Source: Streptomyces sp. NBC_00457
GTDB lineage: Bacteria > Actinomycetota > Actinomycetes > Streptomycetales > Streptomycetaceae
Reading direction: 5' to 3'
DNA length: 64,000 nt
NCBI RefSeq assembly: GCF_036014015.1
Contig: NZ_CP107905.1
Location: 10,044,001-10,108,000, forward strand
The translations under genes were made by a program, and so were the position numbers. The notes under the pieces are model-generated. The model had not been told where the DNA came from. It ran no database searches and was given only the letters and a program-made list of their open reading frames with translations. Shown here piece after piece: positions 1 through 64,000 of this stretch. Each line of letters opens with the position of its first letter. Position 1 is the stretch's first letter.

Positions 1-1
1 C

Positions 2-328
2 CTGGAGCGGTGCGCGGCGGCCGGGCGGCTGACCGTTCCGCCCGCCCTCGCGACCCGGGTGATCATGTCGGCGAACGTCGGAGCCGCCCTGTCGATGCTC
101 ACCCGGCCCGAGCAGTACCCCGATCCACAGTTCTCGGCCCGGTTGCGCGACGCCGTGATCGACTCGCTGACCCGCCCGGGCGACTCGGCCGTACGCCATG
201 AGGACGCAGCCGTGCCCGTGGCGGCTGCCACCCTCGCAGCCCGCTTGCGGGCCGAACAGCCGGAGGAACTGACCCCGGCGGAGGCGGCGTTGCTTCAGCA
301 GTGGCTGGAGAAACTCTCCGCGAAGTGA
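2..328 (+). CDS. TetR/AcrR-family regulator, C-terminal part (5' end outside window)
   Basis: The reading frame is open from the window edge to a TGA at 326-328, giving about 108 residues with no start codon of its own. The helical stretch (TRVIMSANVGAALSML, then YPDPQFSARLRDAVIDSL) matches the ligand-binding and dimerisation domain of TetR regulators; the N-terminal helix-turn-helix lies upstream of the window. A second, complete TetR gene follows on the same strand after about 160 bases. The ligand and target are unknown. Family assignment from the C-terminal domain alone is moderate. Confidence 0.6.
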   Translation: MERCAAAGRLTVPPALATRVIMSANVGAALSMLTRPEQYPDPQFSARLRDAVIDSLTRPGDSAVRHEDAAVPVAAATLAARLRAEQPEELTPAEAALLQQWLEKLSAK

Positions 329-492
329 CGCGTCAGCGGTCCGCGGGCGGCGGCGGTGCGAGCCCCGGCCGGCAGGTCCATCCGCGCCAGTAGGCTTCCG
401 TGTTTGGAACTCGCCGTCGATGCGGCGGACCTGCGGCGGCTCGAGGGACTGGCCGTCGGAGGGCTGAGGGAAGTCCCGGTGAAGTGGTGATC

Positions 493-1143
493 ATGGCGGG
501 CAGGGCGATACGTGCGGAACAGGTCAACGCGACCCGCGAGCTGATCCTGACCGCGGCCGAGCGGCTGTTCGCCGAGCGGGGCGTGTACGCGGTGTCCAAC
601 CGTCAGGTCAGCGAGGCCGCCGGGCAGGGCAACAATGCCGCTGTCGGCTATCACTTCGGCACCAAGGCCGACCTGATCCGCGCCATCGTCCGCAAGCACG
701 ACGGACGCATCCAGGAGATCCGGTCCCGGCTGCTGGCCCAGATCGGCGACTCCACCGACGTACGCGACTGGGTGGACTGCCTGGTGCGCCCCGTACCCGA
801 ACATCTCGCGGCCCTGGGCAGCCCCACCTGGTACGCCCGCTTCTGCGCCCAGGTGATGACCGACCCCGCGCTGTACGAGATCATGATCGAGGAGTCTCTC
901 GGCTCACCCACGTTGCGGCAGGTCATCGACGGTCTGCGGCGCTGTCTGCCCGACCTGCCGGCCGACGTGCGTGCCGAACGCGGCGACATGGCACGCCATC
1001 TGATCCTGCACGTCTCCGCCGAACGGGAGCGCGCGCTCGCCGAGAACGCCCCCACCCCGAGGGCCAATTGGAACGACGCCGCGACCGGGCTGACGGACGC
1101 GGTCGTCGGCATCTGGCTGGCTCCCGTGACACTGAGTCCCTGA
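493..1143 (+). CDS. TetR-family transcriptional regulator
   Basis: 216 residues. The N-terminal TetR DNA-binding domain is clear at about residues 8-60: TRELILTAAERLFAERG, then QVSEAAGQGNNAAVGYHFG and KADLIRAI. The rest is a helical ligand-binding domain ending GIWLAP. The frame is open upstream to 400, but homology begins shortly after the ATG at 493, so that start was chosen; GTG at 484 or 487 cannot be excluded. The HTH carries N-N-A-A-V-G-Y-H-F-G, a variant common in actinobacterial TetR proteins near stress or detoxification genes. The target is not evident: the next gene is a broken MarR gene, so control of itself or of genes left of the window is possible. Confidence 0.85.
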   Translation: MAGRAIRAEQVNATRELILTAAERLFAERGVYAVSNRQVSEAAGQGNNAAVGYHFGTKADLIRAIVRKHDGRIQEIRSRLLAQIGDSTDVRDWVDCLVRPVPEHLAALGSPTWYARFCAQVMTDPALYEIMIEESLGSPTLRQVIDGLRRCLPDLPADVRAERGDMARHLILHVSAERERALAENAPTPRANWNDAATGLTDAVVGIWLAPVTLSP

Positions 1144-1172
1144 TCGTCCCGCTGCCCGCCGGTGACGAATAC

Positions 1173-1185
1173 TTGAGTTAGGCAA
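1173..1185. promoter_or_regulatory. Partial palindrome, probable MarR operator before the MarR pseudogene
   Basis: TTGAGTTAGGCAA is an imperfect palindrome (TTG...CAA arms) 23 bases before the ATG of the broken MarR gene. The same element, TTGAGTTACGCAA, sits at 17392-17404 in the same position before the intact paralogue. It overlaps a possible -35 (TTGAGT), with TAGGGT at 1194-1199 as a -10. Autoregulatory binding is inferred from conservation between the two loci. Confidence 0.5.
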
Positions 1186-1207
1186 GCAGAAGGGTAGGGT
1201 GCTCGGC

Positions 1208-1720
1208 ATGTCGCCCTTGTCGCCGACGGTCGCCCCGTCACCGGAAACGGTCGAGATCGAGCGGGCCCTCACCCGTGCCGCCTAGCTGAACGCCAGTGCC
1301 CGGCGGCACGCCGTGCTGACGGCGCTGGCGGGCGTGCAACTCGACCGGGCGGCGGTGGCACTGCTGCGCGGGCTGGCCGACGCGGAGCCGCTGCGGCTGG
1401 GGGAATTGGCCCAGCTGCTCGCCGTGGAGGCATCCCATGTCACCCGGCAGGTGCGGCAGTTGGAGAGATCCGGTCATGTCGAGCGCGTCCCCGACCCGGA
1501 CGACGGGCGCGCCCTGCGTGTGCGGCTGACGCCCGTCGGTGACGTCGTGGTCGTCAGCGGCACGGGCGGATGGGGACAGCGGTTCGTACGCCGGCTCGGC
1601 AGCGGCCGCATCGTGGTCCTCGCCGAGGCCACCCTCGCCTGGAGCCGACGTGGTCTTCGCCTTCGTTGGAGCGCGGAGCGCTGGAAGATTGCGGGACGCC
1701 CAGACGTTGTCCGGGCATGA
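1208..1720 (+). pseudogene. MarR-family regulator pseudogene (in-frame TAG, altered 3' end)
   Basis: Translation from ATG 1208 closely tracks the intact MarR protein at 17426-17947: SPETVEIERALTRAA, then LDRAAVALLRGLADAEPLR, VEASHVTRQVRQLE and VPDPDDGRA. An in-frame TAG at 1283-1285 falls exactly where the paralogue has Tyr (TAC), so a single base change explains it. Similarity ends around position 1540 (LTPVG), and the remaining frame to 1720 does not resemble the MarR C-terminus, so the 3' third has been replaced or scrambled. The MerR gene begins inside the last codons. Either lesion should prevent production of a full regulator; restart downstream of the TAG is possible but would lack helix 1. 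Confidence 0.75.
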
Positions 1721-2082
1721 AGATCAGCGAAGCGTCCAAGGTCAGCGGCGTGAGTGCCAGGTCTTTGCGTTACTACGAGGACGAGGGCTTGATCGTTCCT
1801 GGGCGATGCGGCAATGGGTACCGGGACTACTGTCGGTCCACCATCGACCGGGTCCGTGTCATCCGCTCACTGCTGGAGTCCGGGCTGCCCGTGCGGTTGA
1901 TCAAGGAAGTCCTGCCCCACCTCACTGCCCAAGCTGACGCCGACGTTGAGGTGGTGTGCGCGGAATTCCTGCAGGAGGTGCAGAGGTATCGCGATCGGCT
2001 CGCCGCACGCATCGTCAGTCTCAGCGATCAGCGGGCGGCTCTCGACGCCTACTTGCGAGAGGCTCGCCGGACCGATCGGTGA
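1717..2082 (+). CDS. MerR-family transcriptional regulator
   Basis: 121 residues. The N-terminus MKISEASKVSGVSARSLRYY is a textbook MerR winged-helix start, followed by EDEGLIVPGRC.NGYRDY and a C-terminal coiled coil (RYRDRLAARIVSLSDQRAAL). A longer open frame reaches back to 1570, but homology starts precisely at ATG 1717. Only one cysteine is near the N-terminal half (PGRCGNGY) and there is no C-terminal metal-binding cysteine cluster, so it is more likely a small-molecule or stress sensor than a metal regulator. The next gene, an oxidoreductase in the same direction 47 bases on, sits behind a MerR-type promoter with a 19-bp spacer and is the likely target. Confidence 0.9.
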   Translation: MKISEASKVSGVSARSLRYYEDEGLIVPGRCGNGYRDYCRSTIDRVRVIRSLLESGLPVRLIKEVLPHLTAQADADVEVVCAEFLQEVQRYRDRLAARIVSLSDQRAALDAYLREARRTDR

Positions 2083-2089
2083 CCGCGAC

Positions 2090-2120
2090 TTGACCTTGAC
2101 GTCGGTGTGAGGCTTCTACG
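2090..2120 (+). promoter_or_regulatory. MerR-type promoter (19-bp spacer) of the oxidoreductase gene
   Basis: TTGACC at 2090-2095 and TCTACG at 2115-2120 are separated by 19 bases, the over-long spacer typical of promoters activated by MerR regulators. The spacer contains an imperfect dyad (ACCTTGAC...GTGAGGCT). The oxidoreductase ATG lies only 9 bases after the -10, so the transcript may be leaderless. The promoter elements are seen directly; activation is inferred. Confidence 0.5.
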
Positions 2121-2129
2121 GTCCCGTGC

Positions 2130-3146
2130 ATGGAGATCGATGAGCGGCGACACACCGCTGAGCAGACGGTACGGGCACTGGTCCAGAGGTCGCGCCGAGG
2201 ACCAAGGGACCTGACCCTCACGACAGATCACCGCCTCCCCGCCCCAAGGCCTGGCGAGTATCTGATCCGAGTGGGCGCGGCGGGGGTCAACTTCGCGGAC
2301 GTGATGCAGGCCCACGGCACCTACGGAGGAGGTCCGCAGGCGCCCTACGTGGCGGGTTTTGAAGCCGCCGGCGAGATTGTGGAGGTCGGCCCGGGAATCG
2401 AGAGCCCGCTCCCACTCGGCACCCGTGTCGTCGGCACGGGACCGGGCGCCTTCGCGCAGTACATGACGATGCCGGCCGCGGGGGTTCTTCCCGTCCCTGC
2501 AGGCTGGAGCGAAGCCGAAGTCCTGGGCCTGGTGCTGAACTGGGCGACCGCATTGGCGGCGCTGAAGCCGTTGGGCGAGGTCAAGTCAGGTGACGTGGTG
2601 CTCGTGCATGCCGCGGCCGGAGGCGTGGGGCAGGCCGCTGTCCGCCTCGCGCGCCACTACGGTGCGCGCGTGATCGCCACGGCGTCACCAGCCAAGCACG
2701 ACACCGTCCGAGCGCTCGGCGCCGACGAGGTCCTGGACCGCGCACACCCAGGTCTGGCCGAGGCGATCACCCGCCTGACCGGCGGTGTTGACCTGGTCCT
2801 TGAATCGGTGGGACGTGCCACGTTCGAGGTCAGCCTGTCGGTCACCAAACCCTTCACCGGCCGCGTCGTCGTGTTCGGCGCCGCCTCCGGAGACGCCAAC
2901 CTCAGCACGCACGACCTGATCTTCACCCACCAAGTACAAGTGAAAGGCGTGCACATCGGTGCGTTGGCGGCCGCCGCCCCGTCCATCTATCGATCGTTGC
3001 TCGTCGAACTCGAGGCGCTCATCGCCCAAGGCGTGTACCCGCCTGGCACCCCCCAGGTTCATCCCCTGGCCGAGGGGCCGACGGTGCTGCGGCAACTCGA
3101 AGCGGGCCAGACCCTTGGCAAGCACGCCCTCGATCCCTGGCGCTGA
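2130..3146 (+). CDS. Zinc-independent medium-chain alcohol dehydrogenase / NADPH:quinone oxidoreductase
   Basis: 338 residues of the quinone oxidoreductase (QOR) branch of the MDR superfamily. The GroES-like N-terminal half includes GEYLIRVGAAGVNFADVMQ and GFEAAGEIVEVGPG. The Rossmann motif is VLVHAAAGGVGQAAVRLA, followed by GARVIATASPAKHD, which suggests NADPH. The cysteine cluster and catalytic zinc ligands of alcohol dehydrogenases are absent, as expected for QOR. It probably reduces quinones or electrophilic carbonyls in the cytosol. Start: ATG 2130 is the only start codon close to the homology. The N-terminus has about 14 extra residues compared with common homologues and no ribosome-binding site, which fits leaderless translation from the adjacent MerR-type promoter. 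Confidence 0.88.
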   Translation: MEIDERRHTAEQTVRALVQRSRRGPRDLTLTTDHRLPAPRPGEYLIRVGAAGVNFADVMQAHGTYGGGPQAPYVAGFEAAGEIVEVGPGIESPLPLGTRVVGTGPGAFAQYMTMPAAGVLPVPAGWSEAEVLGLVLNWATALAALKPLGEVKSGDVVLVHAAAGGVGQAAVRLARHYGARVIATASPAKHDTVRALGADEVLDRAHPGLAEAITRLTGGVDLVLESVGRATFEVSLSVTKPFTGRVVVFGAASGDANLSTHDLIFTHQVQVKGVHIGALAAAAPSIYRSLLVELEALIAQGVYPPGTPQVHPLAEGPTVLRQLEAGQTLGKHALDPWR

Positions 3147-3181
3147 GGAGCGCCAGTGACTCACCGATCCGCCCCGCTCCG

Positions 3182-4177
3182 TCAGTGGCCCGGCTTAAGG
3201 GCGTGCAGCAGCATCGGCAGGGAGCGGTGCAGTTCGCGCTCCCAGTAGGGCCAGTCGTGGGTGCCGGGTCCGTAGAAGTCGGTGGTGAGCCGCACTCCGG
3301 CGGCCTTCAGCCGGCCGGCGACAACGTGGTTCATGTCGTTGAGCAGTGCCTCGAGATCGTCATGGGCGCCGGGCGGATCGAACGGGCCGGCGGTGCCGTC
3401 GCCGCTCGAGAGGAAAACGGGGATCGAACGCAGCCGGTTCGCGAGGTAGTACGGGTCGTGCGCCTCCCAGATGGCGCGCTGGGCCACGGGATCGCCCCAC
3501 AGAGCGAGCGGGTCTTCGCCGAACTGCGTCAGCAGGTCCATCAGTCCGGCCGGGAAGTCGCCGTACAGGGGATGCACCACGCCGCTGTAGCTCGCCGCTG
3601 CCCGGAACATGCCGGGCTGGCGCGCGGCGTAGAGCAGAGAGCCGAGGCCGCCCATGGACAGCCCGGCGATCACCCGGCGATGGCCGGCACCATAGCCGTG
3701 CTCCAGCAACGGGCGCAGCTCGCGCAAGTGGAAGGTCTCCCACGCCGGCGAACCGCCCTTGCCGTGGTTCCACCAGTCGCTGTACCACCCGGCCGGTCCG
3801 CCCTCGGGCATGACGACCAGTGTGTTGCGCAGCTGCGGCAGCGACGCGACGTCGGTTTCGCGGGTCCAGCTGTCATACGTGTCGCAGCAGCCGTGGAGCA
3901 AGAACAGCACCGGCCACCGCTGGTGCTTCCGCCGCTCGTCCCAGCCGTCCGGGGTCAGCAGACGCACCTTGGCGGTACGCCCCAGAGCGGGCGACGAAAC
4001 AGTCAGGTCGAGCAGACGGGGCCCGACCTTCTCCTCCGCCACGACCCGGGCGCCGCCCCAGCCCTTGCCACCTCCGCCCTCGCCGCCGACAGCCGCGGTC
4101 GCGGTCCCCGGCAGGACGGCCATGACCAAGGTGAGCAGGGCTGTCCAGATCAACAGACGGGTAGGGCGAGGGTGCAC
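3182..4177 (-). CDS. Secreted esterase of the antigen 85 / esterase D type (alpha/beta hydrolase)
   Basis: 331 residues from GTG 4177, which has a strong Shine-Dalgarno (GGAGG, 6-base spacing); a longer frame to 4225 lacks this. Residues 1-30 form a Sec signal peptide (LLIWTALLTLVMAVLPG, cleavage near TATA-A). A Gly-rich linker precedes the hydrolase domain: VLFLLHGCCDTYDSW (oxyanion region), IAGLSMGGLGSLLYA with the GLSMG nucleophile elbow, and TDFYGPGTHDWPYW carrying the probable catalytic His. This is the putative-esterase fold shared by mycolyltransferases and S-formylglutathione hydrolases; Streptomyces lacks mycolates, so acyl-ester hydrolysis outside the cell is likelier. The gene stands alone, convergent with the oxidoreductase gene. 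Confidence 0.85.
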   Translation of the reverse strand: MHPRPTRLLIWTALLTLVMAVLPGTATAAVGGEGGGGKGWGGARVVAEEKVGPRLLDLTVSSPALGRTAKVRLLTPDGWDERRKHQRWPVLFLLHGCCDTYDSWTRETDVASLPQLRNTLVVMPEGGPAGWYSDWWNHGKGGSPAWETFHLRELRPLLEHGYGAGHRRVIAGLSMGGLGSLLYAARQPGMFRAAASYSGVVHPLYGDFPAGLMDLLTQFGEDPLALWGDPVAQRAIWEAHDPYYLANRLRSIPVFLSSGDGTAGPFDPPGAHDDLEALLNDMNHVVAGRLKAAGVRLTTDFYGPGTHDWPYWERELHRSLPMLLHALKPGH

Positions 4178-4342
4178 GGCGAGCCTCCACTCCCAGCGAA
4201 CCGATCGGCCACGGATCAGTACCACTGGGGAGCGTACGGACGGCTGGGGCAGGGGTCACTACACCAGGCAGCTGAAGTTCGGCGAAAGGGCCGTGTTTCA
4301 GCCGTAGTTGAGGAAGTAGGGCCCAGCTGCGTGCCCGCCGGG

Positions 4343-4789
4343 TCAGAGGGATGCCAGCCAGGTCGCCGTGTCATGGGGGTGGCCGAAGCGGCGGGTGTCG
4401 AGAGGGGCGAAGCGGGGATCGCGGACACGGTGCTCGACTTCGCGGCGGCGGGTCCCGTGTTGGGACCAGGCCCACCAGGCAGGGTGCTCCCGGCTCATCC
4501 AGCCCGTCCAGGTTTCCCTGTTGCCGCCGAAGAGGACCTCGCGTCTGAGGCTGCGCCGGAAGGACCGGCGCAGTACGCGGGGCATGATGACGCGTTTGGG
4601 ATAGTCCAGCCAGATCACGGTGTCGGCCCGGTTCCAGAGCAGGTCACGGACTTCCGGATAGCCGAGTGAGTCGATGATCCGGAGAGGCTCGGCCATCTCG
4701 TGGTACGGCAGGCCCAGACGACCGCTTAAGGTCTGAGCGAGCGTCGATTTGCCGGCACCGGTGACGCCAACCGCCAAGATCCGTTCCAC
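4343..4789 (-). CDS. P-loop nucleoside kinase-like protein (FlaR/adenylate-kinase-related)
   Basis: 148 residues from GTG 4789. The Walker A motif VGVTGAGKST is at residues 7-16. ADTVIWLDYP resembles the Walker B region of small P-loop kinases often annotated as DNA topology modulation protein or adenylate kinase, followed by RVLRRSFRRSLRRE, an Arg-rich lid-like helix. The W-rich C-terminus (WTGWMSREHPAWWAW) also matches that group. The real substrate of this family is not established; ATP-dependent phosphorylation of a small molecule is the usual guess. No operon partner is evident. Confidence 0.75.
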   Translation of the reverse strand: MERILAVGVTGAGKSTLAQTLSGRLGLPYHEMAEPLRIIDSLGYPEVRDLLWNRADTVIWLDYPKRVIMPRVLRRSFRRSLRREVLFGGNRETWTGWMSREHPAWWAWSQHGTRRREVEHRVRDPRFAPLDTRRFGHPHDTATWLASL

Positions 4790-4894
4790 GGGTGAGCCCT
4801 ATCCCGGCGCCCCGAGAGGAATGCTCCTGCGCCGCTGAGTTGGGGCAGGGCGGCGGCAGACAATGCCCGCCGCCAGCCTGTGTTTCCTACGCGA

Positions 4895-6502
4895 TCACCG
4901 GGCGACGATCGCCTCGGCGACCTCGGCCTCGGCCTCGTCCACCGCCACGGGGGTGGAGTTCTTCGGGCCGCGCAGGGCGATGTAGACGAACAGCGCGGTC
5001 ATCACCGCGACGCCTGCCCACATCGCCTGCTGCCAGCCGTCGACGAACGACTGCTGGGCGGCATCGACGATCTGCTGCGCGTCCGAGCCCGCGCTGCCCG
5101 AGACCTCGACGGCGTTGGCGACGCCTTCGCGGGCGGTGTCCGCGGTCCCCTGGGGGACGCCGTGCAGTCGGTCGTCCATCGCGCTGCGGTAGCCGGCGGA
5201 CAGGAGCGCGCCCAGCATGGCGACGCCCAGCGCGGTGCCGAGTTCGCGGGTGATGTCGTTGAGTGCGGAGGCGACGCCCTGCTTCTCACGCGGCAGCGAG
5301 CCGGTGATGGCCTCGGTGGAAGGCGTCATGGACAGGCCCATGCCGATGCCCATGGCGAGCATGCCCGGCAGGATGGTCAGGTAGCCGCCGTCCACGGAGA
5401 CGAACAGCGCCATCAGCACCAGGCCCACGCCGGCCAGCGCGATGCCCACGGCCATGGTCGACCGTGCGCCGATGCGGGCGGCCATCGTGGGGGCCAGGCC
5501 GGAGGCCATCATCATCATGACGGCCATCGGCATCATCGCCACCGTCGACAGCAGTCCCGACCAGCCGAGCACCGCCTGGAAGAACGGGAACAGGACCACG
5601 GCGATGCCCGCCTGGACACCGAAGACCACCAGCAGCGTGATCGAGCCGCCGGCCAGGCCACGCTCCCGGAACAGGCGTACGTCCAGCAGCGATGCGTTTC
5701 GGCGGTGCAGTTCCCAGGCCACGAAGCCGATGCCGGCGATGAGGCCGACGGCGAGGCTGATCGCCGTCGCGGGGGCGGTCCAGCCGCGGTGCGGTCCCTC
5801 CTGGAGGACGAAGATGAGGCCGATGACGGCGACGGTGGAGACCAGCGCGCCGACGGTGTCGAAGGAATGGGCCGAGCGCTCACGGGAGTTGGGCACCGAC
5901 TTCAGTGTCATGCCGAGGGCCACGATGACCAGGGCCACCGGCAGCACGAACAGCCAGCGCCAGTCCGCGACATCGACCAGGAGCGCGGAGAGGAACATGC
6001 CCAGGATGCCGCCGCCTCCGGCGACGCCGGTCCACACGCCGATCGCCTTGCCGCGCTGCTCCTCGGGGAAGGTGGAGGTGATCACGGCGAGCGTGATCGG
6101 CATGATCATCGCGGCACCGACACCGCCGGCCACCCGGGCCGCGATCATGACCTCGGCGGTCGGGGCCACGCCCGCCAGGATGTTTGCGACACCGAAGATG
6201 CCAAGTCCGGCGGTCAGCATGGGCTTTCGGCCCAGGCGATCACCGATCGCGCCGAGCGGCAGCAACAGTGCGGCCAGGGCCAGGGTGTAGATGTTGATGA
6301 TCCACAGAACCGTGTTCTGTGAGGCCCCGAACTCGACGGCCATGTGGGTCTGGGCCACGTTCAGCCCGGACACCGACGCGATGACGGCCATCAGTGCGAT
6401 GGAGACGGCGATCAGGATGGTGCGCAGCTGACGCGCGTCCGGTGTGCCGCCCTCGCCGCCGGCTATGGCGGCGGCCCCCTGTGCGGGCTGGTTCGTACTC
6501 AT
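4895..6502 (-). CDS. MFS drug-efflux transporter, DHA2 (14-TM, EmrB/QacA) family
   Basis: 535 residues with about 14 predicted membrane spans. Motif A of the MFS appears as GAIGDRLGRKPML after span 2, and the motif C-like stretch GGVGAAMIMPITLAVI is in span 5. The start ATG 6502 has a GAGG Shine-Dalgarno. The protein should act at the cytoplasmic membrane as a proton-coupled exporter of antibiotics or other hydrophobic compounds. It is divergent from the XRE-cupin regulator at 6812, the likely repressor. The C-terminus (VDEAEAEVAEAIVAR) is acidic and cytosolic. Confidence 0.92.
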   Translation of the reverse strand: MSTNQPAQGAAAIAGGEGGTPDARQLRTILIAVSIALMAVIASVSGLNVAQTHMAVEFGASQNTVLWIINIYTLALAALLLPLGAIGDRLGRKPMLTAGLGIFGVANILAGVAPTAEVMIAARVAGGVGAAMIMPITLAVITSTFPEEQRGKAIGVWTGVAGGGGILGMFLSALLVDVADWRWLFVLPVALVIVALGMTLKSVPNSRERSAHSFDTVGALVSTVAVIGLIFVLQEGPHRGWTAPATAISLAVGLIAGIGFVAWELHRRNASLLDVRLFRERGLAGGSITLLVVFGVQAGIAVVLFPFFQAVLGWSGLLSTVAMMPMAVMMMMASGLAPTMAARIGARSTMAVGIALAGVGLVLMALFVSVDGGYLTILPGMLAMGIGMGLSMTPSTEAITGSLPREKQGVASALNDITRELGTALGVAMLGALLSAGYRSAMDDRLHGVPQGTADTAREGVANAVEVSGSAGSDAQQIVDAAQQSFVDGWQQAMWAGVAVMTALFVYIALRGPKNSTPVAVDEAEAEVAEAIVAR

Positions 6503-6811
6503 GGATTCCTCTGGTTTCCTCTCAAAAGGGCATGGGCGAGTTCGGCGTCGGACTCTGCCCGGACGCCGGAATGCGGAGGGAAGGAACGGCAGTGCGCGCT
6601 GCGGATGTCAGGCGGTGGCGGTACCGCTCTGGGCTGAGGCGAGGGCGCTGACCTGGGCAGTCAGGTCGGTCGCGAGTGCCAGCGCACATGTACGCGGAAG
6701 TCTGTACGGATATCTCCTCGCGCCCTTTCTGTCGTGCGCGGACCCAGCCCATCCGGGCCGTCTGCCTTTGACGTTAAGCCCGAGTTGCATCCAAGGCATA
6801 CTCTGTTGCCT
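6503..6811. other. Intergenic region between MFS gene and XRE regulator
   Basis: About 309 bases without a credible gene. Next to the regulator start it holds an inverted repeat, AGGCA (6794-6798) and TGCCT (6807-6811), separated by 8 bases, with CATACT inside that could serve as a -10 for a nearly leaderless regulator mRNA. This is a candidate operator for the divergent pair. The rest (about 6530-6780) shows no further structure that I can support. Confidence 0.4.
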
Positions 6812-7426
6812 ATGACGCAAGAAGATGGCGCGCTGGACAGCCTCGTACGCAAACGCATCCGCGCTCTGCGGGTCGCACAGGGTTTGTCCCTGGAGGAACT
6901 GGCCACCCGCGCCCACCTCAGCCAGTCCTCGCTGAGCCGCATCGAGAACGGCCGGCGCCGCCTCGCGCTGGACCAGCTCGTCACCCTGGCCCGCGCCCTG
7001 GACACCACCCTCGATCAGCTTGTCGAGAACGCCGCCGACGATGTCGTCATCAGCCCCACGATCCACGGTGCCCACGGCCTGATGCGCTGGCCGATCAAGG
7101 GCGAGCCCGGCATGAGCGTCATGCGTCAGCGGCTGACCGAGCCGCCGCCGGACAACCCGTCACGCATGCGCGCCCACCCGGGCCGGGAATGGCTTGTCGT
7201 GCTGTCCGGCACCGCGATCCTGATGCTGGGCCACCGCCGCTTCCGCATGGAGACCAACCAGGCGGCCGAGTTCCCGACGATGATGCCGCACGCCATCGGC
7301 GCCGACGGCGGCCCCTGCGAGATCATGGGCATCTTCGACCGCGACGCCCGCCGCGGACATCGCGACACCGGCGATCAGCCTGACAACACGAACGCGACCG
7401 CATCCGGAACCAGATCGACGACCTGA
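6812..7426 (+). CDS. XRE-family regulator with C-terminal cupin domain
   Basis: 204 residues. An N-terminal helix-turn-helix (about 14-68: RKRIRALRVAQGLSLEELA, then LSQSSLSRIENGRR) is followed by a cupin-like barrel (PGREWLVVLSGTAILML, then PTMMPHAI). The domain order matches the XRE-cupin regulators that sense small ligands and control a neighbouring transporter or catabolic gene. ATG 6812 fits the start of homology; the frame extends upstream to 6734 without resemblance. The divergent MFS exporter is the natural target. The end of the gene (after GIFDRDARRGHR) runs into a different coding fragment, the MerR tail at 7390, so the last about 20 residues may not be ancestral. Confidence 0.87.
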   Translation: MTQEDGALDSLVRKRIRALRVAQGLSLEELATRAHLSQSSLSRIENGRRRLALDQLVTLARALDTTLDQLVENAADDVVISPTIHGAHGLMRWPIKGEPGMSVMRQRLTEPPPDNPSRMRAHPGREWLVVLSGTAILMLGHRRFRMETNQAAEFPTMMPHAIGADGGPCEIMGIFDRDARRGHRDTGDQPDNTNATASGTRSTT

Positions 7427-7524
7427 CCAGGGCGCACGACCGACTCGATGAGCTGATCGGCCTCGCCACCGCGTCCGCGGTCTCGCCGGCCGTCTGCTCG
7501 GCGAGCGTGGATGCCGCCACATGA
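7390..7524 (+). pseudogene. Remnant of a MerR-family regulator C-terminus
   Basis: In a frame different from the XRE gene, 7390-7524 reads ERDRIRNQIDDLTRAHDRLD, then ELIGLATA, and stops at TGA 7522-7524. This is the C-terminal antiparallel coiled coil typical of MerR regulators, with no N-terminal part: an in-frame stop lies at 7381-7383. It overlaps the last 37 bases of the XRE coding sequence. The arrangement suggests a deletion that fused the XRE gene end to the last portion of a lost MerR gene. Confidence 0.55.
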
Positions 7525-7593
7525 TCGACCGGACCCGCCAGGGTGCCGGCCGCGGCGCAGGCACGGAAGGGAAGCGACCGCTGGAGGCTGCGG

Positions 7594-8445
7594 TCAGCCG
7601 GGTACGTCGATGCGCTGGGTGCCGATCACCGACAGCAGTTGCAGAGCCCCCTCGGCCGGGGAGCCGGGGTCGGCCGTGTAGATCACGACTCGCTGGTCCC
7701 GGTCGGTGATGTCCAGGACATCGCAGTTGAGGGTGATGGGACCGATCAGGGGGTGCCGGAAGGTCTTGTGCGGGGCGGGTTCCACCGACATGTCGTAGGC
7801 GGCCCACAGCCGGGCGAACTCCGCGCTGCCGGTGAGCAGGTCGTCCACCAGCGTGGCTACTTCGGGGTCGTCGGGGTAGCGGGCGGCGGCGGCCCGCAGA
7901 TGCCGGGCCGCGGTACGGCCGAAGATCTCCATACCGGACCGGCTGTACCACTGCGGCTGCCCCACGCGCGCATCGAGGAAGGTACGGCGCAGGAAGTTGC
8001 GTTCGTGCCGGGGCAGGGCGGAGAAGTCGTCCAGGAGGGCGGCCGCCAGGTCGTTGTGGGCGATCACCTCATAGGTCGCGGACAGGACGAGCGCCGCGGC
8101 GTGCGGCAGCCGCCGCAGCAGGTCCAGGATGCTCGGGCGTACCTCGCGGCAGGGGCCTGGCGGCGGGGCGGGCGGGGCGCCGGCGAGGTGGTGCAGGTGG
8201 GCGCGCTCACCATCGGACAGGCGCAGGGCACGGGTCAGAGCGGCCAGCACCTCGCGTGAGGGGCGCGGTCCGCGGGCCTGCTCGAGGCGCGTGTAGTACT
8301 CGGTGGAGATGAACGCCAGCTGCGCCACCTCCTCGCGTCGCAGCCCCGGCGTACGGCGCCTGGGCCCGGCGGGCAGCCCCACGTCGGCGGGGGTGATCCG
8401 CTCGCGCCTGCTGCGCAGGAAGCCGGCCAGCTCTCGTCGATCCAT
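7594..8445 (-). CDS. Helix-turn-helix regulator with MmyB-like ligand-binding domain
   Basis: 283 residues. The N-terminus (MDRRELAGFLRSRRERITP, RRRTPGLRREEVAQLA, ISTEYYTRLEQARGPRPS) is the hallmark of the large actinobacterial XRE group with a C-terminal MmyB-like/PAS-like domain, seen here at about 105-270 (LVLSATYEVIAHNDLAAALL, then ARLWAAYDMS and HPLIGPITLNCDVLDI). Members usually regulate a divergent dehydrogenase or oxidoreductase. Here a divergent SDR gene begins 89 bases away at 8535, so that gene is the likely target. Start ATG 8445 has GGGAGG just upstream. Confidence 0.92.
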   Translation of the reverse strand: MDRRELAGFLRSRRERITPADVGLPAGPRRRTPGLRREEVAQLAFISTEYYTRLEQARGPRPSREVLAALTRALRLSDGERAHLHHLAGAPPAPPPGPCREVRPSILDLLRRLPHAAALVLSATYEVIAHNDLAAALLDDFSALPRHERNFLRRTFLDARVGQPQWYSRSGMEIFGRTAARHLRAAAARYPDDPEVATLVDDLLTGSAEFARLWAAYDMSVEPAPHKTFRHPLIGPITLNCDVLDITDRDQRVVIYTADPGSPAEGALQLLSVIGTQRIDVPG

Positions 8446-8534
8446 GCCTCCCAGTGTGTACGGGGCCCGCGAAGCCGATCCAGGTACCGCCGGTGCCTGG
8501 ATCAGGGTGCGCGGCCCGGAACAGGCTCGACGGC

Positions 8535-9341
8535 ATGGACAACACCCAGACCACCGACACCTCCGCCCCTGCCACTCCGGGTCTGCTGACCGGCAAGGTC
8601 GCCTTCATCAGCGGAGCCGGCCGCGGCATCGGCGCCGCCGCGGCGCGGCTGTTCGCCCGGGAAGGCGCCCGCGTCCTGCTCACGGCCCGCACCGAGGACC
8701 AGCTCAAAGCGGTAGCCGAAGAGATCCGGGCCGCGGGCGGCACCGCTCAGTACGCGGTCTGCGACCTGGCCGACACGACCAGCGTGCGCGCCGCGGTCGA
8801 CCGCACCGTGGAGGTGTACGGCCGACTCGACGTCGCCTTCAACAACGGGGCGCTCGCCACCCGGCAGCCCGGCCCGCTGGACCAGGTGCCGGAGGCGGAC
8901 TTCGACCAGCAGTACAGCGTCAACCTCAGGGGCGTCTGGCTGGCCCTGGCCGCTCAGGTCGCCGCCATCCGGACGACCGCGGGCACGGGCGCCATCGTCA
9001 ACACCTCGTCCGTCGGCGGCTGGAAGGGCAACCCCGTACTGCCCGCGTACAGCGCGATGAAGCGAGGTGTCCACAGCCTCACCGAGTCGGCCGCCGTCGC
9101 CTACGGTGCCGAAGGCATCCGCGTCAACGCCGTCGCCCCCGGCACCACGCTGACCGAGATGATGCGCCACTGGGAAGCGGAATCGCCCGGCATCATCGAC
9201 CAGCTCAACGCGAGCACCCCGCTGCGCCGCGCGGCCCGTCCCGAGGAAGTCGCCGAGGCCGCCGCGTGGCTGCTGAGCGACCGCGCCTCCTACGTCACCG
9301 GAGTGGTCCTCGCGGTCGACGGCGGCATGCAGGCATCGTGA
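8535..9341 (+). CDS. Short-chain dehydrogenase/reductase (SDR)
   Basis: 268 residues from ATG 8535; the frame upstream to 8454 does not resemble SDRs. The cofactor motif is ISGAGRGIGAAAARLF, a classical TGxxxGIG variant. CDLADTTSVRAAVD and YGRLDVAFNNGA follow, then IVNTSSVGG and the catalytic YSAMK (Tyr-x-x-x-Lys). The NNAG motif is NNGA here, a swap of the last two residues. The C-terminus YVTGVVLAVDGGMQAS is typical of FabG-like SDRs, which act as NAD(P)-dependent oxidoreductases in the cytosol. The substrate is unknown. It is divergent from the MmyB-like regulator gene, the usual arrangement for a regulator and its target. Confidence 0.9.
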   Translation: MDNTQTTDTSAPATPGLLTGKVAFISGAGRGIGAAAARLFAREGARVLLTARTEDQLKAVAEEIRAAGGTAQYAVCDLADTTSVRAAVDRTVEVYGRLDVAFNNGALATRQPGPLDQVPEADFDQQYSVNLRGVWLALAAQVAAIRTTAGTGAIVNTSSVGGWKGNPVLPAYSAMKRGVHSLTESAAVAYGAEGIRVNAVAPGTTLTEMMRHWEAESPGIIDQLNASTPLRRAARPEEVAEAAAWLLSDRASYVTGVVLAVDGGMQAS

Positions 9342-9662
9342 GCCCGGCCAGGCGCCGACCTTGGGGCTGGCACAGGCGGTGATGAGGGCGCTCGGGACGC
9401 CGGCGAGGAGTCCACGGGGGAAGTCTCGAGCGTGGGCATCGTCAAGGGCTTCGAGGTGACCGAGGTGACCACAGCGAGTACGGCGGGGACCCTATGCGGG
9501 GACTTGATGCAGGGCGCCGCCGCGGCGGGCGGTCTTGTGGGTCAGCATCGTCACCGTGCGCCCTCATGCCCGTGAGCTGGTGCAGGCGAGGTGGCTGCTG
9601 CGTGTGTCTCTCCTCGTCCTCCGGGAACCCGGCCCGGGAACAGGGATGAAGGAGGAGGAATC
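9342..9662. other. Intergenic region upstream of the Rv2629-like gene
   Basis: About 320 bases. Short open frames here lack any recognisable domain or ribosome-binding site. Close to the next gene, GTCT (9604-9607) and GGGAAC (9623-9628), separated by 15 bases, resemble the stress sigma factor SigB consensus (GNNT, 14-16 bases, GGGTAY). A strong Shine-Dalgarno GGAGGAGGAA precedes the GTG at 9663. Nothing else is supported. Confidence 0.35.
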
Positions 9663-10805
9663 GTGCAGCTGTCATTTCTGGCCCCACTGTTCGAGCGCCG
9701 TGGCCCATGGGCCACCGTGTACTTCGACCCCGCTCAGAAGGACGAGTCGGGGGCCAAGCGGCGTGAGCTGTCCGTACGGGAAGCCTGCCGGAACCTGGGG
9801 GAGGAAGGCGCCGACGCGGCGACCGTGCAAGCGGTGCGCGAGGCCCTGACCAGCATCCGGCCCGCGGACGCCCCGGCCGGCACAGCGATCTTCGCCACCG
9901 GAGGAGAGGTGGTGCTCAGCCTCAGTCTCTCCCGGCCGCCGCAGCGGCAGATCGCCCGCTGGACCGCCCTGCCCCGGCTCACACCGCTGCTGGAGCTCTC
10001 CGCTCAGGATCCGGTCTGCCTGGTGGCCTACATCGACCGGACCGGCGCCGACTGCGAACTGCGCGGGGCGACTGGCCCGCAGGACGCCGGGCAGGTGGCG
10101 GGCCGGCGCTGGCCGGTGCACCGTACGGCCTCGTCGGACTGGTCGGAGCGGCATTTCCAGCTGAAGGTCGAGAACACCTGGGACCACAACGCCCGTGAGA
10201 TCGCCGAAGCGCTGAGTTCGGCCTACGCGGAGTCCGGCGCCGACCTGGTCGTCCTGGTCGGCGACCCGCGCGAGCGGCCTGCCGTGCGGGACAAGCTGCC
10301 CGAGGCCGTCCGGGAGGTCACGGTGGAAACGGAGCATGGTGGCCATGCCGCCGGCTCCTTCTCTCCCGCGCTGGAAGAGGCCATCGAGCAGGCCCGCCGG
10401 GACTACACCCGGCGGCGCATCGAGGAGGCGCTCGACCGGTTCCGTGCCGGACGCAGCGGCACCGGCGGTCCGGCGGACGCGGTGGAGGGCGTCCCGGCCC
10501 TGGTGGAAGCCGTCAGGGAGCACCGCATCGATACGCTGCTGATTCGTCCCGACGGGTCGGATCTGGCCCGTGAGACATGGGCAGGGAACGATCCCGACCA
10601 AGTGGCGGTGCGCCGAACCGATGCGCAGATCCTGGGCGAGGGCGACCCGTTCCCCGTGCGGGCCGACGACGCACTGCTGCGGACAGCGGCGGTCACCGAC
10701 GCCGACGTGCTGATCGTTCCCCCTTCGGACGGCGAGGGCAGGGGCGACGTCCCTGCGGGTGGCCTCGGCGCCCTGCTGCGGTGGACGTACGCCTCGGCCG
10801 GCTGA
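9663..10805 (+). CDS. Rv2629-family (bacterial eRF1-like / Balon-related) ribosome-associated factor
   Basis: 380 residues from GTG 9663, which follows GGAGGAGGAATC. The protein tracks Mycobacterium tuberculosis Rv2629 throughout: ATVYFDPAQKDESGAKRREL, AIFATGGEVVLS, YIDRTGADCELRG, WPVHRTASSDW, then an eRF1-domain-3-like region and the shared ending GLGALLRWTYASAG. Rv2629 belongs to the archaeo-eukaryotic release factor-related proteins; a Psychrobacter relative, Balon, binds the vacant A site of stalled or hibernating ribosomes. No GGQ catalytic motif is visible, so hibernation or protection is likelier than peptide release. Its neighbours are a Rieske membrane protein and a catalase, pointing to a stress role. 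Family assignment is strong; function is by homology. Confidence 0.85.
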   Translation: MQLSFLAPLFERRGPWATVYFDPAQKDESGAKRRELSVREACRNLGEEGADAATVQAVREALTSIRPADAPAGTAIFATGGEVVLSLSLSRPPQRQIARWTALPRLTPLLELSAQDPVCLVAYIDRTGADCELRGATGPQDAGQVAGRRWPVHRTASSDWSERHFQLKVENTWDHNAREIAEALSSAYAESGADLVVLVGDPRERPAVRDKLPEAVREVTVETEHGGHAAGSFSPALEEAIEQARRDYTRRRIEEALDRFRAGRSGTGGPADAVEGVPALVEAVREHRIDTLLIRPDGSDLARETWAGNDPDQVAVRRTDAQILGEGDPFPVRADDALLRTAAVTDADVLIVPPSDGEGRGDVPAGGLGALLRWTYASAG

Positions 10806-10895
10806 GCGCCGACCCCGCGGCGCGAACCGGCGACCACCCGCACTCGGCCCGGTTGATCACCATGCCGATGAGCTGGAAAGAACGCCCGCCGCCAG

Positions 10896-10919
10896 GTTTT
10901 CGCCGAAGTGATCGGGAAA
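10896..10919 (+). promoter_or_regulatory. Possible SigB-type stress promoter before the Rieske gene
   Basis: GTTT at 10896-10899 and GGGAAA at 10914-10919, with a 14-base spacer, resemble the SigB-type consensus (GNNT, N14-16, GGGTAY). The last position is off-consensus. The ATG at 10930 is only 10 bases downstream, so a transcript from here would have almost no leader. Low-confidence pattern match. Confidence 0.3.
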
Positions 10920-10929
10920 CCCGGCGCAC

Positions 10930-11793
10930 ATGCGCAATCCCCTGTCGAAGATCGAAGTCCTGGAGGACGCCGACCTGCTCGACCGTGTCGCGGCCCCCGT
11001 CCGGACGCGCGTCCACGCGCTGCCCCTCGGGCCCCTGCGGGACGCGCTGCGCGGCCGTTGGCAGGGCCACCCCCTGCACCCGGTGCTGGTGCAGACCCCC
11101 ATCGGCGCCTGGACGTCCGCCGCGCTGCTCGATCTGACCCGCGGCAACGAACGCGCGGCCCGGCTGCTGGTCGCCGTCGGGCTCGCCGGCGCCGCCCCGG
11201 CCGCGCTGGCGGGGGCCGTCGACTTCGCGGACCAGCTTCCCGAGCAGGAGCGCGTGGGCGTGGTGCACGCGGCGGCGAACACCGCGGCCGTCGCCCTCTA
11301 CGCCGGCTCGCTCGTGGCCCGCAGCAGGGGCCGGAGCGGTCGGCTGCTCGGCTTCGCCGGACTCACGGCCGCCACGGTCGGCGGGTATCTCGGCGGCCAC
11401 CTGGCGTACCGGCAGGCCGCGGGGGTGAACCACAGCCAGGCCGTGCCGCATCTGATCGACGCGGGCTGGCACGCGGTCGGCGACCCGGAGGAGTTCCCGC
11501 GCGGCAGTGTCGTCCGGCGGATGGTCGGAGAGGTGCCCGTGCTGCTCGTACGGGACTCCGACAGCCCCGGAGAGATACACGCGCTGGCGGAGCGGTGCGC
11601 CCATCTCTCGGGCCCTCTGTCCGAGGGCGAGATCAGCGACGGATGCGTGACCTGTCCCTGGCACGGCAGCACGTTCCGGCTCTCGGACGGCGCCTGCGTG
11701 GCCGGCCCGTCCACGGCACCGCAGCCCGCCTTCGACGTACGCCTCAGCGACGGCCTGGTCGAGATCCGGCTACGGGAGGGACACGCGCATTGA
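10930..11793 (+). CDS. DUF2231 membrane protein fused to a Rieske [2Fe-2S] domain
   Basis: 287 residues. The N-terminal half (about 1-165) is a DUF2231-type membrane domain with HPLHPVLVQTPIGAWTSAALL and several hydrophobic helices (LVAVGLAGAAPAALAGAVD; AANTAAVALYAGSLV; GLTAATVGGYLGGHLAY). The C-terminal half (about 185-285) is a Rieske domain with CAHLSGPL and, about 15 residues on, CPWHG, which provide the two Cys and two His ligands. The domain likely faces the cytosol and passes electrons to or from a membrane redox partner; the partner is not encoded nearby. It lies between the Rv2629-like and catalase genes in the same direction, consistent with an oxidative-stress role. Confidence 0.88.
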   Translation: MRNPLSKIEVLEDADLLDRVAAPVRTRVHALPLGPLRDALRGRWQGHPLHPVLVQTPIGAWTSAALLDLTRGNERAARLLVAVGLAGAAPAALAGAVDFADQLPEQERVGVVHAAANTAAVALYAGSLVARSRGRSGRLLGFAGLTAATVGGYLGGHLAYRQAAGVNHSQAVPHLIDAGWHAVGDPEEFPRGSVVRRMVGEVPVLLVRDSDSPGEIHALAERCAHLSGPLSEGEISDGCVTCPWHGSTFRLSDGACVAGPSTAPQPAFDVRLSDGLVEIRLREGHAH

Positions 11794-11849
11794 ACGGGCG
11801 GGCGACCGCTTGAACGGGCGGGCGACCTCTTGATCGAGCGGGCGACCGC
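11790..11849 (+). repeat. Three tandem 20-bp repeats at the end of the Rieske gene
   Basis: Units at 11790-11809, 11810-11829 and 11830-11849. The first reads TTGAACGGGCGGGCGACCGC; the second differs at one base and the third at two. The first unit contains the Rieske stop codon (TGA 11791-11793). The array lies in the leader of the catalase mRNA if the genes are co-transcribed. It may arise by slippage or serve a regulatory role. Confidence 0.8.
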
Positions 11850-11907
11850 CCGACGACCGACCAGCCAACCTGCCGACCCAGTCGAAGAGTCGAGGGAGAA
11901 AACCGTC

Positions 11908-14028
11908 ATGACCACGCACGAACGCCGTCCCGCCGACGACGCGAAGCAGCGGCAGCGCGAAGCCCACCGCGCCCCCGACCCCGCCGGTGGCCCGCTCACC
12001 ACGGATCAGGGAGTGGTGGTCGATCACACCGACGACTCTCTCCGGGTGGGTGAACGCGGCCCCACGCTGATGGAGGACTTCCACTTCCGGGAGAAGCTCA
12101 CCCGCTTCGACCACGAGCGGATCCCGGAGCGCGTGGTGCATGCCCGAGGGGCCGGCGCGTACGGCTACTTCCAGCCATACCAGTCCTGTGCGGAGTTCAC
12201 CAAGGCCGCCTTCCTCCAGGATCCGTCCGTGCGGACGCCGGTGTTCGTGCGCTTCTCCACCGTGCAGGGCCCGCGCGGCTCGGCGGACACGGTGCGCGAC
12301 GTCCGCGGCTTCGCGACGAAGTTCTATACGTCGGAGGGCAATTACGACCTAGTCGGCAACAACATGCCGGTCTTCTTCATCCAGGACGGCATCAAGTTTC
12401 CCGACTTCGTGCATGCCGTGAAGCCCGAACCGCACAACGAGATCCCCACGGGCGCGTCCGCGCACGACACCCTCTGGGATTTCGTCTCCCTCCAGCCCGA
12501 GACCCTGCACATGATGATGTGGCTGATGTCCGACCGCGCCATTCCGCGCAGCTACCGGACGATGCAGGGCTTCGGTGTGCACACCTTCCGGTTCGTCGAC
12601 GCGGAGGGCAGGGGCACGTTCGTGAAGTTCCACTGGACGCCTGTGCTGGGCGTTCACTCGCTGGTGTGGGACGAAGCGCAGGAGACGCAGGGCCGGGACC
12701 CGGACTTCAACCGCCGTGACCTGTGGGACAACATCGCGGCCGGCAACTACCCCGAATACGAACTGGGTGTGCAGCTGGTGCCGGAAGAGGACGAGCACTC
12801 CTTCGACTTCGACCTCCTGGACGCCACGAAGATCATCCCGGAGGAGGAGATCCCCGTACGGCCCATCGGGCGCATGATCCTCGACCGCAACCCGGAGAAC
12901 TTCTTCGCCGAGACCGAACAGGTCGCCTTCCACACGGCCAACGTCGTGCCGGGCATCGACTTCACCAACGACCCGCTGCTCCAGGCCCGCAACTTCTCCT
13001 ATCTGGACACCCAGCTGATCCGCCTGGGCGGCCCCAACTTCGCCCAGATCCCGGTCAACCGGCCGATCGTGGACGTCCGCACGAACCAGCGGGACGGCTT
13101 CCACCAGGGACAGATCCACAGCGGCACCAGTTACAGCCCCAACTCCCTGAGCGGCGGCTGCCCGGTGCTTGCCGGAGCCGCCGACCCGAGCGCGTACAGC
13201 CATCTCCAGGAACGGGTGGACGGGAACAAGATCCGCAAGCGCAGCGAGAGCTTCAAGGACCACTACACCCAGGCGGCGCTGTTCTTCCTGAGCATGTCCG
13301 ACTGGGAGAGGCAGCACGTCATCGACGCCTTCCGTTTCGAACTCGGCAAGGTCGGGTCGACGCAGGTACGGGCGCGGACCGTCGAGCAACTGGGCCATGT
13401 GCACCACGGGTTGGCCGCCGCCGTGGCCGAGGGCATCGGTGTCGAGCCGCCCGAGAAGGAGGACACCCCGCAGCCGGAACCCTCCCCGGCGCTGAGCATG
13501 ACGAGCGACAAACTCCGCGGCGACGGCAGTATCCGTACCCGTCAGGTCGCGGTCCTGGTCGCCGACGGCGTGGACGCGGCCCAGGTCGGCACCGTGCGGG
13601 AGGTTCTGGAGGACGGCGGTGCGATCGTCGAGGAACTGGCCTTCCACGACGGCACGGTGCGCGACAGCGACGACGGCCGGCACCAGGTCGACCGGGCGCT
13701 GCCCACGGTCGCGTCCGTGCTCTACGACGCGGTCGTCATCCCGGGCGGCGGCGCTCCCGAACTCGCCGGCGACGCCACGGTCCAACGGTTCGTACGGGAC
13801 GCCTACCGGCACGGCAAGCCGGTCGGTGCCCTTGGCAGCGGCGTCGATCTGGTCGCCCTGCTGGAACCGGACGGCCTGCGCCTGGCCGGAGACGGCGACA
13901 GCACCGTGGCCGACCGCGGCGTGGTCACCGAGACGTCGACCGGGCCGGCCAGCGAGGTGTTCCTGTCGCAGCTGACCGCCGCGATCGCCACCCACCGCCA
14001 CTGGGACCGCCCGCCGGTACGCCGCTGA
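11908..14028 (+). CDS. katE: Large-subunit catalase (HPII/KatE type) with C-terminal flavodoxin-like domain
   Basis: 706 residues, the size of HPII-type monofunctional haem catalases. The catalase core contains the active-site His ([14 protein letters not shown]), Asn ([20 protein letters not shown]) and the proximal Tyr ([18 protein letters not shown]). A C-terminal DJ-1/PfpI-like domain (about 545-690: [33 protein letters not shown]) is the typical extension. It disproportionates hydrogen peroxide in the cytosol. ATG 11908 was chosen because GAGGGAG precedes it; the frame is open to 11830 in the repeat array. The neighbouring Rv2629-like and Rieske genes support a stress or stationary-phase role. 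Confidence 0.95.
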
Positions 14029-14140
14029 GCGTCGGCGCCGGTGCCGGTGCTCGCCGGCCCTGCTCGTTCCCGAAAACCGCCGCGATCTCCAACACCACCG
14101 GCCGCACGCCGCTGCCCCGAGGAAGGAGTCGAGCGTCATC

Positions 14141-15241
14141 GTGTGGCACTCACTCACCTGGGAAGCCACATCCGTCTGCCGCTCGGTCCGCCGGTGCGTC
14201 ACCGCTCGCGGCCCCGAGCGCTACACCACGGTCCAGTCCCTCAAGACGGCGGGAGCCGCGCTACTGGCCTGGGCGCTGGCGGGCTGGTGGTGGGACGCGC
14301 CGATGGCCCTCCTGGCGCCATGGACCGCGCTGTTCCTGGTGCAGAGCACCGTCTACCGCTCCCTGCTGTCCGCGCTGCAGCAATTCGTGGTGGTCGTCGC
14401 GGGAACGCTTCTCGCCGCCGGCGGCGGCGTGCTCCTCCAGAACACCATGGCCGCGATGGCGGTGGTCCTGCCCCTGACGGTCCTGCTCGGCAACTACACC
14501 CGGTTCGGTTCTCAGGGCCTGTACGCACCCACCGCCGCACTGTTCGTCCTCGTGTACGAGTCGTACGCCGGCTTCGACATCCTGCACCGCCTCCTGGAGA
14601 CCCTCCTCGGAGCGACCATCGGGGTCTGCGTGAACGCCTTGGTGCTGCCGCCGGTCCACACCGACCGAGTCCGCCGCCTGCGCAGCCAACTCCCACGGGA
14701 CTGCGCCACGTTGCTGCACGAGGTCGCCGACGGCATCGAGGGCGTGTACGACGACGGCCGAGTGCGGGGCTGGTACGACAGGGCCCTGCGACTGACCGAC
14801 GTGGTCGCGGAGCTGCGGGACGCGCGACGCTGGTCGGACGAGAGCTTCCGCTTCAACCCGGGGCACAAGCTGCGCCGGACCGTTGTCCCACCGCCGTCGG
14901 TCGACTGGGACCTCACCTGGGACAGGATCACCGAACACATCCGAGCGGCGATCCGTACGCTGAACGACGCGACCACGCTTCCGGACTGCGTACCGGGCAT
15001 CCTCTCGCCCCTCTTGCGGTCGGCCGGCGACGTACTCGACCCCGGCAGCGCCGACGACCGCGACCGCGCGCTGAACGAGATGACCGCCGCGCACCGGCGT
15101 CTGACCGCCGTACTCGCCGACGGCCGCTACGAGACCACCCCCGCCCTCGGCGCGCTGGCCCTGGACACGCAACGGCTCCTGGACGACCTCACCACGTTCG
15201 CCGACGCGCGGGACGTGCCGCAGCTCCGCCACCAGGCGTGA
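14141..15241 (+). CDS. FUSC-family aromatic acid exporter-like membrane protein
   Basis: 366 residues from GTG 14141, with AAGGAG upstream. About six hydrophobic spans lie in the first 180 residues (AGAALLAWALAGWWW, LLAPWTALFLVQSTVYRSLL, FVVVVAGTLLAAGGGVLL, AVVLPLTVLLGNY), followed by a long soluble helical tail (about 185-366). This matches the FUSC/DUF939 group of half-size aromatic acid or efflux proteins. SLLSALQQFVVVVAG matches the conserved span. It is located at the cytoplasmic membrane with its soluble domain probably inside. It follows the catalase gene by 112 bases and might be co-transcribed; a direct link to peroxide stress is not shown. Confidence 0.8.
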   Translation: MWHSLTWEATSVCRSVRRCVTARGPERYTTVQSLKTAGAALLAWALAGWWWDAPMALLAPWTALFLVQSTVYRSLLSALQQFVVVVAGTLLAAGGGVLLQNTMAAMAVVLPLTVLLGNYTRFGSQGLYAPTAALFVLVYESYAGFDILHRLLETLLGATIGVCVNALVLPPVHTDRVRRLRSQLPRDCATLLHEVADGIEGVYDDGRVRGWYDRALRLTDVVAELRDARRWSDESFRFNPGHKLRRTVVPPPSVDWDLTWDRITEHIRAAIRTLNDATTLPDCVPGILSPLLRSAGDVLDPGSADDRDRALNEMTAAHRRLTAVLADGRYETTPALGALALDTQRLLDDLTTFADARDVPQLRHQA

Positions 15242-15257
15242 GGGAGTTGGCTCAGGC

Positions 15258-16286
15258 TCAGCCCACTTTGCGGCCCTGGAGGGGCTCGGTGTCCGCGCCG
15301 GCTCCCCGTTGCATCCCGTGCAGGAACTCCTCCAGCACCTCTACGGCCGTACGCTCCGGCTGCCAGTGGAGTTCGGTGTGGGCCCGTGAGCAGTCCATGA
15401 GGGGGAGTCGGAGTACGGCGTCGAAGAGGTGGGGCGAGGCGGGCAGCAGGTGCAGGCCCCATGCGGCGGCGATGGCGGAGCGGGCGGCCGGGCGTGGCAG
15501 CCGTACCGGACGGGCACCGAGCATCTCGCCCAGCACCTGCGCGTCGACGGGCGGCTCGCCCGCCAGGTTGAACGCGCCGCCCAGGTCGCTGTGCACCGCC
15601 AGCCGGTAGGCCTGCGCCGCGTCGTCGGTGTGCAGGGCCTGCACCCGCAGGCCCGGGATGTCGGGGAGGACGGGCAGCAGCTCGGGACGCGCCAGCGGTC
15701 CCGGCAGGAAACGGCCGCCGAAGATGCGGCGCTGCTCGCTCGCCGACTCCCGCTTGAAGAGGAAGGCGGGCCGCATCCGTACCACCCGGATGCCCGGGTG
15801 CTGCTGCTCGAAGGAGTCCAGAGCCCGCTCCAGGTAGGCCTTCTCACGGCAGTAAGCGGCATCCGGCCACCCATGCGTCGGCCACGACTCGTCCACCGCG
15901 CGGTCCTTGGGCCCCGGCGAGTACGCCCCCACGGAAGAGGCATGGATCAGCGCCGGCACCTTCGCCGCGGCCACTGCCTCGAACACCCGGATGCTGCCGA
16001 GCACGTTGGTGCGCCAGGTCGCGGCCGGATCGTGCGTGGGTTGAAAGGCCCAGGCCAGATGGACCACGGCGTCGGCACCTTCGAACTCCTTGACCAGGTC
16101 GGCGTCCTCGGAGGCCAGGTCCACCGCGGACCACTCGGTCTTGCCGGGCGACCAGTCCGGAATCCGACGGGCGAGGCCCCGCACGGATCCGACCTTCGCA
16201 TCCTCCACGAGCAGGCGCACCAGGCTGGTGCCCACATTGCCGGTGGCTCCCGTGACGACGACCTTGCCGCCGGATTCGCTCCTCAC
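15258..16286 (-). CDS. NAD-dependent epimerase/dehydratase (extended SDR)
   Basis: 342 residues from GTG 16286, chosen because AAAGGAG sits 6 bases upstream. The Rossmann motif is VVTGATGNVGTSLVRLL (TGxxGxxG), then AVDLASEDADLVKEFEGADA, AVVHLAWAF, IHASSVGAY and the catalytic YCREK (Tyr-x-x-x-Lys). The fold and motifs fit extended SDRs of the NAD-dependent epimerase group acting on nucleotide sugars or other substrates; no sugar genes are adjacent, so the substrate is unknown. The gene lies downstream of the DNA glycosylase gene with a 243-base gap. Confidence 0.88.
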   Translation of the reverse strand: MRSESGGKVVVTGATGNVGTSLVRLLVEDAKVGSVRGLARRIPDWSPGKTEWSAVDLASEDADLVKEFEGADAVVHLAWAFQPTHDPAATWRTNVLGSIRVFEAVAAAKVPALIHASSVGAYSPGPKDRAVDESWPTHGWPDAAYCREKAYLERALDSFEQQHPGIRVVRMRPAFLFKRESASEQRRIFGGRFLPGPLARPELLPVLPDIPGLRVQALHTDDAAQAYRLAVHSDLGGAFNLAGEPPVDAQVLGEMLGARPVRLPRPAARSAIAAAWGLHLLPASPHLFDAVLRLPLMDCSRAHTELHWQPERTAVEVLEEFLHGMQRGAGADTEPLQGRKVG

Positions 16287-16529
16287 GACCGGCTCCTTTC
16301 GGGGGAAGGGCTGATCCACGCGTCATGAGCGTGCTCCGCCCCGAGTACCCGGTGCCCGGGGATGCACGCGATGGAAAGGCCGCCACACGGTTCAGTCAGC
16401 GGGGAGTGTGTTTGCTCGCGTGGCTCTGGGGCACTCGTGCCGTGGCTGAGCGGCCGTGGGAACGAGGCCGCGGACGCGGTGGGACCCGCGCCCGCGGCCT
16501 CACCTTTGCCCGGAGCGCCATGGCGCCGT

Positions 16530-17309
16530 TCAGGTCTGACACCGCGGGCACCAGACCGTACGGCGTCCCGCGCTGCGACTCGAACGCAGGGGATCGCCGC
16601 AGCGGGGGCATCTCGGCTCGCTGTCGTCCCGGCGCCCGGTCAGCCAGGAGCGGCGTGGCGGCACCCGCCCGTCGCGCACGGATGTCGTCAGGACACGACC
16701 CATCGCCGCGTGGATGCGCCGCAGTGTCTTCTCGTCCAGATTCCGCGCCGGATGTCGCGGGGCGACGCGAGCCCGCCAGAGGATCTCGTCGCACAGGAGG
16801 TTTCCGAGACCCGCGATGACGGACTGGTCCATCAGCGCACTCTTGACGGCACCCCGCCGCTCCGACAGCAGTTCCAGAAACTCTTCTCGGCTCACGGCCC
16901 GGGCGTCCGGGCCCAGACCGTCGAGAATTCGGTTCACGGCGGCTTCGTCGGCCAACTGCACGCCCTGCAGCTTGCGTTGATCGCGATAGCAGAGGTTCCG
17001 GGTACCGTCGAGTGTCAGGACGAGGCGGTCATGCGCCTCGATCGGTTCGTCCTGGTCACAGCACCGCAGTGATCCCGTCATTCCGAAATGAAAGACAAGG
17101 GTCGGGTCACCGTCGGTGGGGACAAACAGCCACTTTCCGTGCCGCCACGCCTTCCCGAGACGCTTCCCCGTCACTTCCTTCCGGAGTCGTTTCTCGGTGA
17201 CACCCCGTAGGACTCCGGCGTCCCGCACCTCGATGTCCGTGACGGACCGGCGACTCCCGCAATCGAGCAGGACCCGGCGGAATCCTTCGACATCCGGGAG
17301 TTCGGGCAC
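16530..17309 (-). CDS. Fpg/Nei-family DNA glycosylase/AP lyase
   Basis: 259 residues. It begins MPELPDVEG, giving the catalytic Pro2 and Glu3 of the Fpg/Nei family, with the conserved Lys in WRHGKWLF. The helix-two-turn-helix reads SALMDQSVIAGLGNLLCDEILW, and a C-terminal zinc finger is formed by CPRCGDPL and CPRC at the end. It excises oxidised bases from DNA and cleaves the resulting abasic site. GMTGSLRCC and YRDQRKL are family motifs; the sequence is closer to actinobacterial Nei/Fpg-like paralogues than to classical MutM. Its upstream neighbour is a divergent MarR regulator followed by a peroxiredoxin, consistent with an oxidative-damage theme. Confidence 0.92.
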   Translation of the reverse strand: MPELPDVEGFRRVLLDCGSRRSVTDIEVRDAGVLRGVTEKRLRKEVTGKRLGKAWRHGKWLFVPTDGDPTLVFHFGMTGSLRCCDQDEPIEAHDRLVLTLDGTRNLCYRDQRKLQGVQLADEAAVNRILDGLGPDARAVSREEFLELLSERRGAVKSALMDQSVIAGLGNLLCDEILWRARVAPRHPARNLDEKTLRRIHAAMGRVLTTSVRDGRVPPRRSWLTGRRDDSEPRCPRCGDPLRSSRSAGRRTVWCPRCQT

Positions 17310-17391
17310 GACTCTTCTCCGGCTTTCCGTGGCGTACTGACGACGCTACCGCCCGCGATGCATACGCGCCCTCGCACGGGCCGTAGATTAG

Positions 17392-17404
17392 TTGAGTTAC
17401 GCAA
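17392..17404. promoter_or_regulatory. Palindromic MarR operator before the intact MarR gene
   Basis: TTGAGTTACGCAA (TTGnGTnACnCAA) is a near-perfect 13-bp dyad overlapping a possible -35. TAAAGT at 17413-17418 is a candidate -10, only 7 bases before the ATG at 17426. The matching element at 1173-1185 precedes the broken paralogue, so this is a good candidate for autoregulation. Binding is inferred. Confidence 0.6.
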
Positions 17405-17425
17405 CAAGATGGTAAAGTGGCTCGT

Positions 17426-17947
17426 ATGCCCACACCACAGCTGCCTGATGCCCCCGCGTCCCCGGAAGTGATCGAGATCGAGCGGGCGCTCACCCGCATC
17501 ACTTACCTGAGCACGCGCGCCCGGCAGCACGACCGGCTGATGGCCCTGGCCGGCGTGCCGCTGGACCGGGCCGCCGTGGCGCTGCTGCGCCAGATCGCCG
17601 ACTCGGAGCCGCTGCGTCCCGGGGAGCTGGCCACCCGGCTGGGCGTGGAGGCCTCGCACATCACCCGCACCGTGCAGCAACTGCAGAAGGCCGGTTACGT
17701 CACCCGCGTCCCGGACCCCGACGACCGCCGCGCTCAGCGCATCCAGCTCACCGACGCCGGGCGCCGGGCCATCGACAAAATCCGCGACGCGGGCGCCCGC
17801 GGCATGCAACTCGCCCTCGGCGACTGGCCTCCGGAGGAACTGCGCCAGCTCGCCACCCTCTTCCACCGCATGGTCGACGACTTCCTGTCGTACGCCATCG
17901 ACGACGAGCCGGAACCCGAGGCAGCGACACCGGCGGGCACCGCCTGA
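17426..17947 (+). CDS. MarR-family transcriptional regulator
   Basis: 173 residues. A winged-helix domain spans about 45-120: RAAVALLRQIADSEPL, ELATRLGVEASHITRTVQQL and the wing VPDPDDRRAQRIQLTDAG. The N- and C-terminal helices form the dimer interface. The C-terminus ends in an acidic, Pro-rich tail (EPEPEAATPAGTA). ATG 17426 was preferred to GTG 17417 because the promoter and palindrome place it as a possibly leaderless start. MarR proteins sense phenolics or oxidants and repress nearby genes; the peroxiredoxin gene 64 bases downstream and its own promoter are the likely targets. It is the intact paralogue of the pseudogene at 1208. Confidence 0.9.
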   Translation: MPTPQLPDAPASPEVIEIERALTRITYLSTRARQHDRLMALAGVPLDRAAVALLRQIADSEPLRPGELATRLGVEASHITRTVQQLQKAGYVTRVPDPDDRRAQRIQLTDAGRRAIDKIRDAGARGMQLALGDWPPEELRQLATLFHRMVDDFLSYAIDDEPEPEAATPAGTA

Positions 17948-18011
17948 ACTACGCCTGGGCGACCGCGCTACGCTCCAGTGATCGCGGGCAGGAATCACAG
18001 AGGGGCACACA

Positions 18012-18479
18012 GTGAGCGGACGTATAGGGGTCGGGGACAAGGTCGAGGACTTCGAGCTGGCGGACGAGACCGGCACTCGCCGTCGCCTGTCCGAACTGCT
18101 CACCGAGGGACCCGTGGTGCTGTTCTTCTACCCTGCGGCAATGACGGCCGGCTGCACCGCCGAGGCCTGCCACTTCCGGGACCTGGCCGCCGAGTTCGCC
18201 GCTGTCGGCGCCCGCCCGGTCGGGATCAGCGGGGACTCCGTCGAGCGCCAGCAGGAGTTCGCCGAGCGGCACACCCTGGGCATGCCGCTGCTGTCCGACG
18301 TCGACGGGACGGTCCGGGAACAGTTCGGTGTGAAGCGCGGCTTCTCCATGGCGCCCACCAAGCGCGTCACCTATGTCATCGCCGAGGACCGCACCGTCCT
18401 GGAGGCCGTCCACAGCGAACTGCGCATGAACACCCACGCCGACCGCGCCCTCGCTGCGCTGCGCGACCACCGGAAGTGA
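18012..18479 (+). CDS. Peroxiredoxin (BCP/PrxQ type)
   Basis: 155 residues from GTG 18012. The thioredoxin fold carries VVLFFYPAAMTAGCTAEACH: the peroxidatic Cys is in AGCTAE, with a second Cys five residues later (the PrxQ/BCP atypical 2-Cys spacing). VGISGDSVERQQEFAERH and LLSDVDGTVREQFGV are conserved. It reduces hydroperoxides using thioredoxin or a similar donor, in the cytosol. The upstream MarR gene in the same direction is the likely regulator. The N-terminal SGRIGVGDKVEDFEL is the usual start of the family, so the GTG start is well supported. Confidence 0.93.
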   Translation: MSGRIGVGDKVEDFELADETGTRRRLSELLTEGPVVLFFYPAAMTAGCTAEACHFRDLAAEFAAVGARPVGISGDSVERQQEFAERHTLGMPLLSDVDGTVREQFGVKRGFSMAPTKRVTYVIAEDRTVLEAVHSELRMNTHADRALAALRDHRK

Positions 18480-18546
18480 CCTCGAACCGGCACGGGGGCG
18501 CCGGTGCCGGTTGATACGGCCCCACAAGAGGGCCATTCTGGACGAT

Positions 18547-20883
18547 ATGGAGCACGCCTCCGCCACGGTGATCATCGATTCCTCGGGTGTCGTCACGGGG
18601 TGGAGCGAAGGCGCCCGGAAGCTGACCGGATACGCGGCCGAGGAGGTCGTGGGACGGGCGGCACGCGATCTGCTCGCCGAGGACCCGTCGCCTCAGACCC
18701 GGGCCGCGCTGTCCGGCCCCGTCGTCCTGCGGCACCGTGACGGCTCCACCGTGGCGCTCCCCGTGCAGGCGACCGCCGTGCTGGGCCCGGACGGCGCACC
18801 CGGCGGACATGTGATCACCGCCCGGCCCGGCGGCCCCGAACCCACCCTCGCGGGACAGGCCTTCCAGCAGGCATCGATGTCCATGTCGGTCTTCGACACC
18901 CGGCAGCGCTATCTGCGCCTCAACGACACGGCCTGCCGGATCATGGGCGTGCCGGAGGAGGTGCTCCTGGGCAGGCCCTTCCTGGAGACCGTGGAGGACG
19001 CCGAGCACAGCCACGGCTTCCAGAGCAATCTGCGCCGCGTCGCCGAGACGGGCCAACCGGTCCACTACGAGAGCTTCACCAGCGCGCCCGCCCTCAACCG
19101 GGAACACGCCTGGAACATCGAGATGTGGCCCGTGCGGGACGACTCCGGTGACGTCACCGGAGTCGCGCTGGCCGCCCTCGACAGCACCGGGCAGTACTGG
19201 GCCCGGCAGCGACTGGCCCTGCTCAACGAGGCGGCGGCCGCCATCGGCACCACCCTGGACGTGGTGCGCACCGCGGAAGAGCTCGTGGAACTCCTGGTCC
19301 CGCGCTACGCCGACTTCGCCAGCGTCGACCTGCTCGACTGGGTCCTCGGGGCGGACGAGGCCCCGACGGCACTGGACCAGGAGATCGTCCTGCGCCGCGT
19401 CGCCCACGGCTCCCGTACCGAAGGCACTCCGGAGGCGGCCGTGCACCTGGGCGACACGGAGATCTACCCCGGATACTCGCCGCCCGCCCGGGCCCTGCGG
19501 GAGGGGCGGGCCGTCCTCGGCCAGGCGGGCGAGCCGGACTTCATGCGCTGGGTCGCCGAACGCAACGCGCGGGCCCCGGCGGGCCGCCCACACCGCAAGG
19601 GCGTCCACTCGATGCTCGCCGTGCCGCTGCGGGCCCGCGGCACCACGCTCGGCGTCGCGGTGGCCGTCCGTATCGCCAATCCCGACGACTACGACGCGGA
19701 CGATGCCGCCGTCGCCGAGGAACTCGCCAGCCGGGCCGCCGTCTGCGTCGACAACGCCCGCCGCTTCGCCCGCGAACGCACCACCGCGCTGGCCCTCCAG
19801 CACAGCCTGCTCCCACGAGCACTGCCCGGACAGGCGGTGGTCGAGGTGGCCCACCGCTATCTGCCCTCCGGCTCCCTCGCCGGCATCGGCGGCGACTGGT
19901 TCGACGTGATCCCGCTGTCCGGCAGCCGGGTCGCCCTGGTCGTCGGCGACGTCGTCGGGCACGGCATCCCGTCGTCGGCGACCATGGGCCGCCTCTGCAC
20001 GGCCGTCCGCACCCTCGCCGACGTGGACCTGCCGCCGGACGAACTCCTCACCCACCTCGACGACCTGGTCACCCACCTGGCGTCCGACGACCGCGACGAA
20101 GAGGCCGCCGAACTCGGCGCCACCTGCCTGTACTCCGTCTACGACCCCGTCACCCGCCACCTCACCATGGCCGCCGCCGGACACCCCCCGCCCGTCGTGG
20201 TCCTCCCCGACGGCACCACGCGGCTGGTCGAGATCAACGCCGGGCCCCCGCTCGGCGTCGGCGGGCTGCCCTTCGAGTCGGTGGAGCTGGAACTCCCCGA
20301 GGGAGCCGTCCTGGCCCTCTACACCGACGGTCTCATCGAGGACCGGGACCGCGACGTCGACCACGCCACGTCCGAGCTGTGCCGGGCGCTGGCCGCCCGC
20401 ACCGACACCCTGGACGCCCTGTGCGACACGGTGCTGAAGGCCGTACTGCCGGAAGAGCCCAGCGACGACGTTGCCCTCCTGCTCGCCCGTACCCGGGCGC
20501 TGGGCGCGGACCGGGTCGCCACCTGGGACGTGCCCCCGGACCCCGCGCACGTGGCCGTCACCCGGCAGGAGGCCACCGAGCAACTGGCCGCGTGGGGGCT
20601 GGACGAGGCCGCCTTCGTCACCGAACTCGTCGTCAGCGAACTCGTCACCAACGCCATCCGCTACGGCGAACCGCCCATCCGGCTACGGCTGATCCGCGAC
20701 CGCAGCCTCATCTGCGAGGTCTCCGACGGCAGTTCCACCTCACCGCATCTGCGCCGGGCACACGCCTACGACGAGGGCGGGCGCGGCCTCCTCCTGGTCG
20801 CTCAGCTCACCCAGCGGTGGGGCAGCCGGCAGACGGTCAACGGCAAGACCATCTGGGCCGAACAGCCCCTGCCACCGGTCTGA
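18547..20883 (+). CDS. PAS-PAS-GAF-SpoIIE phosphatase with C-terminal HATPase (anti-sigma kinase-like) domain
   Basis: 778 residues from ATG 18547 (a TTG at 18511 is possible). Domains in order: PAS (about 1-95), PAS (about 105-220: MSVFDTRQRYLRLNDTACRI), GAF (about 225-405), PP2C-type SpoIIE phosphatase (about 415-635: GGDWFDVI, GDVVGHGIPSSATM, LYTDGLIEDRD) and an HATPase_c domain (about 660-778: VVSELVTNAIRYGEPP, GGRGLLLVAQLTQRW). The phosphatase probably dephosphorylates an anti-anti-sigma factor, and the HATPase end resembles RsbW-like kinases, so one protein may hold both activities of a sigma-factor switch. It is cytosolic, with ligand sensing by PAS/GAF. It directly abuts the convergent cupin gene. 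Confidence 0.93.
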   Translation: MEHASATVIIDSSGVVTGWSEGARKLTGYAAEEVVGRAARDLLAEDPSPQTRAALSGPVVLRHRDGSTVALPVQATAVLGPDGAPGGHVITARPGGPEPTLAGQAFQQASMSMSVFDTRQRYLRLNDTACRIMGVPEEVLLGRPFLETVEDAEHSHGFQSNLRRVAETGQPVHYESFTSAPALNREHAWNIEMWPVRDDSGDVTGVALAALDSTGQYWARQRLALLNEAAAAIGTTLDVVRTAEELVELLVPRYADFASVDLLDWVLGADEAPTALDQEIVLRRVAHGSRTEGTPEAAVHLGDTEIYPGYSPPARALREGRAVLGQAGEPDFMRWVAERNARAPAGRPHRKGVHSMLAVPLRARGTTLGVAVAVRIANPDDYDADDAAVAEELASRAAVCVDNARRFARERTTALALQHSLLPRALPGQAVVEVAHRYLPSGSLAGIGGDWFDVIPLSGSRVALVVGDVVGHGIPSSATMGRLCTAVRTLADVDLPPDELLTHLDDLVTHLASDDRDEEAAELGATCLYSVYDPVTRHLTMAAAGHPPPVVVLPDGTTRLVEINAGPPLGVGGLPFESVELELPEGAVLALYTDGLIEDRDRDVDHATSELCRALAARTDTLDALCDTVLKAVLPEEPSDDVALLLARTRALGADRVATWDVPPDPAHVAVTRQEATEQLAAWGLDEAAFVTELVVSELVTNAIRYGEPPIRLRLIRDRSLICEVSDGSSTSPHLRRAHAYDEGGRGLLLVAQLTQRWGSRQTVNGKTIWAEQPLPPV

Positions 20884-21318
20884 TCACTCGAACGGGCAGC
20901 CCGGATTCGCCGCGTCCTGCGAGAACGGCGCCCCGTGCGGCAGGACGTACAGCACATCGAGGACGACCGCCGTGTCGCCCAGATTGCGGCCGATGTGGAC
21001 GTTGCCCGCTCCGGCCGGTTCCTGAATGGTGCTGCCCTTCGGATACACGCCGTCGGACGCGCAGGTGGAGTCGTGGTGGCTGAGCGTGCCCTGCTGCACG
21101 ACGGCGTACAGCGGACCGTCGTGGTAGTGCCAACCGGTCGCCTGCCCGGGCGGGATGGTGATCTCTCGCAGGATGTAGTCGGTGCCGCCGACCGTGGTCC
21201 GGGCGATCACCGTTCCGGTGACCCCCGGACCGGGCGGGGTCGCCACAGCGGTGCCACAGATCGCGAAAGTGGCGGCTGCGACCGCCCCGGTTATGGCGGT
21301 ACGGAGGAACATGCGCAT
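20884..21318 (-). CDS. Secreted cupin-domain protein
   Basis: 144 residues. Residues 1-27 form a signal peptide (FLRTAITGAVAAATFAICG, cleavage near TAVA-TPP). The cupin barrel contains ILREITIPPGQATGWHYHDG, with the His-x-His metal motif, then LYAVVQQGTLSHHDS and HIGRNLGDTAVVLDVLYVLP. Two cysteines (STCASDG and GCPFE) could form a disulfide outside the cell. ATG 21318 has GGGAGG 8 bases upstream. Ligand and activity are unknown; single-domain secreted cupins are common in Streptomyces. Its stop directly abuts the stop of the convergent SpoIIE-type gene. Confidence 0.85.
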   Translation of the reverse strand: MRMFLRTAITGAVAAATFAICGTAVATPPGPGVTGTVIARTTVGGTDYILREITIPPGQATGWHYHDGPLYAVVQQGTLSHHDSTCASDGVYPKGSTIQEPAGAGNVHIGRNLGDTAVVLDVLYVLPHGAPFSQDAANPGCPFE

Positions 21319-21416
21319 GGGAACGGCCTCCCGGCGTGAGCGGACGATCGACGACGTGCCGCTGTGAACATAGAGGCGCGGAAGGCCAGTTGGGGGCAGA
21401 ATCCGGTGACGGGCAC

Positions 21417-22247
21417 TCAGAACTCCTCGTGCACCTCGGGGTCCCCGCCCAGACGCCGGTGCGCGCGGTCGGCGAGCGCCTCCAGCTGCGCGGCATCGAG
21501 TTCGAAGCCGAAGACGTCGAGGTTCTCCCGCTGCCGCCCGGGGCTGGCCGACTTCGGGATGGGCAGCGCGCCCAGCTGTGTGTGCCAGCGCAGCACGACC
21601 TGGCCCGGCGTCACCCCGTGCGCCTCGGCGAGGCCGATGACGGCGGGATCGTCCAGCAGGTCGGAGCCACGGCCCAGCGGGCTCCAGCTCTCGGTGACGA
21701 TGCCCTTGCCGGCGTGGAAGGCCCGCAGGTCCTCCTGCGGGAACAGCGGGTGCAGCTCGATCTGGTTCACGGCCGGCAGGACCCCGGTCTCCTTCTCCAG
21801 CCGTTCGATGTGCTCGGCCGTGAAGTTGGAGACCCCGATCGACCGCACGAGGCCGTCCTCGCGGAGTTTGATCATGGCCTTCCAGGAGTCGACGTACTTG
21901 TCGACGCGGGGGAGTGGCCAGTGGATGAGATACAGGTCGACGTAGTCCAGGCCGAGCCGGCCGCGGGACTCCTCGAAGGAGGCGAGGGTCTCCTCGTAGC
22001 CGTGGTGCCGCCCCGGAAGCTTCGTGGTCACCACGACTTCCTCACGGGGTACGCCGCTGTTCGCGACGCCCCGGCCGACTCCGGTCTCGTTGCGGTAGTT
22101 CGTCGCCGTGTCGACGAGCCGGTAGCCCATCTCCAGCGCGGCGCCGACCGCCTGCTCGGCCTGTGCGTCGTTCATCGGCCAGGTGCCCAGGCCGATGGCG
22201 GGGATCTGCGTACCGTCGTTGAGCGTGTGTGCCGGGATGCTGAGCAC
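21417..22247 (-). CDS. Aldo/keto reductase (AKR5-like)
   Basis: 276 residues from GTG 22247, which has GGAAGG upstream; the open frame continues far beyond to 23138 but without homology. The catalytic tetrad is visible: Asp and Tyr in LVDTATNYRNE, Lys in VVTTKLPG, His in LYLIHWPLP. The NADPH site has VRSIGVSNF and IPKSASPGRQRENLDVF. The 2,5-didehydrogluconate reductase-like group includes xenobiotic and sugar carbonyl reductases; the real substrate is unknown. The gene is cytosolic and stands alone between the cupin and the divergent TnpB-like gene. Confidence 0.92.
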   Translation of the reverse strand: MLSIPAHTLNDGTQIPAIGLGTWPMNDAQAEQAVGAALEMGYRLVDTATNYRNETGVGRGVANSGVPREEVVVTTKLPGRHHGYEETLASFEESRGRLGLDYVDLYLIHWPLPRVDKYVDSWKAMIKLREDGLVRSIGVSNFTAEHIERLEKETGVLPAVNQIELHPLFPQEDLRAFHAGKGIVTESWSPLGRGSDLLDDPAVIGLAEAHGVTPGQVVLRWHTQLGALPIPKSASPGRQRENLDVFGFELDAAQLEALADRAHRRLGGDPEVHEEF

Positions 22248-22416
22248 GGTCGGACCTTCCCGTTGACTGTGTCGTCCAGCCAGTATGGGAGTTTCCGTCG
22301 GTGCAGGCAGGGCCGATGCCGTCCGGGGACCGGAGCGCTCGTGTGTTTCCGTTCGCAGCCGTAGCGATGCGCCGTTCGTCGGTGTCGTGCAGTGTGTCCG
22401 GTCCGGGTTCGCATCT

Positions 22417-22437
22417 GAATGCGTAGTTCGAATGCGT
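22417..22437. repeat. Direct repeat GAATGCGT upstream of the TnpB-like gene
   Basis: GAATGCGT occurs at 22417-22424 and again at 22430-22437, 13 bases apart start to start. It lies about 60 bases before the GTG at 22495. It may be a regulator site or mark the left end of a mobile unit; there is no direct evidence for either. Confidence 0.4.
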
Positions 22438-22494
22438 GACCTTTTCGCGGGGGTGTCGTTGATCGGATGACAGCACCACGGGCGGGAAGGGGGG

Positions 22495-24510
22495 GTGCCG
22501 GTGACGCGGAAGGTGCCGCTAAGCGAGGGCGAAATGGCCCGGACCGCCTGTGCTCGTGGTCTACTGCGCTCGGGCGTGGTGGAGAATACGGGCGAGGTGC
22601 TGTCGGCCGCGGTGCTGGCACGGCGGGTCGGCTGGGCCGCCGATCTGGTGTCGGGGATGGCCGCCGACCTGCTGGCCGAGCACTGGAACGCCGCTGATGT
22701 GGACGTCCTGGCCTCGGGCGCGGACGCGAGCGGGCGGAAGTTGCCGTCGAGCGCGTGGATGGCGCTGCGCCGACTGGGCTGGACGGCCGCTCCGGCCGGG
22801 GGTGTGAGGGTCAATGACCGGATCGTGCGCATGGCCCAGGAGCAGGCCGGGCGTGCTCTGCGCTCGGCCAACTGGCGGGCCGAACTGACGTCCGCAGTCC
22901 TTGAGACGTGGCCGGGCGATCCGGGCAAGCGCACACCTGAGGAGTGGGACCAGGTGCGGATGGCAATCCCCGGGGGTCGGGATCTCCCTTCGGTCGTGAT
23001 CCGCTCCCGCACCCGGCAGATCGATGCCTTCGTCGCGATGAACGGCCGTGTGCCTGCTGATGTGTTCGAGCTGGAGGCCCCGCCCCGGGCAGCGCGGATG
23101 CTGCTGCTGTCGGCGTGTGACAGCCAGCAGGCCGCCATCGAACGCGGCGAGGGCGATCCGCAGCGCGCGCTGCTGCGCTTGCAGCTGCCTACCCGATCCG
23201 ACCCGTGCTCCTACCAGGACTGGACGTGGGTTGCTTGTCCCGTCCCGCTGCCTCCTACGGTCCCGCCTAGCGCGGTGCTGCACTTGCCCACCCTGCGCAT
23301 CACGGGCGGGAAAGTTCGCGCCGATCTCGCCTACACCCACGCCGTCCCCAGGACCAGCCGTACCGGCCACACCGTGGCCCTCGGCGTGGACTGGGGCCTG
23401 AACACCCTGCTGTCCGCGGGCGCTGCCCGACTCCATGACGACGGACACATCACCCAGCTCGGGGCTGGTGCCCAGTTCCGGGCTGCCGGGATCCTCACCA
23501 AACAACACCGCCTCCGGCGCCTCTCGGAACACCTTCACACCAAAGCCGACCACCTTGAGCGGCTCATTGACGCTGACGGGCAGCACGAACTGTCCGGCAG
23601 ACACGAGGTGTTGCGGGACGAGATCCGCTTCGTGTCGGACCGCAGGTCGAACCTCAACGCCGCCCTCGCCCGGGCCGCCGCCCGCTGGAGCGTGGACCAG
23701 GCCATCGCCGCCCACGCCACGGTGATCTACCTGGAAGACCTGCGGTCGATGGAAGCGGGGGGCATGGGCCGCACCCACAACACCCGCATGTCCCACACGG
23801 TGCGCGGGCAGATCGCCGACCGTATCCGGCACCTGGCCGCCGAGGCAGGTATCGCCGTCGTCACAGTCCCGCCCCGCAACACCTCCAGGCACTGCCCCCA
23901 GTGCCTCACCCCACTGCGGCACCGCAAAGCCCCCGACCGCCCCACCGCACGAGGCTGGAAATGGGCTATCTGCCCCGACCGCGCCAGATGCGGCTGGCAG
24001 GGCGACCGTGACCACGGCGCCTGGCAGCGCATCGCCGCACGCGGCCTCACCCACCAGGCCAAGACGGTCACCGACCGGGCCACCGGGCAGATGGTGATCC
24101 GCGCAGTTGTGGACAAGCTCGAAACGACCGCGGTCATCACCCCAACCACCGAGATCAGCCGGGCCGACCGGTCCAAGACTGGCCCCACCCGGCGCCGAAC
24201 CACACGCCCCGCGCCCAGGCGACGCAGGGTACCCTCCCCCACCGGCCCCTCGGGTTCGGCGGGCAAGCGTCCGGAGGGACACGCATCAACGGGCCGGAAG
24301 ACACTGCCCCGCGCAGCCCACCGGCACCAGGGCGTGGCGACGATCAGCACACCCTCCCCCAGCCTCCGTCCCGGGGGACCCCCATCCAGCCGACACCGGC
24401 CGCGAGGAGCAGCATTGGGCGCGGGCTTCCATCTGCACGCCCACGCCACCCCTCCACGATGGGCAGATCCCATGCGAGACGCCATGTCTGGCATGGGGTC
24501 ACTAAGCTGA
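22495..24510 (+). CDS. Long TnpB/Cas12-type RuvC nuclease (OrfB family), no transposase partner
   Basis: 671 residues; most TnpB proteins have about 350-450. The three RuvC acidic residues appear intact: Asp299 in ALGVDWGLN, Glu414 in VIYLEDLRS, and Asp506 in GDRDHGAWQRI. A zinc ribbon precedes the last motif (SRHCPQC and CPDRARCGW). The first about 290 residues would be the nucleic acid-binding WED/REC part, with little recognisable sequence. The last about 110 residues are Arg/Pro-rich and low complexity, and may be translated through an overlapping guide-RNA region. By analogy with TnpB it would be an RNA-guided DNA nuclease. No TnpA or serine recombinase is adjacent. The start is uncertain: GTG 22495 or GTG 22501 after GGGAAGG. 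It sits between an aldo/keto reductase and a LacI gene. Confidence 0.85.
   Translation: MPVTRKVPLSEGEMARTACARGLLRSGVVENTGEVLSAAVLARRVGWAADLVSGMAADLLAEHWNAADVDVLASGADASGRKLPSSAWMALRRLGWTAAPAGGVRVNDRIVRMAQEQAGRALRSANWRAELTSAVLETWPGDPGKRTPEEWDQVRMAIPGGRDLPSVVIRSRTRQIDAFVAMNGRVPADVFELEAPPRAARMLLLSACDSQQAAIERGEGDPQRALLRLQLPTRSDPCSYQDWTWVACPVPLPPTVPPSAVLHLPTLRITGGKVRADLAYTHAVPRTSRTGHTVALGVDWGLNTLLSAGAARLHDDGHITQLGAGAQFRAAGILTKQHRLRRLSEHLHTKADHLERLIDADGQHELSGRHEVLRDEIRFVSDRRSNLNAALARAAARWSVDQAIAAHATVIYLEDLRSMEAGGMGRTHNTRMSHTVRGQIADRIRHLAAEAGIAVVTVPPRNTSRHCPQCLTPLRHRKAPDRPTARGWKWAICPDRARCGWQGDRDHGAWQRIAARGLTHQAKTVTDRATGQMVIRAVVDKLETTAVITPTTEISRADRSKTGPTRRRTTRPAPRRRRVPSPTGPSGSAGKRPEGHASTGRKTLPRAAHRHQGVATISTPSPSLRPGGPPSSRHRPRGAALGAGFHLHAHATPPRWADPMRDAMSGMGSLS
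24466..24500 (+). ncRNA. 35-nt hairpin at the 3' end of the TnpB-like gene, candidate guide-RNA scaffold end
   Basis: GATCCCATGC (24466-24475) pairs with GCATGGGGTC (24491-24500) with one G-U pair; inside, AGAC (24477-24480) pairs with GTCT (24486-24489) around a 5-base loop GCCAT, with a single G opposite G. It ends 8 bases before the TGA stop (24508-24510). There is no U-tract after it, so a simple intrinsic terminator is less likely. TnpB guide RNAs typically come from the 3' end of the gene, so this is a candidate for the scaffold end; the guide would be the sequence after it. Confidence 0.4.
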
Positions 24511-24549
24511 TCAGAGACGCTGAGGAGTGATCAACCGGACGGGTGGGGG

Positions 24550-25632
24550 ATGAGGGCGGCGGACGGCATGGGCAGCGCCGAGGACAGGCAGACGAACGGC
24601 ACCGCGCGTCCCACGTCACGGGACGTGGCCCGGCTGGCCGGGGTCTCGCACACCGCTGTCTCCTTCGTGTTCAACGGCCGCGCCCAGGGCAACCTCTCGC
24701 CCGCCACCCAGGAACGCATCCGGCAGGCCGCCGCGCAGCTCGGCTACCGGCCCGACCCGGTCGCACGCGGTCTGCGCCGCAGTCGTACGGCCGTGATCGG
24801 GCTGGTCACCGACGAGATCGCCTCGTCGCCGTTCGCGGGCCGGCTGCTGCGCGGCGCGATGGAGACGGCCTGGAGCAGTGAGCACCTGGTGCTGACCGTC
24901 GACTCCGGCGGCGACCCGGCCAAGGAGGACGCGGCCGTCGCCGAACTCCTCGACCGGCGGGTGGACGGCATCATCTACGCCGCCATGTCCCTGCGCCGTG
25001 TCCGCGTCCCCGAGGGCCTGCACCGCACCCACTCGGTGCTCGCCAACTGCCTGCCCGAGGACGACTCGCTGCCCTCCGTCATCCCCGCCGAGCGCGCGGG
25101 CGGCCGTACGGCGGCGAGGCTGCTCCTTGAGCAGGGCCACCGCAGGATCGCCCTGGTGGGAGGGCAGAACGACATCGCGTCGGTGGAGCGGCTGCGCGGT
25201 TTCCGGGACGCGTTGCGGGCCGAGGGGATCACCGTCCCCAAGGAGTGGGTCGTACGGACCGGAGGCGAGATCTCCGGCGGCTACCGCGGCGCCGAGCAAC
25301 TGCTCTCCGACGCCCCCGCCGCACGGCGCCCCACCGGGATCTTCTGCTACAACGACCGGGTCGCGGCCGGCGTCCTGCACGCCGCGACCCGGCTCGGGAT
25401 CACCGTCCCCGACGAGCTGTCGATCGTGGGCTACGACGACCAGGAGCACATGGCCGCCTTCCTGACCCCGCCCCTCACCTCGGTGGCGCTGCCGCACCGG
25501 GCGATGGGCGAGGCCGCCACCCGGCTGCTGCTCGACGCCATCGACACCGGCCGCACTCCGCCCGCCACCACACGGCGCCTCGCCTGCCCGGTGATCAGCC
25601 GGGCGTCGGTGGGACCAGCTCCCACCCGGTGA
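24550..25632 (+). CDS. LacI-family transcriptional regulator of the fructan locus
   Basis: 360 residues. The HTH is TSRDVARLAGVSHTAVSFVF, then NGRAQGNLSPATQERIRQAA and the hinge helix LGYRPDPVARGLRR. The periplasmic-binding-protein-like effector domain follows (GLVTDEIASSPFAGRLLRG, VDGIIYAAM, GHRRIALVGGQNDIASVERL, FCYNDRVAAGVLHAA, LSIVGYDDQEHMA). Start ATG 24550 or ATG 24568; the HTH begins about 22 residues in. It lies convergent with the GH32/ABC operon, overlapping the GH32 end by 38 bases. The LacI-type dyads between the operon and the secreted GH32 gene (30197-30210, 30279-30291) are its probable operators; a fructose or fructan-derived sugar is the likely inducer. Confidence 0.92.
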   Translation: MRAADGMGSAEDRQTNGTARPTSRDVARLAGVSHTAVSFVFNGRAQGNLSPATQERIRQAAAQLGYRPDPVARGLRRSRTAVIGLVTDEIASSPFAGRLLRGAMETAWSSEHLVLTVDSGGDPAKEDAAVAELLDRRVDGIIYAAMSLRRVRVPEGLHRTHSVLANCLPEDDSLPSVIPAERAGGRTAARLLLEQGHRRIALVGGQNDIASVERLRGFRDALRAEGITVPKEWVVRTGGEISGGYRGAEQLLSDAPAARRPTGIFCYNDRVAAGVLHAATRLGITVPDELSIVGYDDQEHMAAFLTPPLTSVALPHRAMGEAATRLLLDAIDTGRTPPATTRRLACPVISRASVGPAPTR

Positions 25633-26965
25633 CGGAGGCCCCCCGCCCCGTCACGACCAGCTCGGGCACCTCGTCCGGGCGCCGGTAGACCCGCTCGGTG
25701 ACCATGGCCCGGTCACCGACGAACAGCTCCAGCAGCGAACCGTCCACGAGGAGGCGCGCCTCCAGCCGCTCCCCGCCCGGCACCCGCACCACGATCGGCG
25801 CGGAACCCTCCTCGCCGGAGTCGAACACCACGGTTCCCGCGTCCGGGTCCAGCCGCACCGCCGAGCGCGGCAGGTTCACGGTCGTCCGGGCGACGGCGGT
25901 GACCGTCACGTCGTACGCCTGTGGAAGCGTCACCCGGCCCGGCGCGGTGATGAACGGCTCCGTCGCACGCAGCCGTTCGAGTTCCGGAGCCGGGACGACG
26001 CGCAGCGATCCGTCGGGGTGTACGTCGACGACGCGGGGCGCGGTCAGGACACCGGCCCAGCCGGCACGGTCCACCTCGCGCTGCTCACGGGACTCCCAGG
26101 ACCAGCCCCACATCAACGCCCGGTCCGATTCCTGGAGTACGGCGGGAGCGTAGAAGGCTCGACCGTGGTCCAGGGGGCCTCCCGTGTACGGCCGGAAGCG
26201 CAATCCCCCTTCTTCGCAAGCTTCCAGACGTCCCGTCAAGTAGCCCGTGGTGTGCGGGTTCCCGTCCCACAGCGACACCACCAGCACCCACTCCCCGGCC
26301 TCGGTCGCGAACAGTTGGGGGCACTCCCACCCCGTCGCCCGGTCGCCGAACGCTTCGGCGGCCACCGGATCGTTGCCGTCCAGGAGCACCCCGGCGAACC
26401 GCCAGTCGGTCAGGTCGTCGCAGTCGTACAGCAGCACCGACGGGGTGCCGTCCCCATGACCCGCGCCGACCAGCGCCCAGCGGCGGCCTCCGTGCCGGAA
26501 GACGAACGGGTCGCGGAACATCACCACGTCCAGACCGGCGGGCGGGCCGCTCACGACGGGCGCGGGCAGCGGCTTCCAGTCGGTGAGCGTCTCGTCCTGC
26601 GGGACCAGTGCCCGCGCCAGGCAGATCGTGCCGAGGCCCGTGTGGTGGCGGTCGACCCCCGTGTACACGGCCGTCGGTACGCCGCCGTCGTCGACCACGC
26701 ACCCGGACCAGCAGCCCGCCTCGTCGGGGCCGCCGGGCGTCGGGGTGAGCGCCAGGGGGTGGTGCTCCCAGTGCGCCAGGTCGGGGCTGGAGGCATGGCC
26801 CCAGTGGACGTTCGCGTGGATCGGAGCCTCGGGATTGTGCTGGTAGAAGAGGTGGTACCGGCCGCGCCAACGGAAGGGGCCATTGGGGTCGTTGATCCAG
26901 TTGGCGGGCGGACGGACCCGGAAGCGGGGGGCGTTGGGGTCCTGGGGTGGAGCTGCGAGGCTCAA
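25595..26965 (-). CDS. Glycoside hydrolase family 32 (intracellular fructosidase/levanase type)
   Basis: 456 residues, no signal peptide. A TTG start at 26965 has AGGAG 7 bases upstream and overlaps the permease stop (TTGA), indicating translational coupling. GH32 motifs: WINDPNGP with nucleophile Asp26, VMFRDPFVF (transition-state Asp), and TGWECPQLF with the acid/base Glu. A C-terminal beta-sandwich is present (LVDGSLLELFVGDRAMVTERVY). It hydrolyses terminal beta-fructofuranosyl bonds in the cytosol, so imported fructo-oligosaccharides or sucrose would be its substrates. It is the last gene of a four-gene operon with two permeases and a binding protein; its 3' end overlaps the convergent LacI gene. 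Confidence 0.94.
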   Translation of the reverse strand: MSLAAPPQDPNAPRFRVRPPANWINDPNGPFRWRGRYHLFYQHNPEAPIHANVHWGHASSPDLAHWEHHPLALTPTPGGPDEAGCWSGCVVDDGGVPTAVYTGVDRHHTGLGTICLARALVPQDETLTDWKPLPAPVVSGPPAGLDVVMFRDPFVFRHGGRRWALVGAGHGDGTPSVLLYDCDDLTDWRFAGVLLDGNDPVAAEAFGDRATGWECPQLFATEAGEWVLVVSLWDGNPHTTGYLTGRLEACEEGGLRFRPYTGGPLDHGRAFYAPAVLQESDRALMWGWSWESREQREVDRAGWAGVLTAPRVVDVHPDGSLRVVPAPELERLRATEPFITAPGRVTLPQAYDVTVTAVARTTVNLPRSAVRLDPDAGTVVFDSGEEGSAPIVVRVPGGERLEARLLVDGSLLELFVGDRAMVTERVYRRPDEVPELVVTGRGASVTGWELVPPTPG

Positions 26966-27834
26966 CGGTTGACTCCTGCGGAGGTGATGCCCTCGCGGAG
27001 AGGGCGCTGGCCGACGATGAACACGGCGACAGCGGGGAGCATGGAGAGGACGACTCCGGCGAGTACGACCGAGATGGAGCCGGTGCCGAGATTGCCCTGG
27101 AGGGAGACCAGGCCCAGCGGGAGCGTGTAGTTCTGGCCGGACGTCTCGAGGATCAGTGGTCGGAAGAATTCGTTCCAGTGGTAGTTGAAGGCCAGCACGC
27201 CGACGATCGCGAGCCCGGGCGCGGCCAGCGGGGCGTAGACGGAGCGGAAGATCCGCCAGGGCCCGGCGCCGTCCAGCATCGCCGCCTCGCCGAGATCCTT
27301 CGGCATGCCGAGGAAGTACTGGCGCATCAGGAAGGTGCCGAAGGCGGTCGGGAAGGCCGGGATGATCAGGCCGAGCAGGGTGTCGGTGAGGCTCAGCTGC
27401 TTCAGTACCAGGAACACCGGCACGATGGTGACCTGCAACGGCACCATCATGGTCGCCAGGACCAGGCCGAACAGCGGCTTCTTGAACCGGAATTCGAGGC
27501 GTGCGAAGGCGTATCCGGCCAGCCCCGCCGTGATCATCTGGCCGACGGCGATCAGCGCGGTGACCAGCGTCGAGTTGAGGGCGAGCAGCCAGACGTCGAG
27601 CTGGTCGAAGACTCCGCTGTAGGCCTCGGTGGTGGGACTGGTCGGGATGATCTGCGGCGGCAGGTCGAAGGATTCGGCCGGGGTGCGCAGCGAGGTGGAG
27701 ACGGTCCAGATGACCGGGCCGAGGGTCAGCAGGGCGCACACCGCCAGGGCTGCGATCCGCGCCCAGGGTGCGAGCGAGTACCGCGCACGGCTCAGGGACA
27801 GGGTTGCTTGGCTCAAGGGACTCACCCGGCTCAC
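26962..27834 (-). CDS. Carbohydrate ABC transporter permease (MalG-like)
   Basis: 290 residues, six membrane spans (LAVCALLTLGPVIWTVSTSL, ALIAVGQMITAGLAGYAFA, LVLATMMVPLQVTIVPVFLV, LIIPAFPTAFGTFLM, GLAIVGVLAFNYHWNEFF, VVLAGVVLSMLPAVAVFIV). The EAA loop, MPKDLGEAAMLDGAGPWRIF, contacts the ATPase. Its GTG start at 27834 overlaps the upstream permease stop (GTGA), and its own stop overlaps the GH32 start. It forms the membrane channel with the MalF-like partner for import of a fructose-containing sugar. No ATPase is encoded in the operon; in Streptomyces a shared MsiK-type ATPase encoded elsewhere commonly serves such systems. Confidence 0.95.
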   Translation of the reverse strand: MSRVSPLSQATLSLSRARYSLAPWARIAALAVCALLTLGPVIWTVSTSLRTPAESFDLPPQIIPTSPTTEAYSGVFDQLDVWLLALNSTLVTALIAVGQMITAGLAGYAFARLEFRFKKPLFGLVLATMMVPLQVTIVPVFLVLKQLSLTDTLLGLIIPAFPTAFGTFLMRQYFLGMPKDLGEAAMLDGAGPWRIFRSVYAPLAAPGLAIVGVLAFNYHWNEFFRPLILETSGQNYTLPLGLVSLQGNLGTGSISVVLAGVVLSMLPAVAVFIVGQRPLREGITSAGVNR

Positions 27835-28781
27835 TCGTAGTGGACGAAACGCCGGCTGAGCCGGAACTGGACGGCGGTCACCGCCATGATCAGCACGAAC
27901 AGCAGCACGCCCACCGCGGACGCCTCACCGAAGCGGAGCTGCTCGAAGGCGCTCTCGTAGATCACCATCACGACGGTGCGGGTGGAGTCGCCGGGACCGC
28001 CGTTGGTGAGGACGTACGGCTGCTCGAAGACCTGGAGCGCGTTGATGATGCCGACCACCGACGCGACCAGCAGCGTCGGCGACAGCAGCGGCAGTGTGAC
28101 GTGCAGGTGCTTGCGCAGGCCGGTCGCGCCGTCGAGGGCGGCGGCCTCGTGGATCTCCTTGGGGATGTTGTTGAGACCGCCGACGAACAGCAGGAAGGAG
28201 AAGCCGAACTGCTGCCAGACGTAGACCAGGACGACGGTCGCCATCGCCGCGTTCTCCGACGTCAGCCAGGGCACCGGGGCGATGCCGACCGTGCCGAGCA
28301 GCCAGTTGACGAGGCCGAAGTCCTGGTTGAACAGGTACTTCATCACCACGGAGATGGACGCGGCGGACAGCACCAGCGGGAAGAAGAACGCCGAGCGGAA
28401 CACCGACCGCAGCCACACCGGCATCCGCCCGTTCACCGCGAGCGCCAGCACCAGGGCGATCAGCAGTTGCAGCGCGACCGCGAACACCATGAACACGAGC
28501 GTGTTGCGGAAGGACACCAGCACGGTCGAATCGCCGAACACCTCACGGTAGTTGGCGGCTCCGGCGAAGCTGGGTGGGTCGATGACGTTCCAGTGGAAGA
28601 GGCTCAGCACCACCGAGCCGACGATCGGTACGACCGTGAAGACCACGATGCCGACGATCGTGGGCGCCAGGAACAGCGCCGCGAGCAGCCGGGTGCCGCG
28701 CTCGCGGGCGGAGGGGCGGGGCAGGGAAGGCGGCGGTGCCGCGGGACGCGAACGTACGGGAGGAACCTGGGTGTTCGTCAT
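27831..28781 (-). CDS. Carbohydrate ABC transporter permease (MalF-like)
   Basis: 316 residues, six membrane spans after a Pro-rich cytosolic N-terminus of about 30 residues. The EAA loop is IPKEIHEAAALDGATGLRKH. GGPGDSTRTVVMVIYESAF is the conserved region between the last spans of MalF-type sugar permeases. ATG 28781 overlaps the stop of the binding-protein gene (ATGA), so translation is probably coupled. It pairs with the MalG-like permease downstream for sugar import across the cytoplasmic membrane. Confidence 0.95.
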   Translation of the reverse strand: MTNTQVPPVRSRPAAPPPSLPRPSARERGTRLLAALFLAPTIVGIVVFTVVPIVGSVVLSLFHWNVIDPPSFAGAANYREVFGDSTVLVSFRNTLVFMVFAVALQLLIALVLALAVNGRMPVWLRSVFRSAFFFPLVLSAASISVVMKYLFNQDFGLVNWLLGTVGIAPVPWLTSENAAMATVVLVYVWQQFGFSFLLFVGGLNNIPKEIHEAAALDGATGLRKHLHVTLPLLSPTLLVASVVGIINALQVFEQPYVLTNGGPGDSTRTVVMVIYESAFEQLRFGEASAVGVLLFVLIMAVTAVQFRLSRRFVHYE

Positions 28782-30187
28782 ACGTCACGCTCCATGGCCT
28801 TCTCCAGGTCGCCCTGCATCCGGCGCAGCGCGCCACGCACCGAGCGCGGCGAGGCCAGGGCGGTTCCGGTGTGCTTGAGCAGCACCTGCTCGACCTCGGC
28901 GACCTGCGGCGGCGCGGGGATCGGCCCGGTGTCGGGGAACCGGTCGAGGGTGTCGTAGAAGACCTGCCACTGGCTCGGGCCGGACTCCCGGTAGCGGTCC
29001 GCGGTGAGCATCGAGCGGCGGGCCGGGGTCGTCTGGTTCGTCTCGAACAGCCGCATCAGGGTGTCCCTGCGGGCGGCGAACTTGATGAACTCCCATGCCT
29101 CGTCCTGCTTCTTCGAGGTGCGCAGCAGCGCGTAGCCTGCGGCGCCGTACTGCATGCGCTGGGTGCGCCAGCGGGGGAAGTACTGGACGTCGAAGCCGTC
29201 GGACTTCATGCCCGCCAGATGCAGGCCGCCAGCCCAGAAGCCGCCCGCGGGGGTGACGCCGACCCGGCCGGTGGAGAACACGCCGATGAGGTTCTGGCCG
29301 TTGCCGCCCTCGGGCCGGGTGCACAGGTCTTCCTGGATGAGGGAGGCGAGATAGTCGTAGGCCTCCTCCACCCGGTCGTGGGTGGCCTGCGGCGTCGTCC
29401 AGCGGAAACCGCCCCCGCGTCCCTGCCGCTGGGCGGCCGGGTAGAAGGAGTCCCACAGCCAGGCGCCGCCCGGTGCCTTGGACTCGGCGAGCAGGTTCGT
29501 GTCGTTCGCGAACAGCCAGGGCACGACACCGCCCCACAGCCGGTTGGTCCAGAAGTACGGCGTGAACTGGGAGCCGCTCGACTTCTTCATGTCCCGCAGC
29601 AGCGTGGTGAAGTCGTCGCGCGTCCAGTCGGCGGGCGGCAGCTGAGCGCCCGCCCGCTTCAGCACCTGCGTGTTGAAGTACATGTCGGCCGCGTTGAACT
29701 CGACCGGCAGCTGGTAGAGGCTTCCCTCGTACATCATCGACTCCACCAGCGAGGGATGGACGTCGGCGAAGTACTCACGCAGCTCGGCCGCGTCCCGCTT
29801 CACCCAGCGGTCCAGTGCGACCCCGAGGCGCTGCGCGAACAACTGGACGCCCTCGGTGGCGACATAGACGAGGTCCGGGGCGGTGCCCGCGGCGATCTGG
29901 GTGAGGATCTTCGCGAAGAAGTCCGACCAGTCCACGGCCTGCACCGCGTTGATCCGCAGCTTGATGTCGGGGTGGACCTCCTTGAAGCCCTCGGTGAGTG
30001 TGCGTATGGCCTCCGGTCCGTAGGCGGGACCGAGGGTGGCGACGACGAGGGAGCCGTCGTCGCGGCCGGGAATGTCGGCTCCGGTGAGCCGGTCCCAGCT
30101 CGCGGCGGTACCGGCCAGCGCGGCGGCTCCCGCGCCATAGGCGCCGTACCGCAACAGCGTGCGGCGAGTGACGTGCGGGTCAGTCAT
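28778..30187 (-). CDS. Extracellular sugar-binding protein of the ABC transporter
   Basis: 469 residues. The N-terminus has a twin-arginine pattern (TRRTLLRYGAYGAGAAALAG). No Cys lipobox is visible in the first 40 residues, unusual because Gram-positive binding proteins are normally lipoproteins. The mature part is a cluster-1 solute-binding protein: VVATLGPAYGPEAIRTLTEG, FAKILTQIAAGTAPDLVYVA, FNAADMYFNTQVLKRAG, and GVTPAGGFWAGGLHLAGM. It should capture fructans or fructo-oligosaccharides outside the cell for the two permeases. First gene of the operon. Its upstream region contains TTGACA at 30253-30258 (minus strand) and a LacI-type dyad at 30197-30210. Confidence 0.9.
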   Translation of the reverse strand: MTDPHVTRRTLLRYGAYGAGAAALAGTAASWDRLTGADIPGRDDGSLVVATLGPAYGPEAIRTLTEGFKEVHPDIKLRINAVQAVDWSDFFAKILTQIAAGTAPDLVYVATEGVQLFAQRLGVALDRWVKRDAAELREYFADVHPSLVESMMYEGSLYQLPVEFNAADMYFNTQVLKRAGAQLPPADWTRDDFTTLLRDMKKSSGSQFTPYFWTNRLWGGVVPWLFANDTNLLAESKAPGGAWLWDSFYPAAQRQGRGGGFRWTTPQATHDRVEEAYDYLASLIQEDLCTRPEGGNGQNLIGVFSTGRVGVTPAGGFWAGGLHLAGMKSDGFDVQYFPRWRTQRMQYGAAGYALLRTSKKQDEAWEFIKFAARRDTLMRLFETNQTTPARRSMLTADRYRESGPSQWQVFYDTLDRFPDTGPIPAPPQVAEVEQVLLKHTGTALASPRSVRGALRRMQGDLEKAMERDV

Positions 30188-30196
30188 CCAACGGGC

Positions 30197-30210
30197 CTAA
30201 CTCGTGTTAG
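30197..30210. promoter_or_regulatory. LacI-type operator, binding-protein operon side
   Basis: CTAACTCGTGTTAG is a 14-bp dyad (12 of 14 positions symmetric) 10 bases before the binding-protein ATG. Its CCTAACTCGT core recurs on the opposite strand at 30283-30292, before the divergent GH32 gene. Together they make a paired operator for the LacI-family protein encoded at 24550. Binding is inferred. Confidence 0.6.
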
Positions 30211-30278
30211 TTCAGGGTTGATGCCCAGATGATGCGAAGCGGTGCATGAGCCTGTCAATACTCGTGAACCACTTGACC

Positions 30279-30291
30279 TTTAACGAGTTAG
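30279..30291. promoter_or_regulatory. LacI-type operator, secreted GH32 side
   Basis: TTTAACGAGTTAG (minus strand CTAACTCGTTAAA) contains the TAAC-GA-GTTA dyad and shares its core with the site at 30197-30210. It lies just after a possible -35, TTGACC at 30273-30278, of the secreted GH32 gene, a position where a bound repressor would block transcription. Confidence 0.55.
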
Positions 30292-30346
30292 GTCGCACAG
30301 TCCTGGATCACATGAGCCGCCGTCCCGACGAAGGGAACGATGTGTG

Positions 30347-31900
30347 ATGCGCACGATGTCCAGGAGAGCGCTGCTCGCGGGCTCGGCCGCGGGTGCCTCG
30401 GCCGCGCTGCTGTCCTCCGCCCCCACGGCCTCCGCGAGGCCCAAACCAGCGGCCACCTGTGCCAGTTACCGCGCCGAGTACCACTTCACGGTCCCCGACC
30501 AGTGGAAGAACGATCCGCAGCGGCCGATCTGGATCGACGGGGAGTACCACTACTACTACCTGTACAACCCGGACTACTTGACGGGTGGCACCACAGCGGG
30601 CACCGCCTGGCGCCTGGCCACCAGCAGCGACCTGGTCGCCTTCACCGACCGCGGGATCGCCGTGCCGAAGGACGCCACGCCGAACGGCGACGTCTGGTCG
30701 GGCTCGGCGGTGGTGGACTCGGACAACACGGCGGGCTTCGGCGCGGGAGCGGTGATCGTCCTCGCCACCATGGCGCCGGACGAGGTCACTCAGGCGCAGT
30801 ACCTGCACTACTCGACCGACGGCGGCCGTACGTTCACCAGCCACGGCACCGGCCCCGTCCTGCCCAACCCCGGCGTACGGGACTTCCGCGACCCCAAGGT
30901 GATCCGCGACGAGGAGCGCGGGCGGTGGGTGATGACGCTCGCCGAGGGCAACAAGGTGGGCTTCTACCACTCCGCCGACCTGAAGTCGTGGACGTACGTC
31001 AGCGGGTTCATCAAGGACGGCATCGGCGTCCTGGAGTGCCCGGATCTGTTCCGCATCAGGGCGGCGGACGGTACCTGGAAGTGGGTGCTGGGCGTGAGCG
31101 CCAACGGCAAGGGGGCCGGGCTGCCGAGCACGTACGCCTACTGGACGGGCACCTTCGACGGGAGCGTGTTCACCCCCGACGCCGCCGACCCGCAGTGGCT
31201 CGACCACGGCTGGGACTGGTACGGCGCGGTCACCTTCGAGAAGCGGAACGCGAACGGCACCCTCGACCCGGCCGCCCGGTACGCCATCGGCTGGCTGAAC
31301 CACTGGGACTACGCGAACACCACGCCCACGATCGACTGCGACGGCTTCAACGGCACGGACTCGATCGTTCGCGAGGTGACGCTGAAGCGTGCCGCCTCCG
31401 GCACGTTCTACCTGGCCTCCCGACCGGTCGCCGCCCTGGACGACCACGTCTCGCGCACGGTGAACCTCGGTGACCTCGAAGTCGCCGGCACCCGTCCGCT
31501 CGACTACACCGGCACGGCGTACGAGCTGACCACCGAGATCACCTGGGACCAACTCACCGGCGCCGGACTCCAGTTGCGCCGCTCCACGGACGGCGGACGC
31601 CACATCGACGCCGGGATCTACCGCGACTACGCCTTCGTCAACCGCCGGAACACGGTGAACCCCGACGCCTCCGGCAACTGGCAGGAGAGCAAGAGCCCCT
31701 TCGACCCGTCGGCGCGCACGGTCCGGCTGCGCGTCCTCGTCGACCGCACATCCGTGGAGATGTTCATCGACGACGGCCGGTACGTGCACTCCTGCGAGGC
31801 CTTCCCGTACCTGGTCGACACCGGGCTGGCGCTGTTCACGATCGACGGCAGCGCGGTGTTCCGGAACACGGTGATACGGGAGTTCGCGGTCAGCCGGTGA
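30347..31900 (+). CDS. Secreted glycoside hydrolase family 32 (levanase/fructanase)
   Basis: 517 residues (GTG 30344 would add one). Tat-type signal peptide: MSRRALLAGSAAGASAALL with cleavage near TASA-RPK. GH32 motifs: WKNDPQRP (nucleophile Asp; the usual NDPNG is changed after the Pro), VRDFRDPKVI, and VLECPDLF (acid/base Glu). The five-blade propeller is followed by a beta-sandwich (RVLVDRTSVEMFIDDGRYVHS). It cleaves beta-fructans (levan or inulin) outside the cell and supplies oligosaccharides to the ABC importer encoded divergently. A Shine-Dalgarno AAGGGA is at 30331-30336. The paired LacI operators suggest co-repression with the transport operon. Confidence 0.92.
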   Translation: MRTMSRRALLAGSAAGASAALLSSAPTASARPKPAATCASYRAEYHFTVPDQWKNDPQRPIWIDGEYHYYYLYNPDYLTGGTTAGTAWRLATSSDLVAFTDRGIAVPKDATPNGDVWSGSAVVDSDNTAGFGAGAVIVLATMAPDEVTQAQYLHYSTDGGRTFTSHGTGPVLPNPGVRDFRDPKVIRDEERGRWVMTLAEGNKVGFYHSADLKSWTYVSGFIKDGIGVLECPDLFRIRAADGTWKWVLGVSANGKGAGLPSTYAYWTGTFDGSVFTPDAADPQWLDHGWDWYGAVTFEKRNANGTLDPAARYAIGWLNHWDYANTTPTIDCDGFNGTDSIVREVTLKRAASGTFYLASRPVAALDDHVSRTVNLGDLEVAGTRPLDYTGTAYELTTEITWDQLTGAGLQLRRSTDGGRHIDAGIYRDYAFVNRRNTVNPDASGNWQESKSPFDPSARTVRLRVLVDRTSVEMFIDDGRYVHSCEAFPYLVDTGLALFTIDGSAVFRNTVIREFAVSR

Positions 31901-32084
31901 AGTCCTGTCGCTGTCTGCGCGGCTCGGGCCGGGCCGCTTCCGACCCTCCCGGGCCGAGCAGCGCCGCCGCCTGGTGCAGCACCTGTTGGGACGCCTGGCG
32001 GGCCTCCGCCGGAACGTCGCCGCATTCGCGCACCAGGCCCTCGTAGATGGGGAGCTGATCGTCTTGCCGTCGGTCACGTGTCAC
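31890..32084 (-). CDS. Small hypothetical protein (64 aa)
   Basis: 64 residues from GTG 32084, with AAAGGA 8 bases upstream. It is hydrophilic, with no signal peptide or membrane span; a central helix is likely (YEGLVRECGDVPAEARQASQ, then QVLHQAAALLG) and the tail is basic (RPEPRRQRQDFTG). Not recognised. Its end overlaps the convergent GH32 gene by 11 bases, and its start is 16 bases from the end of the next membrane-protein gene on the same strand, so the two may be co-transcribed. Its reality rests on the ribosome-binding site and position. Confidence 0.5.
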   Translation of the reverse strand: MTRDRRQDDQLPIYEGLVRECGDVPAEARQASQQVLHQAAALLGPGGSEAARPEPRRQRQDFTG

Positions 32085-32100
32085 AGTGCCGGTCCTTTCC

Positions 32101-32457
32101 TTATATCCGGTTCAGTCGAGCGGCGATTCCGTGACCGATCAGCAAATACATCGCGGCCGGCAGACCATAATTGAGGACAACCCGCAGACCTTCTGTGTCC
32201 ATGGTGAAAATGTCCTGTGACCACCAGGCCAGCAAGTCGGCCGTTCCGCGCACGAATTCGACGAAGACATTGGCCTGGTTGGCGTCGAGCAGATACAGCA
32301 GAACCCAAAGGACCAGGAAACCGGCGGCGAGGTCGACGATCGTGCAGACAGCCAGGGCTCCCCGCCGGGCGGCGGCTTGGCTGCGGACGGGGCGGGGCGA
32401 GCCGCTCTGGTGTGGGTCATACGTCTGGTATCCGGGTACCGGGTCAGTGCTGCTCAC
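32101..32457 (-). CDS. Small membrane protein, two predicted spans
   Basis: 118 residues from GTG 32457, with AGGA 6 bases upstream; the frame is open a little further. A Pro/Tyr/Gln-rich N-terminus (PVPGYQTYDPHQ) is cytosolic or extracellular, followed by a long hydrophobic span (VCTIVDLAAGFLVLWVLLYL) and a second near the C-terminus (GLPAAMYLLIGHGIAARL). No domain recognised. It is likely co-transcribed with the 64-residue gene downstream. Coding status is supported by a clean Shine-Dalgarno and membrane topology. Confidence 0.65.
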   Translation of the reverse strand: MSSTDPVPGYQTYDPHQSGSPRPVRSQAAARRGALAVCTIVDLAAGFLVLWVLLYLLDANQANVFVEFVRGTADLLAWWSQDIFTMDTEGLRVVLNYGLPAAMYLLIGHGIAARLNRI

Positions 32458-32571
32458 AAGAATTCCTATCTGGCGCATTGTGTTCGACAGGAGAAACGCT
32501 CTCCCCGTATCTCTGCGCCATGCCGGTGCGGCTGTGTTACACGCGGGCCGCGATATCCCGGTCAGGGGTAT

Positions 32572-33360
32572 TTACGTCAGCTGGGTAAGCGCGCACCGCC
32601 ACCGCTCGCCGTCCCGTACGAACACGTTGGTCGCCCACTCGTCCGCGGTGAAGGGTTCGCCCCGGAAGGCACCGCTGTTGGTGCCACGGGTCGTCACGAG
32701 CACTGTCGCGTCGGACACCGGCGCCACGCGCTCGACCTTGAGGTGCATGGTGTCGTGGGTCAGGTCGCCGGCGGCGACCAGCTCGAGGAACGTCGAGCCC
32801 GGCGTGATGCCGTTGGTGGCGACGAGCACCCAGTCCGGGGTGGCGAAGCGCCCGATCGCCTCGGCGTCGTCGGCGACGATCGCGGCGGCCCACTCGTTGA
32901 GCAGGGCAGCGAAGGTCTCGCTGTCGGCCTTGGGCTCCGCGCCCTCGCCCCGGTAGGTGCCGAAGCTCCACAGGTTGCCCTCGGTGTCGCGGACCGTGAA
33001 CCCGCGTGAGCCGTAGTCCTCGTCGCGGAGACCGCGAACGATCTCGGCGCCGGCGGCGACGGCTCGGTCAAAGAGCGTTTCGGGCTCGTCGCACACGACG
33101 TACACCGCGTCGTTGCCCGGCGCGCGCCGCCCCCAGGCCGACTCGTCCTTGGCGGCGGTGCCCAGCATCACGCCACCGCCGTGCGGCAGGCGCAGCTCAG
33201 CGTGCTCGATGATCGACGGGTCGTCCTCTCGGGCATGGACCGCGGTCTCGCGGAAGCCGAAAACGTCGGTCAGGAAGGTGATCGCGCCGCGAGCGTCACG
33301 GTAGGTGAGGCACGGCCAGACCGCGGTTGTGGTGGTGATCGTGTTCGTGGTTGTGGTCAT
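32572..33360 (-). CDS. VOC (glyoxalase-like) domain fused to a SnoaL-like domain
   Basis: 262 residues. After a Thr-rich start (MTTTTNTITTTT), residues 13-140 form a VOC/glyoxalase domain (AVWPCLTYRDARGAITFLTD, IIEHAELRLPHGGGVMLG, FTVRDTEGNLWSFGTY). Residues 150-262 form a SnoaL/NTF2-like domain (TFAALLNEWAAAIVADDAEA, VLVATNGITPGSTFLELV, WRCALTQLT). Both halves are small-molecule binding folds; the reaction is unknown. ATG 33360 lies inside the end of the upstream AraC gene (65-base overlap on the same strand), indicating tight coupling to that regulator. Confidence 0.85.
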   Translation of the reverse strand: MTTTTNTITTTTAVWPCLTYRDARGAITFLTDVFGFRETAVHAREDDPSIIEHAELRLPHGGGVMLGTAAKDESAWGRRAPGNDAVYVVCDEPETLFDRAVAAGAEIVRGLRDEDYGSRGFTVRDTEGNLWSFGTYRGEGAEPKADSETFAALLNEWAAAIVADDAEAIGRFATPDWVLVATNGITPGSTFLELVAAGDLTHDTMHLKVERVAPVSDATVLVTTRGTNSGAFRGEPFTADEWATNVFVRDGERWRCALTQLT

Positions 33361-34207
33361 GCGGCAACGATGGCCCAGGGTCACCGGGGCGGTCTTGGAC
33401 GGATGGAACATCTCCGGCGAGCAGTTCGGTCGGCGTGCAGCCGGCCAGCGCGGCGAAGTCCCGGTTCAAATGTGCCTGGTCGTAGTACCCGCACACCGCC
33501 GCGACCTGGGCGATCGACACGAACGGCGGCGACAGCCGCAGCATCTCCCGGGCTCGCTCGAACCGCACCACCCGAGCGGCGAGTTTCGGCGTCAGACCGA
33601 ACTCGCCGCGGAACCGGCGGGCGAGGTGCTGGCGGCTCCACCCGGTCTCGTCGGCCAGATCACGGACCGACACCTCTCCGCCGGAGGCGACCACCGCTTC
33701 CCACGCGAAGCGCAGCTCCGGCGCCGGCCCGCCGTCACCCGCCAAGCGGCCGAGGACGGCGTCGCAGACAGCGAACCGCTCCTCCCATCCGGCGGTGTCC
33801 TGGAGCAGTTCCCACAGCTCGCGGCCGACGGCCCCGACCACATCCGCGAGCTCGACCGAGACGTTCCACAGCTCACCCGCGGGCATGCCGAACAGTGCCC
33901 GGCTTCCGAGGGGGGTGAGCTCGACGGCCACTCCCTCCTGGTCGCCGCCGTGGGAGATCAGCGCCGCCGAAGCCTGGAGGCCGCTCAGCACGCATCCGTA
34001 GCGCCGCGGAGACTGCGCCGGATCCGTCTGGGCCACCACGTCGATGTCGTCGCCGATGCTGACGACGAACGTCATGTGCCGCGACGGCAACCCTCGGTGC
34101 AGTGCCGGCGGGAACCCCGTCAGCCGGTAGCCGCAGTAGCGCTCGATGAACGGCCGCAGCGGCGGCGCCGGTGCGGCTGCCACCCACTCCTCGTACCGCT
34201 CCGCCAT
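33296..34207 (-). CDS. AraC-family transcriptional regulator with His-rich C-terminus
   Basis: 303 residues from ATG 34207. The C-terminal AraC double HTH is clear: ARRFRGEFGLTPKLAARVVR, FERAREMLRLSPP, then VAAVCGYYDQAHLNRDFAAL and AGCTPTELLAG. The N-terminal half (PPLRPFIERYCGYR, RGLPSRHMTFVVSIGD) resembles the AraC group that regulates a neighbouring VOC/DUF protein. The last about 20 residues are His/Asp-rich (HDHNHEHDHH) and come from the frame overlapping the Thr-rich start of the VOC gene, so the tail may be a by-product of overlap or a metal-binding extension. The downstream VOC-SnoaL gene is the likely target. Confidence 0.85.
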   Translation of the reverse strand: MAERYEEWVAAAPAPPLRPFIERYCGYRLTGFPPALHRGLPSRHMTFVVSIGDDIDVVAQTDPAQSPRRYGCVLSGLQASAALISHGGDQEGVAVELTPLGSRALFGMPAGELWNVSVELADVVGAVGRELWELLQDTAGWEERFAVCDAVLGRLAGDGGPAPELRFAWEAVVASGGEVSVRDLADETGWSRQHLARRFRGEFGLTPKLAARVVRFERAREMLRLSPPFVSIAQVAAVCGYYDQAHLNRDFAALAGCTPTELLAGDVPSVQDRPGDPGPSLPHDHNHEHDHHHNRGLAVPHLP

Positions 34208-34344
34208 TCCAAAAGCATACGAGCCCTCCCGAAGGCCTACGAGCCGAGCTTCACCGGGGGTGCGCCAGGCGCTGTGGTGGCCACTGCGGTGATCGGCTGC
34301 CACCCTCTGATGCGTAGCTGATGTCGGCGATCACCGGAGCGCGT

Positions 34345-35298
34345 ATGACGACGGACAGGACCACGGCGGGTATCGAGGTGAACCCCGTCGCGGGTCACAT
34401 CGGAGCCGAGATCACAGGTGTCGACCTGGCCGGGGACTTGGACGACGCCCAAGTCGCCGCGATCCGGGCGGCCGTACTGCGCTGGAAGGTGGTGTTCTTC
34501 CGCGGACAGAAACTGGATCACGCCGGGCATGTGGCGTTCGCGCGGCGATTCGGCGAGCTCGTCGTGCTCGGGCGGCGGGGGAAGGCCTCACCGCCCGACG
34601 TCCCGGAGATCGAGACGACCGCCGACCGCCTGGAACTCGGTGGACGCTTCGGCATGGAGCACGACGAGTGGCTGCAGCGCAGGCGGCACACCCTGCTGCG
34701 CGGCTGGCACTGCGACCACGGCGCCCGTGTCGACCCGCCCGCCGCGACGATCCTGCGCGCCGAGACGGTTCCGCCGTATGGAGGCGACACGACGTGGTCC
34801 AACCTGGCGGCCGCGTACGCCGGACTGTCCGCCCCGGTCCGGGAGTTCGTGGACGGGCTCAGGGCCGAGCACCGGCTGGGCGTCGGATACCAGCCCCGGC
34901 CGGGCGACGACGCGTATGTCCGGCATCTGCTGGACCATCAGGTCGCCTCGGTGCATCCGCTGGTGCGTGTCCACCCGGAGACGGGGGAGCGGGTGCTGTT
35001 CGTGAACGGCTACTACCTGGAGCAGATCACGGACGTCTCCCGCGCCGAGAGCCGGGCGATCCTGGACATGCTGCTTGAGCAGGCGGTCCGGCCCGAGTAC
35101 ACGGTCCGCTTCCGCTGGGAGCCGGGCAGCGTCGCCTTCTGGGACAACCGGGCCACCATCCACCTGGCGCCCAGCGACAACGTCCACCTCGATTCCCCGC
35201 GGATCATGCACCGGGTGATGCTGGCCGGTGACGTACCGGTCGGCGTGGACGGCAAGCCGTCCGAGCCCATCGTCGGGACCCAGCCCGGGCGTTGGTGA
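34345..35298 (+). CDS. TauD/TfdA-family Fe(II)/2-oxoglutarate dioxygenase
   Basis: 317 residues from ATG 34345, with CGGAG 6 bases upstream; ATG 34321 is also in frame but lacks a ribosome-binding site. The iron ligands are the His-x-Asp of GWHCDHGA and the distal His in WDNRATIHLAPSD, with the oxoglutarate-binding Arg in RIMHRVMLAGD. The first half has AGAEITGVDLA (typed here as HIGAEITGVDLAGDL) and VVFFRGQKLDHAGHVAFARR. TauD-type enzymes hydroxylate sulfonates, aromatic ethers or similar compounds, releasing the side group. The convergent LLM flavin monooxygenase gene stops 3 bases away; the two may act on related substrates. Divergent from the AraC gene. Confidence 0.9.
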   Translation: MTTDRTTAGIEVNPVAGHIGAEITGVDLAGDLDDAQVAAIRAAVLRWKVVFFRGQKLDHAGHVAFARRFGELVVLGRRGKASPPDVPEIETTADRLELGGRFGMEHDEWLQRRRHTLLRGWHCDHGARVDPPAATILRAETVPPYGGDTTWSNLAAAYAGLSAPVREFVDGLRAEHRLGVGYQPRPGDDAYVRHLLDHQVASVHPLVRVHPETGERVLFVNGYYLEQITDVSRAESRAILDMLLEQAVRPEYTVRFRWEPGSVAFWDNRATIHLAPSDNVHLDSPRIMHRVMLAGDVPVGVDGKPSEPIVGTQPGRW

Positions 35299-35300
35299 GG

Positions 35301-36332
35301 TCAGCCGGTGTGCGGCTGCCATCCCAGCGCCGGGCCCAGCTTCGTCGCCATGTCCGTGAGGATCTGCACGTAGTCCTCGTGCTCGAAGGTGAACGGCAGC
35401 GCGAACGCGACCTCGTCGACCTCGCGGAACGCGGCGTGTGCGTGCAGCCGTTCGGCGATCTCCGCGCTGGTGCCGACGAGGTCGGGCGCGAACATCAGAC
35501 GGGCCGGGCCCTGGGGTGATGTCGTACGAGGGGTGCGCCGGTCGGCGTACTCCTCGTATCTGGCGCGCTGTTCGGGCGTGGCCGAGTCGGTGGGGATGAC
35601 GACGAGGCCCTGGGAGACACGGGCGTCGTCGCCGTCGGGGTGGTGGGCGCGGAATGCGCGCACGTGAGAGAGCTGGATCTCGGCGAAGTCCGCCGGCTCA
35701 TCGGGTCCTTCCGCCTTGACGACGCTGCTGGTGAGGAAGTTCATGCCATGTTCGCCCGCCCACCGCGCCGAGTTGAGGCTGCCGCCGCCGTACCACAGGC
35801 GGCGGCCCAGGCCGGGGGAGTGCGGCTGCACCCGGTCCGAGAACACCTCGAAACCCTCGACCCCGCTGAAGTCGGTGGCCGGTTTGCCGCGTACGAAGTC
35901 CAGCAGCCGGCGCACCCGTTCGTAGCCGAAGTCCTCCGTGTCGGCCGTGTCCGGGTACAGGGCCTCCTTGACCTGGTCGTAGTGCATCGGCGGGCCCACG
36001 CTGACGCCCGGGTTGAGACGGCCGCCGGACAGCAGGTCGACCGTCGCCAGGTCCTCGGCCAGCCGCAGCGGGTTCTCCCAGCCGAGCGGGATGACCGCGG
36101 TGCCGAGTTCGATGCGGCGGGTGCGCTGCGAGGCGGCGGCCAGGACGGCGACGGGGGAGGAGATGCCGTACTGGAGATGGCGGTGGCGTACCCACGCGCT
36201 GTCGAATCCGAGCCGCTCGCCGAGCTCGATGATCTCCAGGGTCGACTCGTGGCCCCGGCGCGGGTCGGCCTCGTCGAACAGCCCGATGGTCAGGAACCCG
36301 AGCTTGCACAGGGGACGTGAGGTCGGCGGCAC
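35301..36332 (-). CDS. LLM-class flavin-dependent oxidoreductase (luciferase-like monooxygenase)
   Basis: 343 residues from GTG 36332, with GGAGGAG just upstream. The TIM-barrel features FLTIGLFDEADPRRGHESTL, ERLGFDSAWVRHRHLQYGIS, RTRRIELGTAVIPLGWENPL and LATVDLLSGGRLNPGVSVG are characteristic of bacterial luciferase-like FMNH2-dependent monooxygenases. It probably requires a separate flavin reductase, not encoded nearby. Substrate unknown; co-location with TauD suggests a sulfonate or aromatic compound. Its stop faces the TauD stop 3 bases away (tail-to-tail). Confidence 0.9.
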   Translation of the reverse strand: MPPTSRPLCKLGFLTIGLFDEADPRRGHESTLEIIELGERLGFDSAWVRHRHLQYGISSPVAVLAAASQRTRRIELGTAVIPLGWENPLRLAEDLATVDLLSGGRLNPGVSVGPPMHYDQVKEALYPDTADTEDFGYERVRRLLDFVRGKPATDFSGVEGFEVFSDRVQPHSPGLGRRLWYGGGSLNSARWAGEHGMNFLTSSVVKAEGPDEPADFAEIQLSHVRAFRAHHPDGDDARVSQGLVVIPTDSATPEQRARYEEYADRRTPRTTSPQGPARLMFAPDLVGTSAEIAERLHAHAAFREVDEVAFALPFTFEHEDYVQILTDMATKLGPALGWQPHTG

Positions 36333-36412
36333 GGGCTCCTCCAGCGTTCGTCGATCAGCTCGTACCGCGATGACAACCGGATCGCCCCCTTCGGTGTTCC
36401 CGTCGCCCGGCC

Positions 36413-37915
36413 TCAGACCAGCGGAATCGTGACCTCGTCCTCGACCGGCGGGTCGGTCTCCTGGGCCCGGTTGCCGGTCGCGGCGTAGCAACGCAGCCGT
36501 ACCGACTCCGGGGTGACGTCCAGGCGCAGGAAGCACTTGAAGAACGGCGGGCTGTACGTCGCCGAGCTCGGTGAGAACAACTGCGTGTAGATCTTCCGCA
36601 CGGGGAGGCGGAACCGTTTCGCTCGGTCGGGTCGACGCCCGGTGCCCAGCAGCCCGGCGACGAGGCGGGTGCGCCAGGTGATATCAGCGTCCGGCGCCGG
36701 CGTGCGCCCCGGCCGGTACTCCAGCCGCTCGGCGACGACGGCCGTCGCCTCGGCCTCGGTGAGGGTGAAGAAGCGGCGCAGGCGCAGTCGGCGCCCGTAC
36801 AGCTTGCTGTAGAAGGCCAGGGAGTCGCCGCGCAGCGGGTAGCAGCGGAAGTCCTTCTCGGTGACGTTCGCGATGTCGACGCGCGGGATGGTGTGCGTCG
36901 CATGCATGAAGGCACCGCCGCCGCCCGCGACGATGTACTGGATGGTGCGGCCGCCCACCGGCACCGGGTAGCGCTGGTAGTTGTGGATGTCGCCGCCGAT
37001 CGCGGCGACGTAGTGATGGGCCGGATCGCGGACTATGTCGTCGACCGTGCCGCCGCCGTCGATCGCGCAGGGCTCGTACTTGCCGTCCACGTACAGCGGC
37101 GAGCCGGTGATGAGGATCTTCGGGCGGGGGCCCCGGGACACGTCCCGCAGCCAGGCGCCCTGTTCGGCGTCGACGGTTCCGAGCAGGCCCGTGTCGATGC
37201 CTATGATCCGCACCGGTCCGGCGTCGATCGCCCAGTACGGGCCCGGCTGGACGGCCTGTTGGGCGGGGGAGGAGCGCAACTTCCTGGCCTCGGCGAGGCG
37301 TTGGCCGTCCTTCGGACGGGGCCGGTGCCACAGCAGCGACCGCAGCCGGGCCCGGCTGAACGGGCGGGGCCGTGGCTCGGGCGTGAGGGGCGGGGCGTCG
37401 TCGCAGAAGACGCGCATGAAGGCGGCGAGGTCTTCGTACCAGTCGTGGTTGCCGGGTATCGCGTAGATCGGCGCCTGGTAGTCCTGGTACGGGCGGAAGA
37501 ACTTGGTGCCGTAGTCGTCGGCGCTGCCCACCGGATAGATCACGTCGCTGGCGACGACGGCGAACCGCGTGTCCTGACCCACCTCCAACAGGCCCGGCAC
37601 GACGGCGTATTGGGGGTCGTCGCCCTCGCCCGTGTCGCCGATCACCTGGAAGGAGAACCGGTCCGGATCGTCGCGCCTGATCACCTTGTCGGCGGGCACT
37701 CCGGCCGCCGCCCGCTGCGCCACCCACCGGCTGCGTGTCCCGCCCGTCGGGTCACCGAACCAGGAGGCCAGCACACCGTTGCGCGCGGCCCACAGCATTC
37801 TCGGGTCGAGCCACGAGATCTTCTCGACCTTGGACGGCATCAGCCGCCGGTACAGGCCCGGTTCGGCGCTGCCCCAGCCGGCGCCTTCGGCGGTATCGCG
37901 TGAAGAGTCAGACAC
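36413..37915 (-). CDS. Metallophosphoesterase (calcineurin-like)
   Basis: 500 residues. Metallophosphoesterase signature blocks are present: FSFQVIGDTGEGDD (metal Asp/Gly block), AVVASDVIYPVGSADDY, IYAIPGNHDWYED (Asn-His-Asp), and VAAIGGDIHNYQRY (the His-containing last block). Long basic inserts (around 180-210 and 410-450) distinguish it from purple acid phosphatases; no signal peptide or membrane span is evident. Start GTG 37915 has no ribosome-binding site but is preceded by TACGGT, so leaderless translation is possible. It probably hydrolyses phosphoester or pyrophosphate bonds; the substrate is unknown. Confidence 0.88.
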   Translation of the reverse strand: MSDSSRDTAEGAGWGSAEPGLYRRLMPSKVEKISWLDPRMLWAARNGVLASWFGDPTGGTRSRWVAQRAAAGVPADKVIRRDDPDRFSFQVIGDTGEGDDPQYAVVPGLLEVGQDTRFAVVASDVIYPVGSADDYGTKFFRPYQDYQAPIYAIPGNHDWYEDLAAFMRVFCDDAPPLTPEPRPRPFSRARLRSLLWHRPRPKDGQRLAEARKLRSSPAQQAVQPGPYWAIDAGPVRIIGIDTGLLGTVDAEQGAWLRDVSRGPRPKILITGSPLYVDGKYEPCAIDGGGTVDDIVRDPAHHYVAAIGGDIHNYQRYPVPVGGRTIQYIVAGGGGAFMHATHTIPRVDIANVTEKDFRCYPLRGDSLAFYSKLYGRRLRLRRFFTLTEAEATAVVAERLEYRPGRTPAPDADITWRTRLVAGLLGTGRRPDRAKRFRLPVRKIYTQLFSPSSATYSPPFFKCFLRLDVTPESVRLRCYAATGNRAQETDPPVEDEVTIPLV

Positions 37916-37981
37916 CGGTGAACCGTAGCAATGATCAATGATCTAGGGGAGGTTCGTTCTGGGTATGTGGGCCCAGTGCGT

Positions 37982-38878
37982 TCACCACTGGTGGGGGCCG
38001 GGCGGTGTCGGTGTCGCCTCGGGTTCCGGGCGACGACGCCATACGGGGCCGTCCTGGGCTTCGGGGGAGGGGTCGCCCGGGCGCGTTGCCGCGGGCTTCG
38101 GCGTGTCGGCGGCTTTCTTGCGCTGCCCATGGCTCCAATCTCCCTCGCCCAGCACCAGCAGCGGGTCGAACATCACCACCACACCGGCCAGTACGAGGAA
38201 GATGAACGGCCCCAGGAGCATGGGAAGCAGCAGGGAGTGCGGCGAGTCGCCGGCCCAGGAGGCGTCGGGGTTGCCGTGGAGATGGACACCCACGGCGGCC
38301 ATGCCCGTGTAGTGCATTCCGGACACGGCCACGCCCATCACGAGGCTCGCGCCGAGGCTGGCGACGAAGCCCCGGATGCTGACCGCCGCCCACAGTGCCG
38401 CGGTCGCGGCGAAGATCGCGATCAGCACCGAGAGGGCGACGGTGAAGGCGTCGTAGTGGATGCTGCCGTTGAGCCGCATCGCCGCCATGCCCAGGTAGTG
38501 CATCGCGGCGACCCCGAGACCGGTGATGACGCCCGCGACGGACAGCGAGGCCTTGCTGGCGCCGCGGTAGCCCACGATGAACACGCCGATACCGACCACG
38601 ACGATGGCGACGGCGAGACTGAGGACGGTCAGGCCCACGTCGTAGCCGATCCGGGTCTCCTCGACCTGAAAGCCGATCATGGCGATGAAATGCATCGTCC
38701 AGATGCCGCAGCCGATCGATGCGGCGCCCAGCGCCAGCCAACCCGGCTTCCACGACACTTCGTCGAGCAGGGACCGAACGATGCAGCGCAGCCCCAGCGC
38801 CCCTCCCAGGCAGGCCATGACATAGGCCGCCACTGGGGTCACCGCGCCATAACGGAAACCATCTACCGTGCCATCCAT
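37982..38878 (-). CDS. MHYT-domain integral membrane sensor
   Basis: 298 residues from ATG 38878, chosen because GGGGGGAG precedes it; the frame is open to 38902. About seven membrane spans. Three MHYT-type repeats are seen: WTMHFIAMIGF, AAMHYLGMAAM and SGMHYTGMAAV, whose Met and His may bind copper and sense oxygen, CO or NO. The C-terminal tail (about 250-298) is Pro-rich and cytosolic. No GGDEF/EAL or kinase domain is attached, so a partner would be needed for signalling output. Alone in its orientation. Confidence 0.9.
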   Translation of the reverse strand: MDGTVDGFRYGAVTPVAAYVMACLGGALGLRCIVRSLLDEVSWKPGWLALGAASIGCGIWTMHFIAMIGFQVEETRIGYDVGLTVLSLAVAIVVVGIGVFIVGYRGASKASLSVAGVITGLGVAAMHYLGMAAMRLNGSIHYDAFTVALSVLIAIFAATAALWAAVSIRGFVASLGASLVMGVAVSGMHYTGMAAVGVHLHGNPDASWAGDSPHSLLLPMLLGPFIFLVLAGVVVMFDPLLVLGEGDWSHGQRKKAADTPKPAATRPGDPSPEAQDGPVWRRRPEPEATPTPPGPHQW

Positions 38879-39047
38879 GTTTCGAACTCCCCCCAGAGCC
38901 ATGGTCGTTGTGAAGGGAAGGTCTACGTGTGAATGGCACGCAATAGCAAGCCCTTACCGCTGGTTCGGGGGTTAACTCTGAAACAGGCCAGTCGAATGAG
39001 GTGACGCGGGGTCGAAAACCGGCCATGGGACCCGCTTTCGGTCAGCC

Positions 39048-39071
39048 CGGGCGGCGGAGATCCGCCGCCCG
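39048..39071 (-). terminator. Hairpin downstream of the VOC gene
   Basis: CGGGCGGCGGA and TCCGCCGCCCG form an 11-bp perfect stem separated by GA, 12 bases beyond the VOC stop codon at 39083. No clear U-tract follows on the minus strand, as is common in Streptomyces. Probable transcription end of the VOC gene. Confidence 0.6.
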
Positions 39072-39082
39072 GACGCAAGCGA

Positions 39083-39508
39083 TCAGAACGCGCTGTACTC
39101 GGTGGCGACGTCCACGACCCAGGTGACGCCGAACCGGTCCGTCAGCATCCCGTAGAGGGGTGCCCACTGCGCGGGCTCCAGCGGCTGCGCGATGTCCGCG
39201 CCGTCGGAGAGCTGCTCCCAGTACGACGTGATCTCCTCGGCCGTCTCGCCGCGCAGCGAGACGAAGAACGCGTTCTCGCCCCGGTTCCACGGCAGGTGGG
39301 AGGGAACGTCGTACGCCATCACGCGGAAACCGCTGTCGGCGGCCACCTGCCCCCACATCACCTGGTCCGCCTCGGACGGGTCCGTGACGTTCCCGGCGTC
39401 CTTGTACGTGACCATGACCATGTGCCCGCTGAACACGGACTGGTAGAACGTGAGCGCCGCGCGGGCGTCACCCCGGAAGTTCAGGTGGGTCACAGCGTTG
39501 ACGGACAT
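39083..39508 (-). CDS. VOC-family (PhnB/glyoxalase-like) protein
   Basis: 141 residues from ATG 39508, with AAGGAG 6 bases upstream; a longer frame to 39628 has no homology. Family motifs: VNAVTHLNFRGDARAALTFY at the start, DQVMWGQVAADSGFRVMAYD, NAFFVSLRGETAEEITSYW, and PLYGMLTDRFGVTWVVDV at the end. PhnB-like VOC proteins bind metals and small molecules; the function of this group is uncertain. It is divergent from a WYL-domain regulator at 39627 with a shared dyad at 39582-39608, the likely regulatory site. A hairpin terminator follows. Confidence 0.85.
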   Translation of the reverse strand: MSVNAVTHLNFRGDARAALTFYQSVFSGHMVMVTYKDAGNVTDPSEADQVMWGQVAADSGFRVMAYDVPSHLPWNRGENAFFVSLRGETAEEITSYWEQLSDGADIAQPLEPAQWAPLYGMLTDRFGVTWVVDVATEYSAF

Positions 39509-39581
39509 GACTGGCTCCTTGCCTCTCGATCGGTGGTGAGCATCGGCTCGCTCGGCCCCGCTCGGTGACCACCGTCGCAGC

Positions 39582-39608
39582 AGAAGCGGACAGGATGTGG
39601 CCGCTTCT
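39582..39608. promoter_or_regulatory. Inverted repeat between VOC gene and WYL regulator
   Basis: AGAAGCGG (39582-39589) and CCGCTTCT (39601-39608) form a perfect 8-bp inverted repeat with an 11-base spacer. It lies between the divergent VOC gene and the WYL regulator gene, 18 bases before the regulator's ATG. Candidate operator for the regulator; inferred. Confidence 0.55.
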
Positions 39609-39626
39609 CGGGGCACCATGGGGAGC

Positions 39627-40607
39627 ATGCAAAAGACCTCAGCGCGGCTGCTGTCGCTGCTCTCGCTGCTCCAGGCACGCCGGGACTGGCCGGGGGAGCT
39701 GCTCGCCGAGCGGCTTTACGTCAGCCCCCGTACGGTGCGCCGCGACGTCGACCGGCTGCGCGAACTCGGCTATCCCATCGTGGCGTTCAAGGGGCCCGAC
39801 GGCGGTTACCGGCTGGAAGCGGGCACGGAGCTGCCGCCGCTGCTGTTCGACGACGACCAGGCCGTCGCCCTCGCCGTCGCGCTCCAGATCGCCATCACTA
39901 CGGGTGCCGGTATCGAGGAAGCCGCGGCACGTGCGCTGACCACGGTCCGCCAGGTCATGCCCGCGCGGCTGCGCCGTCGTATCGACACGCTCCAGGTCAC
40001 CGCCGTCGAGCGGCCCACGTCCCGCCCGGCGCCACAGGCCGACAGCACGGTGCTCATGGCACTCGGCGCGGCCGTCCACGCCCGCGAAGTGCTGCGCTTC
40101 GACTACACCTCCGCACCTGGAGCCGGCGCGGTTCCTCCGCGCCGGGTGCAGCCCCACCACCTCGTCACCTGGGGCGGGCGCTGGTACCTCGTCGCCTGGG
40201 ACCTCGACCGCGAGGACTGGCGCACCTTCCGCGCCGACCGGATCACGCCGCGCACCCCCACGGGGCCCCGCTTCACTCCACGCGAAGTGCCCGGTGGCGA
40301 CGTGGCCGCCTTCGTCGCCGACAGGTTCCGCGGTTCCGACGGCTCCGGCGACTGGCCGTGCCGAGGCGAGGTGATCCTCGGCCTGCCCGCCGCCGAGGTG
40401 TCCCGCCACACCATCGACGCAGTGGTCGAGGCACTCACCCCGAACCGCTGCCGGCTCGTCGTGGGCTCTTGGTCATGGCCTGCCCTTGCCGCCACCATCG
40501 GCAGGTTCGACGCCGACATCGAGGTCGTCGGCCCGGCCGAACTCAAGGACGCCTTTGCCCGCTTGGCCCGCCGGTACGCCGACGCCGCGGGCACTACGAC
40601 ACGTTGA
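39627..40607 (+). CDS. WYL-domain (YafY/DeoR-like HTH) transcriptional regulator
   Basis: 326 residues. The N-terminal winged HTH (MQKTSARLLSLLSLLQARRD, LYVSPRTVRRDVDRLRELGY, KGPDGGYRLEAG) is of the YafY type. A WYL-like domain sits in the middle (about 130-220: REVLRFDYTS, PPRRVQPHHLVTWGGRWYLV, WDLDREDWRTFRADRI) and a WCX-like C-terminal domain follows. The WYL domain usually binds nucleotides or other small ligands and modulates DNA binding. ATG 39627 was chosen by homology; ATG 39618 is 9 bases upstream. Divergent from the VOC gene with an inverted repeat between them. Confidence 0.92.
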   Translation: MQKTSARLLSLLSLLQARRDWPGELLAERLYVSPRTVRRDVDRLRELGYPIVAFKGPDGGYRLEAGTELPPLLFDDDQAVALAVALQIAITTGAGIEEAAARALTTVRQVMPARLRRRIDTLQVTAVERPTSRPAPQADSTVLMALGAAVHAREVLRFDYTSAPGAGAVPPRRVQPHHLVTWGGRWYLVAWDLDREDWRTFRADRITPRTPTGPRFTPREVPGGDVAAFVADRFRGSDGSGDWPCRGEVILGLPAAEVSRHTIDAVVEALTPNRCRLVVGSWSWPALAATIGRFDADIEVVGPAELKDAFARLARRYADAAGTTTR

Positions 40608-40628
40608 CCGGACCCACAGTGAGGGCGC

Positions 40629-41216
40629 TCAACTCGCCCGGCCCGTAAGGACCTTCTTGGTGTAGGCGGCCAGCTCCGCCCGCAATGCCTCACGCGTCAT
40701 GTTCCGCCGGTCGGCCAGATGGGCGACCAGGTCCGCGCGTACGGCCGCGAGCAGTGCGTGCGCGGCGAAGTCGCCGCCGGTGAAGCCGGGGAGCCGGTCC
40801 AGGGTGTCCCGGAAGATGCCGTGCCACCACTCGTAGTGCGTGGCCTGGTACGGGCTGTCGGAACCCGTTCCCTCCAGGGCCAGTGAGAGGTGCCGGTGGT
40901 CGAGCTTGAAGCAGAGGAGGGCGTCCAGCAGGGCGGGGATCCGTGACGCCGGCGGGGTGTCGGGGCCGAGGGGAGGGGGGCCGTCGGTCACGGCCTGTCG
41001 GAGCGGTTCGAGGCGGGCCGCGTACAGCGCCTGGATCAGGCCGGTGCGATCGCCGTACCCGCGGAAGAGGGTCGCCTTGCCCACCCCGGCCGCGGCCGCG
41101 ATGTCGGCCATGGTCACGGCGTCCGGGCTGTCGCACTCGGCGAACAGCGCGTCGGCCGCCGCCAGTACGGCCTCGCGGTTGCGGGCGGCGTCCACCCGGG
41201 GTTTGCGCTCGGGCAC
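40629..41216 (-). CDS. TetR-family transcriptional regulator
   Basis: 195 residues from GTG 41216, with AGAGGA upstream. HTH: NREAVLAAADALFAE, then AVTMADIAAAAGVGKATLFR and GYGDRTGLIQALYAARLEPL. The ligand-binding domain follows (HLSLALEGTGSDSPYQ). It is divergent from a two-gene operon (SnoaL-like then NmrA-like); two identical-core palindromes sit between (41237-41253 and 41266-41282), the probable operators for repression of both its own and the target promoter. Confidence 0.92.
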   Translation of the reverse strand: MPERKPRVDAARNREAVLAAADALFAECDSPDAVTMADIAAAAGVGKATLFRGYGDRTGLIQALYAARLEPLRQAVTDGPPPLGPDTPPASRIPALLDALLCFKLDHRHLSLALEGTGSDSPYQATHYEWWHGIFRDTLDRLPGFTGGDFAAHALLAAVRADLVAHLADRRNMTREALRAELAAYTKKVLTGRAS

Positions 41217-41236
41217 GGGAGTCCTCTCTTGCGAAA

Positions 41237-41253
41237 ACGGACCCGGAGTCCGT
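41237..41253. promoter_or_regulatory. TetR operator palindrome, copy 1
   Basis: ACGGACCCGGAGTCCGT holds the palindromic arms CGGAC/GTCCG around CCGGA. Located between the divergent TetR gene (starts 41216) and SnoaL-like gene (starts 41304). The 15-bp core CGGACCCGGAGTCCG is repeated 29 bases away. Confidence 0.75.
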
Positions 41254-41265
41254 ATCGTTGAAGAA

Positions 41266-41282
41266 GCGGACCCGGAGTCCGC
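41266..41282. promoter_or_regulatory. TetR operator palindrome, copy 2
   Basis: GCGGACCCGGAGTCCGC shares the 15-bp core with the site at 41237-41253; centres are 29 bases apart, close to three helical turns, suggesting two regulator dimers binding on about the same DNA face. It lies 21 bases before the SnoaL-like ATG. Confidence 0.75.
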
Positions 41283-41303
41283 ATTCTACTGGACGGAGTC
41301 CTC

Positions 41304-41732
41304 ATGCCCACCCCTGCGCTCCCGGCGGACCTCTTCCGCCACGGCCTCGCCCTGCTGCTCGACAAGAACATCCCCGCCTGGGTCGACCTGTGGGCCGACG
41401 ACGGTGTCATGGAGTTCCCCTTCGCCCCCGAGGGCTGGCCGCGGCGACTGGAAGGCAAGGCCGCCGTCGCCGACTACATGCGCGACTACCCCGAGCACAT
41501 CGACCTCCACGACGTCCCCTCCGTGGAGATCCACCAGACCACCGAGCCCACGACGATCGTCGTCGAGATGCGCGCCACCGGGCGGCTGGTGAAGAGCGGA
41601 GACCCCTTCGAGATGACCTACATCGCCGTCGTGACCGTCGAGGACGGCCTCATCACCCGCTACCGCGACTACTGGAACCCGCTCGCCCTGCCGCAGGACG
41701 GCACGGCCGACTTCGCCCGGAGTGCCGCCTGA
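41304..41732 (+). CDS. SnoaL-like / nuclear transport factor 2-fold protein
   Basis: 142 residues. An NTF2-like cone fold is indicated by ALLLDKNIPAWVDLWADDGV, MEFPFAPEGWPRRLEGKAAV, and FEMTYIAVVTVEDGLITRYR. It would bind a small ligand or act as an isomerase/hydrolase. Its TGA overlaps the ATG of the NmrA-like gene (TGATG), indicating translational coupling. Both are probably repressed by the divergent TetR. Confidence 0.85.
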   Translation: MPTPALPADLFRHGLALLLDKNIPAWVDLWADDGVMEFPFAPEGWPRRLEGKAAVADYMRDYPEHIDLHDVPSVEIHQTTEPTTIVVEMRATGRLVKSGDPFEMTYIAVVTVEDGLITRYRDYWNPLALPQDGTADFARSAA

Positions 41733-42589
41733 TGACCGTCCCCGCCCACACGCTGGTCATCGGAGCCACCGGCACCACCGGCAGCCGCCTGGTCTCCCGA
41801 CTCGCCGCACGGAACCGCCGAGTGGTGGCGGCGAGCCGCCGCGCCACCGCGGTCGACGGCGCCCGGGCCGTCCGCTTCGACTGGTACGACCCCACGACCT
41901 TCGCGGATGCCCTCAACGGGGCCGATCGCGTCTATCTCGTCCCGCCGCTCGGCTCGACGGCACCCGCCGCCACCGTGCTGCCCTTCCTGGAACAGGCGCG
42001 CACCGCCGGAGTGCGCCGCGCCGTGCTGCTCAGCTCCTCGGCGGTTCCCGCGGGCGGCCCGGCCACCGGAGAGATACACCAGGCCCTGCCCGCGCTGTTC
42101 GACGAGTGGGCGGTCCTGCGGCCCTCCTGGTTCATGCAGAACTTCACCGGCGACCACGTGCACGCGCACAGCATCCGCGCGGACGGCACGCTCTGGACGG
42201 CGACCGGTGAGGGACGCGTCGCCTTCGTCGACGCCGACGACATCGCCGCGGTCGCCGCCCACGCGCTGACCGACGACCCCGCGCCCAACACCGACCTCCT
42301 GATCACCGGCCCCGAGACGCTGAGCCACAGCGACATCGCCGCCACCCTCACGGCGGTGACCGGACGCCCGGTCACCCACCGGCACCTCGCGTACGAGCAG
42401 TTGCGTGGCCGACTGGCGACGACCATGCCCGCCGAGTACGCGGCCTTCCTGGCCGGCCTCGACAGAGCCATCGCCGACGGGGCCGAGGACCGCACCACCG
42501 ACACCGTTCAGCGCATCACGGGGCGTGCGCCCCGCACCTTCCGTGCCCACGCCGAGTCGGCGCTGCTCAGCTCAGCGGATCCAGCGTGA
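41732..42589 (+). CDS. NmrA-like NAD(P)-binding protein (atypical SDR)
   Basis: 285 residues. Rossmann motif: LVIGATGTTGSRLVSRLAAR (GxxGxxG). AVLLSSSAVPAGGP and AVLRPSWFMQNFTGDHVHAH follow, then GRVAFVDADDIAAVAAHALT, typical of NmrA-like atypical SDRs such as NADPH:quinone or azo-reductase-like proteins. The catalytic Tyr-x-x-x-Lys is not evident, as expected for this subgroup. Start ATG 41732 overlaps the upstream stop. Last gene of the TetR-controlled operon; its 3' end overlaps the convergent GH64 gene by 23 bases. Confidence 0.88.
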   Translation: MTVPAHTLVIGATGTTGSRLVSRLAARNRRVVAASRRATAVDGARAVRFDWYDPTTFADALNGADRVYLVPPLGSTAPAATVLPFLEQARTAGVRRAVLLSSSAVPAGGPATGEIHQALPALFDEWAVLRPSWFMQNFTGDHVHAHSIRADGTLWTATGEGRVAFVDADDIAAVAAHALTDDPAPNTDLLITGPETLSHSDIAATLTAVTGRPVTHRHLAYEQLRGRLATTMPAEYAAFLAGLDRAIADGAEDRTTDTVQRITGRAPRTFRAHAESALLSSADPA

Positions 42590-43763
42590 GATACGCCTGC
42601 TGCGGATTGCCGTCGTGGACGAGTGACTCGTGGTGACCGACATCGTCGAAGGCGAACGCGTACGCCTTTCCGTCGGCCATCTGGCCATGGATGAGCCGGG
42701 CGTAGTGGTTGGTCACCCCGTCCTGGTAGAAGTTCGCCGACGAGGTGTCCGGCTGGTTCGGGTTGACAAGCAGCGTGGAACGGTTGAAGCCCGCACACAG
42801 GGTGCGCGAAATCGGCCCGCGCACAAGGTCGTTGGGCGCGTCGAGCAGCTTGTGGCAGCCGAAGACGCTGTCCGCGTCCGGCTTCTGGAAGCTGGTGACG
42901 ACGGCCCCGGACCCGTTGGTGAAGTTCATGACCCCGCCCGAGACCCGGCCGAAGTACTTGGTGTTCGGCTGGTCGGCGAACGGCGTCACGGTGAGGGTCG
43001 ACGTGGCGTACCGCTGCCAGACGCGATTGATGTAGTCGTCCATCACGGACGCCGGAAGGGCTCCGCTCCCGACCCCGTGACCGGGAGAGAGCGCGCGCAG
43101 CACGGTGCCGTCGGAACGCGTCTGCACCAGACCGGCCCAGCCGCCCGACTGTCCGCGCAGTCCGTTGAAGACCGCGTTGTAGCCGCCCGACTTGAGGTGC
43201 CCGGTCGTGCTCGTGCTGCCGTCGGCGCGCTGGACGCCCACCGCGTACGGCGCGGAGAACATGTCGACCTGGGTGCTGTTGAGCCACAGCCCGGAGTCGT
43301 TGAGCGTGTACTCGGACCAGTTGAAGAGGATGTTGCGGTTCGGGTCGCTCGGGTTCTGTACGGCCGGCTGCACCAATCCGCCGGTCGTCAGCCTGAAATC
43401 GAGCTTCTGTCCGTACGAGAAGTAGATCCGCCCCGAGAACTTGGGAATTCGGATCGTCTTCGACTGCCCCGCGGCCGGTCCGGCGATGGACGCGTCCGGG
43501 GCGGGCGTCGGCGGGTTGCCGCCGGCGGGCCACGCATGGAACGTGCCGTTCGCGTCCGCCCAGCCCTGCTGACCCGTCGTCAGCAAGGTGCCGAGGTTGT
43601 AGACGTAGACCGGCTCGCCGCGGCCGGAGTTGTTGGTGATGTTCAAGGGGATCGTGTCGGGCACCGCCTGTGCGGGTGACGGTGCGCCGAACACGAACAG
43701 CGCGCCGAGCAGCGCGGCCGTCGCGGCCAGGGCCGGGAATCGGTGGGCTGGACGTCGTAGCAC
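42567..43763 (-). CDS. Secreted glycoside hydrolase family 64 (beta-1,3-glucanase)
   Basis: 398 residues from GTG 43763, with GGAGG 8 bases upstream. Signal peptide 1-33 (FPALAATAALLGALFVFG, cleavage near AQA-VPD). The thaumatin-like barrel of GH64 is visible: TIPLNITNNSGRGEPVYVYN, IPKFSGRIYFSYGQKLDFRL, NILFNWSEYTLND (with a conserved acidic residue), LWLNSTQVDMFSAPYAVG and the C-terminal DGKAYAFAFDDVGHHESLVH. GH64 enzymes release laminaripentaose from beta-1,3-glucans of fungal walls. A CebR-like operator (CTGAGAGCGCTCTCAG at 43823-43838) upstream suggests sugar control. Confidence 0.94.
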   Translation of the reverse strand: MLRRPAHRFPALAATAALLGALFVFGAPSPAQAVPDTIPLNITNNSGRGEPVYVYNLGTLLTTGQQGWADANGTFHAWPAGGNPPTPAPDASIAGPAAGQSKTIRIPKFSGRIYFSYGQKLDFRLTTGGLVQPAVQNPSDPNRNILFNWSEYTLNDSGLWLNSTQVDMFSAPYAVGVQRADGSTSTTGHLKSGGYNAVFNGLRGQSGGWAGLVQTRSDGTVLRALSPGHGVGSGALPASVMDDYINRVWQRYATSTLTVTPFADQPNTKYFGRVSGGVMNFTNGSGAVVTSFQKPDADSVFGCHKLLDAPNDLVRGPISRTLCAGFNRSTLLVNPNQPDTSSANFYQDGVTNHYARLIHGQMADGKAYAFAFDDVGHHESLVHDGNPQQAYLTLDPLS

Positions 43764-43822
43764 TCTCCACCTCCGTGTGTGGGGGTCACTTGAGGGGACT
43801 GCCAGTCTGGTCTGTACCTATT

Positions 43823-43838
43823 CTGAGAGCGCTCTCAG
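43823..43838. promoter_or_regulatory. CebR-like palindrome upstream of GH64 gene
   Basis: CTGAGAGCGCTCTCAG is a perfect 16-bp palindrome 60 bases before the GH64 start. Its core TGAGAGCGCTCTCA differs at two positions from the CebR/CelR box TGGGAGCGCTCCCA, a LacI-family operator controlling cellulose and glucan genes in actinobacteria. The regulator is not encoded beside it. Confidence 0.75.
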
Positions 43839-43880
43839 CGTTGCGCCGCGACGCGGGCATGTCAACAACTGGTACAGAAA

Positions 43881-43906
43881 ACGGCGGCACGCGCGCGTGC
43901 CGCCGT
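43881..43906 (-). terminator. Intrinsic terminator of the dienelactone hydrolase gene
   Basis: A 26-bp perfect palindrome (arms ACGGCGGCACGCG and CGCGTGCCGCCGT) 20 bases beyond the stop at 43926, followed on the minus strand by TTTTCTG. A GC-rich stem plus U-tract makes it a convincing rho-independent terminator. Confidence 0.8.
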
Positions 43907-43925
43907 GTCCGGAAGGACGGTGTCC

Positions 43926-44681
43926 TCAGAAGGTGCGCTTGAGCAGGTCGAGCAGCGCCGCCCAGTGCCGCTCGTCTCCCTCGCGGTGGTACGCGGACGT
44001 GTCGGCCTGCGTGAACCCGTGGTGAGCGCCGGCGTAGACCTCGCACCGGTGGCGGACGCCGGCCGCGGTCAGCGCGTCCTCGAGACGCTGGATCTGCTCG
44101 GGAGGCAGCGACGGGTCCTCGTCGGCGTGGCCGAAGTACAGCTCGGCGGTGATGTGTTCGGCCACCAGGTGCGGACTGTCCGGGCTGTCGCTCGCCAGCC
44201 GCCCGCCGTGGAAACCGGCCGCCGCCGCGACCCGCTCCGGATAGGTTCCGGCGGTGCGCAGAGCCAGACCGGCGCCCATGCAGTACCCGGTGAGCGCGAC
44301 CGGTCCGTCGGCCGCCGCCGGGCTGTCGGCGAGCCGGCGCAGATAGGCGCCGGCGTCAGCCATCGCCCGGTCTGGCGTCAGGTCCTGCATGATCGGTCCG
44401 AGGCGCTCGAAGACCGCCGGCCGCGACGAGACGTCGATGAACTCCGGCAACTCGACGACCGGCGCACGCCCATGACGGTAGAACACGTTCGGCACGAGCA
44501 CCGTGTAACCGGCCTCGGCCAGCCGGTCGGCCATGGCCTTCAGCCGCGGACGCAGACCGAAGGCGTCCATGTACAGCAGGACCGCCGGATGAGGGCCTCC
44601 GTCGCCGGGGTGGCTGAGATAGGCGTCAGCGGTGCCGTCGTCGGTGGGGATGTCGACGGTGGTTCCCTGTACGGCGGTCAT
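43926..44681 (-). CDS. Dienelactone hydrolase-family protein
   Basis: 251 residues from ATG 44681. Alpha/beta hydrolase of the DLH type: the Cys nucleophile lies in GPVALTGYCMGAGLALR (GxCxG), the Asp in YFGHADED, the His in YAGAHHGFTQ. N-terminal VDIPTDDGTADAYLSHPGDG and PAVLLYMDAFGLRPRLKAMA are conserved. It probably hydrolyses enol lactones or related esters in the cytosol. Stand-alone with its own terminator; upstream is the convergent/neighbour YciO-type gene. Confidence 0.92.
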   Translation of the reverse strand: MTAVQGTTVDIPTDDGTADAYLSHPGDGGPHPAVLLYMDAFGLRPRLKAMADRLAEAGYTVLVPNVFYRHGRAPVVELPEFIDVSSRPAVFERLGPIMQDLTPDRAMADAGAYLRRLADSPAAADGPVALTGYCMGAGLALRTAGTYPERVAAAAGFHGGRLASDSPDSPHLVAEHITAELYFGHADEDPSLPPEQIQRLEDALTAAGVRHRCEVYAGAHHGFTQADTSAYHREGDERHWAALLDLLKRTF

Positions 44682-44797
44682 GGCGGGGCTGCCTCTCTGC
44701 GTGGGGAGTCGGCGGGGCCGGTCCGCGCGAGGGGTCCGGCCCGGGCCATGGTCGCACGCAGAGTTAAGGCGACCCGTGGGAGACCCTCACTCCCTTC

Positions 44798-45418
44798 TTA
44801 CTCGAACCGCGCCAGGTCCCCAGCCCCTCGCCGTACGATCTCGGCCTCACCGCCCGAGAAGTCGATGACCGTCGTCGGCTCGGTTCCGCAGTCCCCGGAG
44901 TCCACGACCGCGTCCAGCATGTGGTCGAGCCGGTCCTTGATCTCCCAGCCCTGCGTCATCGGTTCGTCCTCGTCGGGCATGAGCAGCGTGCTGGACAGCA
45001 GCGGCTCACCCAGCTCGGCGAGCAGGGCCTGGGTGACCACGTGATCGGGGATGCGCACACCGACGGTCTTCTTCTTCGGGTGCTGGAGCATGCGCGGCAC
45101 CTCCTTCGTCGCGGGGAGGATGAAGGTGTAGCTGCCGGGCGTCGACGCCTTGACCGCACGGAACACGTCCTTGTCGACGTGCACGAACTGGCCGAGCTGC
45201 GCGAAGTCCTGGCACACGAGGGTGAAGTGGTGCCGGTCGTCCAGGTGGCGGATCGTACGGATCCGCTCGATACCGTCGCGGTTGCCCAGCCGGCAGCCGA
45301 GCGCGTAGCAGGAATCCGTCGGATAAGCGATCAGCGCACCCGAGCGGACGCTGTCGGCGACCTGAGCGATGGTGCGCGGCTGGGGGTTTTCGGGGTGCAC
45401 GTCGAAGTACTTCGCCAT
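44798..45418 (-). CDS. YciO/Sua5/YrdC-family L-threonylcarbamoyladenylate synthase-like protein
   Basis: 206 residues. Begins MAKYFDVHPENPQPRTI, then GALIAYPTDSCYALGCRLGN, IRTIRHLDDRHHFTLVCQDF and PGSYTFILPATKEVPRMLQH; VGVRIPDHVV is the conserved core of the YrdC fold. The opening and length match the YciO branch rather than the essential TsaC/Sua5 branch; YciO proteins bind nucleotides and threonylcarbamoyl-type ligands, with a debated role. The KR.ER basic patch (DRHHFTLV) may bind RNA. Cytosolic. Ends PGDLARFE-like (GAGDLARFE). Confidence 0.9.
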   Translation of the reverse strand: MAKYFDVHPENPQPRTIAQVADSVRSGALIAYPTDSCYALGCRLGNRDGIERIRTIRHLDDRHHFTLVCQDFAQLGQFVHVDKDVFRAVKASTPGSYTFILPATKEVPRMLQHPKKKTVGVRIPDHVVTQALLAELGEPLLSSTLLMPDEDEPMTQGWEIKDRLDHMLDAVVDSGDCGTEPTTVIDFSGGEAEIVRRGAGDLARFE

Positions 45419-45689
45419 CCGCCGAGCTTATGCGGTCATGTGGCGGTGTCGGCGCAGGCTCGGAACTCGGCGGTGTGCTGCGCCGCCCTCAGTGGGACGC
45501 GCGCCACGCGGTGGCGCCTCACCGCGTTCAGAGCGTGAGCATGCGCGCACGGGGCCGGCGGCTGGGCGTGACGGTAGTCGCTGAACGAGGGGCGGGGGGA
45601 TCGGCGTGCGCGTCACGCATGCCGCGGCGCACTCCGCCCACGTGCGTTGGCGTCCGACCTCTGCACGCGCCGAACCGATCGGCTTCCGC

Positions 45690-46397
45690 TCACCCCGGCT
45701 TGCGGGCGCGGAACGCGAACTGGCCGCAGAACGTGAGCTTGCGGAGGTTCACCAGGGCTGTGCGGCGGCGGCTTCGGCGTGCCCAGGTGTCGATCTCGGC
45801 GTTGAGCGGGGACTCCTCCTCCCAGTACCGCCCGTACTCCGAGGGCCGGCCGTGGTAGGTCCGCATGATCAGCGCCACCCCGTCGAGCGAGGGCCGCACC
45901 TCCTCCAGCGTCAGTCCGGCCTCCTCGACCAGGACCCGGAAGCCGTACGGCGTGTAGTTCCAGAGGCTGTAGGAGTGGTACGGCTCCAGCTGCGAGGTGC
46001 TGCCGATGAACAGTCCGCCCGGCCGCAGCACCCGGCCGATCTCGGCGAGCAGCTCGCGTGGGCGCGCGACGTGCTCGAAGACCTGGTGCGAGTAGATCAA
46101 CGGAACGCCGTCCGTACGGAAGGGCAGGCGGACGCCGTCGTAATACACCACCGGGTCGTCTCCGGGCGGCCGCTGGGCCGCTTCGGGCGAGTCGCGGATG
46201 TCGACCCCCACCCACCGCACCTTCGGATCGTGACGGCGGAACAGCCGGGCAGAGGTGCCACGCCCGCACCCGAGATCGATGACCCTGTCGGGAGCGCCGG
46301 CAGAGCGCATGGCCTCGTCGAGGTAGTGGCGCGAGGTCACCTGGCGGGCATGGTCGCCGGGAATGCAGTCCCGCAGCAGCTCCCACAGGGTGGCCAT
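45690..46397 (-). CDS. Class I SAM-dependent methyltransferase (surface-glycan locus)
   Basis: 235 residues from ATG 46397; an in-frame GTG at 46406 would overlap the upstream glycosyltransferase stop (GTGA). SAM-binding motif I: RVIDLGCGRGTSARLFRRHD; acidic motif VRWVGVDIRDSPEA; then IYSHQVFEHVARPRELLAEI and VLRPGGLFIGSTSQLE, the methyltransferase_11 pattern. The tail HGRPSEYGRYWEEESPLNAE is acidic. Last gene of the minus-strand half of the glycan locus; probably methylates a sugar or phosphate terminus of the polymer. Confidence 0.9.
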   Translation of the reverse strand: MATLWELLRDCIPGDHARQVTSRHYLDEAMRSAGAPDRVIDLGCGRGTSARLFRRHDPKVRWVGVDIRDSPEAAQRPPGDDPVVYYDGVRLPFRTDGVPLIYSHQVFEHVARPRELLAEIGRVLRPGGLFIGSTSQLEPYHSYSLWNYTPYGFRVLVEEAGLTLEEVRPSLDGVALIMRTYHGRPSEYGRYWEEESPLNAEIDTWARRSRRRTALVNLRKLTFCGQFAFRARKPG

Positions 46398-46402
46398 GCG
46401 CG

Positions 46403-48592
46403 TCACCCGCTCACCAGCAGGTCGGTCCAGGACCGCGCCACCCGCTCCAGCGAGAACGCCTGCCGTACCTGGGTGCGGGCCAGCTCCCCGGCGAACCGCC
46501 AGGGCTCCGGTTCCCCGAGCGCGGCGATCGCCTCCGCCATCGCCTCCGGGCTCTCGTGGATCCAGCGCCGGTCGTAGATCTCGTCCGCGCCCGGCCACGG
46601 CAGCAGCGCGGGTACGGCGCCGGAGGCCATGCCCTCGGCAGGAGAGAGGTGGAAGCTCTCGTCGTCGCTGGTGGACAGCACATGCCCGACGCGCCGGAGC
46701 CAGTTGGCCACGTCCGGCCCGAACGTGTCGAAGACGACGGCCCCTTCGAGCAGCGGCGCGGTCTGGATCCGGCGCAGTACGGCGTCGTAGTGCTCGCGTT
46801 CCTCGGGCTTGTTCCAGATCCACCAGTACTCCCACGGCGGCTTGGACTTGACCGACAGATGCCAGCGCCGATCATGGGCCCGCAGCTTCTCCAGGACGTC
46901 GATGCCGAGATCGAGGCGTTTGCGGCTGGGCGCGATGCCGATCATGCCGAGCCGGAAGTGCGCTCCGGGCGTCTTGGGCCGGTCCAGCTGGTCGGTGTCG
47001 ACCCAGTTCGGGATGACGGTGATCTTGGACTCGGGCCAGCCGGTGACCTCCCGCGTGCGGCGGGCGTAGTACGGACTGACGCACACCACCCGGTCGACCG
47101 CGTCGATGTCGACCTGCCGCGGCCAGCCGGCGTCCAGCTCGAACCGGTGCAGCCGGACGATGAGCCGGCTGCCGCGCCGCTTGTGGCGGCTGAACCAGAC
47201 GGCGGCCGGACCGCACCATTCGACGACCATCACATCGGCCCAGTCGGCGAGTTCCCGGCTGGCCGCCGGGTCGTGGCGGGCCAGTGCGGGCCAGCTGTCC
47301 AGCCGTACCTCCAGGCCGGGCAGGGCACGGAAGTGGTCGAGGAGCCGGGTGAGGAACTTCAGGTCGTGGCCCGCGACCCCGATCCGCAGCGGTCGCGACC
47401 GGCGGGCGACGGCGGCCGGCATGGACGGAAAGGCCCGGTCGAGGTGGGTACGCCAGCGCTCCGCCGCGCCCCGCAGCGTGTACCGGCGGGCGGCCTGACG
47501 GCACCGGTCGGCCGCCAGCAGCCGGGACTCGGGCTCGCGCACGGCACGGGCGACGGCGTCGACCGCGTCCGGGAGTTCGGCGCGTCCGGGCACGAAGAGC
47601 GGGTAGTCCTCGCCGAGCAGTGCTTCGTGGGCGGGCGTGCGGTTGAGGACGACGGGCAGCGCGAGCGCGCCGAACTCCAGGACCTTGGTGGACAGTTCGA
47701 GACTGGCGTCGAGGGCGGTGTCGCGCCAGCCCAGGCCCAGGTCGCAGTCGGCGGCGATGCGCATGGCCTCCTCACGCGGCTGCCCGCCGTGGTGCGTGAC
47801 GCCGGGAGTGCCGCCGTCCAGGGCCCGTGCCATGGCCGCCCGGAAGTCCGGACGGGCGGGGTCGTGGTGGATCTTGTCGCCGACGGTGTGCAGTTCGGCC
47901 TGGATGCCCCGCTCCGCGAGCAGCGCCGGCAGCCGGGTCATGGGAAGGGTGTTCCAGTGGGGCGCGAACTTGCCCGTGTAGACGAGGCGGAAGGGGTCGT
48001 GCGGGCGGTCGTGTTCGGGCACGGTGAAGCCGGGGTCGGGCACGGCCGGCGGGCTGAGCAGAGAGCGACCGCAGGCCTCGGGCACCCAGGTCTCCAGGAA
48101 GCAGCGCAACTCCTCGGTCTGGCACAGGAGTCGCGCGGACGCTTCGGCGATGCGGGTGAGATCTTCCCGGACCTGCTCCGTCATCTCGGCGGGCGACTGC
48201 GGGATGTCGGTGAGGTAGGCCCAGATCCGCCCGTCGAAGTGCCCGTCGGCGACCACGCGCGTGACCAGCCGACGGCCGCGTAGTACCAGCAGATCGCAGG
48301 GGTCGTCCTGGTCGAGCAGGGCGAGCACCCGCGAAGCCTGCGCCGGCGACAGGGGGCGGTCGTCCGCGGCGGGCAGCAGCCGGTCCTCGTGCGGGCGGAC
48401 CACCGCGACCCCGGGCAGCCCGGCGATCGGGTCGATCAACCGGCCCGTTCGCACGGGGGCCTTGAGGACCAGGCGGGTCGCGCAGCCCGCCGCCGAGAGC
48501 GCTTCCACCGTCGACTGGGCCCACACCGCGGAGCCGTCGATGAGGTTGAGGTCCACATCGCCGTAGACGAGGGCACGTGGCGTGCGGCTCAT
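46403..48592 (-). CDS. Two-domain glycosyltransferase (tandem GT-B domains)
   Basis: 729 residues from ATG 48592, which overlaps the previous gene's stop (ATGA); the frame is open further to 49342 with no homology. The first GT-B half (about 1-375) has ALVYGDVDLNLIDGSAVWAQ, FRLVYTGKFAPHWNTLPM and TALDASLELSTKVLEFGALA. The second (about 390-729) starts PLRIGVAGHDLKFLTRLLDH and has VVCVSPYYARRTREV, SKITVIPNWVDTDQLDRPK and LGMIGIAPSRKRLDLGIDVL. Each half has its own nucleotide-sugar site, so the protein may add two sugars. Cytosolic face of the membrane. Central gene of the glycan operon. Confidence 0.88.
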   Translation of the reverse strand: MSRTPRALVYGDVDLNLIDGSAVWAQSTVEALSAAGCATRLVLKAPVRTGRLIDPIAGLPGVAVVRPHEDRLLPAADDRPLSPAQASRVLALLDQDDPCDLLVLRGRRLVTRVVADGHFDGRIWAYLTDIPQSPAEMTEQVREDLTRIAEASARLLCQTEELRCFLETWVPEACGRSLLSPPAVPDPGFTVPEHDRPHDPFRLVYTGKFAPHWNTLPMTRLPALLAERGIQAELHTVGDKIHHDPARPDFRAAMARALDGGTPGVTHHGGQPREEAMRIAADCDLGLGWRDTALDASLELSTKVLEFGALALPVVLNRTPAHEALLGEDYPLFVPGRAELPDAVDAVARAVREPESRLLAADRCRQAARRYTLRGAAERWRTHLDRAFPSMPAAVARRSRPLRIGVAGHDLKFLTRLLDHFRALPGLEVRLDSWPALARHDPAASRELADWADVMVVEWCGPAAVWFSRHKRRGSRLIVRLHRFELDAGWPRQVDIDAVDRVVCVSPYYARRTREVTGWPESKITVIPNWVDTDQLDRPKTPGAHFRLGMIGIAPSRKRLDLGIDVLEKLRAHDRRWHLSVKSKPPWEYWWIWNKPEEREHYDAVLRRIQTAPLLEGAVVFDTFGPDVANWLRRVGHVLSTSDDESFHLSPAEGMASGAVPALLPWPGADEIYDRRWIHESPEAMAEAIAALGEPEPWRFAGELARTQVRQAFSLERVARSWTDLLVSG

Positions 48593-50406
48593 GACGACTC
48601 CTTCCCGTGCACGGCGAACAGGCGGTACCCCAGGTCCAGCCAGTCCTCGGGCGGTGCACCGGCCAGATGCAGCGACCGGCGGACGAGGAGCGGGGTGAGG
48701 ACCGGTACGAAGAGGTAGTCGTCGTCGGCCACGGTGTGCCCGACCGCGTCGGCGCCGGAGTACTCCTGCGCGCACATCAGGTCCAGCAGCAGCGTGTCCG
48801 GACGGTCCACGGACAGGTCGGTCCAGTCCGCGACCCAGGGCGCCGTGGGCCGTCCTTCCCGGACGGTCACACCGGCGCCGGTCAGCTCGTCGAGGACGCC
48901 GCCCGCCGGACGGGGAACGACGACCTCGGCCGGTCGATGGATCTGCCCCAGCACCTGGCCGACCAGCCGTGCCACCTCGTCCCGGTCGCCGGGCGCGGCC
49001 AGCACGGCGACGCGCCGTTCGGCCAGCGGGTCCGGACCGCCGACCCGTCGCGCCAGCTCTGCCAGCCGCACCCGGGTGCTGTCTCGTAGGAAGGCCTCCC
49101 GGAGCCCGTCCCGCCCGCACCTCTCCGGGTCGAGGCAGGAAAGCCGTACGCCGGTGTCCGTATCCAGCACGGCGTCCCAGGCGAACTGCGTCAGGCCGGG
49201 GGCACCGGCCGCGGGGGCGTCCCGCCACAGGACGGCAGCGCGGCCCAACGCCCGTGCCTCGGTGAGGATTTCGGCCAGCTGCCGGTCCAGGTCCGGCGCG
49301 AGGCCGGTGCCCGCAGGCGACCAGGGGCCGTCGCCCGTGCAAGCGCTCAGCTGTACGACGACGGCGTCCGGATCGGTGCGCCGCACGAGCAGACGCCCGT
49401 CGTGCGGCAGCAGACGGTTCACGACGGCGTCCGCGGCGAAGTCCTCGGCCGTGCGGTCGGTGAGCACGCCGGCGACGACCAGGCGGTCACGCGGAGCCGA
49501 GGACAGGGCACGGTGGGCGAGGTGGAACCGGCCGTCGAGCACCTGAGGCAATGCGGTCCCCGGCGCACTCCGCCCGGTCGGCTGCGGCCGGGACTTCGCC
49601 CGCCCCCGCCACATCCCGTACAGCTCCCGGGGCAGCCGCGCCGTCCCCCGCCCGGGCGAACGGGCCGCCGCCACCAGCGCCCGCCCGACCCTCAGCGAGG
49701 TCGAGCCCTCCAGCATGGCCACCCGCGCCTGCAGCACATCGACCCGCTCGCGGGCCCCGCGCAGCGCGGACGCCAACTGCTCCCGCTCCCGCACGGCGAC
49801 GGCCAGCCGGTCGGCGAGCCCGTCCTGCCGGACTCCGGCACCGCCGTGTTCCGCTTCCTCGACCTCCTTCTCGAGGTCCAGTACGCGGGCCCGCAGGGAC
49901 CGGGAGACCAGGTCGGCGAGGACGTACTCGCTCGCCGTCCGCAGCGCCGTGGGCAGGCCCTCGGACGGTACCGGTCGCCCGAACCAGTCGTGCGGCGGCA
50001 GGAGTTCGTCCGTGCGGGCGAACACGGCGCCCGCGCGGAGGTGGGCGTAGTCGAGCGGGACGGCGCGCAGCACCTGACAGCGCCGGGTGACCAGGGCGTC
50101 CAGGAGCCGGTGGTAGGGGAGTTCGGGCGCGGGGTGCCCGAACACGATGAGTCCGCGCCCACCGGGCCGCATCCGCTCCAGTACGGCGAGACAGTCGGCC
50201 TCGGTGCCGTGCAGAGCGGGGTCCGGGCCGTACGAGAGCAGCACCAACTCGCCCGCCTCCACGGGGCTTTCGTCAGCCGCGCGCAGCGCGACGCCGTCCG
50301 GGAGGTGCAGATAGGGCGCCAGGTTCAGTCCACCGCCGGTGGTCGCGTCGATGACGGTCGTGACGCCGTCCAGGTGGGGGTGGAGCAGATCGGTCAGGCG
50401 CATCAT
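48589..50406 (-). CDS. Large hybrid protein of the glycan locus: methyltransferase-like N-terminus, coiled coil, unassigned C-terminus
   Basis: 605 residues, overlapping both neighbours (ATGA at each end). Residues 1-175 resemble a degenerate SAM-methyltransferase fold (VIDATTGGGLNLAPYL, AGELVLLSYGPD, LERMRPGGRGLIVFGH) but lack a convincing SAM-binding Gly-rich loop. Residues about 180-250 form a coiled coil (LRARVLDLEKEVEEAEHG, VREREQLASALRGARERVDV). The C-terminal half (about 300-600) has VAVLAAPGDRDEVARLVGQV and VADWTDLSVDRPDTLLLD, weakly glycosyltransferase-like, but no family is recognised. Its tight coupling suggests a role in a surface-polymer complex, perhaps as a scaffold. Confidence 0.7.
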   Translation of the reverse strand: MMRLTDLLHPHLDGVTTVIDATTGGGLNLAPYLHLPDGVALRAADESPVEAGELVLLSYGPDPALHGTEADCLAVLERMRPGGRGLIVFGHPAPELPYHRLLDALVTRRCQVLRAVPLDYAHLRAGAVFARTDELLPPHDWFGRPVPSEGLPTALRTASEYVLADLVSRSLRARVLDLEKEVEEAEHGGAGVRQDGLADRLAVAVREREQLASALRGARERVDVLQARVAMLEGSTSLRVGRALVAAARSPGRGTARLPRELYGMWRGRAKSRPQPTGRSAPGTALPQVLDGRFHLAHRALSSAPRDRLVVAGVLTDRTAEDFAADAVVNRLLPHDGRLLVRRTDPDAVVVQLSACTGDGPWSPAGTGLAPDLDRQLAEILTEARALGRAAVLWRDAPAAGAPGLTQFAWDAVLDTDTGVRLSCLDPERCGRDGLREAFLRDSTRVRLAELARRVGGPDPLAERRVAVLAAPGDRDEVARLVGQVLGQIHRPAEVVVPRPAGGVLDELTGAGVTVREGRPTAPWVADWTDLSVDRPDTLLLDLMCAQEYSGADAVGHTVADDDYLFVPVLTPLLVRRSLHLAGAPPEDWLDLGYRLFAVHGKESS

Positions 50407-51056
50407 CGGGTCCTTGTGAAGACGTGGAAGCCGACCTCGTTCTCGCGGAAGTCGTACGGCTCGAACAGGGTGTGCCGCAGGCCGAGGGGTTCGAGCTCCG
50501 CGCGGTACGCGGCCGTCGGGCGGTGCACGATGTAGTCACCGCGCGGTCTGCGCTCCCCGATGTCCTCGTCGGTGACGATCAGCCGGCCGGTGAGGCGGAC
50601 CAGGGAGGCGAGGTTGCGCAGTCCGGCGGACCACTCGGTGTCGTCGAGGACGTGGAAGAGCACGTCGACGCAGAGCACGACGTCGTACGGCCAGGGACTG
50701 CGCCAGTCGGCGAGCGAGGACACCGCGTACCGTGGGCCGCCGCCGTCGGCGCGGGCGTGGGTCACGGCCTCCTCGCTCAGGTCGAAGGCGTCGACGCGGT
50801 GGCCGCAGCGGGCCAGTGCGCGGGCGAAGTGCCCTTTGCCGCACCCTGCGTCGAGGACGAACAGCGGTGCCCGCTGGCTGGCCAGGTCGCCGATCAGGGT
50901 GAGGAGGGTGCCGAGCCGCCGCGCGTAGAAGATCTCGTTGCCGGCGTGATCGAGGCCGATGTGACCGCCGGAGGTGAGGTCGTCGTGCTCGCGGTGGCGG
51001 GAGTCCCAGTAATCGTGGGCGCGTTCCGCCGTCCGGGTGGCTGCGCGGTCAGTCAT
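50403..51056 (-). CDS. Class I SAM-dependent methyltransferase (glycan locus)
   Basis: 217 residues. Motif I is PLFVLDAGCGKGHFARALAR; HRVDAFDLSEEAVTHARADG gives the acidic loop; then PYDVVLCVDVLFHVLDDTEW. The start ATG 51056 overlaps the end of the 2-epimerase gene by 8 bases; its stop overlaps the next gene (ATGA). Likely methylates a sugar or lipid-linked intermediate. Confidence 0.9.
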   Translation of the reverse strand: MTDRAATRTAERAHDYWDSRHREHDDLTSGGHIGLDHAGNEIFYARRLGTLLTLIGDLASQRAPLFVLDAGCGKGHFARALARCGHRVDAFDLSEEAVTHARADGGGPRYAVSSLADWRSPWPYDVVLCVDVLFHVLDDTEWSAGLRNLASLVRLTGRLIVTDEDIGERRPRGDYIVHRPTAAYRAELEPLGLRHTLFEPYDFRENEVGFHVFTRTR

Positions 51057-52137
51057 GGTGATCCAGCCACCTGGTGACGATCCGGGCGATCCGGGCGCCC
51101 GCCTTGCCGTCCCACAGCGGTGGGCCCTCTCCGCGCGCCGTCTGCTCGCCGTCCAGCGCCTTGCGCAGCGCGGGAATCAACTCGGCGTGCCCGACGAGGC
51201 GGTTGGTGCCGTCGGTGACGGTGACCGGGCGCTCGGTGGTGGTGCGCAGGGTCAGGCACGGTACGCCCAGGATGGTGGTCTCCTCCTGAACGCCGCCGGA
51301 GTCGGTGATCACCACGGCGGCTCCCCTCACCAGGCTCATGAACTCGACGTATCCCAGTGGTTCGAGCACGTGCACGCCGGGAGCGCCGCAGAGGCCCGCT
51401 GCCTCCAGCGCCCGCCGGCCGCGCGGATGCAGGGGCACGGCGAGGTCGAGGTGGCGGGCCGCCTCGGTCAGGACGAGGGCGGCGGCCCGGGCCGCTTCGG
51501 GGTCGTCGACGTTCGAAGGGCGGTGCAGCGTGACCACGCCGTAGCGGTCGGGGAGGTCGTTAGCGGTACGCGCGGCGGCCGGGTCGAACAGGTCCAGATG
51601 GGTGAGCAGGGTGTCGATCATCGGGTTGCCGACGAGGTGGACGCGGTCCACGTCCACTCCCTCGCGGGTGAGATGGCCGATGGCCTCCGGGCTGGTGACG
51701 AACAGCAGGTCGGCCAGCTGGTCCACCAGGCGTCGGTTGACCTCCTCCGGCATCGTCATGTCGAAGCTGCGCAGGCCCGCCTCCACATGGGCGACCGGTA
51801 TGCCGAGTTTTGCGGCGGCGAGGGCACCGGCCAGGGTGGAGTTCACGTCGCCGTAGACCAGGACGAGGGCGGGTGCGCGTGCGGTCAGTTCGGGCTCCAG
51901 CGCCACCAGGAGCTCGGCGGTCTGCCGGGCGTGGCTGCCGGAGCCGACGCCGAGGTCGGTGTCCGGTGCGGGCAGGCCCAGCTGCCGGAAGAAGACGTCC
52001 GACAGGCGTTCGTCGTAGTGCTGCCCGGTGTGGACGAGCACCTGCTCGCATCCGGCCGAGCGCAGGGCGGCGACCACCGGCGCCGCCTTGACGAAATTGG
52101 GCCGGGCGCCGACGACATGGAGTACGCGGCCGGTCAT
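51049..52137 (-). CDS. wecB: UDP-N-acetylglucosamine 2-epimerase (non-hydrolysing)
   Basis: 362 residues from ATG 52137. Family motifs: VVGARPNFVKAAPVVAALR, VLVHTGQHYDERLSD, IPVAHVEAGLRSFDMTMPEE, VGNPMIDTLLTHL, YGVVTLHRPSNVDDP and ITDSGGVQEETTILGVPCLT. Converts UDP-GlcNAc to UDP-ManNAc in the cytosol. The divergent dehydrogenase at 53657 would oxidise UDP-ManNAc to UDP-ManNAcA, so the two make an activated uronic-acid precursor of a cell-wall polymer. First gene of the minus-strand half of the locus; the gap to the divergent glycosyltransferase is only 38 bases, which must hold both promoters. Confidence 0.95.
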   Translation of the reverse strand: MTGRVLHVVGARPNFVKAAPVVAALRSAGCEQVLVHTGQHYDERLSDVFFRQLGLPAPDTDLGVGSGSHARQTAELLVALEPELTARAPALVLVYGDVNSTLAGALAAAKLGIPVAHVEAGLRSFDMTMPEEVNRRLVDQLADLLFVTSPEAIGHLTREGVDVDRVHLVGNPMIDTLLTHLDLFDPAAARTANDLPDRYGVVTLHRPSNVDDPEAARAAALVLTEAARHLDLAVPLHPRGRRALEAAGLCGAPGVHVLEPLGYVEFMSLVRGAAVVITDSGGVQEETTILGVPCLTLRTTTERPVTVTDGTNRLVGHAELIPALRKALDGEQTARGEGPPLWDGKAGARIARIVTRWLDHHD

Positions 52138-52175
52138 GGTGTCGGTTCTCCGCTCGGTCGACCTAATGTGCCGGT

Positions 52176-53639
52176 ATGTCACGTCATGTCCCCCGAGCTC
52201 TCAGTCTGGCTGCCTCCGTGGCATGGGGCGAGTTGCGCCAGGACCCCGTCCGGGCGGCGCTGCTCGGCCTGCGGCTGCTGCCGACCCCCGTCGGGGACCG
52301 CTTGGCGGGCGTCGAACGGCGGCTCGCCGCCCGCGCCCGCACCGCCGGCCCCACCGCCACTGGGTCCGGTACGGCGCGGGTGCCCGCCCCCGCCGGGCGG
52401 ACCGTCGCTCCGGTGCCGGGCCGGGTACTCCATCTGGTCACCAACGGGCTGCCGTTCAAGCACGCCGGCTACACCGTGCGCACCCAGAAACTCGCCGAGG
52501 CCCAGCGGGCGGACGGACTCGATCCGCACGTGGTCACGCGCGTCGGCTTCCCGGTGGCGCAGGGCGTGCTGGACGCACGCCCGCTGCAGATCGTGGGCGG
52601 CGTACCGCAGCACCGACTGCTGCCGTCGCGGCTGCCGTACGGTCAGGATGCCGTGCTGGCCCGTAACGCCGAGCTGGCCGGGCGGCTGGTGGAGCGGCTG
52701 CGGCCCGCCGTCCTGCACGCGGCCACCGACCACGGCAACGGACGGGTCGCCCTCGCGCTGCGCGAGGCCTACGGGCTGCCCGTGGTCTACGAGGTGCGGG
52801 GCTTTCTGGAGGAGAGCTGGCTGACGCAGGCTCCGGGGCGCAGCCCGGACGACCCGACCTACCGCACGCGGCGCGCGCTCGAGACGTACTGCATGCGCGA
52901 GGCCGATCTGGTCCTGACGCTGGGTGCCGCGATGCGCGCCGAGATCGTGGCCCGTGGAGTGCCCGAGGACCGGGTCCTGATCGCGCCGAACGCGGTGGAC
53001 GACGACTTCCTGGCCCCGCTGCCGGACGGGGCGCTGCTGCGCGCCCGCCTCGGCATCGCGCCGGACGACCTCGTCGTCGGCACCGTCAGCAGTCTTACTC
53101 CATATGAGGGAATCGGCACATTGCTCCATACGGGTGCCGAGCTGCGTCGCCGCGGCGTCCCCGTGCGGCTGCTGATCGTGGGCGACGGTCCGGAGCGGGC
53201 GGCGCTGCGGGCACTGGCCGTCCGGCTCGGTCTCGGAGACGGCGGCGCCCTGTTCACCGGACGGGTGCCACACGACCAAGTGCGGTCGTACCACGCGGTG
53301 TTGGACGTGTTCACGGTGCCGCGCACCGACGAGCGCGTGTGCCGACTGGTGACGCCGCTCAAGCCGGTCGAGGCGATGGCGAGCGGTCTGCCGGTGGTGG
53401 CCAGCGATCTCGCCGCGATGAGGGAGCTGGTCGAGCCCGGCGCAAGCGGTGAGCTCATTCCTTCCGCATCCCCACAAGCTTGGGCGGAAGTTATCGAAGG
53501 GCTGTTTTATTCTCAAACCCGGCGAATTGACATGGGGATCAACGCCCGCTCGATCGTCGCGCGGGCCCGTACCTGGAGCCGGGTCGCCGCCATGACCCGC
53601 GATGCCTATCGCGCGCTTGGATGCCGACTCCCGCCCTGA
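52176..53639 (+). CDS. Group 1 glycosyltransferase (GT4-like)
   Basis: 487 residues. After an N-terminal helical stretch, the GT-B fold begins GRVLHLVTNGLPFKHAGYTV; the second domain has VVGTVSSLTPYEGIGTLLHT, PVRLLIVGDGPERAAL, DVFTVPRTDERVCRLVTPLK (donor-binding E-x7-E region) and AMASGLPVVASDLAAMRELV. It transfers a nucleotide sugar to the growing polymer or lipid. The DNA is AT-richer than its surroundings at about 53085-53120 and 53478-53530, which might indicate transferred segments or structural constraint. ATG 52176, 12 bases after TAATGT, may be leaderless. Confidence 0.93.
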   Translation: MSRHVPRALSLAASVAWGELRQDPVRAALLGLRLLPTPVGDRLAGVERRLAARARTAGPTATGSGTARVPAPAGRTVAPVPGRVLHLVTNGLPFKHAGYTVRTQKLAEAQRADGLDPHVVTRVGFPVAQGVLDARPLQIVGGVPQHRLLPSRLPYGQDAVLARNAELAGRLVERLRPAVLHAATDHGNGRVALALREAYGLPVVYEVRGFLEESWLTQAPGRSPDDPTYRTRRALETYCMREADLVLTLGAAMRAEIVARGVPEDRVLIAPNAVDDDFLAPLPDGALLRARLGIAPDDLVVGTVSSLTPYEGIGTLLHTGAELRRRGVPVRLLIVGDGPERAALRALAVRLGLGDGGALFTGRVPHDQVRSYHAVLDVFTVPRTDERVCRLVTPLKPVEAMASGLPVVASDLAAMRELVEPGASGELIPSASPQAWAEVIEGLFYSQTRRIDMGINARSIVARARTWSRVAAMTRDAYRALGCRLPP

Positions 53640-53656
53640 AAGCCGGGTGAACCCGT

Positions 53657-54982
53657 ATGCAGGTCGACGAGACCGAACCGCTCGCAGAGGTGAGCCAACC
53701 GCTCGGGGACGAAGAGGAGACCGACGACGTCGAACTCGCGGTACTCGGGCTCGGCTACGTCGGGCTGCCCCTCGCCCGGGAGGCCGCCTCGGTCGGCCTG
53801 AGAGTCGTGGGGCTCGACCGGAACGCCGAGGTCGTCACCGCGCTCAACGCCGGGCGCTCGCACGTCGACGACGTGTCCGACGAGGACGTCCGCCGCATGC
53901 GGGCGGCAGGATTCACGGCGTACACGGACGACCGCTGTCTCGCCCGCGCACAGAACGTGGTCATCTGCGTGCCGACTCCGCTGGGCCAGGACGGGGGCCC
54001 CGATCTGAGCGCGGTGACCGACGCCACCCGGACGATCGCCGGCCGGCTGCGGCGCGGGCAGCTCGTCGTCCTGGAGTCGACCACCTACCCCGGCACCACC
54101 GAGGAGATCGTCCGCCCGCTGCTGGAGGAGTCCGGGCTGCGCGTCGGCGAGGACTTCGCCCTGGCGTTCTCACCAGAGCGCATCGATCCCGGCAACTCCG
54201 CGCACCAACTGCGCGACACCCCCAAGGTCGTCGGCGGCTGCACCCCGTCCTGCGCGGCACGCGCCGTCGCCTTCTACGGCAAGCTCGTCGACACCGTCGT
54301 CCAGGCAAAGGGCACCCGCGAGGCCGAACTGGCCAAGCTCATCGAGAACACGTACCGGCACGTCAACATCGCCCTGGTCAACGAACTGACCATCATCAGC
54401 CACGAGTTGCATGTCGACGTCTGGGACGCCATCCGCTGCGCCGCCACCAAGCCGTTCGGCTTCCAGGCCTTCAGACCCGGCGCCGGAGTGGGCGGCCACT
54501 GCATTCCCATCGACCCCAACTACCTGTCGTACAAGGTGCGTTCCGCGCTCGGCTACGAGTTCCGCTTCGTCGAGCTCGCCCAGGAGATCAACCGCCGGAT
54601 GCCGGAGTACGTCGTGCGCCGCGCCCAGGACCTCCTCAACAGCGTCGGCAAGCCGCTGCACGGCTCTCGGGTGCTGCTCATGGGTGTCACCTACAAACCC
54701 GACGTGGCCGACCAACGCGAGTCGCCCGCGGTGCCGGTGGCCAGGCTGCTGCGGGAACGGGAGGCGGAGATCGCCTTCCACGACCCCCACGTGCCCGAGT
54801 GGTCCGTCGACGGCGTGGCCGTCCCCCGTGTCGACGACGCCATCGAGGCCGCGCGGGACCACGACCTGACGATCCTGCTGCAGGACCACTCGGCCTACGA
54901 CCTGCCCGCCCTCGCCGACGAGGCCCGACTGCTGTTCGACACCCGGGGGCGGATCTTCCGGCCGGGGATCGAGGAGCTCTAG
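53657..54982 (+). CDS. wecC: UDP-N-acetyl-D-mannosamine-type nucleotide sugar dehydrogenase
   Basis: 441 residues. The N-terminal NAD domain has LAVLGLGYVGLPLAREAASV; the middle has VICVPTPLGQDGGPDLSAVT and LVVLESTTYPGTTEEIV; the active site is GAGVGGHCIPIDPNYLSYKV with the catalytic Cys. LLMGVTYKPDVADQRESPAV is the conserved C-terminal piece. Oxidises UDP-HexNAc (probably UDP-ManNAc from the 2-epimerase) to the uronic acid with two NAD+. The N-terminal 25 residues are acidic and not shared by homologues. Starts 17 bases after the GT stop. Confidence 0.93.
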   Translation: MQVDETEPLAEVSQPLGDEEETDDVELAVLGLGYVGLPLAREAASVGLRVVGLDRNAEVVTALNAGRSHVDDVSDEDVRRMRAAGFTAYTDDRCLARAQNVVICVPTPLGQDGGPDLSAVTDATRTIAGRLRRGQLVVLESTTYPGTTEEIVRPLLEESGLRVGEDFALAFSPERIDPGNSAHQLRDTPKVVGGCTPSCAARAVAFYGKLVDTVVQAKGTREAELAKLIENTYRHVNIALVNELTIISHELHVDVWDAIRCAATKPFGFQAFRPGAGVGGHCIPIDPNYLSYKVRSALGYEFRFVELAQEINRRMPEYVVRRAQDLLNSVGKPLHGSRVLLMGVTYKPDVADQRESPAVPVARLLREREAEIAFHDPHVPEWSVDGVAVPRVDDAIEAARDHDLTILLQDHSAYDLPALADEARLLFDTRGRIFRPGIEEL

Positions 54983-55029
54983 GCAGCTCCTCCGCACGGC
55001 CGCGTCCCACGGAGCTGAAAGGCGCCCCT

Positions 55030-56202
55030 ATGCGGATACTCGTCGTCACCGTCGTGCACCACCCCGAGGACGCCCGCATCCTGCACCGGGAGATAACGGC
55101 CCTGAGGGAGCGCGGCCACGAGATCGTCTACGCGGCCCCCTTCACCGCCCGATCGGTGGCGCCGCGGCCGTACGTCGAGGGGGTGGACCTGCCGCGAGCT
55201 GCGGGCCGCAGCCGCCGTGCGGCACTGCGGGCGGCCCGCGTCCTGCTCGCCGAACGCGGGCCCGAAGTGGATCTGGTGCTGCTGCACGACCCCGAACTGC
55301 TGCTGGCCCTCCCCCGCACCCTGCGTCGGTGGCAGCGCACCGGCCGGTCCCCGGTGACGGTGTGGGACGTGCACGAGGACACGGCTGCGGCACTGGCCAT
55401 GAAGGCTTGGGTGCCGGGACCGTTGCGCCCACCCCTGCGCCTCGCGGTGCGCGCGGCGGAACGCCTCGCGGAGCGCCGACTGCGCCTGCTGCTCGCCGAG
55501 GACGCCTACCAGGCACGCTTTCGCCGCTCCCACCCGGTCGTGCCGAACCTCGCCGTCGTTCCGACCGTCGTGCCGGCTCCGCCCGGCGACGACCGGGTCG
55601 TCTACCTGGGGCATCTGTCACGGGCCCGCGGCGCGCTGGACCTGATCGAGACGGCCCGACTGCTCGGCCCGTCGTTCCGGATCGAGGTGATCGGCGCGGC
55701 GGATCCCGACGTACGCGACGAGCTCGCCGAAGCCGACCGCGACGGCGTCCTGCGCTGGCACGGCTTCCTGCCCAACGACCACGCCCTCGCCCTGCTGTCC
55801 GGCGCCACGGCCGGCCTCTCCCTCCTGCACGACCAGCCCAACTACCGCCACTCACGCCCCACCAAGGTCGTCGAGTACATGGCGCACGGCGTCCCCGTCG
55901 TCACCACGCCGACCCCGCTCGCCGCCGAACTCGTCCGGGGCCACGGCTGCGGCCTCGTCGTCCCCTACGAGGACCCGGCAGCGGCCGCGGCCGCGATACG
56001 GCGCCTGAGCGGCGATGCCGAACTGCGGCTGCGCGCCGCGCGGCGGGGGCGCGACGCGGCCCTCACTGACCTCAACTGGCCAGCGCGCGCAGGTGAGTTC
56101 GTCGAGTGGCTGGAGAAGTGGGTGGCGGAGTCGGCAGGGTCCCGGGGCGGCCGGCTCAGCCTCCCAGCCGTACCGGAATCTCCTGCCAGCCGAACGCGAT
56201 GA
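55030..56202 (+). CDS. Group 1 glycosyltransferase
   Basis: 390 residues from ATG 55030, with GAAAGG 7 bases upstream. GT-B features: ILVVTVVHHPEDARILHREI, TVWDVHEDTAAALAMKAWV, RVVYLGHLSRARGALDLIET and YMAHGVPVVTTPTPLAAELV. Cytosolic, using a nucleotide sugar donor. Third gene of the plus-strand half of the glycan locus, 47 bases after the dehydrogenase; its 3' end overlaps the convergent conservon P450 by 47 bases. Confidence 0.9.
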   Translation: MRILVVTVVHHPEDARILHREITALRERGHEIVYAAPFTARSVAPRPYVEGVDLPRAAGRSRRAALRAARVLLAERGPEVDLVLLHDPELLLALPRTLRRWQRTGRSPVTVWDVHEDTAAALAMKAWVPGPLRPPLRLAVRAAERLAERRLRLLLAEDAYQARFRRSHPVVPNLAVVPTVVPAPPGDDRVVYLGHLSRARGALDLIETARLLGPSFRIEVIGAADPDVRDELAEADRDGVLRWHGFLPNDHALALLSGATAGLSLLHDQPNYRHSRPTKVVEYMAHGVPVVTTPTPLAAELVRGHGCGLVVPYEDPAAAAAAIRRLSGDAELRLRAARRGRDAALTDLNWPARAGEFVEWLEKWVAESAGSRGGRLSLPAVPESPASRTR

Positions 56203-57388
56203 AGGACGGCACCTGCCGCAACGCGCCCTCGTCCACGGCCAGTTCCAGCCCGGGGAAGCGGGCGAAGACCGCGGGCAGGGCGGTGAGGGCCTCCATACGG
56301 GCGAGGGGCGCTCCGATGCACCGGTGCACCCCGATCCCGAAGGCCAGATGGTCGTCGGCTCCGCGCCCGGCGTCGAAGGCGTCGGCGTCGTGACCGTAGT
56401 GCGCGGGATCGAGCCCCGCGGCGGCGTACGTCGTGACGATGGCGTCCCCGGCGGGGATGGTGACGTCGCCGACGGTCAGGTCCGTGACGGCGAACCGCAA
56501 CGGCAGCGAGGCGATGGACGGGTGGACCCGCAGTGTCTCCTCGACGACCGCCTCCCAGCCGAGCTTCCCGGACCGTACGGCGGCCAGCTGCTCGGGGTGC
56601 GTCAGCAGGGCGACGACCGCGTTGCCGATGAGGTTGACGGTCGTCTCGAAGCCGGCGCCGATGACCAGCAGCAGCGTGTAGAGCAGCTCTTCGTCGCTGA
56701 GCCGGTCGCCGTCCTCGTCCCGCACCCGGATCAGCTCGGTGGTGAGATCGTCCCCCGGGTGTGCGGTGCGGTGGGCGATCAGCGCGGGCAGCACGGTGCC
56801 GATCTGCCGCTGAACGAACGCGGCGTGTTCCGGGCTCGGGTCGGAGGTGTCCATGAGGGCCGCGATCATGGTGCCGGTGGCGTCCCTCAACTCCTCAGGG
56901 ACACCGAACAGTTCGCAGATCATCCGCATGGGCAGCGGATGCGCCAGCCCCGCCTTGAGGTCGACCGCGGAACCGTCCGCGCCCGCCTGAGCGAGGCCGT
57001 CGAGCAGCTCCGCCGTGATCGCCTCCACCCGCGGGCGCATCGCCTCGGTGCGCCGGTGCGTGAAGCTCGGCGAGACCAGCTTGCGTAAGCGCGCGTGGTC
57101 GGCACCATACGTCGAGAGCATGTTGACCACGCCCACCCAGCCCAGGACCCAGCCCCAGGAGGGGTGTTCGCCGATCTCCGGCCACAGCTTCCAGTGCAGC
57201 CGGGGATCCTTGCTGACCCGCGGGTCGAGGATCAGTTCCTTGAGCGTGTCGTAGCGGGTGGGCGCCCAAGCCGGGATGCCGCCCGGCAGCTCCACGGGGA
57301 CGATCGGGCCGAGGGCGCGCAACCGGGCGCTCTCGGCGGGGATGTCGGCGCCGAACGGGTCGAGAGCGATGCGGTCGGTGACGGTCAC
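56156..57388 (-). CDS. Cytochrome P450 of the conservon (CYP154-like, CvnF position)
   Basis: 410 residues from GTG 57388, which overlaps the upstream P450 stop (GTGA) and has AGGAG 7 bases upstream. P450 hallmarks: I-helix LLLVIGAGFETTVNLIGNAV, the EETLR motif in EAVVEETLRVHPSIASLP, and the haem loop FGIGVHRCIGAPLARMEAL with the axial Cys. A standard, probably active P450, unlike its operon partner. Electron donors are not encoded nearby. In Streptomyces conservons, a CYP154-type P450 often ends the operon; the substrate is unknown. Confidence 0.93.
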   Translation of the reverse strand: MTVTDRIALDPFGADIPAESARLRALGPIVPVELPGGIPAWAPTRYDTLKELILDPRVSKDPRLHWKLWPEIGEHPSWGWVLGWVGVVNMLSTYGADHARLRKLVSPSFTHRRTEAMRPRVEAITAELLDGLAQAGADGSAVDLKAGLAHPLPMRMICELFGVPEELRDATGTMIAALMDTSDPSPEHAAFVQRQIGTVLPALIAHRTAHPGDDLTTELIRVRDEDGDRLSDEELLYTLLLVIGAGFETTVNLIGNAVVALLTHPEQLAAVRSGKLGWEAVVEETLRVHPSIASLPLRFAVTDLTVGDVTIPAGDAIVTTYAAAGLDPAHYGHDADAFDAGRGADDHLAFGIGVHRCIGAPLARMEALTALPAVFARFPGLELAVDEGALRQVPSFIAFGWQEIPVRLGG

Positions 57389-58623
57389 GACGGATCTCCT
57401 GGCTGGTCGGGGGAGCGGCGGCTGAACCGGACGGGCAGCGAGGTCAGCGAGCGGTGGAAGGGTCCCGGGCGCCAGCTCAGTCGTTCGCGTGGCAGGACCG
57501 GCCGCAGATCGGGCAGCCACTGGGTGAGCCGTTCGATCGCCTCGGTGGCGATGAGCAGCGTGTGCTGCTTGACCGGGCAGGCGTGCGGGCCCGCCGACCA
57601 GGACAGATGCGAGGCGTCCTGGGGGTGCCGGTCGTCGGTGCGCTCCCGCTCGGCGAAGTGCGCGAGCGCCCCGTACGAGATCACCACCGGAACCGCGGCC
57701 CTGATCCACGCCCCGTGGAAGGTCACGGCCCTGCGGGCGTAGTGGATGCCGTAGTTGGCCAGGGGCGTCTCGTGGTGCAGCACCTCCACCACCGCGTCCA
57801 TCACGGGGCGGGAACCGCTGGTCAGCGTCGAGTAGTAGAGCGGGTTGCCGAGGATCCGGGACAGCGCGTTGGACACCAGGTTCGCCGTCGGTTCGTGTCC
57901 GGCGCCGAGGGTGAGGAACACCTGCCAGGTGACCTCCTCCGGAGTGAGCCCGGCCGGATGGTCGAGGAGCCTGCTCGGCAGGTCGTCGCCGCGCTGCTCG
58001 GTCTTGGCGGCGATCAGCTCCATGATGTAGCCGCCGAACTCCGCCTCGCCCTGCGCCGCTTCCGCGCCGCCCTCCATCATCCGGCCCAGCGCCGCGTCGA
58101 GCCGGTCGCTGTGGCTGTCCGGCAGTCCGAACAGGCTGTTGAACACCAGCGCCATCAACGGCCGCGCGAACTCGCCGACCAGATCCGCCTCGCCCCGCGG
58201 CCCGAACCGGCTCACCAGCACATGCACGGCCCTGTGGACACGGGCGCGCAGGTCGTGCGGTTCGATGCCGTCGAAGGTGTCGATCAGCGTGGTGCGGTAG
58301 CGGAGATGGGCCGCCCCGTCCGCGAACAGGGAGTTGGGCCGCCAGCGCATCATGCCGAGCACCGGCGAGTCGTCGGCGACGGTGGCCTCCCACGGCCGCG
58401 GATCGTGCGAGAACGTGTCCGTGTCGTGCAGCAGCTCCAGCGCGGCCCGCCGGTCGGTGACGACGTACGCCGGTACACCCGGGGCGAGTTCGGCCCAGCC
58501 GACCGGGCCCTGGGCGCGCAGGGCGTCGTAGTAGCCGTACGGATCCAGCGCGAAACCGTCCTCCCACAGCCGTACCGGGGTGGAGAGGGAGAAGGCCTGC
58601 TGGGCGGGGGGATAGGTGGTCAC
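57385..58623 (-). CDS. Non-canonical cytochrome P450 of the conservon (CYP157-like, CvnE position)
   Basis: 412 residues from GTG 58623, overlapping the GTPase gene stop (GTGA). I-helix: FLTLGAGHEPTANLVSNALS. Haem loop: LSWSAGPHACPVKQ with the axial Cys. The K-helix reads VVEVLHHETPLANYG: the usually invariant ExxR is E-V-L-H here, lacking the Arg. CYP157 members of Streptomyces conservons are known to deviate from ExxR, so this is an expected but striking property. Pairs with the downstream P450. Activity and substrate unknown; an inactive or structural role is possible. Confidence 0.9.
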   Translation of the reverse strand: MTTYPPAQQAFSLSTPVRLWEDGFALDPYGYYDALRAQGPVGWAELAPGVPAYVVTDRRAALELLHDTDTFSHDPRPWEATVADDSPVLGMMRWRPNSLFADGAAHLRYRTTLIDTFDGIEPHDLRARVHRAVHVLVSRFGPRGEADLVGEFARPLMALVFNSLFGLPDSHSDRLDAALGRMMEGGAEAAQGEAEFGGYIMELIAAKTEQRGDDLPSRLLDHPAGLTPEEVTWQVFLTLGAGHEPTANLVSNALSRILGNPLYYSTLTSGSRPVMDAVVEVLHHETPLANYGIHYARRAVTFHGAWIRAAVPVVISYGALAHFAERERTDDRHPQDASHLSWSAGPHACPVKQHTLLIATEAIERLTQWLPDLRPVLPRERLSWRPGPFHRSLTSLPVRFSRRSPDQPGDPS

Positions 58624-59228
58624 CGGTGCTCCGGGGGGTGGCGGTCGATCAGGTGCTGGACCAGCGCGAGCAGCGCGTCGATCGAGGAGTCCGCGTCCCG
58701 CGCGTCGCACACGAGCATCGGGGTCGTCGGCTCCAAGTCGAGGGCGGCGCGCAGCTGTTCGTCGGTGTAGTGGCGGGGCGCGTCGGGGAAGGCGTTGAAG
58801 GCGACCGCGTACGGCAGGCCGGTCTCCTCGACCAGGCCGAGCACGTCGAACGACGCGTCGATCCGACGGCTGTCCACCAGGACGAGCGCGCCGAGCGCCC
58901 CGTACGCGATGTCGTCCCACAGCGAACGGAACCGCTCCTGCCCCGGCGTGCCGAAGAGATAGAGCACGATGCCGTCCGGCAGGCTGATCCGCCCGAAGTC
59001 GATGGCGACGGTCGTCGTCGACTTGTCCCGCACGCCGGCGACATCGTCCGTCTGCGCGGAGGCCTCGCTGAGCGGCTCCTCGGTGTGCAGCGGCCGGATC
59101 TCGGAGACGGAGTCGATCAGGGTCGTCTTGCCCACCCCGAAGGGCCCGGCGACGAGGATCTTCACCAACTCGCGGGCGGTCTCGGGCAAATGGGTGCGGC
59201 TAGTCGTGCTTGAGGGCGCGGAGGCCAT
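58620..59228 (-). CDS. Ras-like GTPase/ATP-binding protein of the conservon (CvnD)
   Basis: 202 residues. The P-loop VAGPFGVGKTTLID is at about residue 26; the switch II/G3 region is LYLFGTPGQERFRSLWDDIA; VAFNAFPDAP replaces the usual NKxD. This is the CvnD pattern, a small GTPase that works with a roadblock protein (CvnB) at the membrane next to the CvnA kinase. Start ATG 59228 overlaps the DUF742 gene by 29 bases; its stop overlaps the P450 start (GTGA). Confidence 0.95.
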   Translation of the reverse strand: MASAPSSTTSRTHLPETARELVKILVAGPFGVGKTTLIDSVSEIRPLHTEEPLSEASAQTDDVAGVRDKSTTTVAIDFGRISLPDGIVLYLFGTPGQERFRSLWDDIAYGALGALVLVDSRRIDASFDVLGLVEETGLPYAVAFNAFPDAPRHYTDEQLRAALDLEPTTPMLVCDARDADSSIDALLALVQHLIDRHPPEHR

Positions 59229-59562
59229 CGGCCACTCTCTTCAGCAGGTCGGGGGCGAACCGTTCGGCGGGCGGGATCGGCGGGCGGGCCAGCGCCAGGC
59301 CCCGGTCGACGAGATCGGCGGCCAGCACGCGCACCGCGGACACCGGCAGCTCCAGCAGGGCCGCGGCCTCCACCACCGTCAGCGATCCGCCGTCCAGGGC
59401 TTCCAGCAGGGCCAGTTGAGCGGCGGGCAGGTCCGCGGGCGCGGGCGTCCCGCTGCCGGTGAGGACCGTCAGCCGCTCCAGCTGGGGGCGGCTCGGCCGG
59501 GCCACGCCGCCGGTCGACAGATACGCGGGTACGAGGGGACGGCCGCCACGCCGGACGGTCAT
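59200..59562 (-). CDS. DUF742 protein of the conservon (CvnC)
   Basis: 120 residues. N-terminal RPLVPAYLSTGGVARPSRPQ and a winged-helix-like core (LLEALDGGSLTVVEAAALLE, LPVSAVRVLAADLVDRGLAL) are diagnostic of DUF742, ending FAPDLLKRVADGLRALKHD. ATG 59562 overlaps the roadblock gene's stop (ATGA). Its role in the conservon is unclear; it may regulate the GTPase or bind DNA. Confidence 0.94.
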   Translation of the reverse strand: MTVRRGGRPLVPAYLSTGGVARPSRPQLERLTVLTGSGTPAPADLPAAQLALLEALDGGSLTVVEAAALLELPVSAVRVLAADLVDRGLALARPPIPPAERFAPDLLKRVADGLRALKHD

Positions 59563-59981
59563 ACGGGCGTGTCGCCGTCGGTTCCCCGGGGCGCGGCCGC
59601 CATCGCCTTCTCGCCCAGCCGTGCCACTTGCGAGTGGACACGGTGCGCGAGCAGATCGAGGCGGACCTCGCCGTCCCCGTACGCGGCCACGCAGGTGCCG
59701 TGATCCGTCGGGACGATGAGGACATAGCCGTGGTCGGACTCGATGACGACCTGCCGCACCTCCGCCTGGTCCCGGTCGGCGAAGGCCGCCGCGGCCGTCC
59801 GGCACGCCCCCTGAACGGTGCTGGTGATGGCGGCCACCCGCTCGGCCGACGGCTGCGCCAGCGCGTCCGTGTACCCCTTCACCAGCCCGTCCCGCGTCAG
59901 CAGGACGGCGGCCACGACATGCGGTACCTGGAGGATCGGCTCCAGCACCCACGCCGTCTCGCCTGCATCGCGGCTGGTCAT
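59559..59981 (-). CDS. Roadblock/LC7-domain protein of the conservon (CvnB)
   Basis: 140 residues of the roadblock/LC7 fold: WVLEPILQVPHVVAAVLLTR, DGLVKGYTDALAQPSAERVA, ACRTAAAAFADRDQAEVRQV, IESDHGYVLIVPTDHGTCVA. Roadblock proteins act as regulators or GAP-like partners of small GTPases; here the partner is the CvnD GTPase encoded two genes downstream. Start and stop overlap both neighbours (ATGA). Confidence 0.94.
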   Translation of the reverse strand: MTSRDAGETAWVLEPILQVPHVVAAVLLTRDGLVKGYTDALAQPSAERVAAITSTVQGACRTAAAAFADRDQAEVRQVVIESDHGYVLIVPTDHGTCVAAYGDGEVRLDLLAHRVHSQVARLGEKAMAAAPRGTDGDTPV

Positions 59982-61354
59982 CGCGCCGCTCCCCCCTCAT
60001 CATGGTCGGTCTGTTCGGTCTCGTGCTGCACGGCGGGTACGGCGTCGTCGTCCCGCGCGCGTGCGGCGGCGGTGCCGGACTGCAGCGCGCCGAGCGCCGC
60101 GGCGGCGTCCTCCGGGCGCCGCGCGGGAGGCCGCGGCTCGGGTTCGGCCGGTGCGGCGGCTGCCCGGGTACGACGTCGGCGCTGCGGCAGGCCTCCGGCG
60201 TCCCCCGGGCTGTGGTGCCCGGACCCGGCGGCCTCCTCGTCCTGTTCGCTGCCGTAACTGTGAACGGCGGTGGGCACGTTCTTGCGCGTCGAGCGCGGGG
60301 CGCTGGCCGCCGGCGGCTGTGCGGCGGGGTCGATACGGGTGAGCAGATGGCTGTCGACGAGCAGCACCGCGCGCACACCGCCGTACGGGGAGGGCGAGGA
60401 GAGGTCCACGCTCAGGTCGAACTGCCGGGTCAGCCGGCCGATCGCGGCGAGTCCCATGCGCGGCGGGTCACCGAGGTCGGTGAGCAGGATCGGCTCGGTG
60501 CCGGCCACCATCCGCTGGGCGCGGGCCCGTTCGTCCTGCGTCATGCCGAGACCGGCGTCGTCGATGGTGACGCAGACGCCGTGATGGACGTGCTCCAGGC
60601 TGACCGTGACGTCGGTGTCGGGTGCGGAGTGGCGCAGGGCGTTGTCGAGGAGTTCGGCGACGATGATGGCGACCGGCTCGACCGCGTGGGACACCAGGGC
60701 GGTGCCCGCCTCCAGGTGGTTGTGGACCCGGACCCGGTGATAGCCCGCCAGCCGGGCCTGACCGCCGGTCACCGCCTCCACCAGGTGCGACTCCTCGCGG
60801 GCCAGCCCGACCCAGGCCCCGCACACGACCGCGGCGACCTGCGCCCGCCGCAGCGACTGCTCGTTCTCGTGGTCCAGTTGGAACAGTGTCTGCGCCAACT
60901 CCGGGTCGTCGTACTGCTGTTGCAGCCCGCGCAGGGCGTCCTGGAGCCGGTACAGGCCCGCTTGGATCTCCCGCGTGGCGCCGCGCATCCCGGCCTGCGC
61001 CGCCGCGTCGATCCGGGTGCGTTGCGCCGCCAGCTCCGTGCGCAGCCCTTTCAGCACGTGCTCCATCGCGACACCGAGCGGCGTACCGGCGTGCTGCGGA
61101 TTCAGCGGGCCCGGCACCACGACGTGCGGATGCGCCAGTTGCCGTGCGGCGGCCGGGACGCGGCGTGCCGCGAGATGCTCGACCTCGGAGGTGAACGCCA
61201 GGGGAGCGCCGTCGAGTTGGGCACGTAATCGGGCGATCTCCTCACGCTGCGCGGCTTGTTGACGCCGGGATCGCAGCAGCCCGCCGAGGAGGGCGAGCGC
61301 GGACAGTGTGCCGACGGCGAGACCGCCGGCCACCAGGTCCGGTAGTTCGATCAT
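59978..61354 (-). CDS. Conservon sensor histidine kinase-like protein (CvnA)
   Basis: 458 residues from ATG 61354 (an alternative ATG is at 61369). A single N-terminal membrane span (LVAGGLAVGTLSALALLGGLL) is followed by a coiled helix (QQAAQREEIARLRAQLDG) and an HATPase_c domain (about 255-365: IIVAELLDNALRHSAPDTDV, CVTIDDAGLGMTQDERARAQ, MGLAAIGRLTRQFDLSVDL). No classical His-box is seen, as usual for CvnA. The last about 90 residues are disordered and Arg/Ala/Glu/Pro-rich. First gene of the conservon; the membrane anchor recruits the CvnB/C/D complex. Confidence 0.93.
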   Translation of the reverse strand: MIELPDLVAGGLAVGTLSALALLGGLLRSRRQQAAQREEIARLRAQLDGAPLAFTSEVEHLAARRVPAAARQLAHPHVVVPGPLNPQHAGTPLGVAMEHVLKGLRTELAAQRTRIDAAAQAGMRGATREIQAGLYRLQDALRGLQQQYDDPELAQTLFQLDHENEQSLRRAQVAAVVCGAWVGLAREESHLVEAVTGGQARLAGYHRVRVHNHLEAGTALVSHAVEPVAIIVAELLDNALRHSAPDTDVTVSLEHVHHGVCVTIDDAGLGMTQDERARAQRMVAGTEPILLTDLGDPPRMGLAAIGRLTRQFDLSVDLSSPSPYGGVRAVLLVDSHLLTRIDPAAQPPAASAPRSTRKNVPTAVHSYGSEQDEEAAGSGHHSPGDAGGLPQRRRRTRAAAAPAEPEPRPPARRPEDAAAALGALQSGTAAARARDDDAVPAVQHETEQTDHDEGGAAR

Positions 61355-61713
61355 CGAATCGGTTTCCATGCGAAGTCGGGCAGGGGCGGGTCCGAGGCCC
61401 GTGGACCAGGCACTCGTCGCACAGTACACACCGTCATCGACCGGTCTCGCACGGTCGATGGAAACATCGTTCCGAAAGGGGCCGTTTTCTGTTCGTATTT
61501 CGTACGGCGGTGCAGTCACGCGCCGGGCCCCGTCCTGGAGGCGGCACGGAAGCGGGCACCGTCCGCCGTGTGAGCGGGTTCAGCGGCCTGTGGCGCAGCC
61601 GCACGATCGGGCCGGCTCCGGTTGCGGGCGCGAACGGGTGGGTGTCCCCTGAGCCGTACGCGCTGCGCGCGTGGCCGGCCGGGCGGCCCGGCCGGGGATC
61701 GCAGGGAGGCGGG

Positions 61714-62124
61714 ATGCCAGGACGGTGGTACGCCTCAGGCATCGCGGTGGCGGTGGTCGCCGTCACCGTCGGCTCATGCGCCACGCCCGCCGAGCGGCGT
61801 GACCGCGTCACCGCCGACGTCACCCGTTTCGAGCGGGCGCTGGACGCCGAGCAGTACAGGGATCTGTGCGCGGCGCTCGCCCCCTCCACCAGGCAGGAAC
61901 TGGAGCAGTCGGCCAAGAGCCGGTGCGAGCGGGCGATCGGCGAGGAAGAGCTTCCCGCCGCCGGTGCCGTACGGCAGGTGGACGTGTACGGCCGCCAGGC
62001 CCGGGTGGTGCTGGAGCACGACACCGTCTTCCTGGCCCGTTTCCCCGAGGGCTGGAAGGTGACCGCCGCCGGATGCCGGCCCCGGTCCCAGCAGCCGTAC
62101 CAGTGCGAGATCAAGGGCGGGTGA
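61714..62124 (+). CDS. Small lipoprotein
   Basis: 136 residues from ATG 61714, with GGGAGG upstream. A lipoprotein signal (IAVAVVAVTVGSCATP) has the lipobox VGSC, with Cys22 as the likely lipidated residue. The mature part (RFERALDAEQYRDLCAALAP, ...DVYGRQARVVLEHDTVFLAR, FPEGWKVTAAGCRPRS) is a small alpha/beta domain with three cysteines; the fold resembles NTF2-like lipoproteins but no function is known. On the outer face of the membrane. Followed after 7 bases by a 27-residue miniprotein and a DUF6766-like gene. Confidence 0.85.
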   Translation: MPGRWYASGIAVAVVAVTVGSCATPAERRDRVTADVTRFERALDAEQYRDLCAALAPSTRQELEQSAKSRCERAIGEEELPAAGAVRQVDVYGRQARVVLEHDTVFLARFPEGWKVTAAGCRPRSQQPYQCEIKGG

Positions 62125-62131
62125 GAAGACC

Positions 62132-62215
62132 ATGAGGACGCTGTTCGTAGGGACGCTTCTGGTGGTAGCTCTCGGCCTGGCGTACTTCATGGCCTTGGGA
62201 CTGATGCGCCGATGA
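62132..62215 (+). CDS. 27-residue single-span membrane miniprotein
   Basis: ATG 62132 to TGA 62213-62215 encodes 27 residues: MRTLFVGTLLVVALGLAYFM, then ALGLMRR. It is one hydrophobic span flanked by Arg at both ends. GAGAAG lies just upstream, and its stop overlaps the ATG of the next gene (ATGA), which is a strong sign of translation. Too short for standard gene callers. It may act with the DUF6766-like membrane protein encoded next. Confidence 0.6.
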   Translation: MRTLFVGTLLVVALGLAYFMALGLMRR

Positions 62216-62937
62216 GTACGGAACCGGCGCCCGGCAACGGCACCACCGCGGCCCCGCACCGTGCGCGGCGGTTCCTCCGCCACAACAGTCTCGGCCTGTT
62301 CTTCATGGGCACGTTCCTGCTCGCCCTGGCGGGCCAGGCCGTGGTGGGGCACGCGGCGTTCAACAACCAGCTCCGCACCGACGACATGGCACTCATCAGC
62401 TTCGGCGCCTACGTGACCACGTCGGACTTCGCCGTCGACGTCACCGAGAACTGGCAGTCCGAGTACCTGCAGTTCTTCCTCTACATCTTCGCCACCGTCT
62501 GGCTGCTGCAGCGCGGCTCACCGGAGTCCAAGGAACTCGACAGGGCGGGCACCGAGTCGGACAAGGAGCAGATGACCGGCGAACACGCCAGGGACGACTC
62601 CCCGCGATGGGCCGCGGCCACGGACTGGCGCGGCGTGCTCTTCTCCCGCTCGCTCGGCCTGGCCATGGGGACCATCTTCCTGCTGTCCTGGCTGGCCCAG
62701 TCCGTCACGGGTGTCGCCGCCTACAACGAACAGCAGTTGCGCCAACTCCAGGCCCCCCTGTCCTGGGCCGAGTACCTCTCCTCCGCGGACTTCTGGGACC
62801 GCACCCTGCAGAACTGGCAGTCCGAGCTGCTCGCCGTCGGCTCCATGGCCGTCCTCGCCATCTACCTGAGGCAACGAGGTTCACCGGAGTCCAAGCCCGT
62901 CGGGGCGCCCCACTCCGCCACCGGCGTCGAAGGCTGA
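62212..62937 (+). CDS. DUF6766-like membrane protein
   Basis: 241 residues with four predicted spans in two matching halves. The first half ends VTENWQSEYLQFFLYIFATV, then WLLQRGSPESK; the second ends LQNWQSELLAVGSMAVLAIY, then LRQRGSPESK. The first-half FLRHNSLGLFFMGTFLLALA corresponds to FSRSLGLAMGTIFLLSWLAQ in the second. This internal duplication is typical of the family. Function unknown; membrane-located. ATG 62212 overlaps the miniprotein stop. Confidence 0.85.
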   Translation: MSTEPAPGNGTTAAPHRARRFLRHNSLGLFFMGTFLLALAGQAVVGHAAFNNQLRTDDMALISFGAYVTTSDFAVDVTENWQSEYLQFFLYIFATVWLLQRGSPESKELDRAGTESDKEQMTGEHARDDSPRWAAATDWRGVLFSRSLGLAMGTIFLLSWLAQSVTGVAAYNEQQLRQLQAPLSWAEYLSSADFWDRTLQNWQSELLAVGSMAVLAIYLRQRGSPESKPVGAPHSATGVEG

Positions 62938-62967
62938 GCGGACCGGGGCCGGGAAGGGGCGGCGTCG

Positions 62968-63137
62968 GACATCGCCGTGCTGGACGGACGCAGGGTGGGC
63001 GTCCGGGGCCGCGCGGGCGACCGGGTCAACCACGGCCGGCTCTTGCCCGAAGGACCTCTTCGCGTGGCAGGCCCATGCCTCACGGGACCGGCGGACGGAA
63101 GCCCGCGTCCACCGTGGTGACCGGCAAGGATCCCTAG
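62968..63137 (+). pseudogene. Fragment of a molybdopterin oxidoreductase (NarB/FdhF-like)
   Basis: Frame 1 from 62968 reads DIAVLDGRRVGVRGRAGDRV, NHGRLLP; from 63050 the +1 frame reads KDLFAWQAHASRDR. Together they match the N-terminal region of assimilatory nitrate reductase/formate dehydrogenase-type molybdoenzymes (VxGVRGRAxDRVNHGRLxxKDLFxWQA). No start or Fe-S cysteines are present, and the frame is broken, so it is a decayed remnant. The end position is approximate. Confidence 0.5.
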
Positions 63138-63147
63138 ACCGGCCGCG

Positions 63148-63339
63148 TCACGGTCCTGACCAGCCGCTCTCCCACTCCGCGGCGTCCCCTTCCTTGGCCT
63201 CTTCGCCCGCGCGGTCCCCCTCCGCCTGCGAAGGGGTCGTCCGTGGCGCCTCCTGAGGATCGCCCTGCTCTGTCTTCCGTTCCGTCGCGGTGTCGTCCTG
63301 CCGCTCGCCCTCTGCCTGGGACGGGGTGTGCTCACTCAT
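63148..63339 (-). CDS. Small acidic hydrophilic protein with internal repeat (63 aa)
   Basis: 63 residues from ATG 63339, with GGAGG 6 bases upstream. Very rich in Glu, Asp, Gln and Thr; no hydrophobic segment. TPSQAEGER near the start recurs as TPSQAEGDR in the middle. Probably intrinsically disordered. The ribosome-binding site and the repeat support translation; no function known. Confidence 0.65.
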   Translation of the reverse strand: MSEHTPSQAEGERQDDTATERKTEQGDPQEAPRTTPSQAEGDRAGEEAKEGDAAEWESGWSGP

Positions 63340-63440
63340 CGTCGGCCTCCCTGGTGCGAACGCCGTTTGGTGTGTCGGGTGTGCTGGGGTGCCCTGTCGT
63401 CCCTCGTGCTCGGGCGGGGATGACGGCAGTCGGTCCCTCA

Positions 63441-63679
63441 TCAAGCGTCACTCCTGGCGTGTGCGGTGCCCTTGCCGGGGGCGGCACGCAGCCAGCCGGC
63501 GATCCACCCTGTCTGCATCGCGGCATCCAGGCGGTACGTCGGCCGGATCCGCCCCTCGGCCCGAAGACCCACTCGAAGCCGCGCAGATGCGCCAGCGGCC
63601 GCAGCCCGCCCACGATGTTGAACAGGCCGTGCGCCACCGCGACCGCGGCCGCCCGCTCCGGCACTCCCGCCCTGCCCAT
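63441..63679 (-). pseudogene. Frameshifted small gene (unknown family)
   Basis: ATG 63679, after GGAG, gives MGRAGVPERAAAVAVAHGLF, NIVGGLRPLAHLRGFEWVFG; after a frameshift near 63559 the next frame continues EGRIRPTYRLDAAMQTGWIA, GWLRAAPGKGTA to the stop at 63441. The two parts fit a single short Streptomyces protein. A one-base deletion, or a sequencing error, breaks the frame. The palindrome at 63703-63740 lies just upstream of its start. Confidence 0.5.
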
Positions 63680-63702
63680 ACCGCTGTCCACTCCGCTCCC
63701 TG

Positions 63703-63740
63703 CCTGCCAGGTCGGCCGGGTACCCGGCCGACCTGGCAGG
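63703..63740. terminator. 38-bp perfect palindrome (probable terminator of the GntR gene)
   Basis: Arms CCTGCCAGGTCGGCCGGG and its exact reverse complement are separated by TA, giving 38 bp of perfect symmetry. It lies 46 bases beyond the stop of the minus-strand GntR gene and 24 before the next start. No strong U-tract follows. It would form a very stable hairpin that could end transcription. Confidence 0.6.
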
Positions 63741-63785
63741 AAAACGCAGGTCACCGGCCCAGCTCAACCGTCGTCGTGACCCACG

Positions 63786-64000
63786 TCAGATGGCGTCGCG
63801 AATGGCCCGTTCGAAGCCCACTACGTGACTGCGGGCCAGCTCTGACGCCTTGTCGGGGTCACCGGCGACGATCGACTCGATCAGCGGTCCGTGTTCCTCG
63901 ACGTGGCCGGCCATGTCGGGCAGGCGGTCGATGAACAGGCACCAGATGCGGGTGGCCAGGTTGTCGTGGCGGACGAGGGTGTCCTCCAGGTACGGGTTGT
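63786..64000 (-). CDS. GntR-family regulator, FCD domain (5' end outside window)
   Basis: About 71 C-terminal residues; the gene continues beyond the window edge. NPYLEDTLVRHDNLATRIWC, LFIDRLPDMAGHVEEHGPLI, ESIVAGDPDKASELARSHVV match the last helices of the FCD ligand-binding domain, with conserved His residues that usually bind metal. The HTH lies outside the window. Target unknown. Confidence 0.85.
   Translation of the reverse strand, partial: NPYLEDTLVRHDNLATRIWCLFIDRLPDMAGHVEEHGPLIESIVAGDPDKASELARSHVVGFERAIRDAI

Follow-up and report, generated by a model that had tools for sequence, protein, structure and literature searches.

Within the window, the whole 64,000-nucleotide stretch of Streptomyces DNA that was analysed, lies a forward-strand gene for a long TnpB-type protein (Table 1). 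The gene is real, and its 671-residue open reading frame is as the sequence-only reading had described it. In an alignment of relatives, the second GTG (22501) serves as the start, giving a product of 669 residues. A search scored 1136 relatives, and in the host genome (10.8 Mb on a single contig) the window copy was the sole match to the tnpB query. The gene borders on a sugar locus comprising a LacI-type regulator, a GH32 glycosidase, two ABC permeases and a binding protein, consistent with the sugar-transport neighbourhood recognized earlier. The glycosidase, the ABC sugar permeases and the binding protein (25595–30187, reverse strand) adjoin the LacI-type regulator. Most simply, this locus is where the window copy landed, and the association looks incidental.

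Table 1. Features of the tnpB locus, numbered from the first letter of the window.
Feature	Position	Strand	Basis and remarks
Whole element, 2182 bp	22340..24521	+	Comparison with relatives; right end firm, left end placed from the family alignment alone
Bases beside the family left end, not aligning with empty sites	22284..22339		Comparison with four relatives
Left end; its opening portion resembles the left end of copies with TnpA	22340..22376	+	Similarity judged by eye
Promoter-like box CGTGAC-N16-CGTTGA, one base off the BldN motif CGTAAC-N16-CGTTGA	22435..22462	+	Conservation between elements
tnpB open reading frame, 671 aa	22495..24510	+	Start probably 22501, judging from relatives
Folded part of TnpB (residues ~11–538), Cas12f/TnpB fold	22525..24108	+	Structure prediction
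Disordered Arg/Pro-rich tail (residues 539–671)	24109..24510	+	Much of it overlaps the predicted guide-RNA scaffold
Predicted omega-RNA (reRNA) scaffold	24205..24521	+	Diversity and covariation; 5' end approximate
AGCGTC, 5' half of pseudoknot	24266..24271	+	Six pairs kept in 27/27 sequences
Terminal hairpin noted in the sequence-only reading	24466..24500	+	RNA folding
GACGCT, element right end that forms the 3' strand of the pseudoknot	24516..24521	+	Alignment of relatives
Predicted guide, first ~20 nt of right flank	24522..24541	+	Varies between copies

The RuvC triad (D299, E414 and D506) and the four zinc-ribbon cysteines (C467, C470, C493 and C499), both reported previously to be intact, were invariant in all 60 sequences of an alignment made up of the query and 59 chosen relatives. 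The triad has the canonical D-E-D arrangement: D299 lies within DWG, matching the D-hydrophobic-G motif of RuvC-I, and E414 is 53 residues before C467, close to the ≈50 residues by which the glutamate precedes the zinc finger in canonical TnpB (PMC10711439). Only one Pfam domain scored above its cut-off, the Cas12f1-like TNB domain PF07282 (39 bits, cut-off 26.3), and its four-cysteine zinc ribbon was found in 60/60 members. Scores below cut-off were obtained with NCBIfam NF040570 guided_TnpB (43.1 bits over residues 271–514, cut-off 100), TIGR01766 (17.5 bits, cut-off 32) and the NCBIfam Cas12f2 model (45 bits, cut-off 450); PADLOC Cas12f models also match the protein. In a structure comparison using the predicted model only, the predicted fold matched Cas12f and TnpB. 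The earlier estimate of about 1.5 times the usual TnpB length was fair, given a mean of 390 residues for IS607 TnpBs associated with RAGATH-18 RNA (PMC11061315). The N-terminal part is longer than that of ISFba1, with the first RuvC aspartate at position 299 compared to 194, and the 133 C-terminal residues are predicted to be disordered throughout. The window protein is a TnpB that belongs to a mobile element of the IS607 type; it is not a regulator that has been domesticated.

Ends of the element and sites with and without it

A single scan of genome contigs yielded 16 loci, and a right end closely resembling GCTGATCAGAGACGCT was common to all but L012, which is a fragment. Beyond this end each copy runs into different DNA, the exception being the pair L003 and L016, which represent one site common to two strains. 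The element ended in GACGCT in 25 of 27 aligned right ends, the exceptions being GATGCT (L072) and GACGTT (L096).

Strain comparison, which the sequence-only reading had suggested as a way to find empty sites and element ends, yielded empty sites and a firm right end. Among the 40 host relatives compared, six share the LacI-side locus with strong similarity (86–88% identity). In four of these six (L019–L022), both flanks align 14–44 bases apart with no element between, and the right flank begins at 24521, in agreement with the right end of the element; the other two (L023 and L024) align on the LacI side only. The four empty sites read ...GGATAGGGT|GAG, followed by a stretch that resembles the right flank in the window. 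In addition, the TnpA-carrying L010 element (L010 9000–12500) sits inside another tnpB gene, and the frame of that interrupted gene reads straight through once its two flanks are joined (CAGGCT|CTT). Stop-free frames spanning joined flanks are common in GC-rich DNA, and L010 alone was taken as evidence of this kind.

At the left end, the flank was AGGCT in 16 of 25 listed elements, a count biased upward by the presence of AGGCT in the search pattern. (L070 is misplaced in this listing; elsewhere its left flank is AGGCT. The script that located left ends missed those of L071 and L075.) The left junction in the window is GCGCT rather than AGGCT, and the matching empty sites have AGGGT. From its similarity to TnpA-carrying copies, the first part of the left end is a probable recombinase-binding end. 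The 50-odd bases beside it bear a weak similarity to a left end that was equalled in 61 of 2000 shuffles, and we therefore rejected a duplicated left end; perhaps they are a remnant of an older one.

The right-end pattern matched 30 times in 21 of 121 genus genomes, one match being the window's own. Among the other 29, which were re-fetched, 16 had an upstream pseudoknot partner and 13 had neither the partner nor any full tnpB. Confirmed elements were present in 11 of the 121 sampled genomes, a figure from which copies with more diverged ends would escape. At L081 and L091 the 16-base right end is matched exactly, with neither tnpB nor a pseudoknot partner beside it; these may be chance matches or remnants. 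L089 and L090 are TnpA-less copies at two sites of one genome. In genome G124, L089 and L092 (positions 40606 and 11287196) place the element roughly 40 kb in from either end of the 11.3-Mb contig, probably within terminal inverted repeats. There were no matches among 50,697 phage records; 19 of 72,556 plasmid records matched, one covering at least 80% of the query, and the right-end RNA region matched two plasmid records.

A predicted guide RNA in the coding tail

Across the family, third-position diversity exceeds that of positions 1 and 2, indicating purifying selection on the frame. Its mean over 25 elements was 0.28–0.45 for codons 1–570, dropped to 0.16–0.17 for codons 571–630, and was 0.25–0.30 beyond (L015 was omitted from the alignment and L093 from the count). 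The RNA read from the same DNA has a predicted structure in which 92.9% of cells were paired in 27 aligned right ends, compared to 33–45% when the structure was slid along the alignment. Twelve pairs had changes on both sides, against 5.4 ± 1.4 in shuffled alignments (0/500 reached 12) and 2–8 in slid versions; the structure, composed of the RNAalifold result, the terminal hairpin and the pseudoknot, was largely derived from the tested alignment, which favours it over the slid versions. The 6-bp pseudoknot between AGCGTC and GACGCT was present in all 27 sequences, with two G-U variants, and hardly varies, so that it contributes little covariation of its own.

The near-perfect 3' hairpin noted in the sequence-only reading is real (14 pairs, −26.0 kcal/mol); as aligned, 75% of its cells are paired, and there are indels between copies. 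The folding energy of the window RNA by itself is weak (z = −1.7; 3/100 shuffles were as good). Rfam gave no match up to E = 1 for the right-end RNA, and no RAGATH-18; no standard sigma-70 promoter or terminator was found.

Considering the predicted disorder of the tail, the constrained third positions and the covarying RNA structure, whose pseudoknot pairs with the right end, the Arg/Pro-rich tail is most likely a guide-RNA scaffold read as protein, an interpretation that goes beyond the earlier description. ISXfa1 activity requires the IS607 reRNA pseudoknot, and the nucleotide flanking the right end there belongs to the scaffold (PMC10711439). The tail might instead be a functional protein domain to which the RNA structure is secondary, and the frame is indeed kept through most of it; its GFHLHAHA..PPRW segment is nearly invariant, with position 3 still more variable than position 2. 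However, disorder is predicted over the whole tail, third codon positions are constrained and the stems covary, and we consider a protein domain improbable.

IS607 origin, predicted mechanism and alternative readings

As noted earlier, neither TnpA nor a serine recombinase lies beside the gene: the L004 TnpA query found no match at E = 1e-5 in 19001–28000. The host genome likewise lacks an IS607 TnpA, its best match scoring 24.7 bits against a cut-off of 110, and IS607 TnpA was above cut-off in 6 of 11 genomes examined. Five of the 27 aligned elements carry a serine recombinase upstream (L004, L010, L014, L070 and L075), and 22, including the window copy, do not. In L004 and L010, tnpB begins right at the end of the recombinase. 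The recombinases of L004, L010 and L070, the three tested, scored 142 bits to NCBIfam transpos_IS607 (cut-off 110); L014 is divided between two frames and L075 is partial. In a nucleotide tree of 26 tnpB genes (L015 omitted), recombinase-carrying and recombinase-less kinds interleave, several of the deeper nodes being weak; L003, which has no recombinase, falls together with L004 and L010 at 100% support.

The empty sites in four relatives, the shared ends at many sites and the IS607 TnpA in some relatives together support the earlier suggestion of a mobile element reduced to its nuclease. From these comparisons, the element is very probably a TnpB-only derivative of an actinomycete IS607-type insertion sequence, an explanation that includes the predicted RNA-guided cutting of empty sites. 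Weighing against it are the GCGCT left junction with the 50-odd unaligned bases beside it, the guided_TnpB and TIGR01766 scores below cut-off, the near-invariance of the pseudoknot, the incomplete pairing of the aligned terminal hairpin, the derivation of the RNA structure largely from the alignment on which it was tested, the weak folding energy and the absence of an Rfam match. To move, the element would require IS607 TnpA supplied in trans; as none was found in the host, the window copy is probably stationary at present.

The best supported activity is that of an RNA-guided nuclease that would take its guide from the right flank and cut sites without the element. We infer that the 3' end of the tnpB transcript would be processed into an omega-RNA carrying a guide copied from the right flank. 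The ribonucleoprotein would then cut an unoccupied site, at which the motif AGGCT or AGGGT is followed by a match to the guide, and repair from an occupied copy would restore the element at the cut. At an occupied site the right junction is ACGCT instead of AGGCT, which would protect it from cutting. This scheme, with cutting at sites that have lost or never had the element, follows the published TnpB model (PMC11061315).

The lack of TnpA beside the window copy and in the host genome, the single copy in the host, and the truncation or division between frames of several relatives could also describe a decayed, inactive IS607 remnant. This is very unlikely, however, given the intact frame, the purifying selection across the family, and the TnpA-less copies (L089 and L090, for example) that share a conserved left module at many sites.

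The sequence-only reading had also raised a repurposed RNA-guided regulator. Such a protein would have been domesticated to control the neighbouring LacI/sugar locus, in the manner of TldR but with its nuclease kept, and the guide position does fall just upstream of the start of the LacI-type gene (24550), with the sugar locus beyond. This reading we rejected as scarcely credible: the RuvC triad is intact and invariant, the LacI locus lacks the element in four relatives, and other copies adjoin different DNA. Furthermore, the 19-nt guide of the window copy has one exact match in the genome, its own site, and a single site with three mismatches, equal to the one match of the control. A CRISPR effector was rejected, as 17500–29500 contains no direct repeats of at least 21 bases spaced 120 bases apart or less.

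Promoter-like box and comparison with known systems

All 22 recombinase-less elements have the box CGTGAC-N16/17-CGTTGA, 29–69 bp before the tnpB start set by the script, with 12/12 bases matching in 14 elements, 11 in six and 10 in two; in the distant L093 it reads CGTAAC-N17-CGTTGA. When ≤3 mismatches were allowed, another box, 19 bases long and overlapping the latter half of this one, was present in 20 of 21 elements without a recombinase (the missing one being L093; L071 was outside this list) and in none of the four recombinase-carrying elements tested. When up to four mismatches were allowed in all five recombinase-carrying loci, matches occurred outside the elements only. The presence of a BldN-like box in 22/22 recombinase-less elements, with the overlapping box inside 0/5 recombinase-carrying ones, appears to be a new finding.

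The exact BldN motif occurs once in the host genome, 100 bp ahead of a response-regulator gene that, from its sequence, we take to be bldM. The box extended by TNNGATG occurred nine times in 199 genus genomes (control, 0), eight of these beside a tnpB of this long family, an association that is not independent, since the extension was taken from these same elements. L122 (G212 contig 7) has one extended box with no tnpB of this family nearby. The looser box was not enriched across the host genome (six matches, control 10), so the case for the promoter is built on its conservation from one element to another. Upstream of the six chaplin-domain matches in the host, some of which share one protein, the DNA scored 7–9/12, about the same as shuffled DNA. 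Both of these host results speak against BldN control.

BldN recognizes CGTAAC-N16-CGTTGA (PMC2375139), and we hypothesize from this likeness that BldN may control tnpB. A tentative extension, which we think rather doubtful, is that the recombinase-less form is a lineage of its own, in which a BldN-type promoter module would have taken the place of tnpA and its leader. The nuclease and guide RNA would then be made during aerial-hypha formation. At that stage, many genome copies are present in one cell. If this were true, development would set the timing of homing-like copying into sister or incoming chromosomes that lack the element.

The element represents a known kind in an unusually long form, with a control switch that may be linked to sporulation. 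In the openly licensed literature, no description of this long actinomycete TnpB family was found among the matches listed, and no paper brought TnpB, Streptomyces and BldN together. The element ends, the predicted embedded guide RNA and the likely target motif are enough for a test of cleavage in a large actinomycete TnpB family. Elements with and without a recombinase occur here as natural pairs whose tnpB genes interleave, which makes them well suited to asking how TnpB-only elements spread, and the promoter box allows a direct test of developmental control over an RNA-guided nuclease of a mobile element.

TldR proteins share with the window protein a TnpB origin and a place beside a regulatory or transport locus, but their RuvC is disabled (PMC13418256), whereas the window protein has an intact RuvC and its element is absent from sister genomes. 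The predicted fold is that of ISDra2 TnpB and Cas12f, although the window protein is longer and 17500–29500 has no CRISPR-like direct repeats. Elements of the IS1341 group, defined as tnpB only, without Y1 or a serine recombinase remnant, similarly have a single tnpB between conserved ends and no transposase gene (PMC9956272). Their TnpBs are 362–489 residues long, however, and the window element is tied to IS607 relatives.

Within the IS607 family, the window TnpB differs from the ≈390-residue proteins in its ≈670 residues and longer N-terminal part. In ISFba1, the RNA begins 13 nt downstream of the gene, whereas the scaffold predicted here overlaps the coding tail and, unlike the RNA of RAGATH-18-bearing IS607 elements, has no Rfam match. 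A G-rich left-flank motif may be shared as well, the candidate here being AGGCT, against AGGAG or GAGGG in those IS607 elements, and TnpA is present in most full IS607 elements (PMC11061315, PMC10711439), a trait of the present family that the window copy lacks. The canonical RuvC D-E-D, the zinc ribbon and a right-end RNA that runs into the flank are shared with the TnpBs of ISFba1 and ISXfa1 (PMC11061315, PMC10711439), and the right-end RNA pseudoknot with ISXfa1 (PMC10711439).
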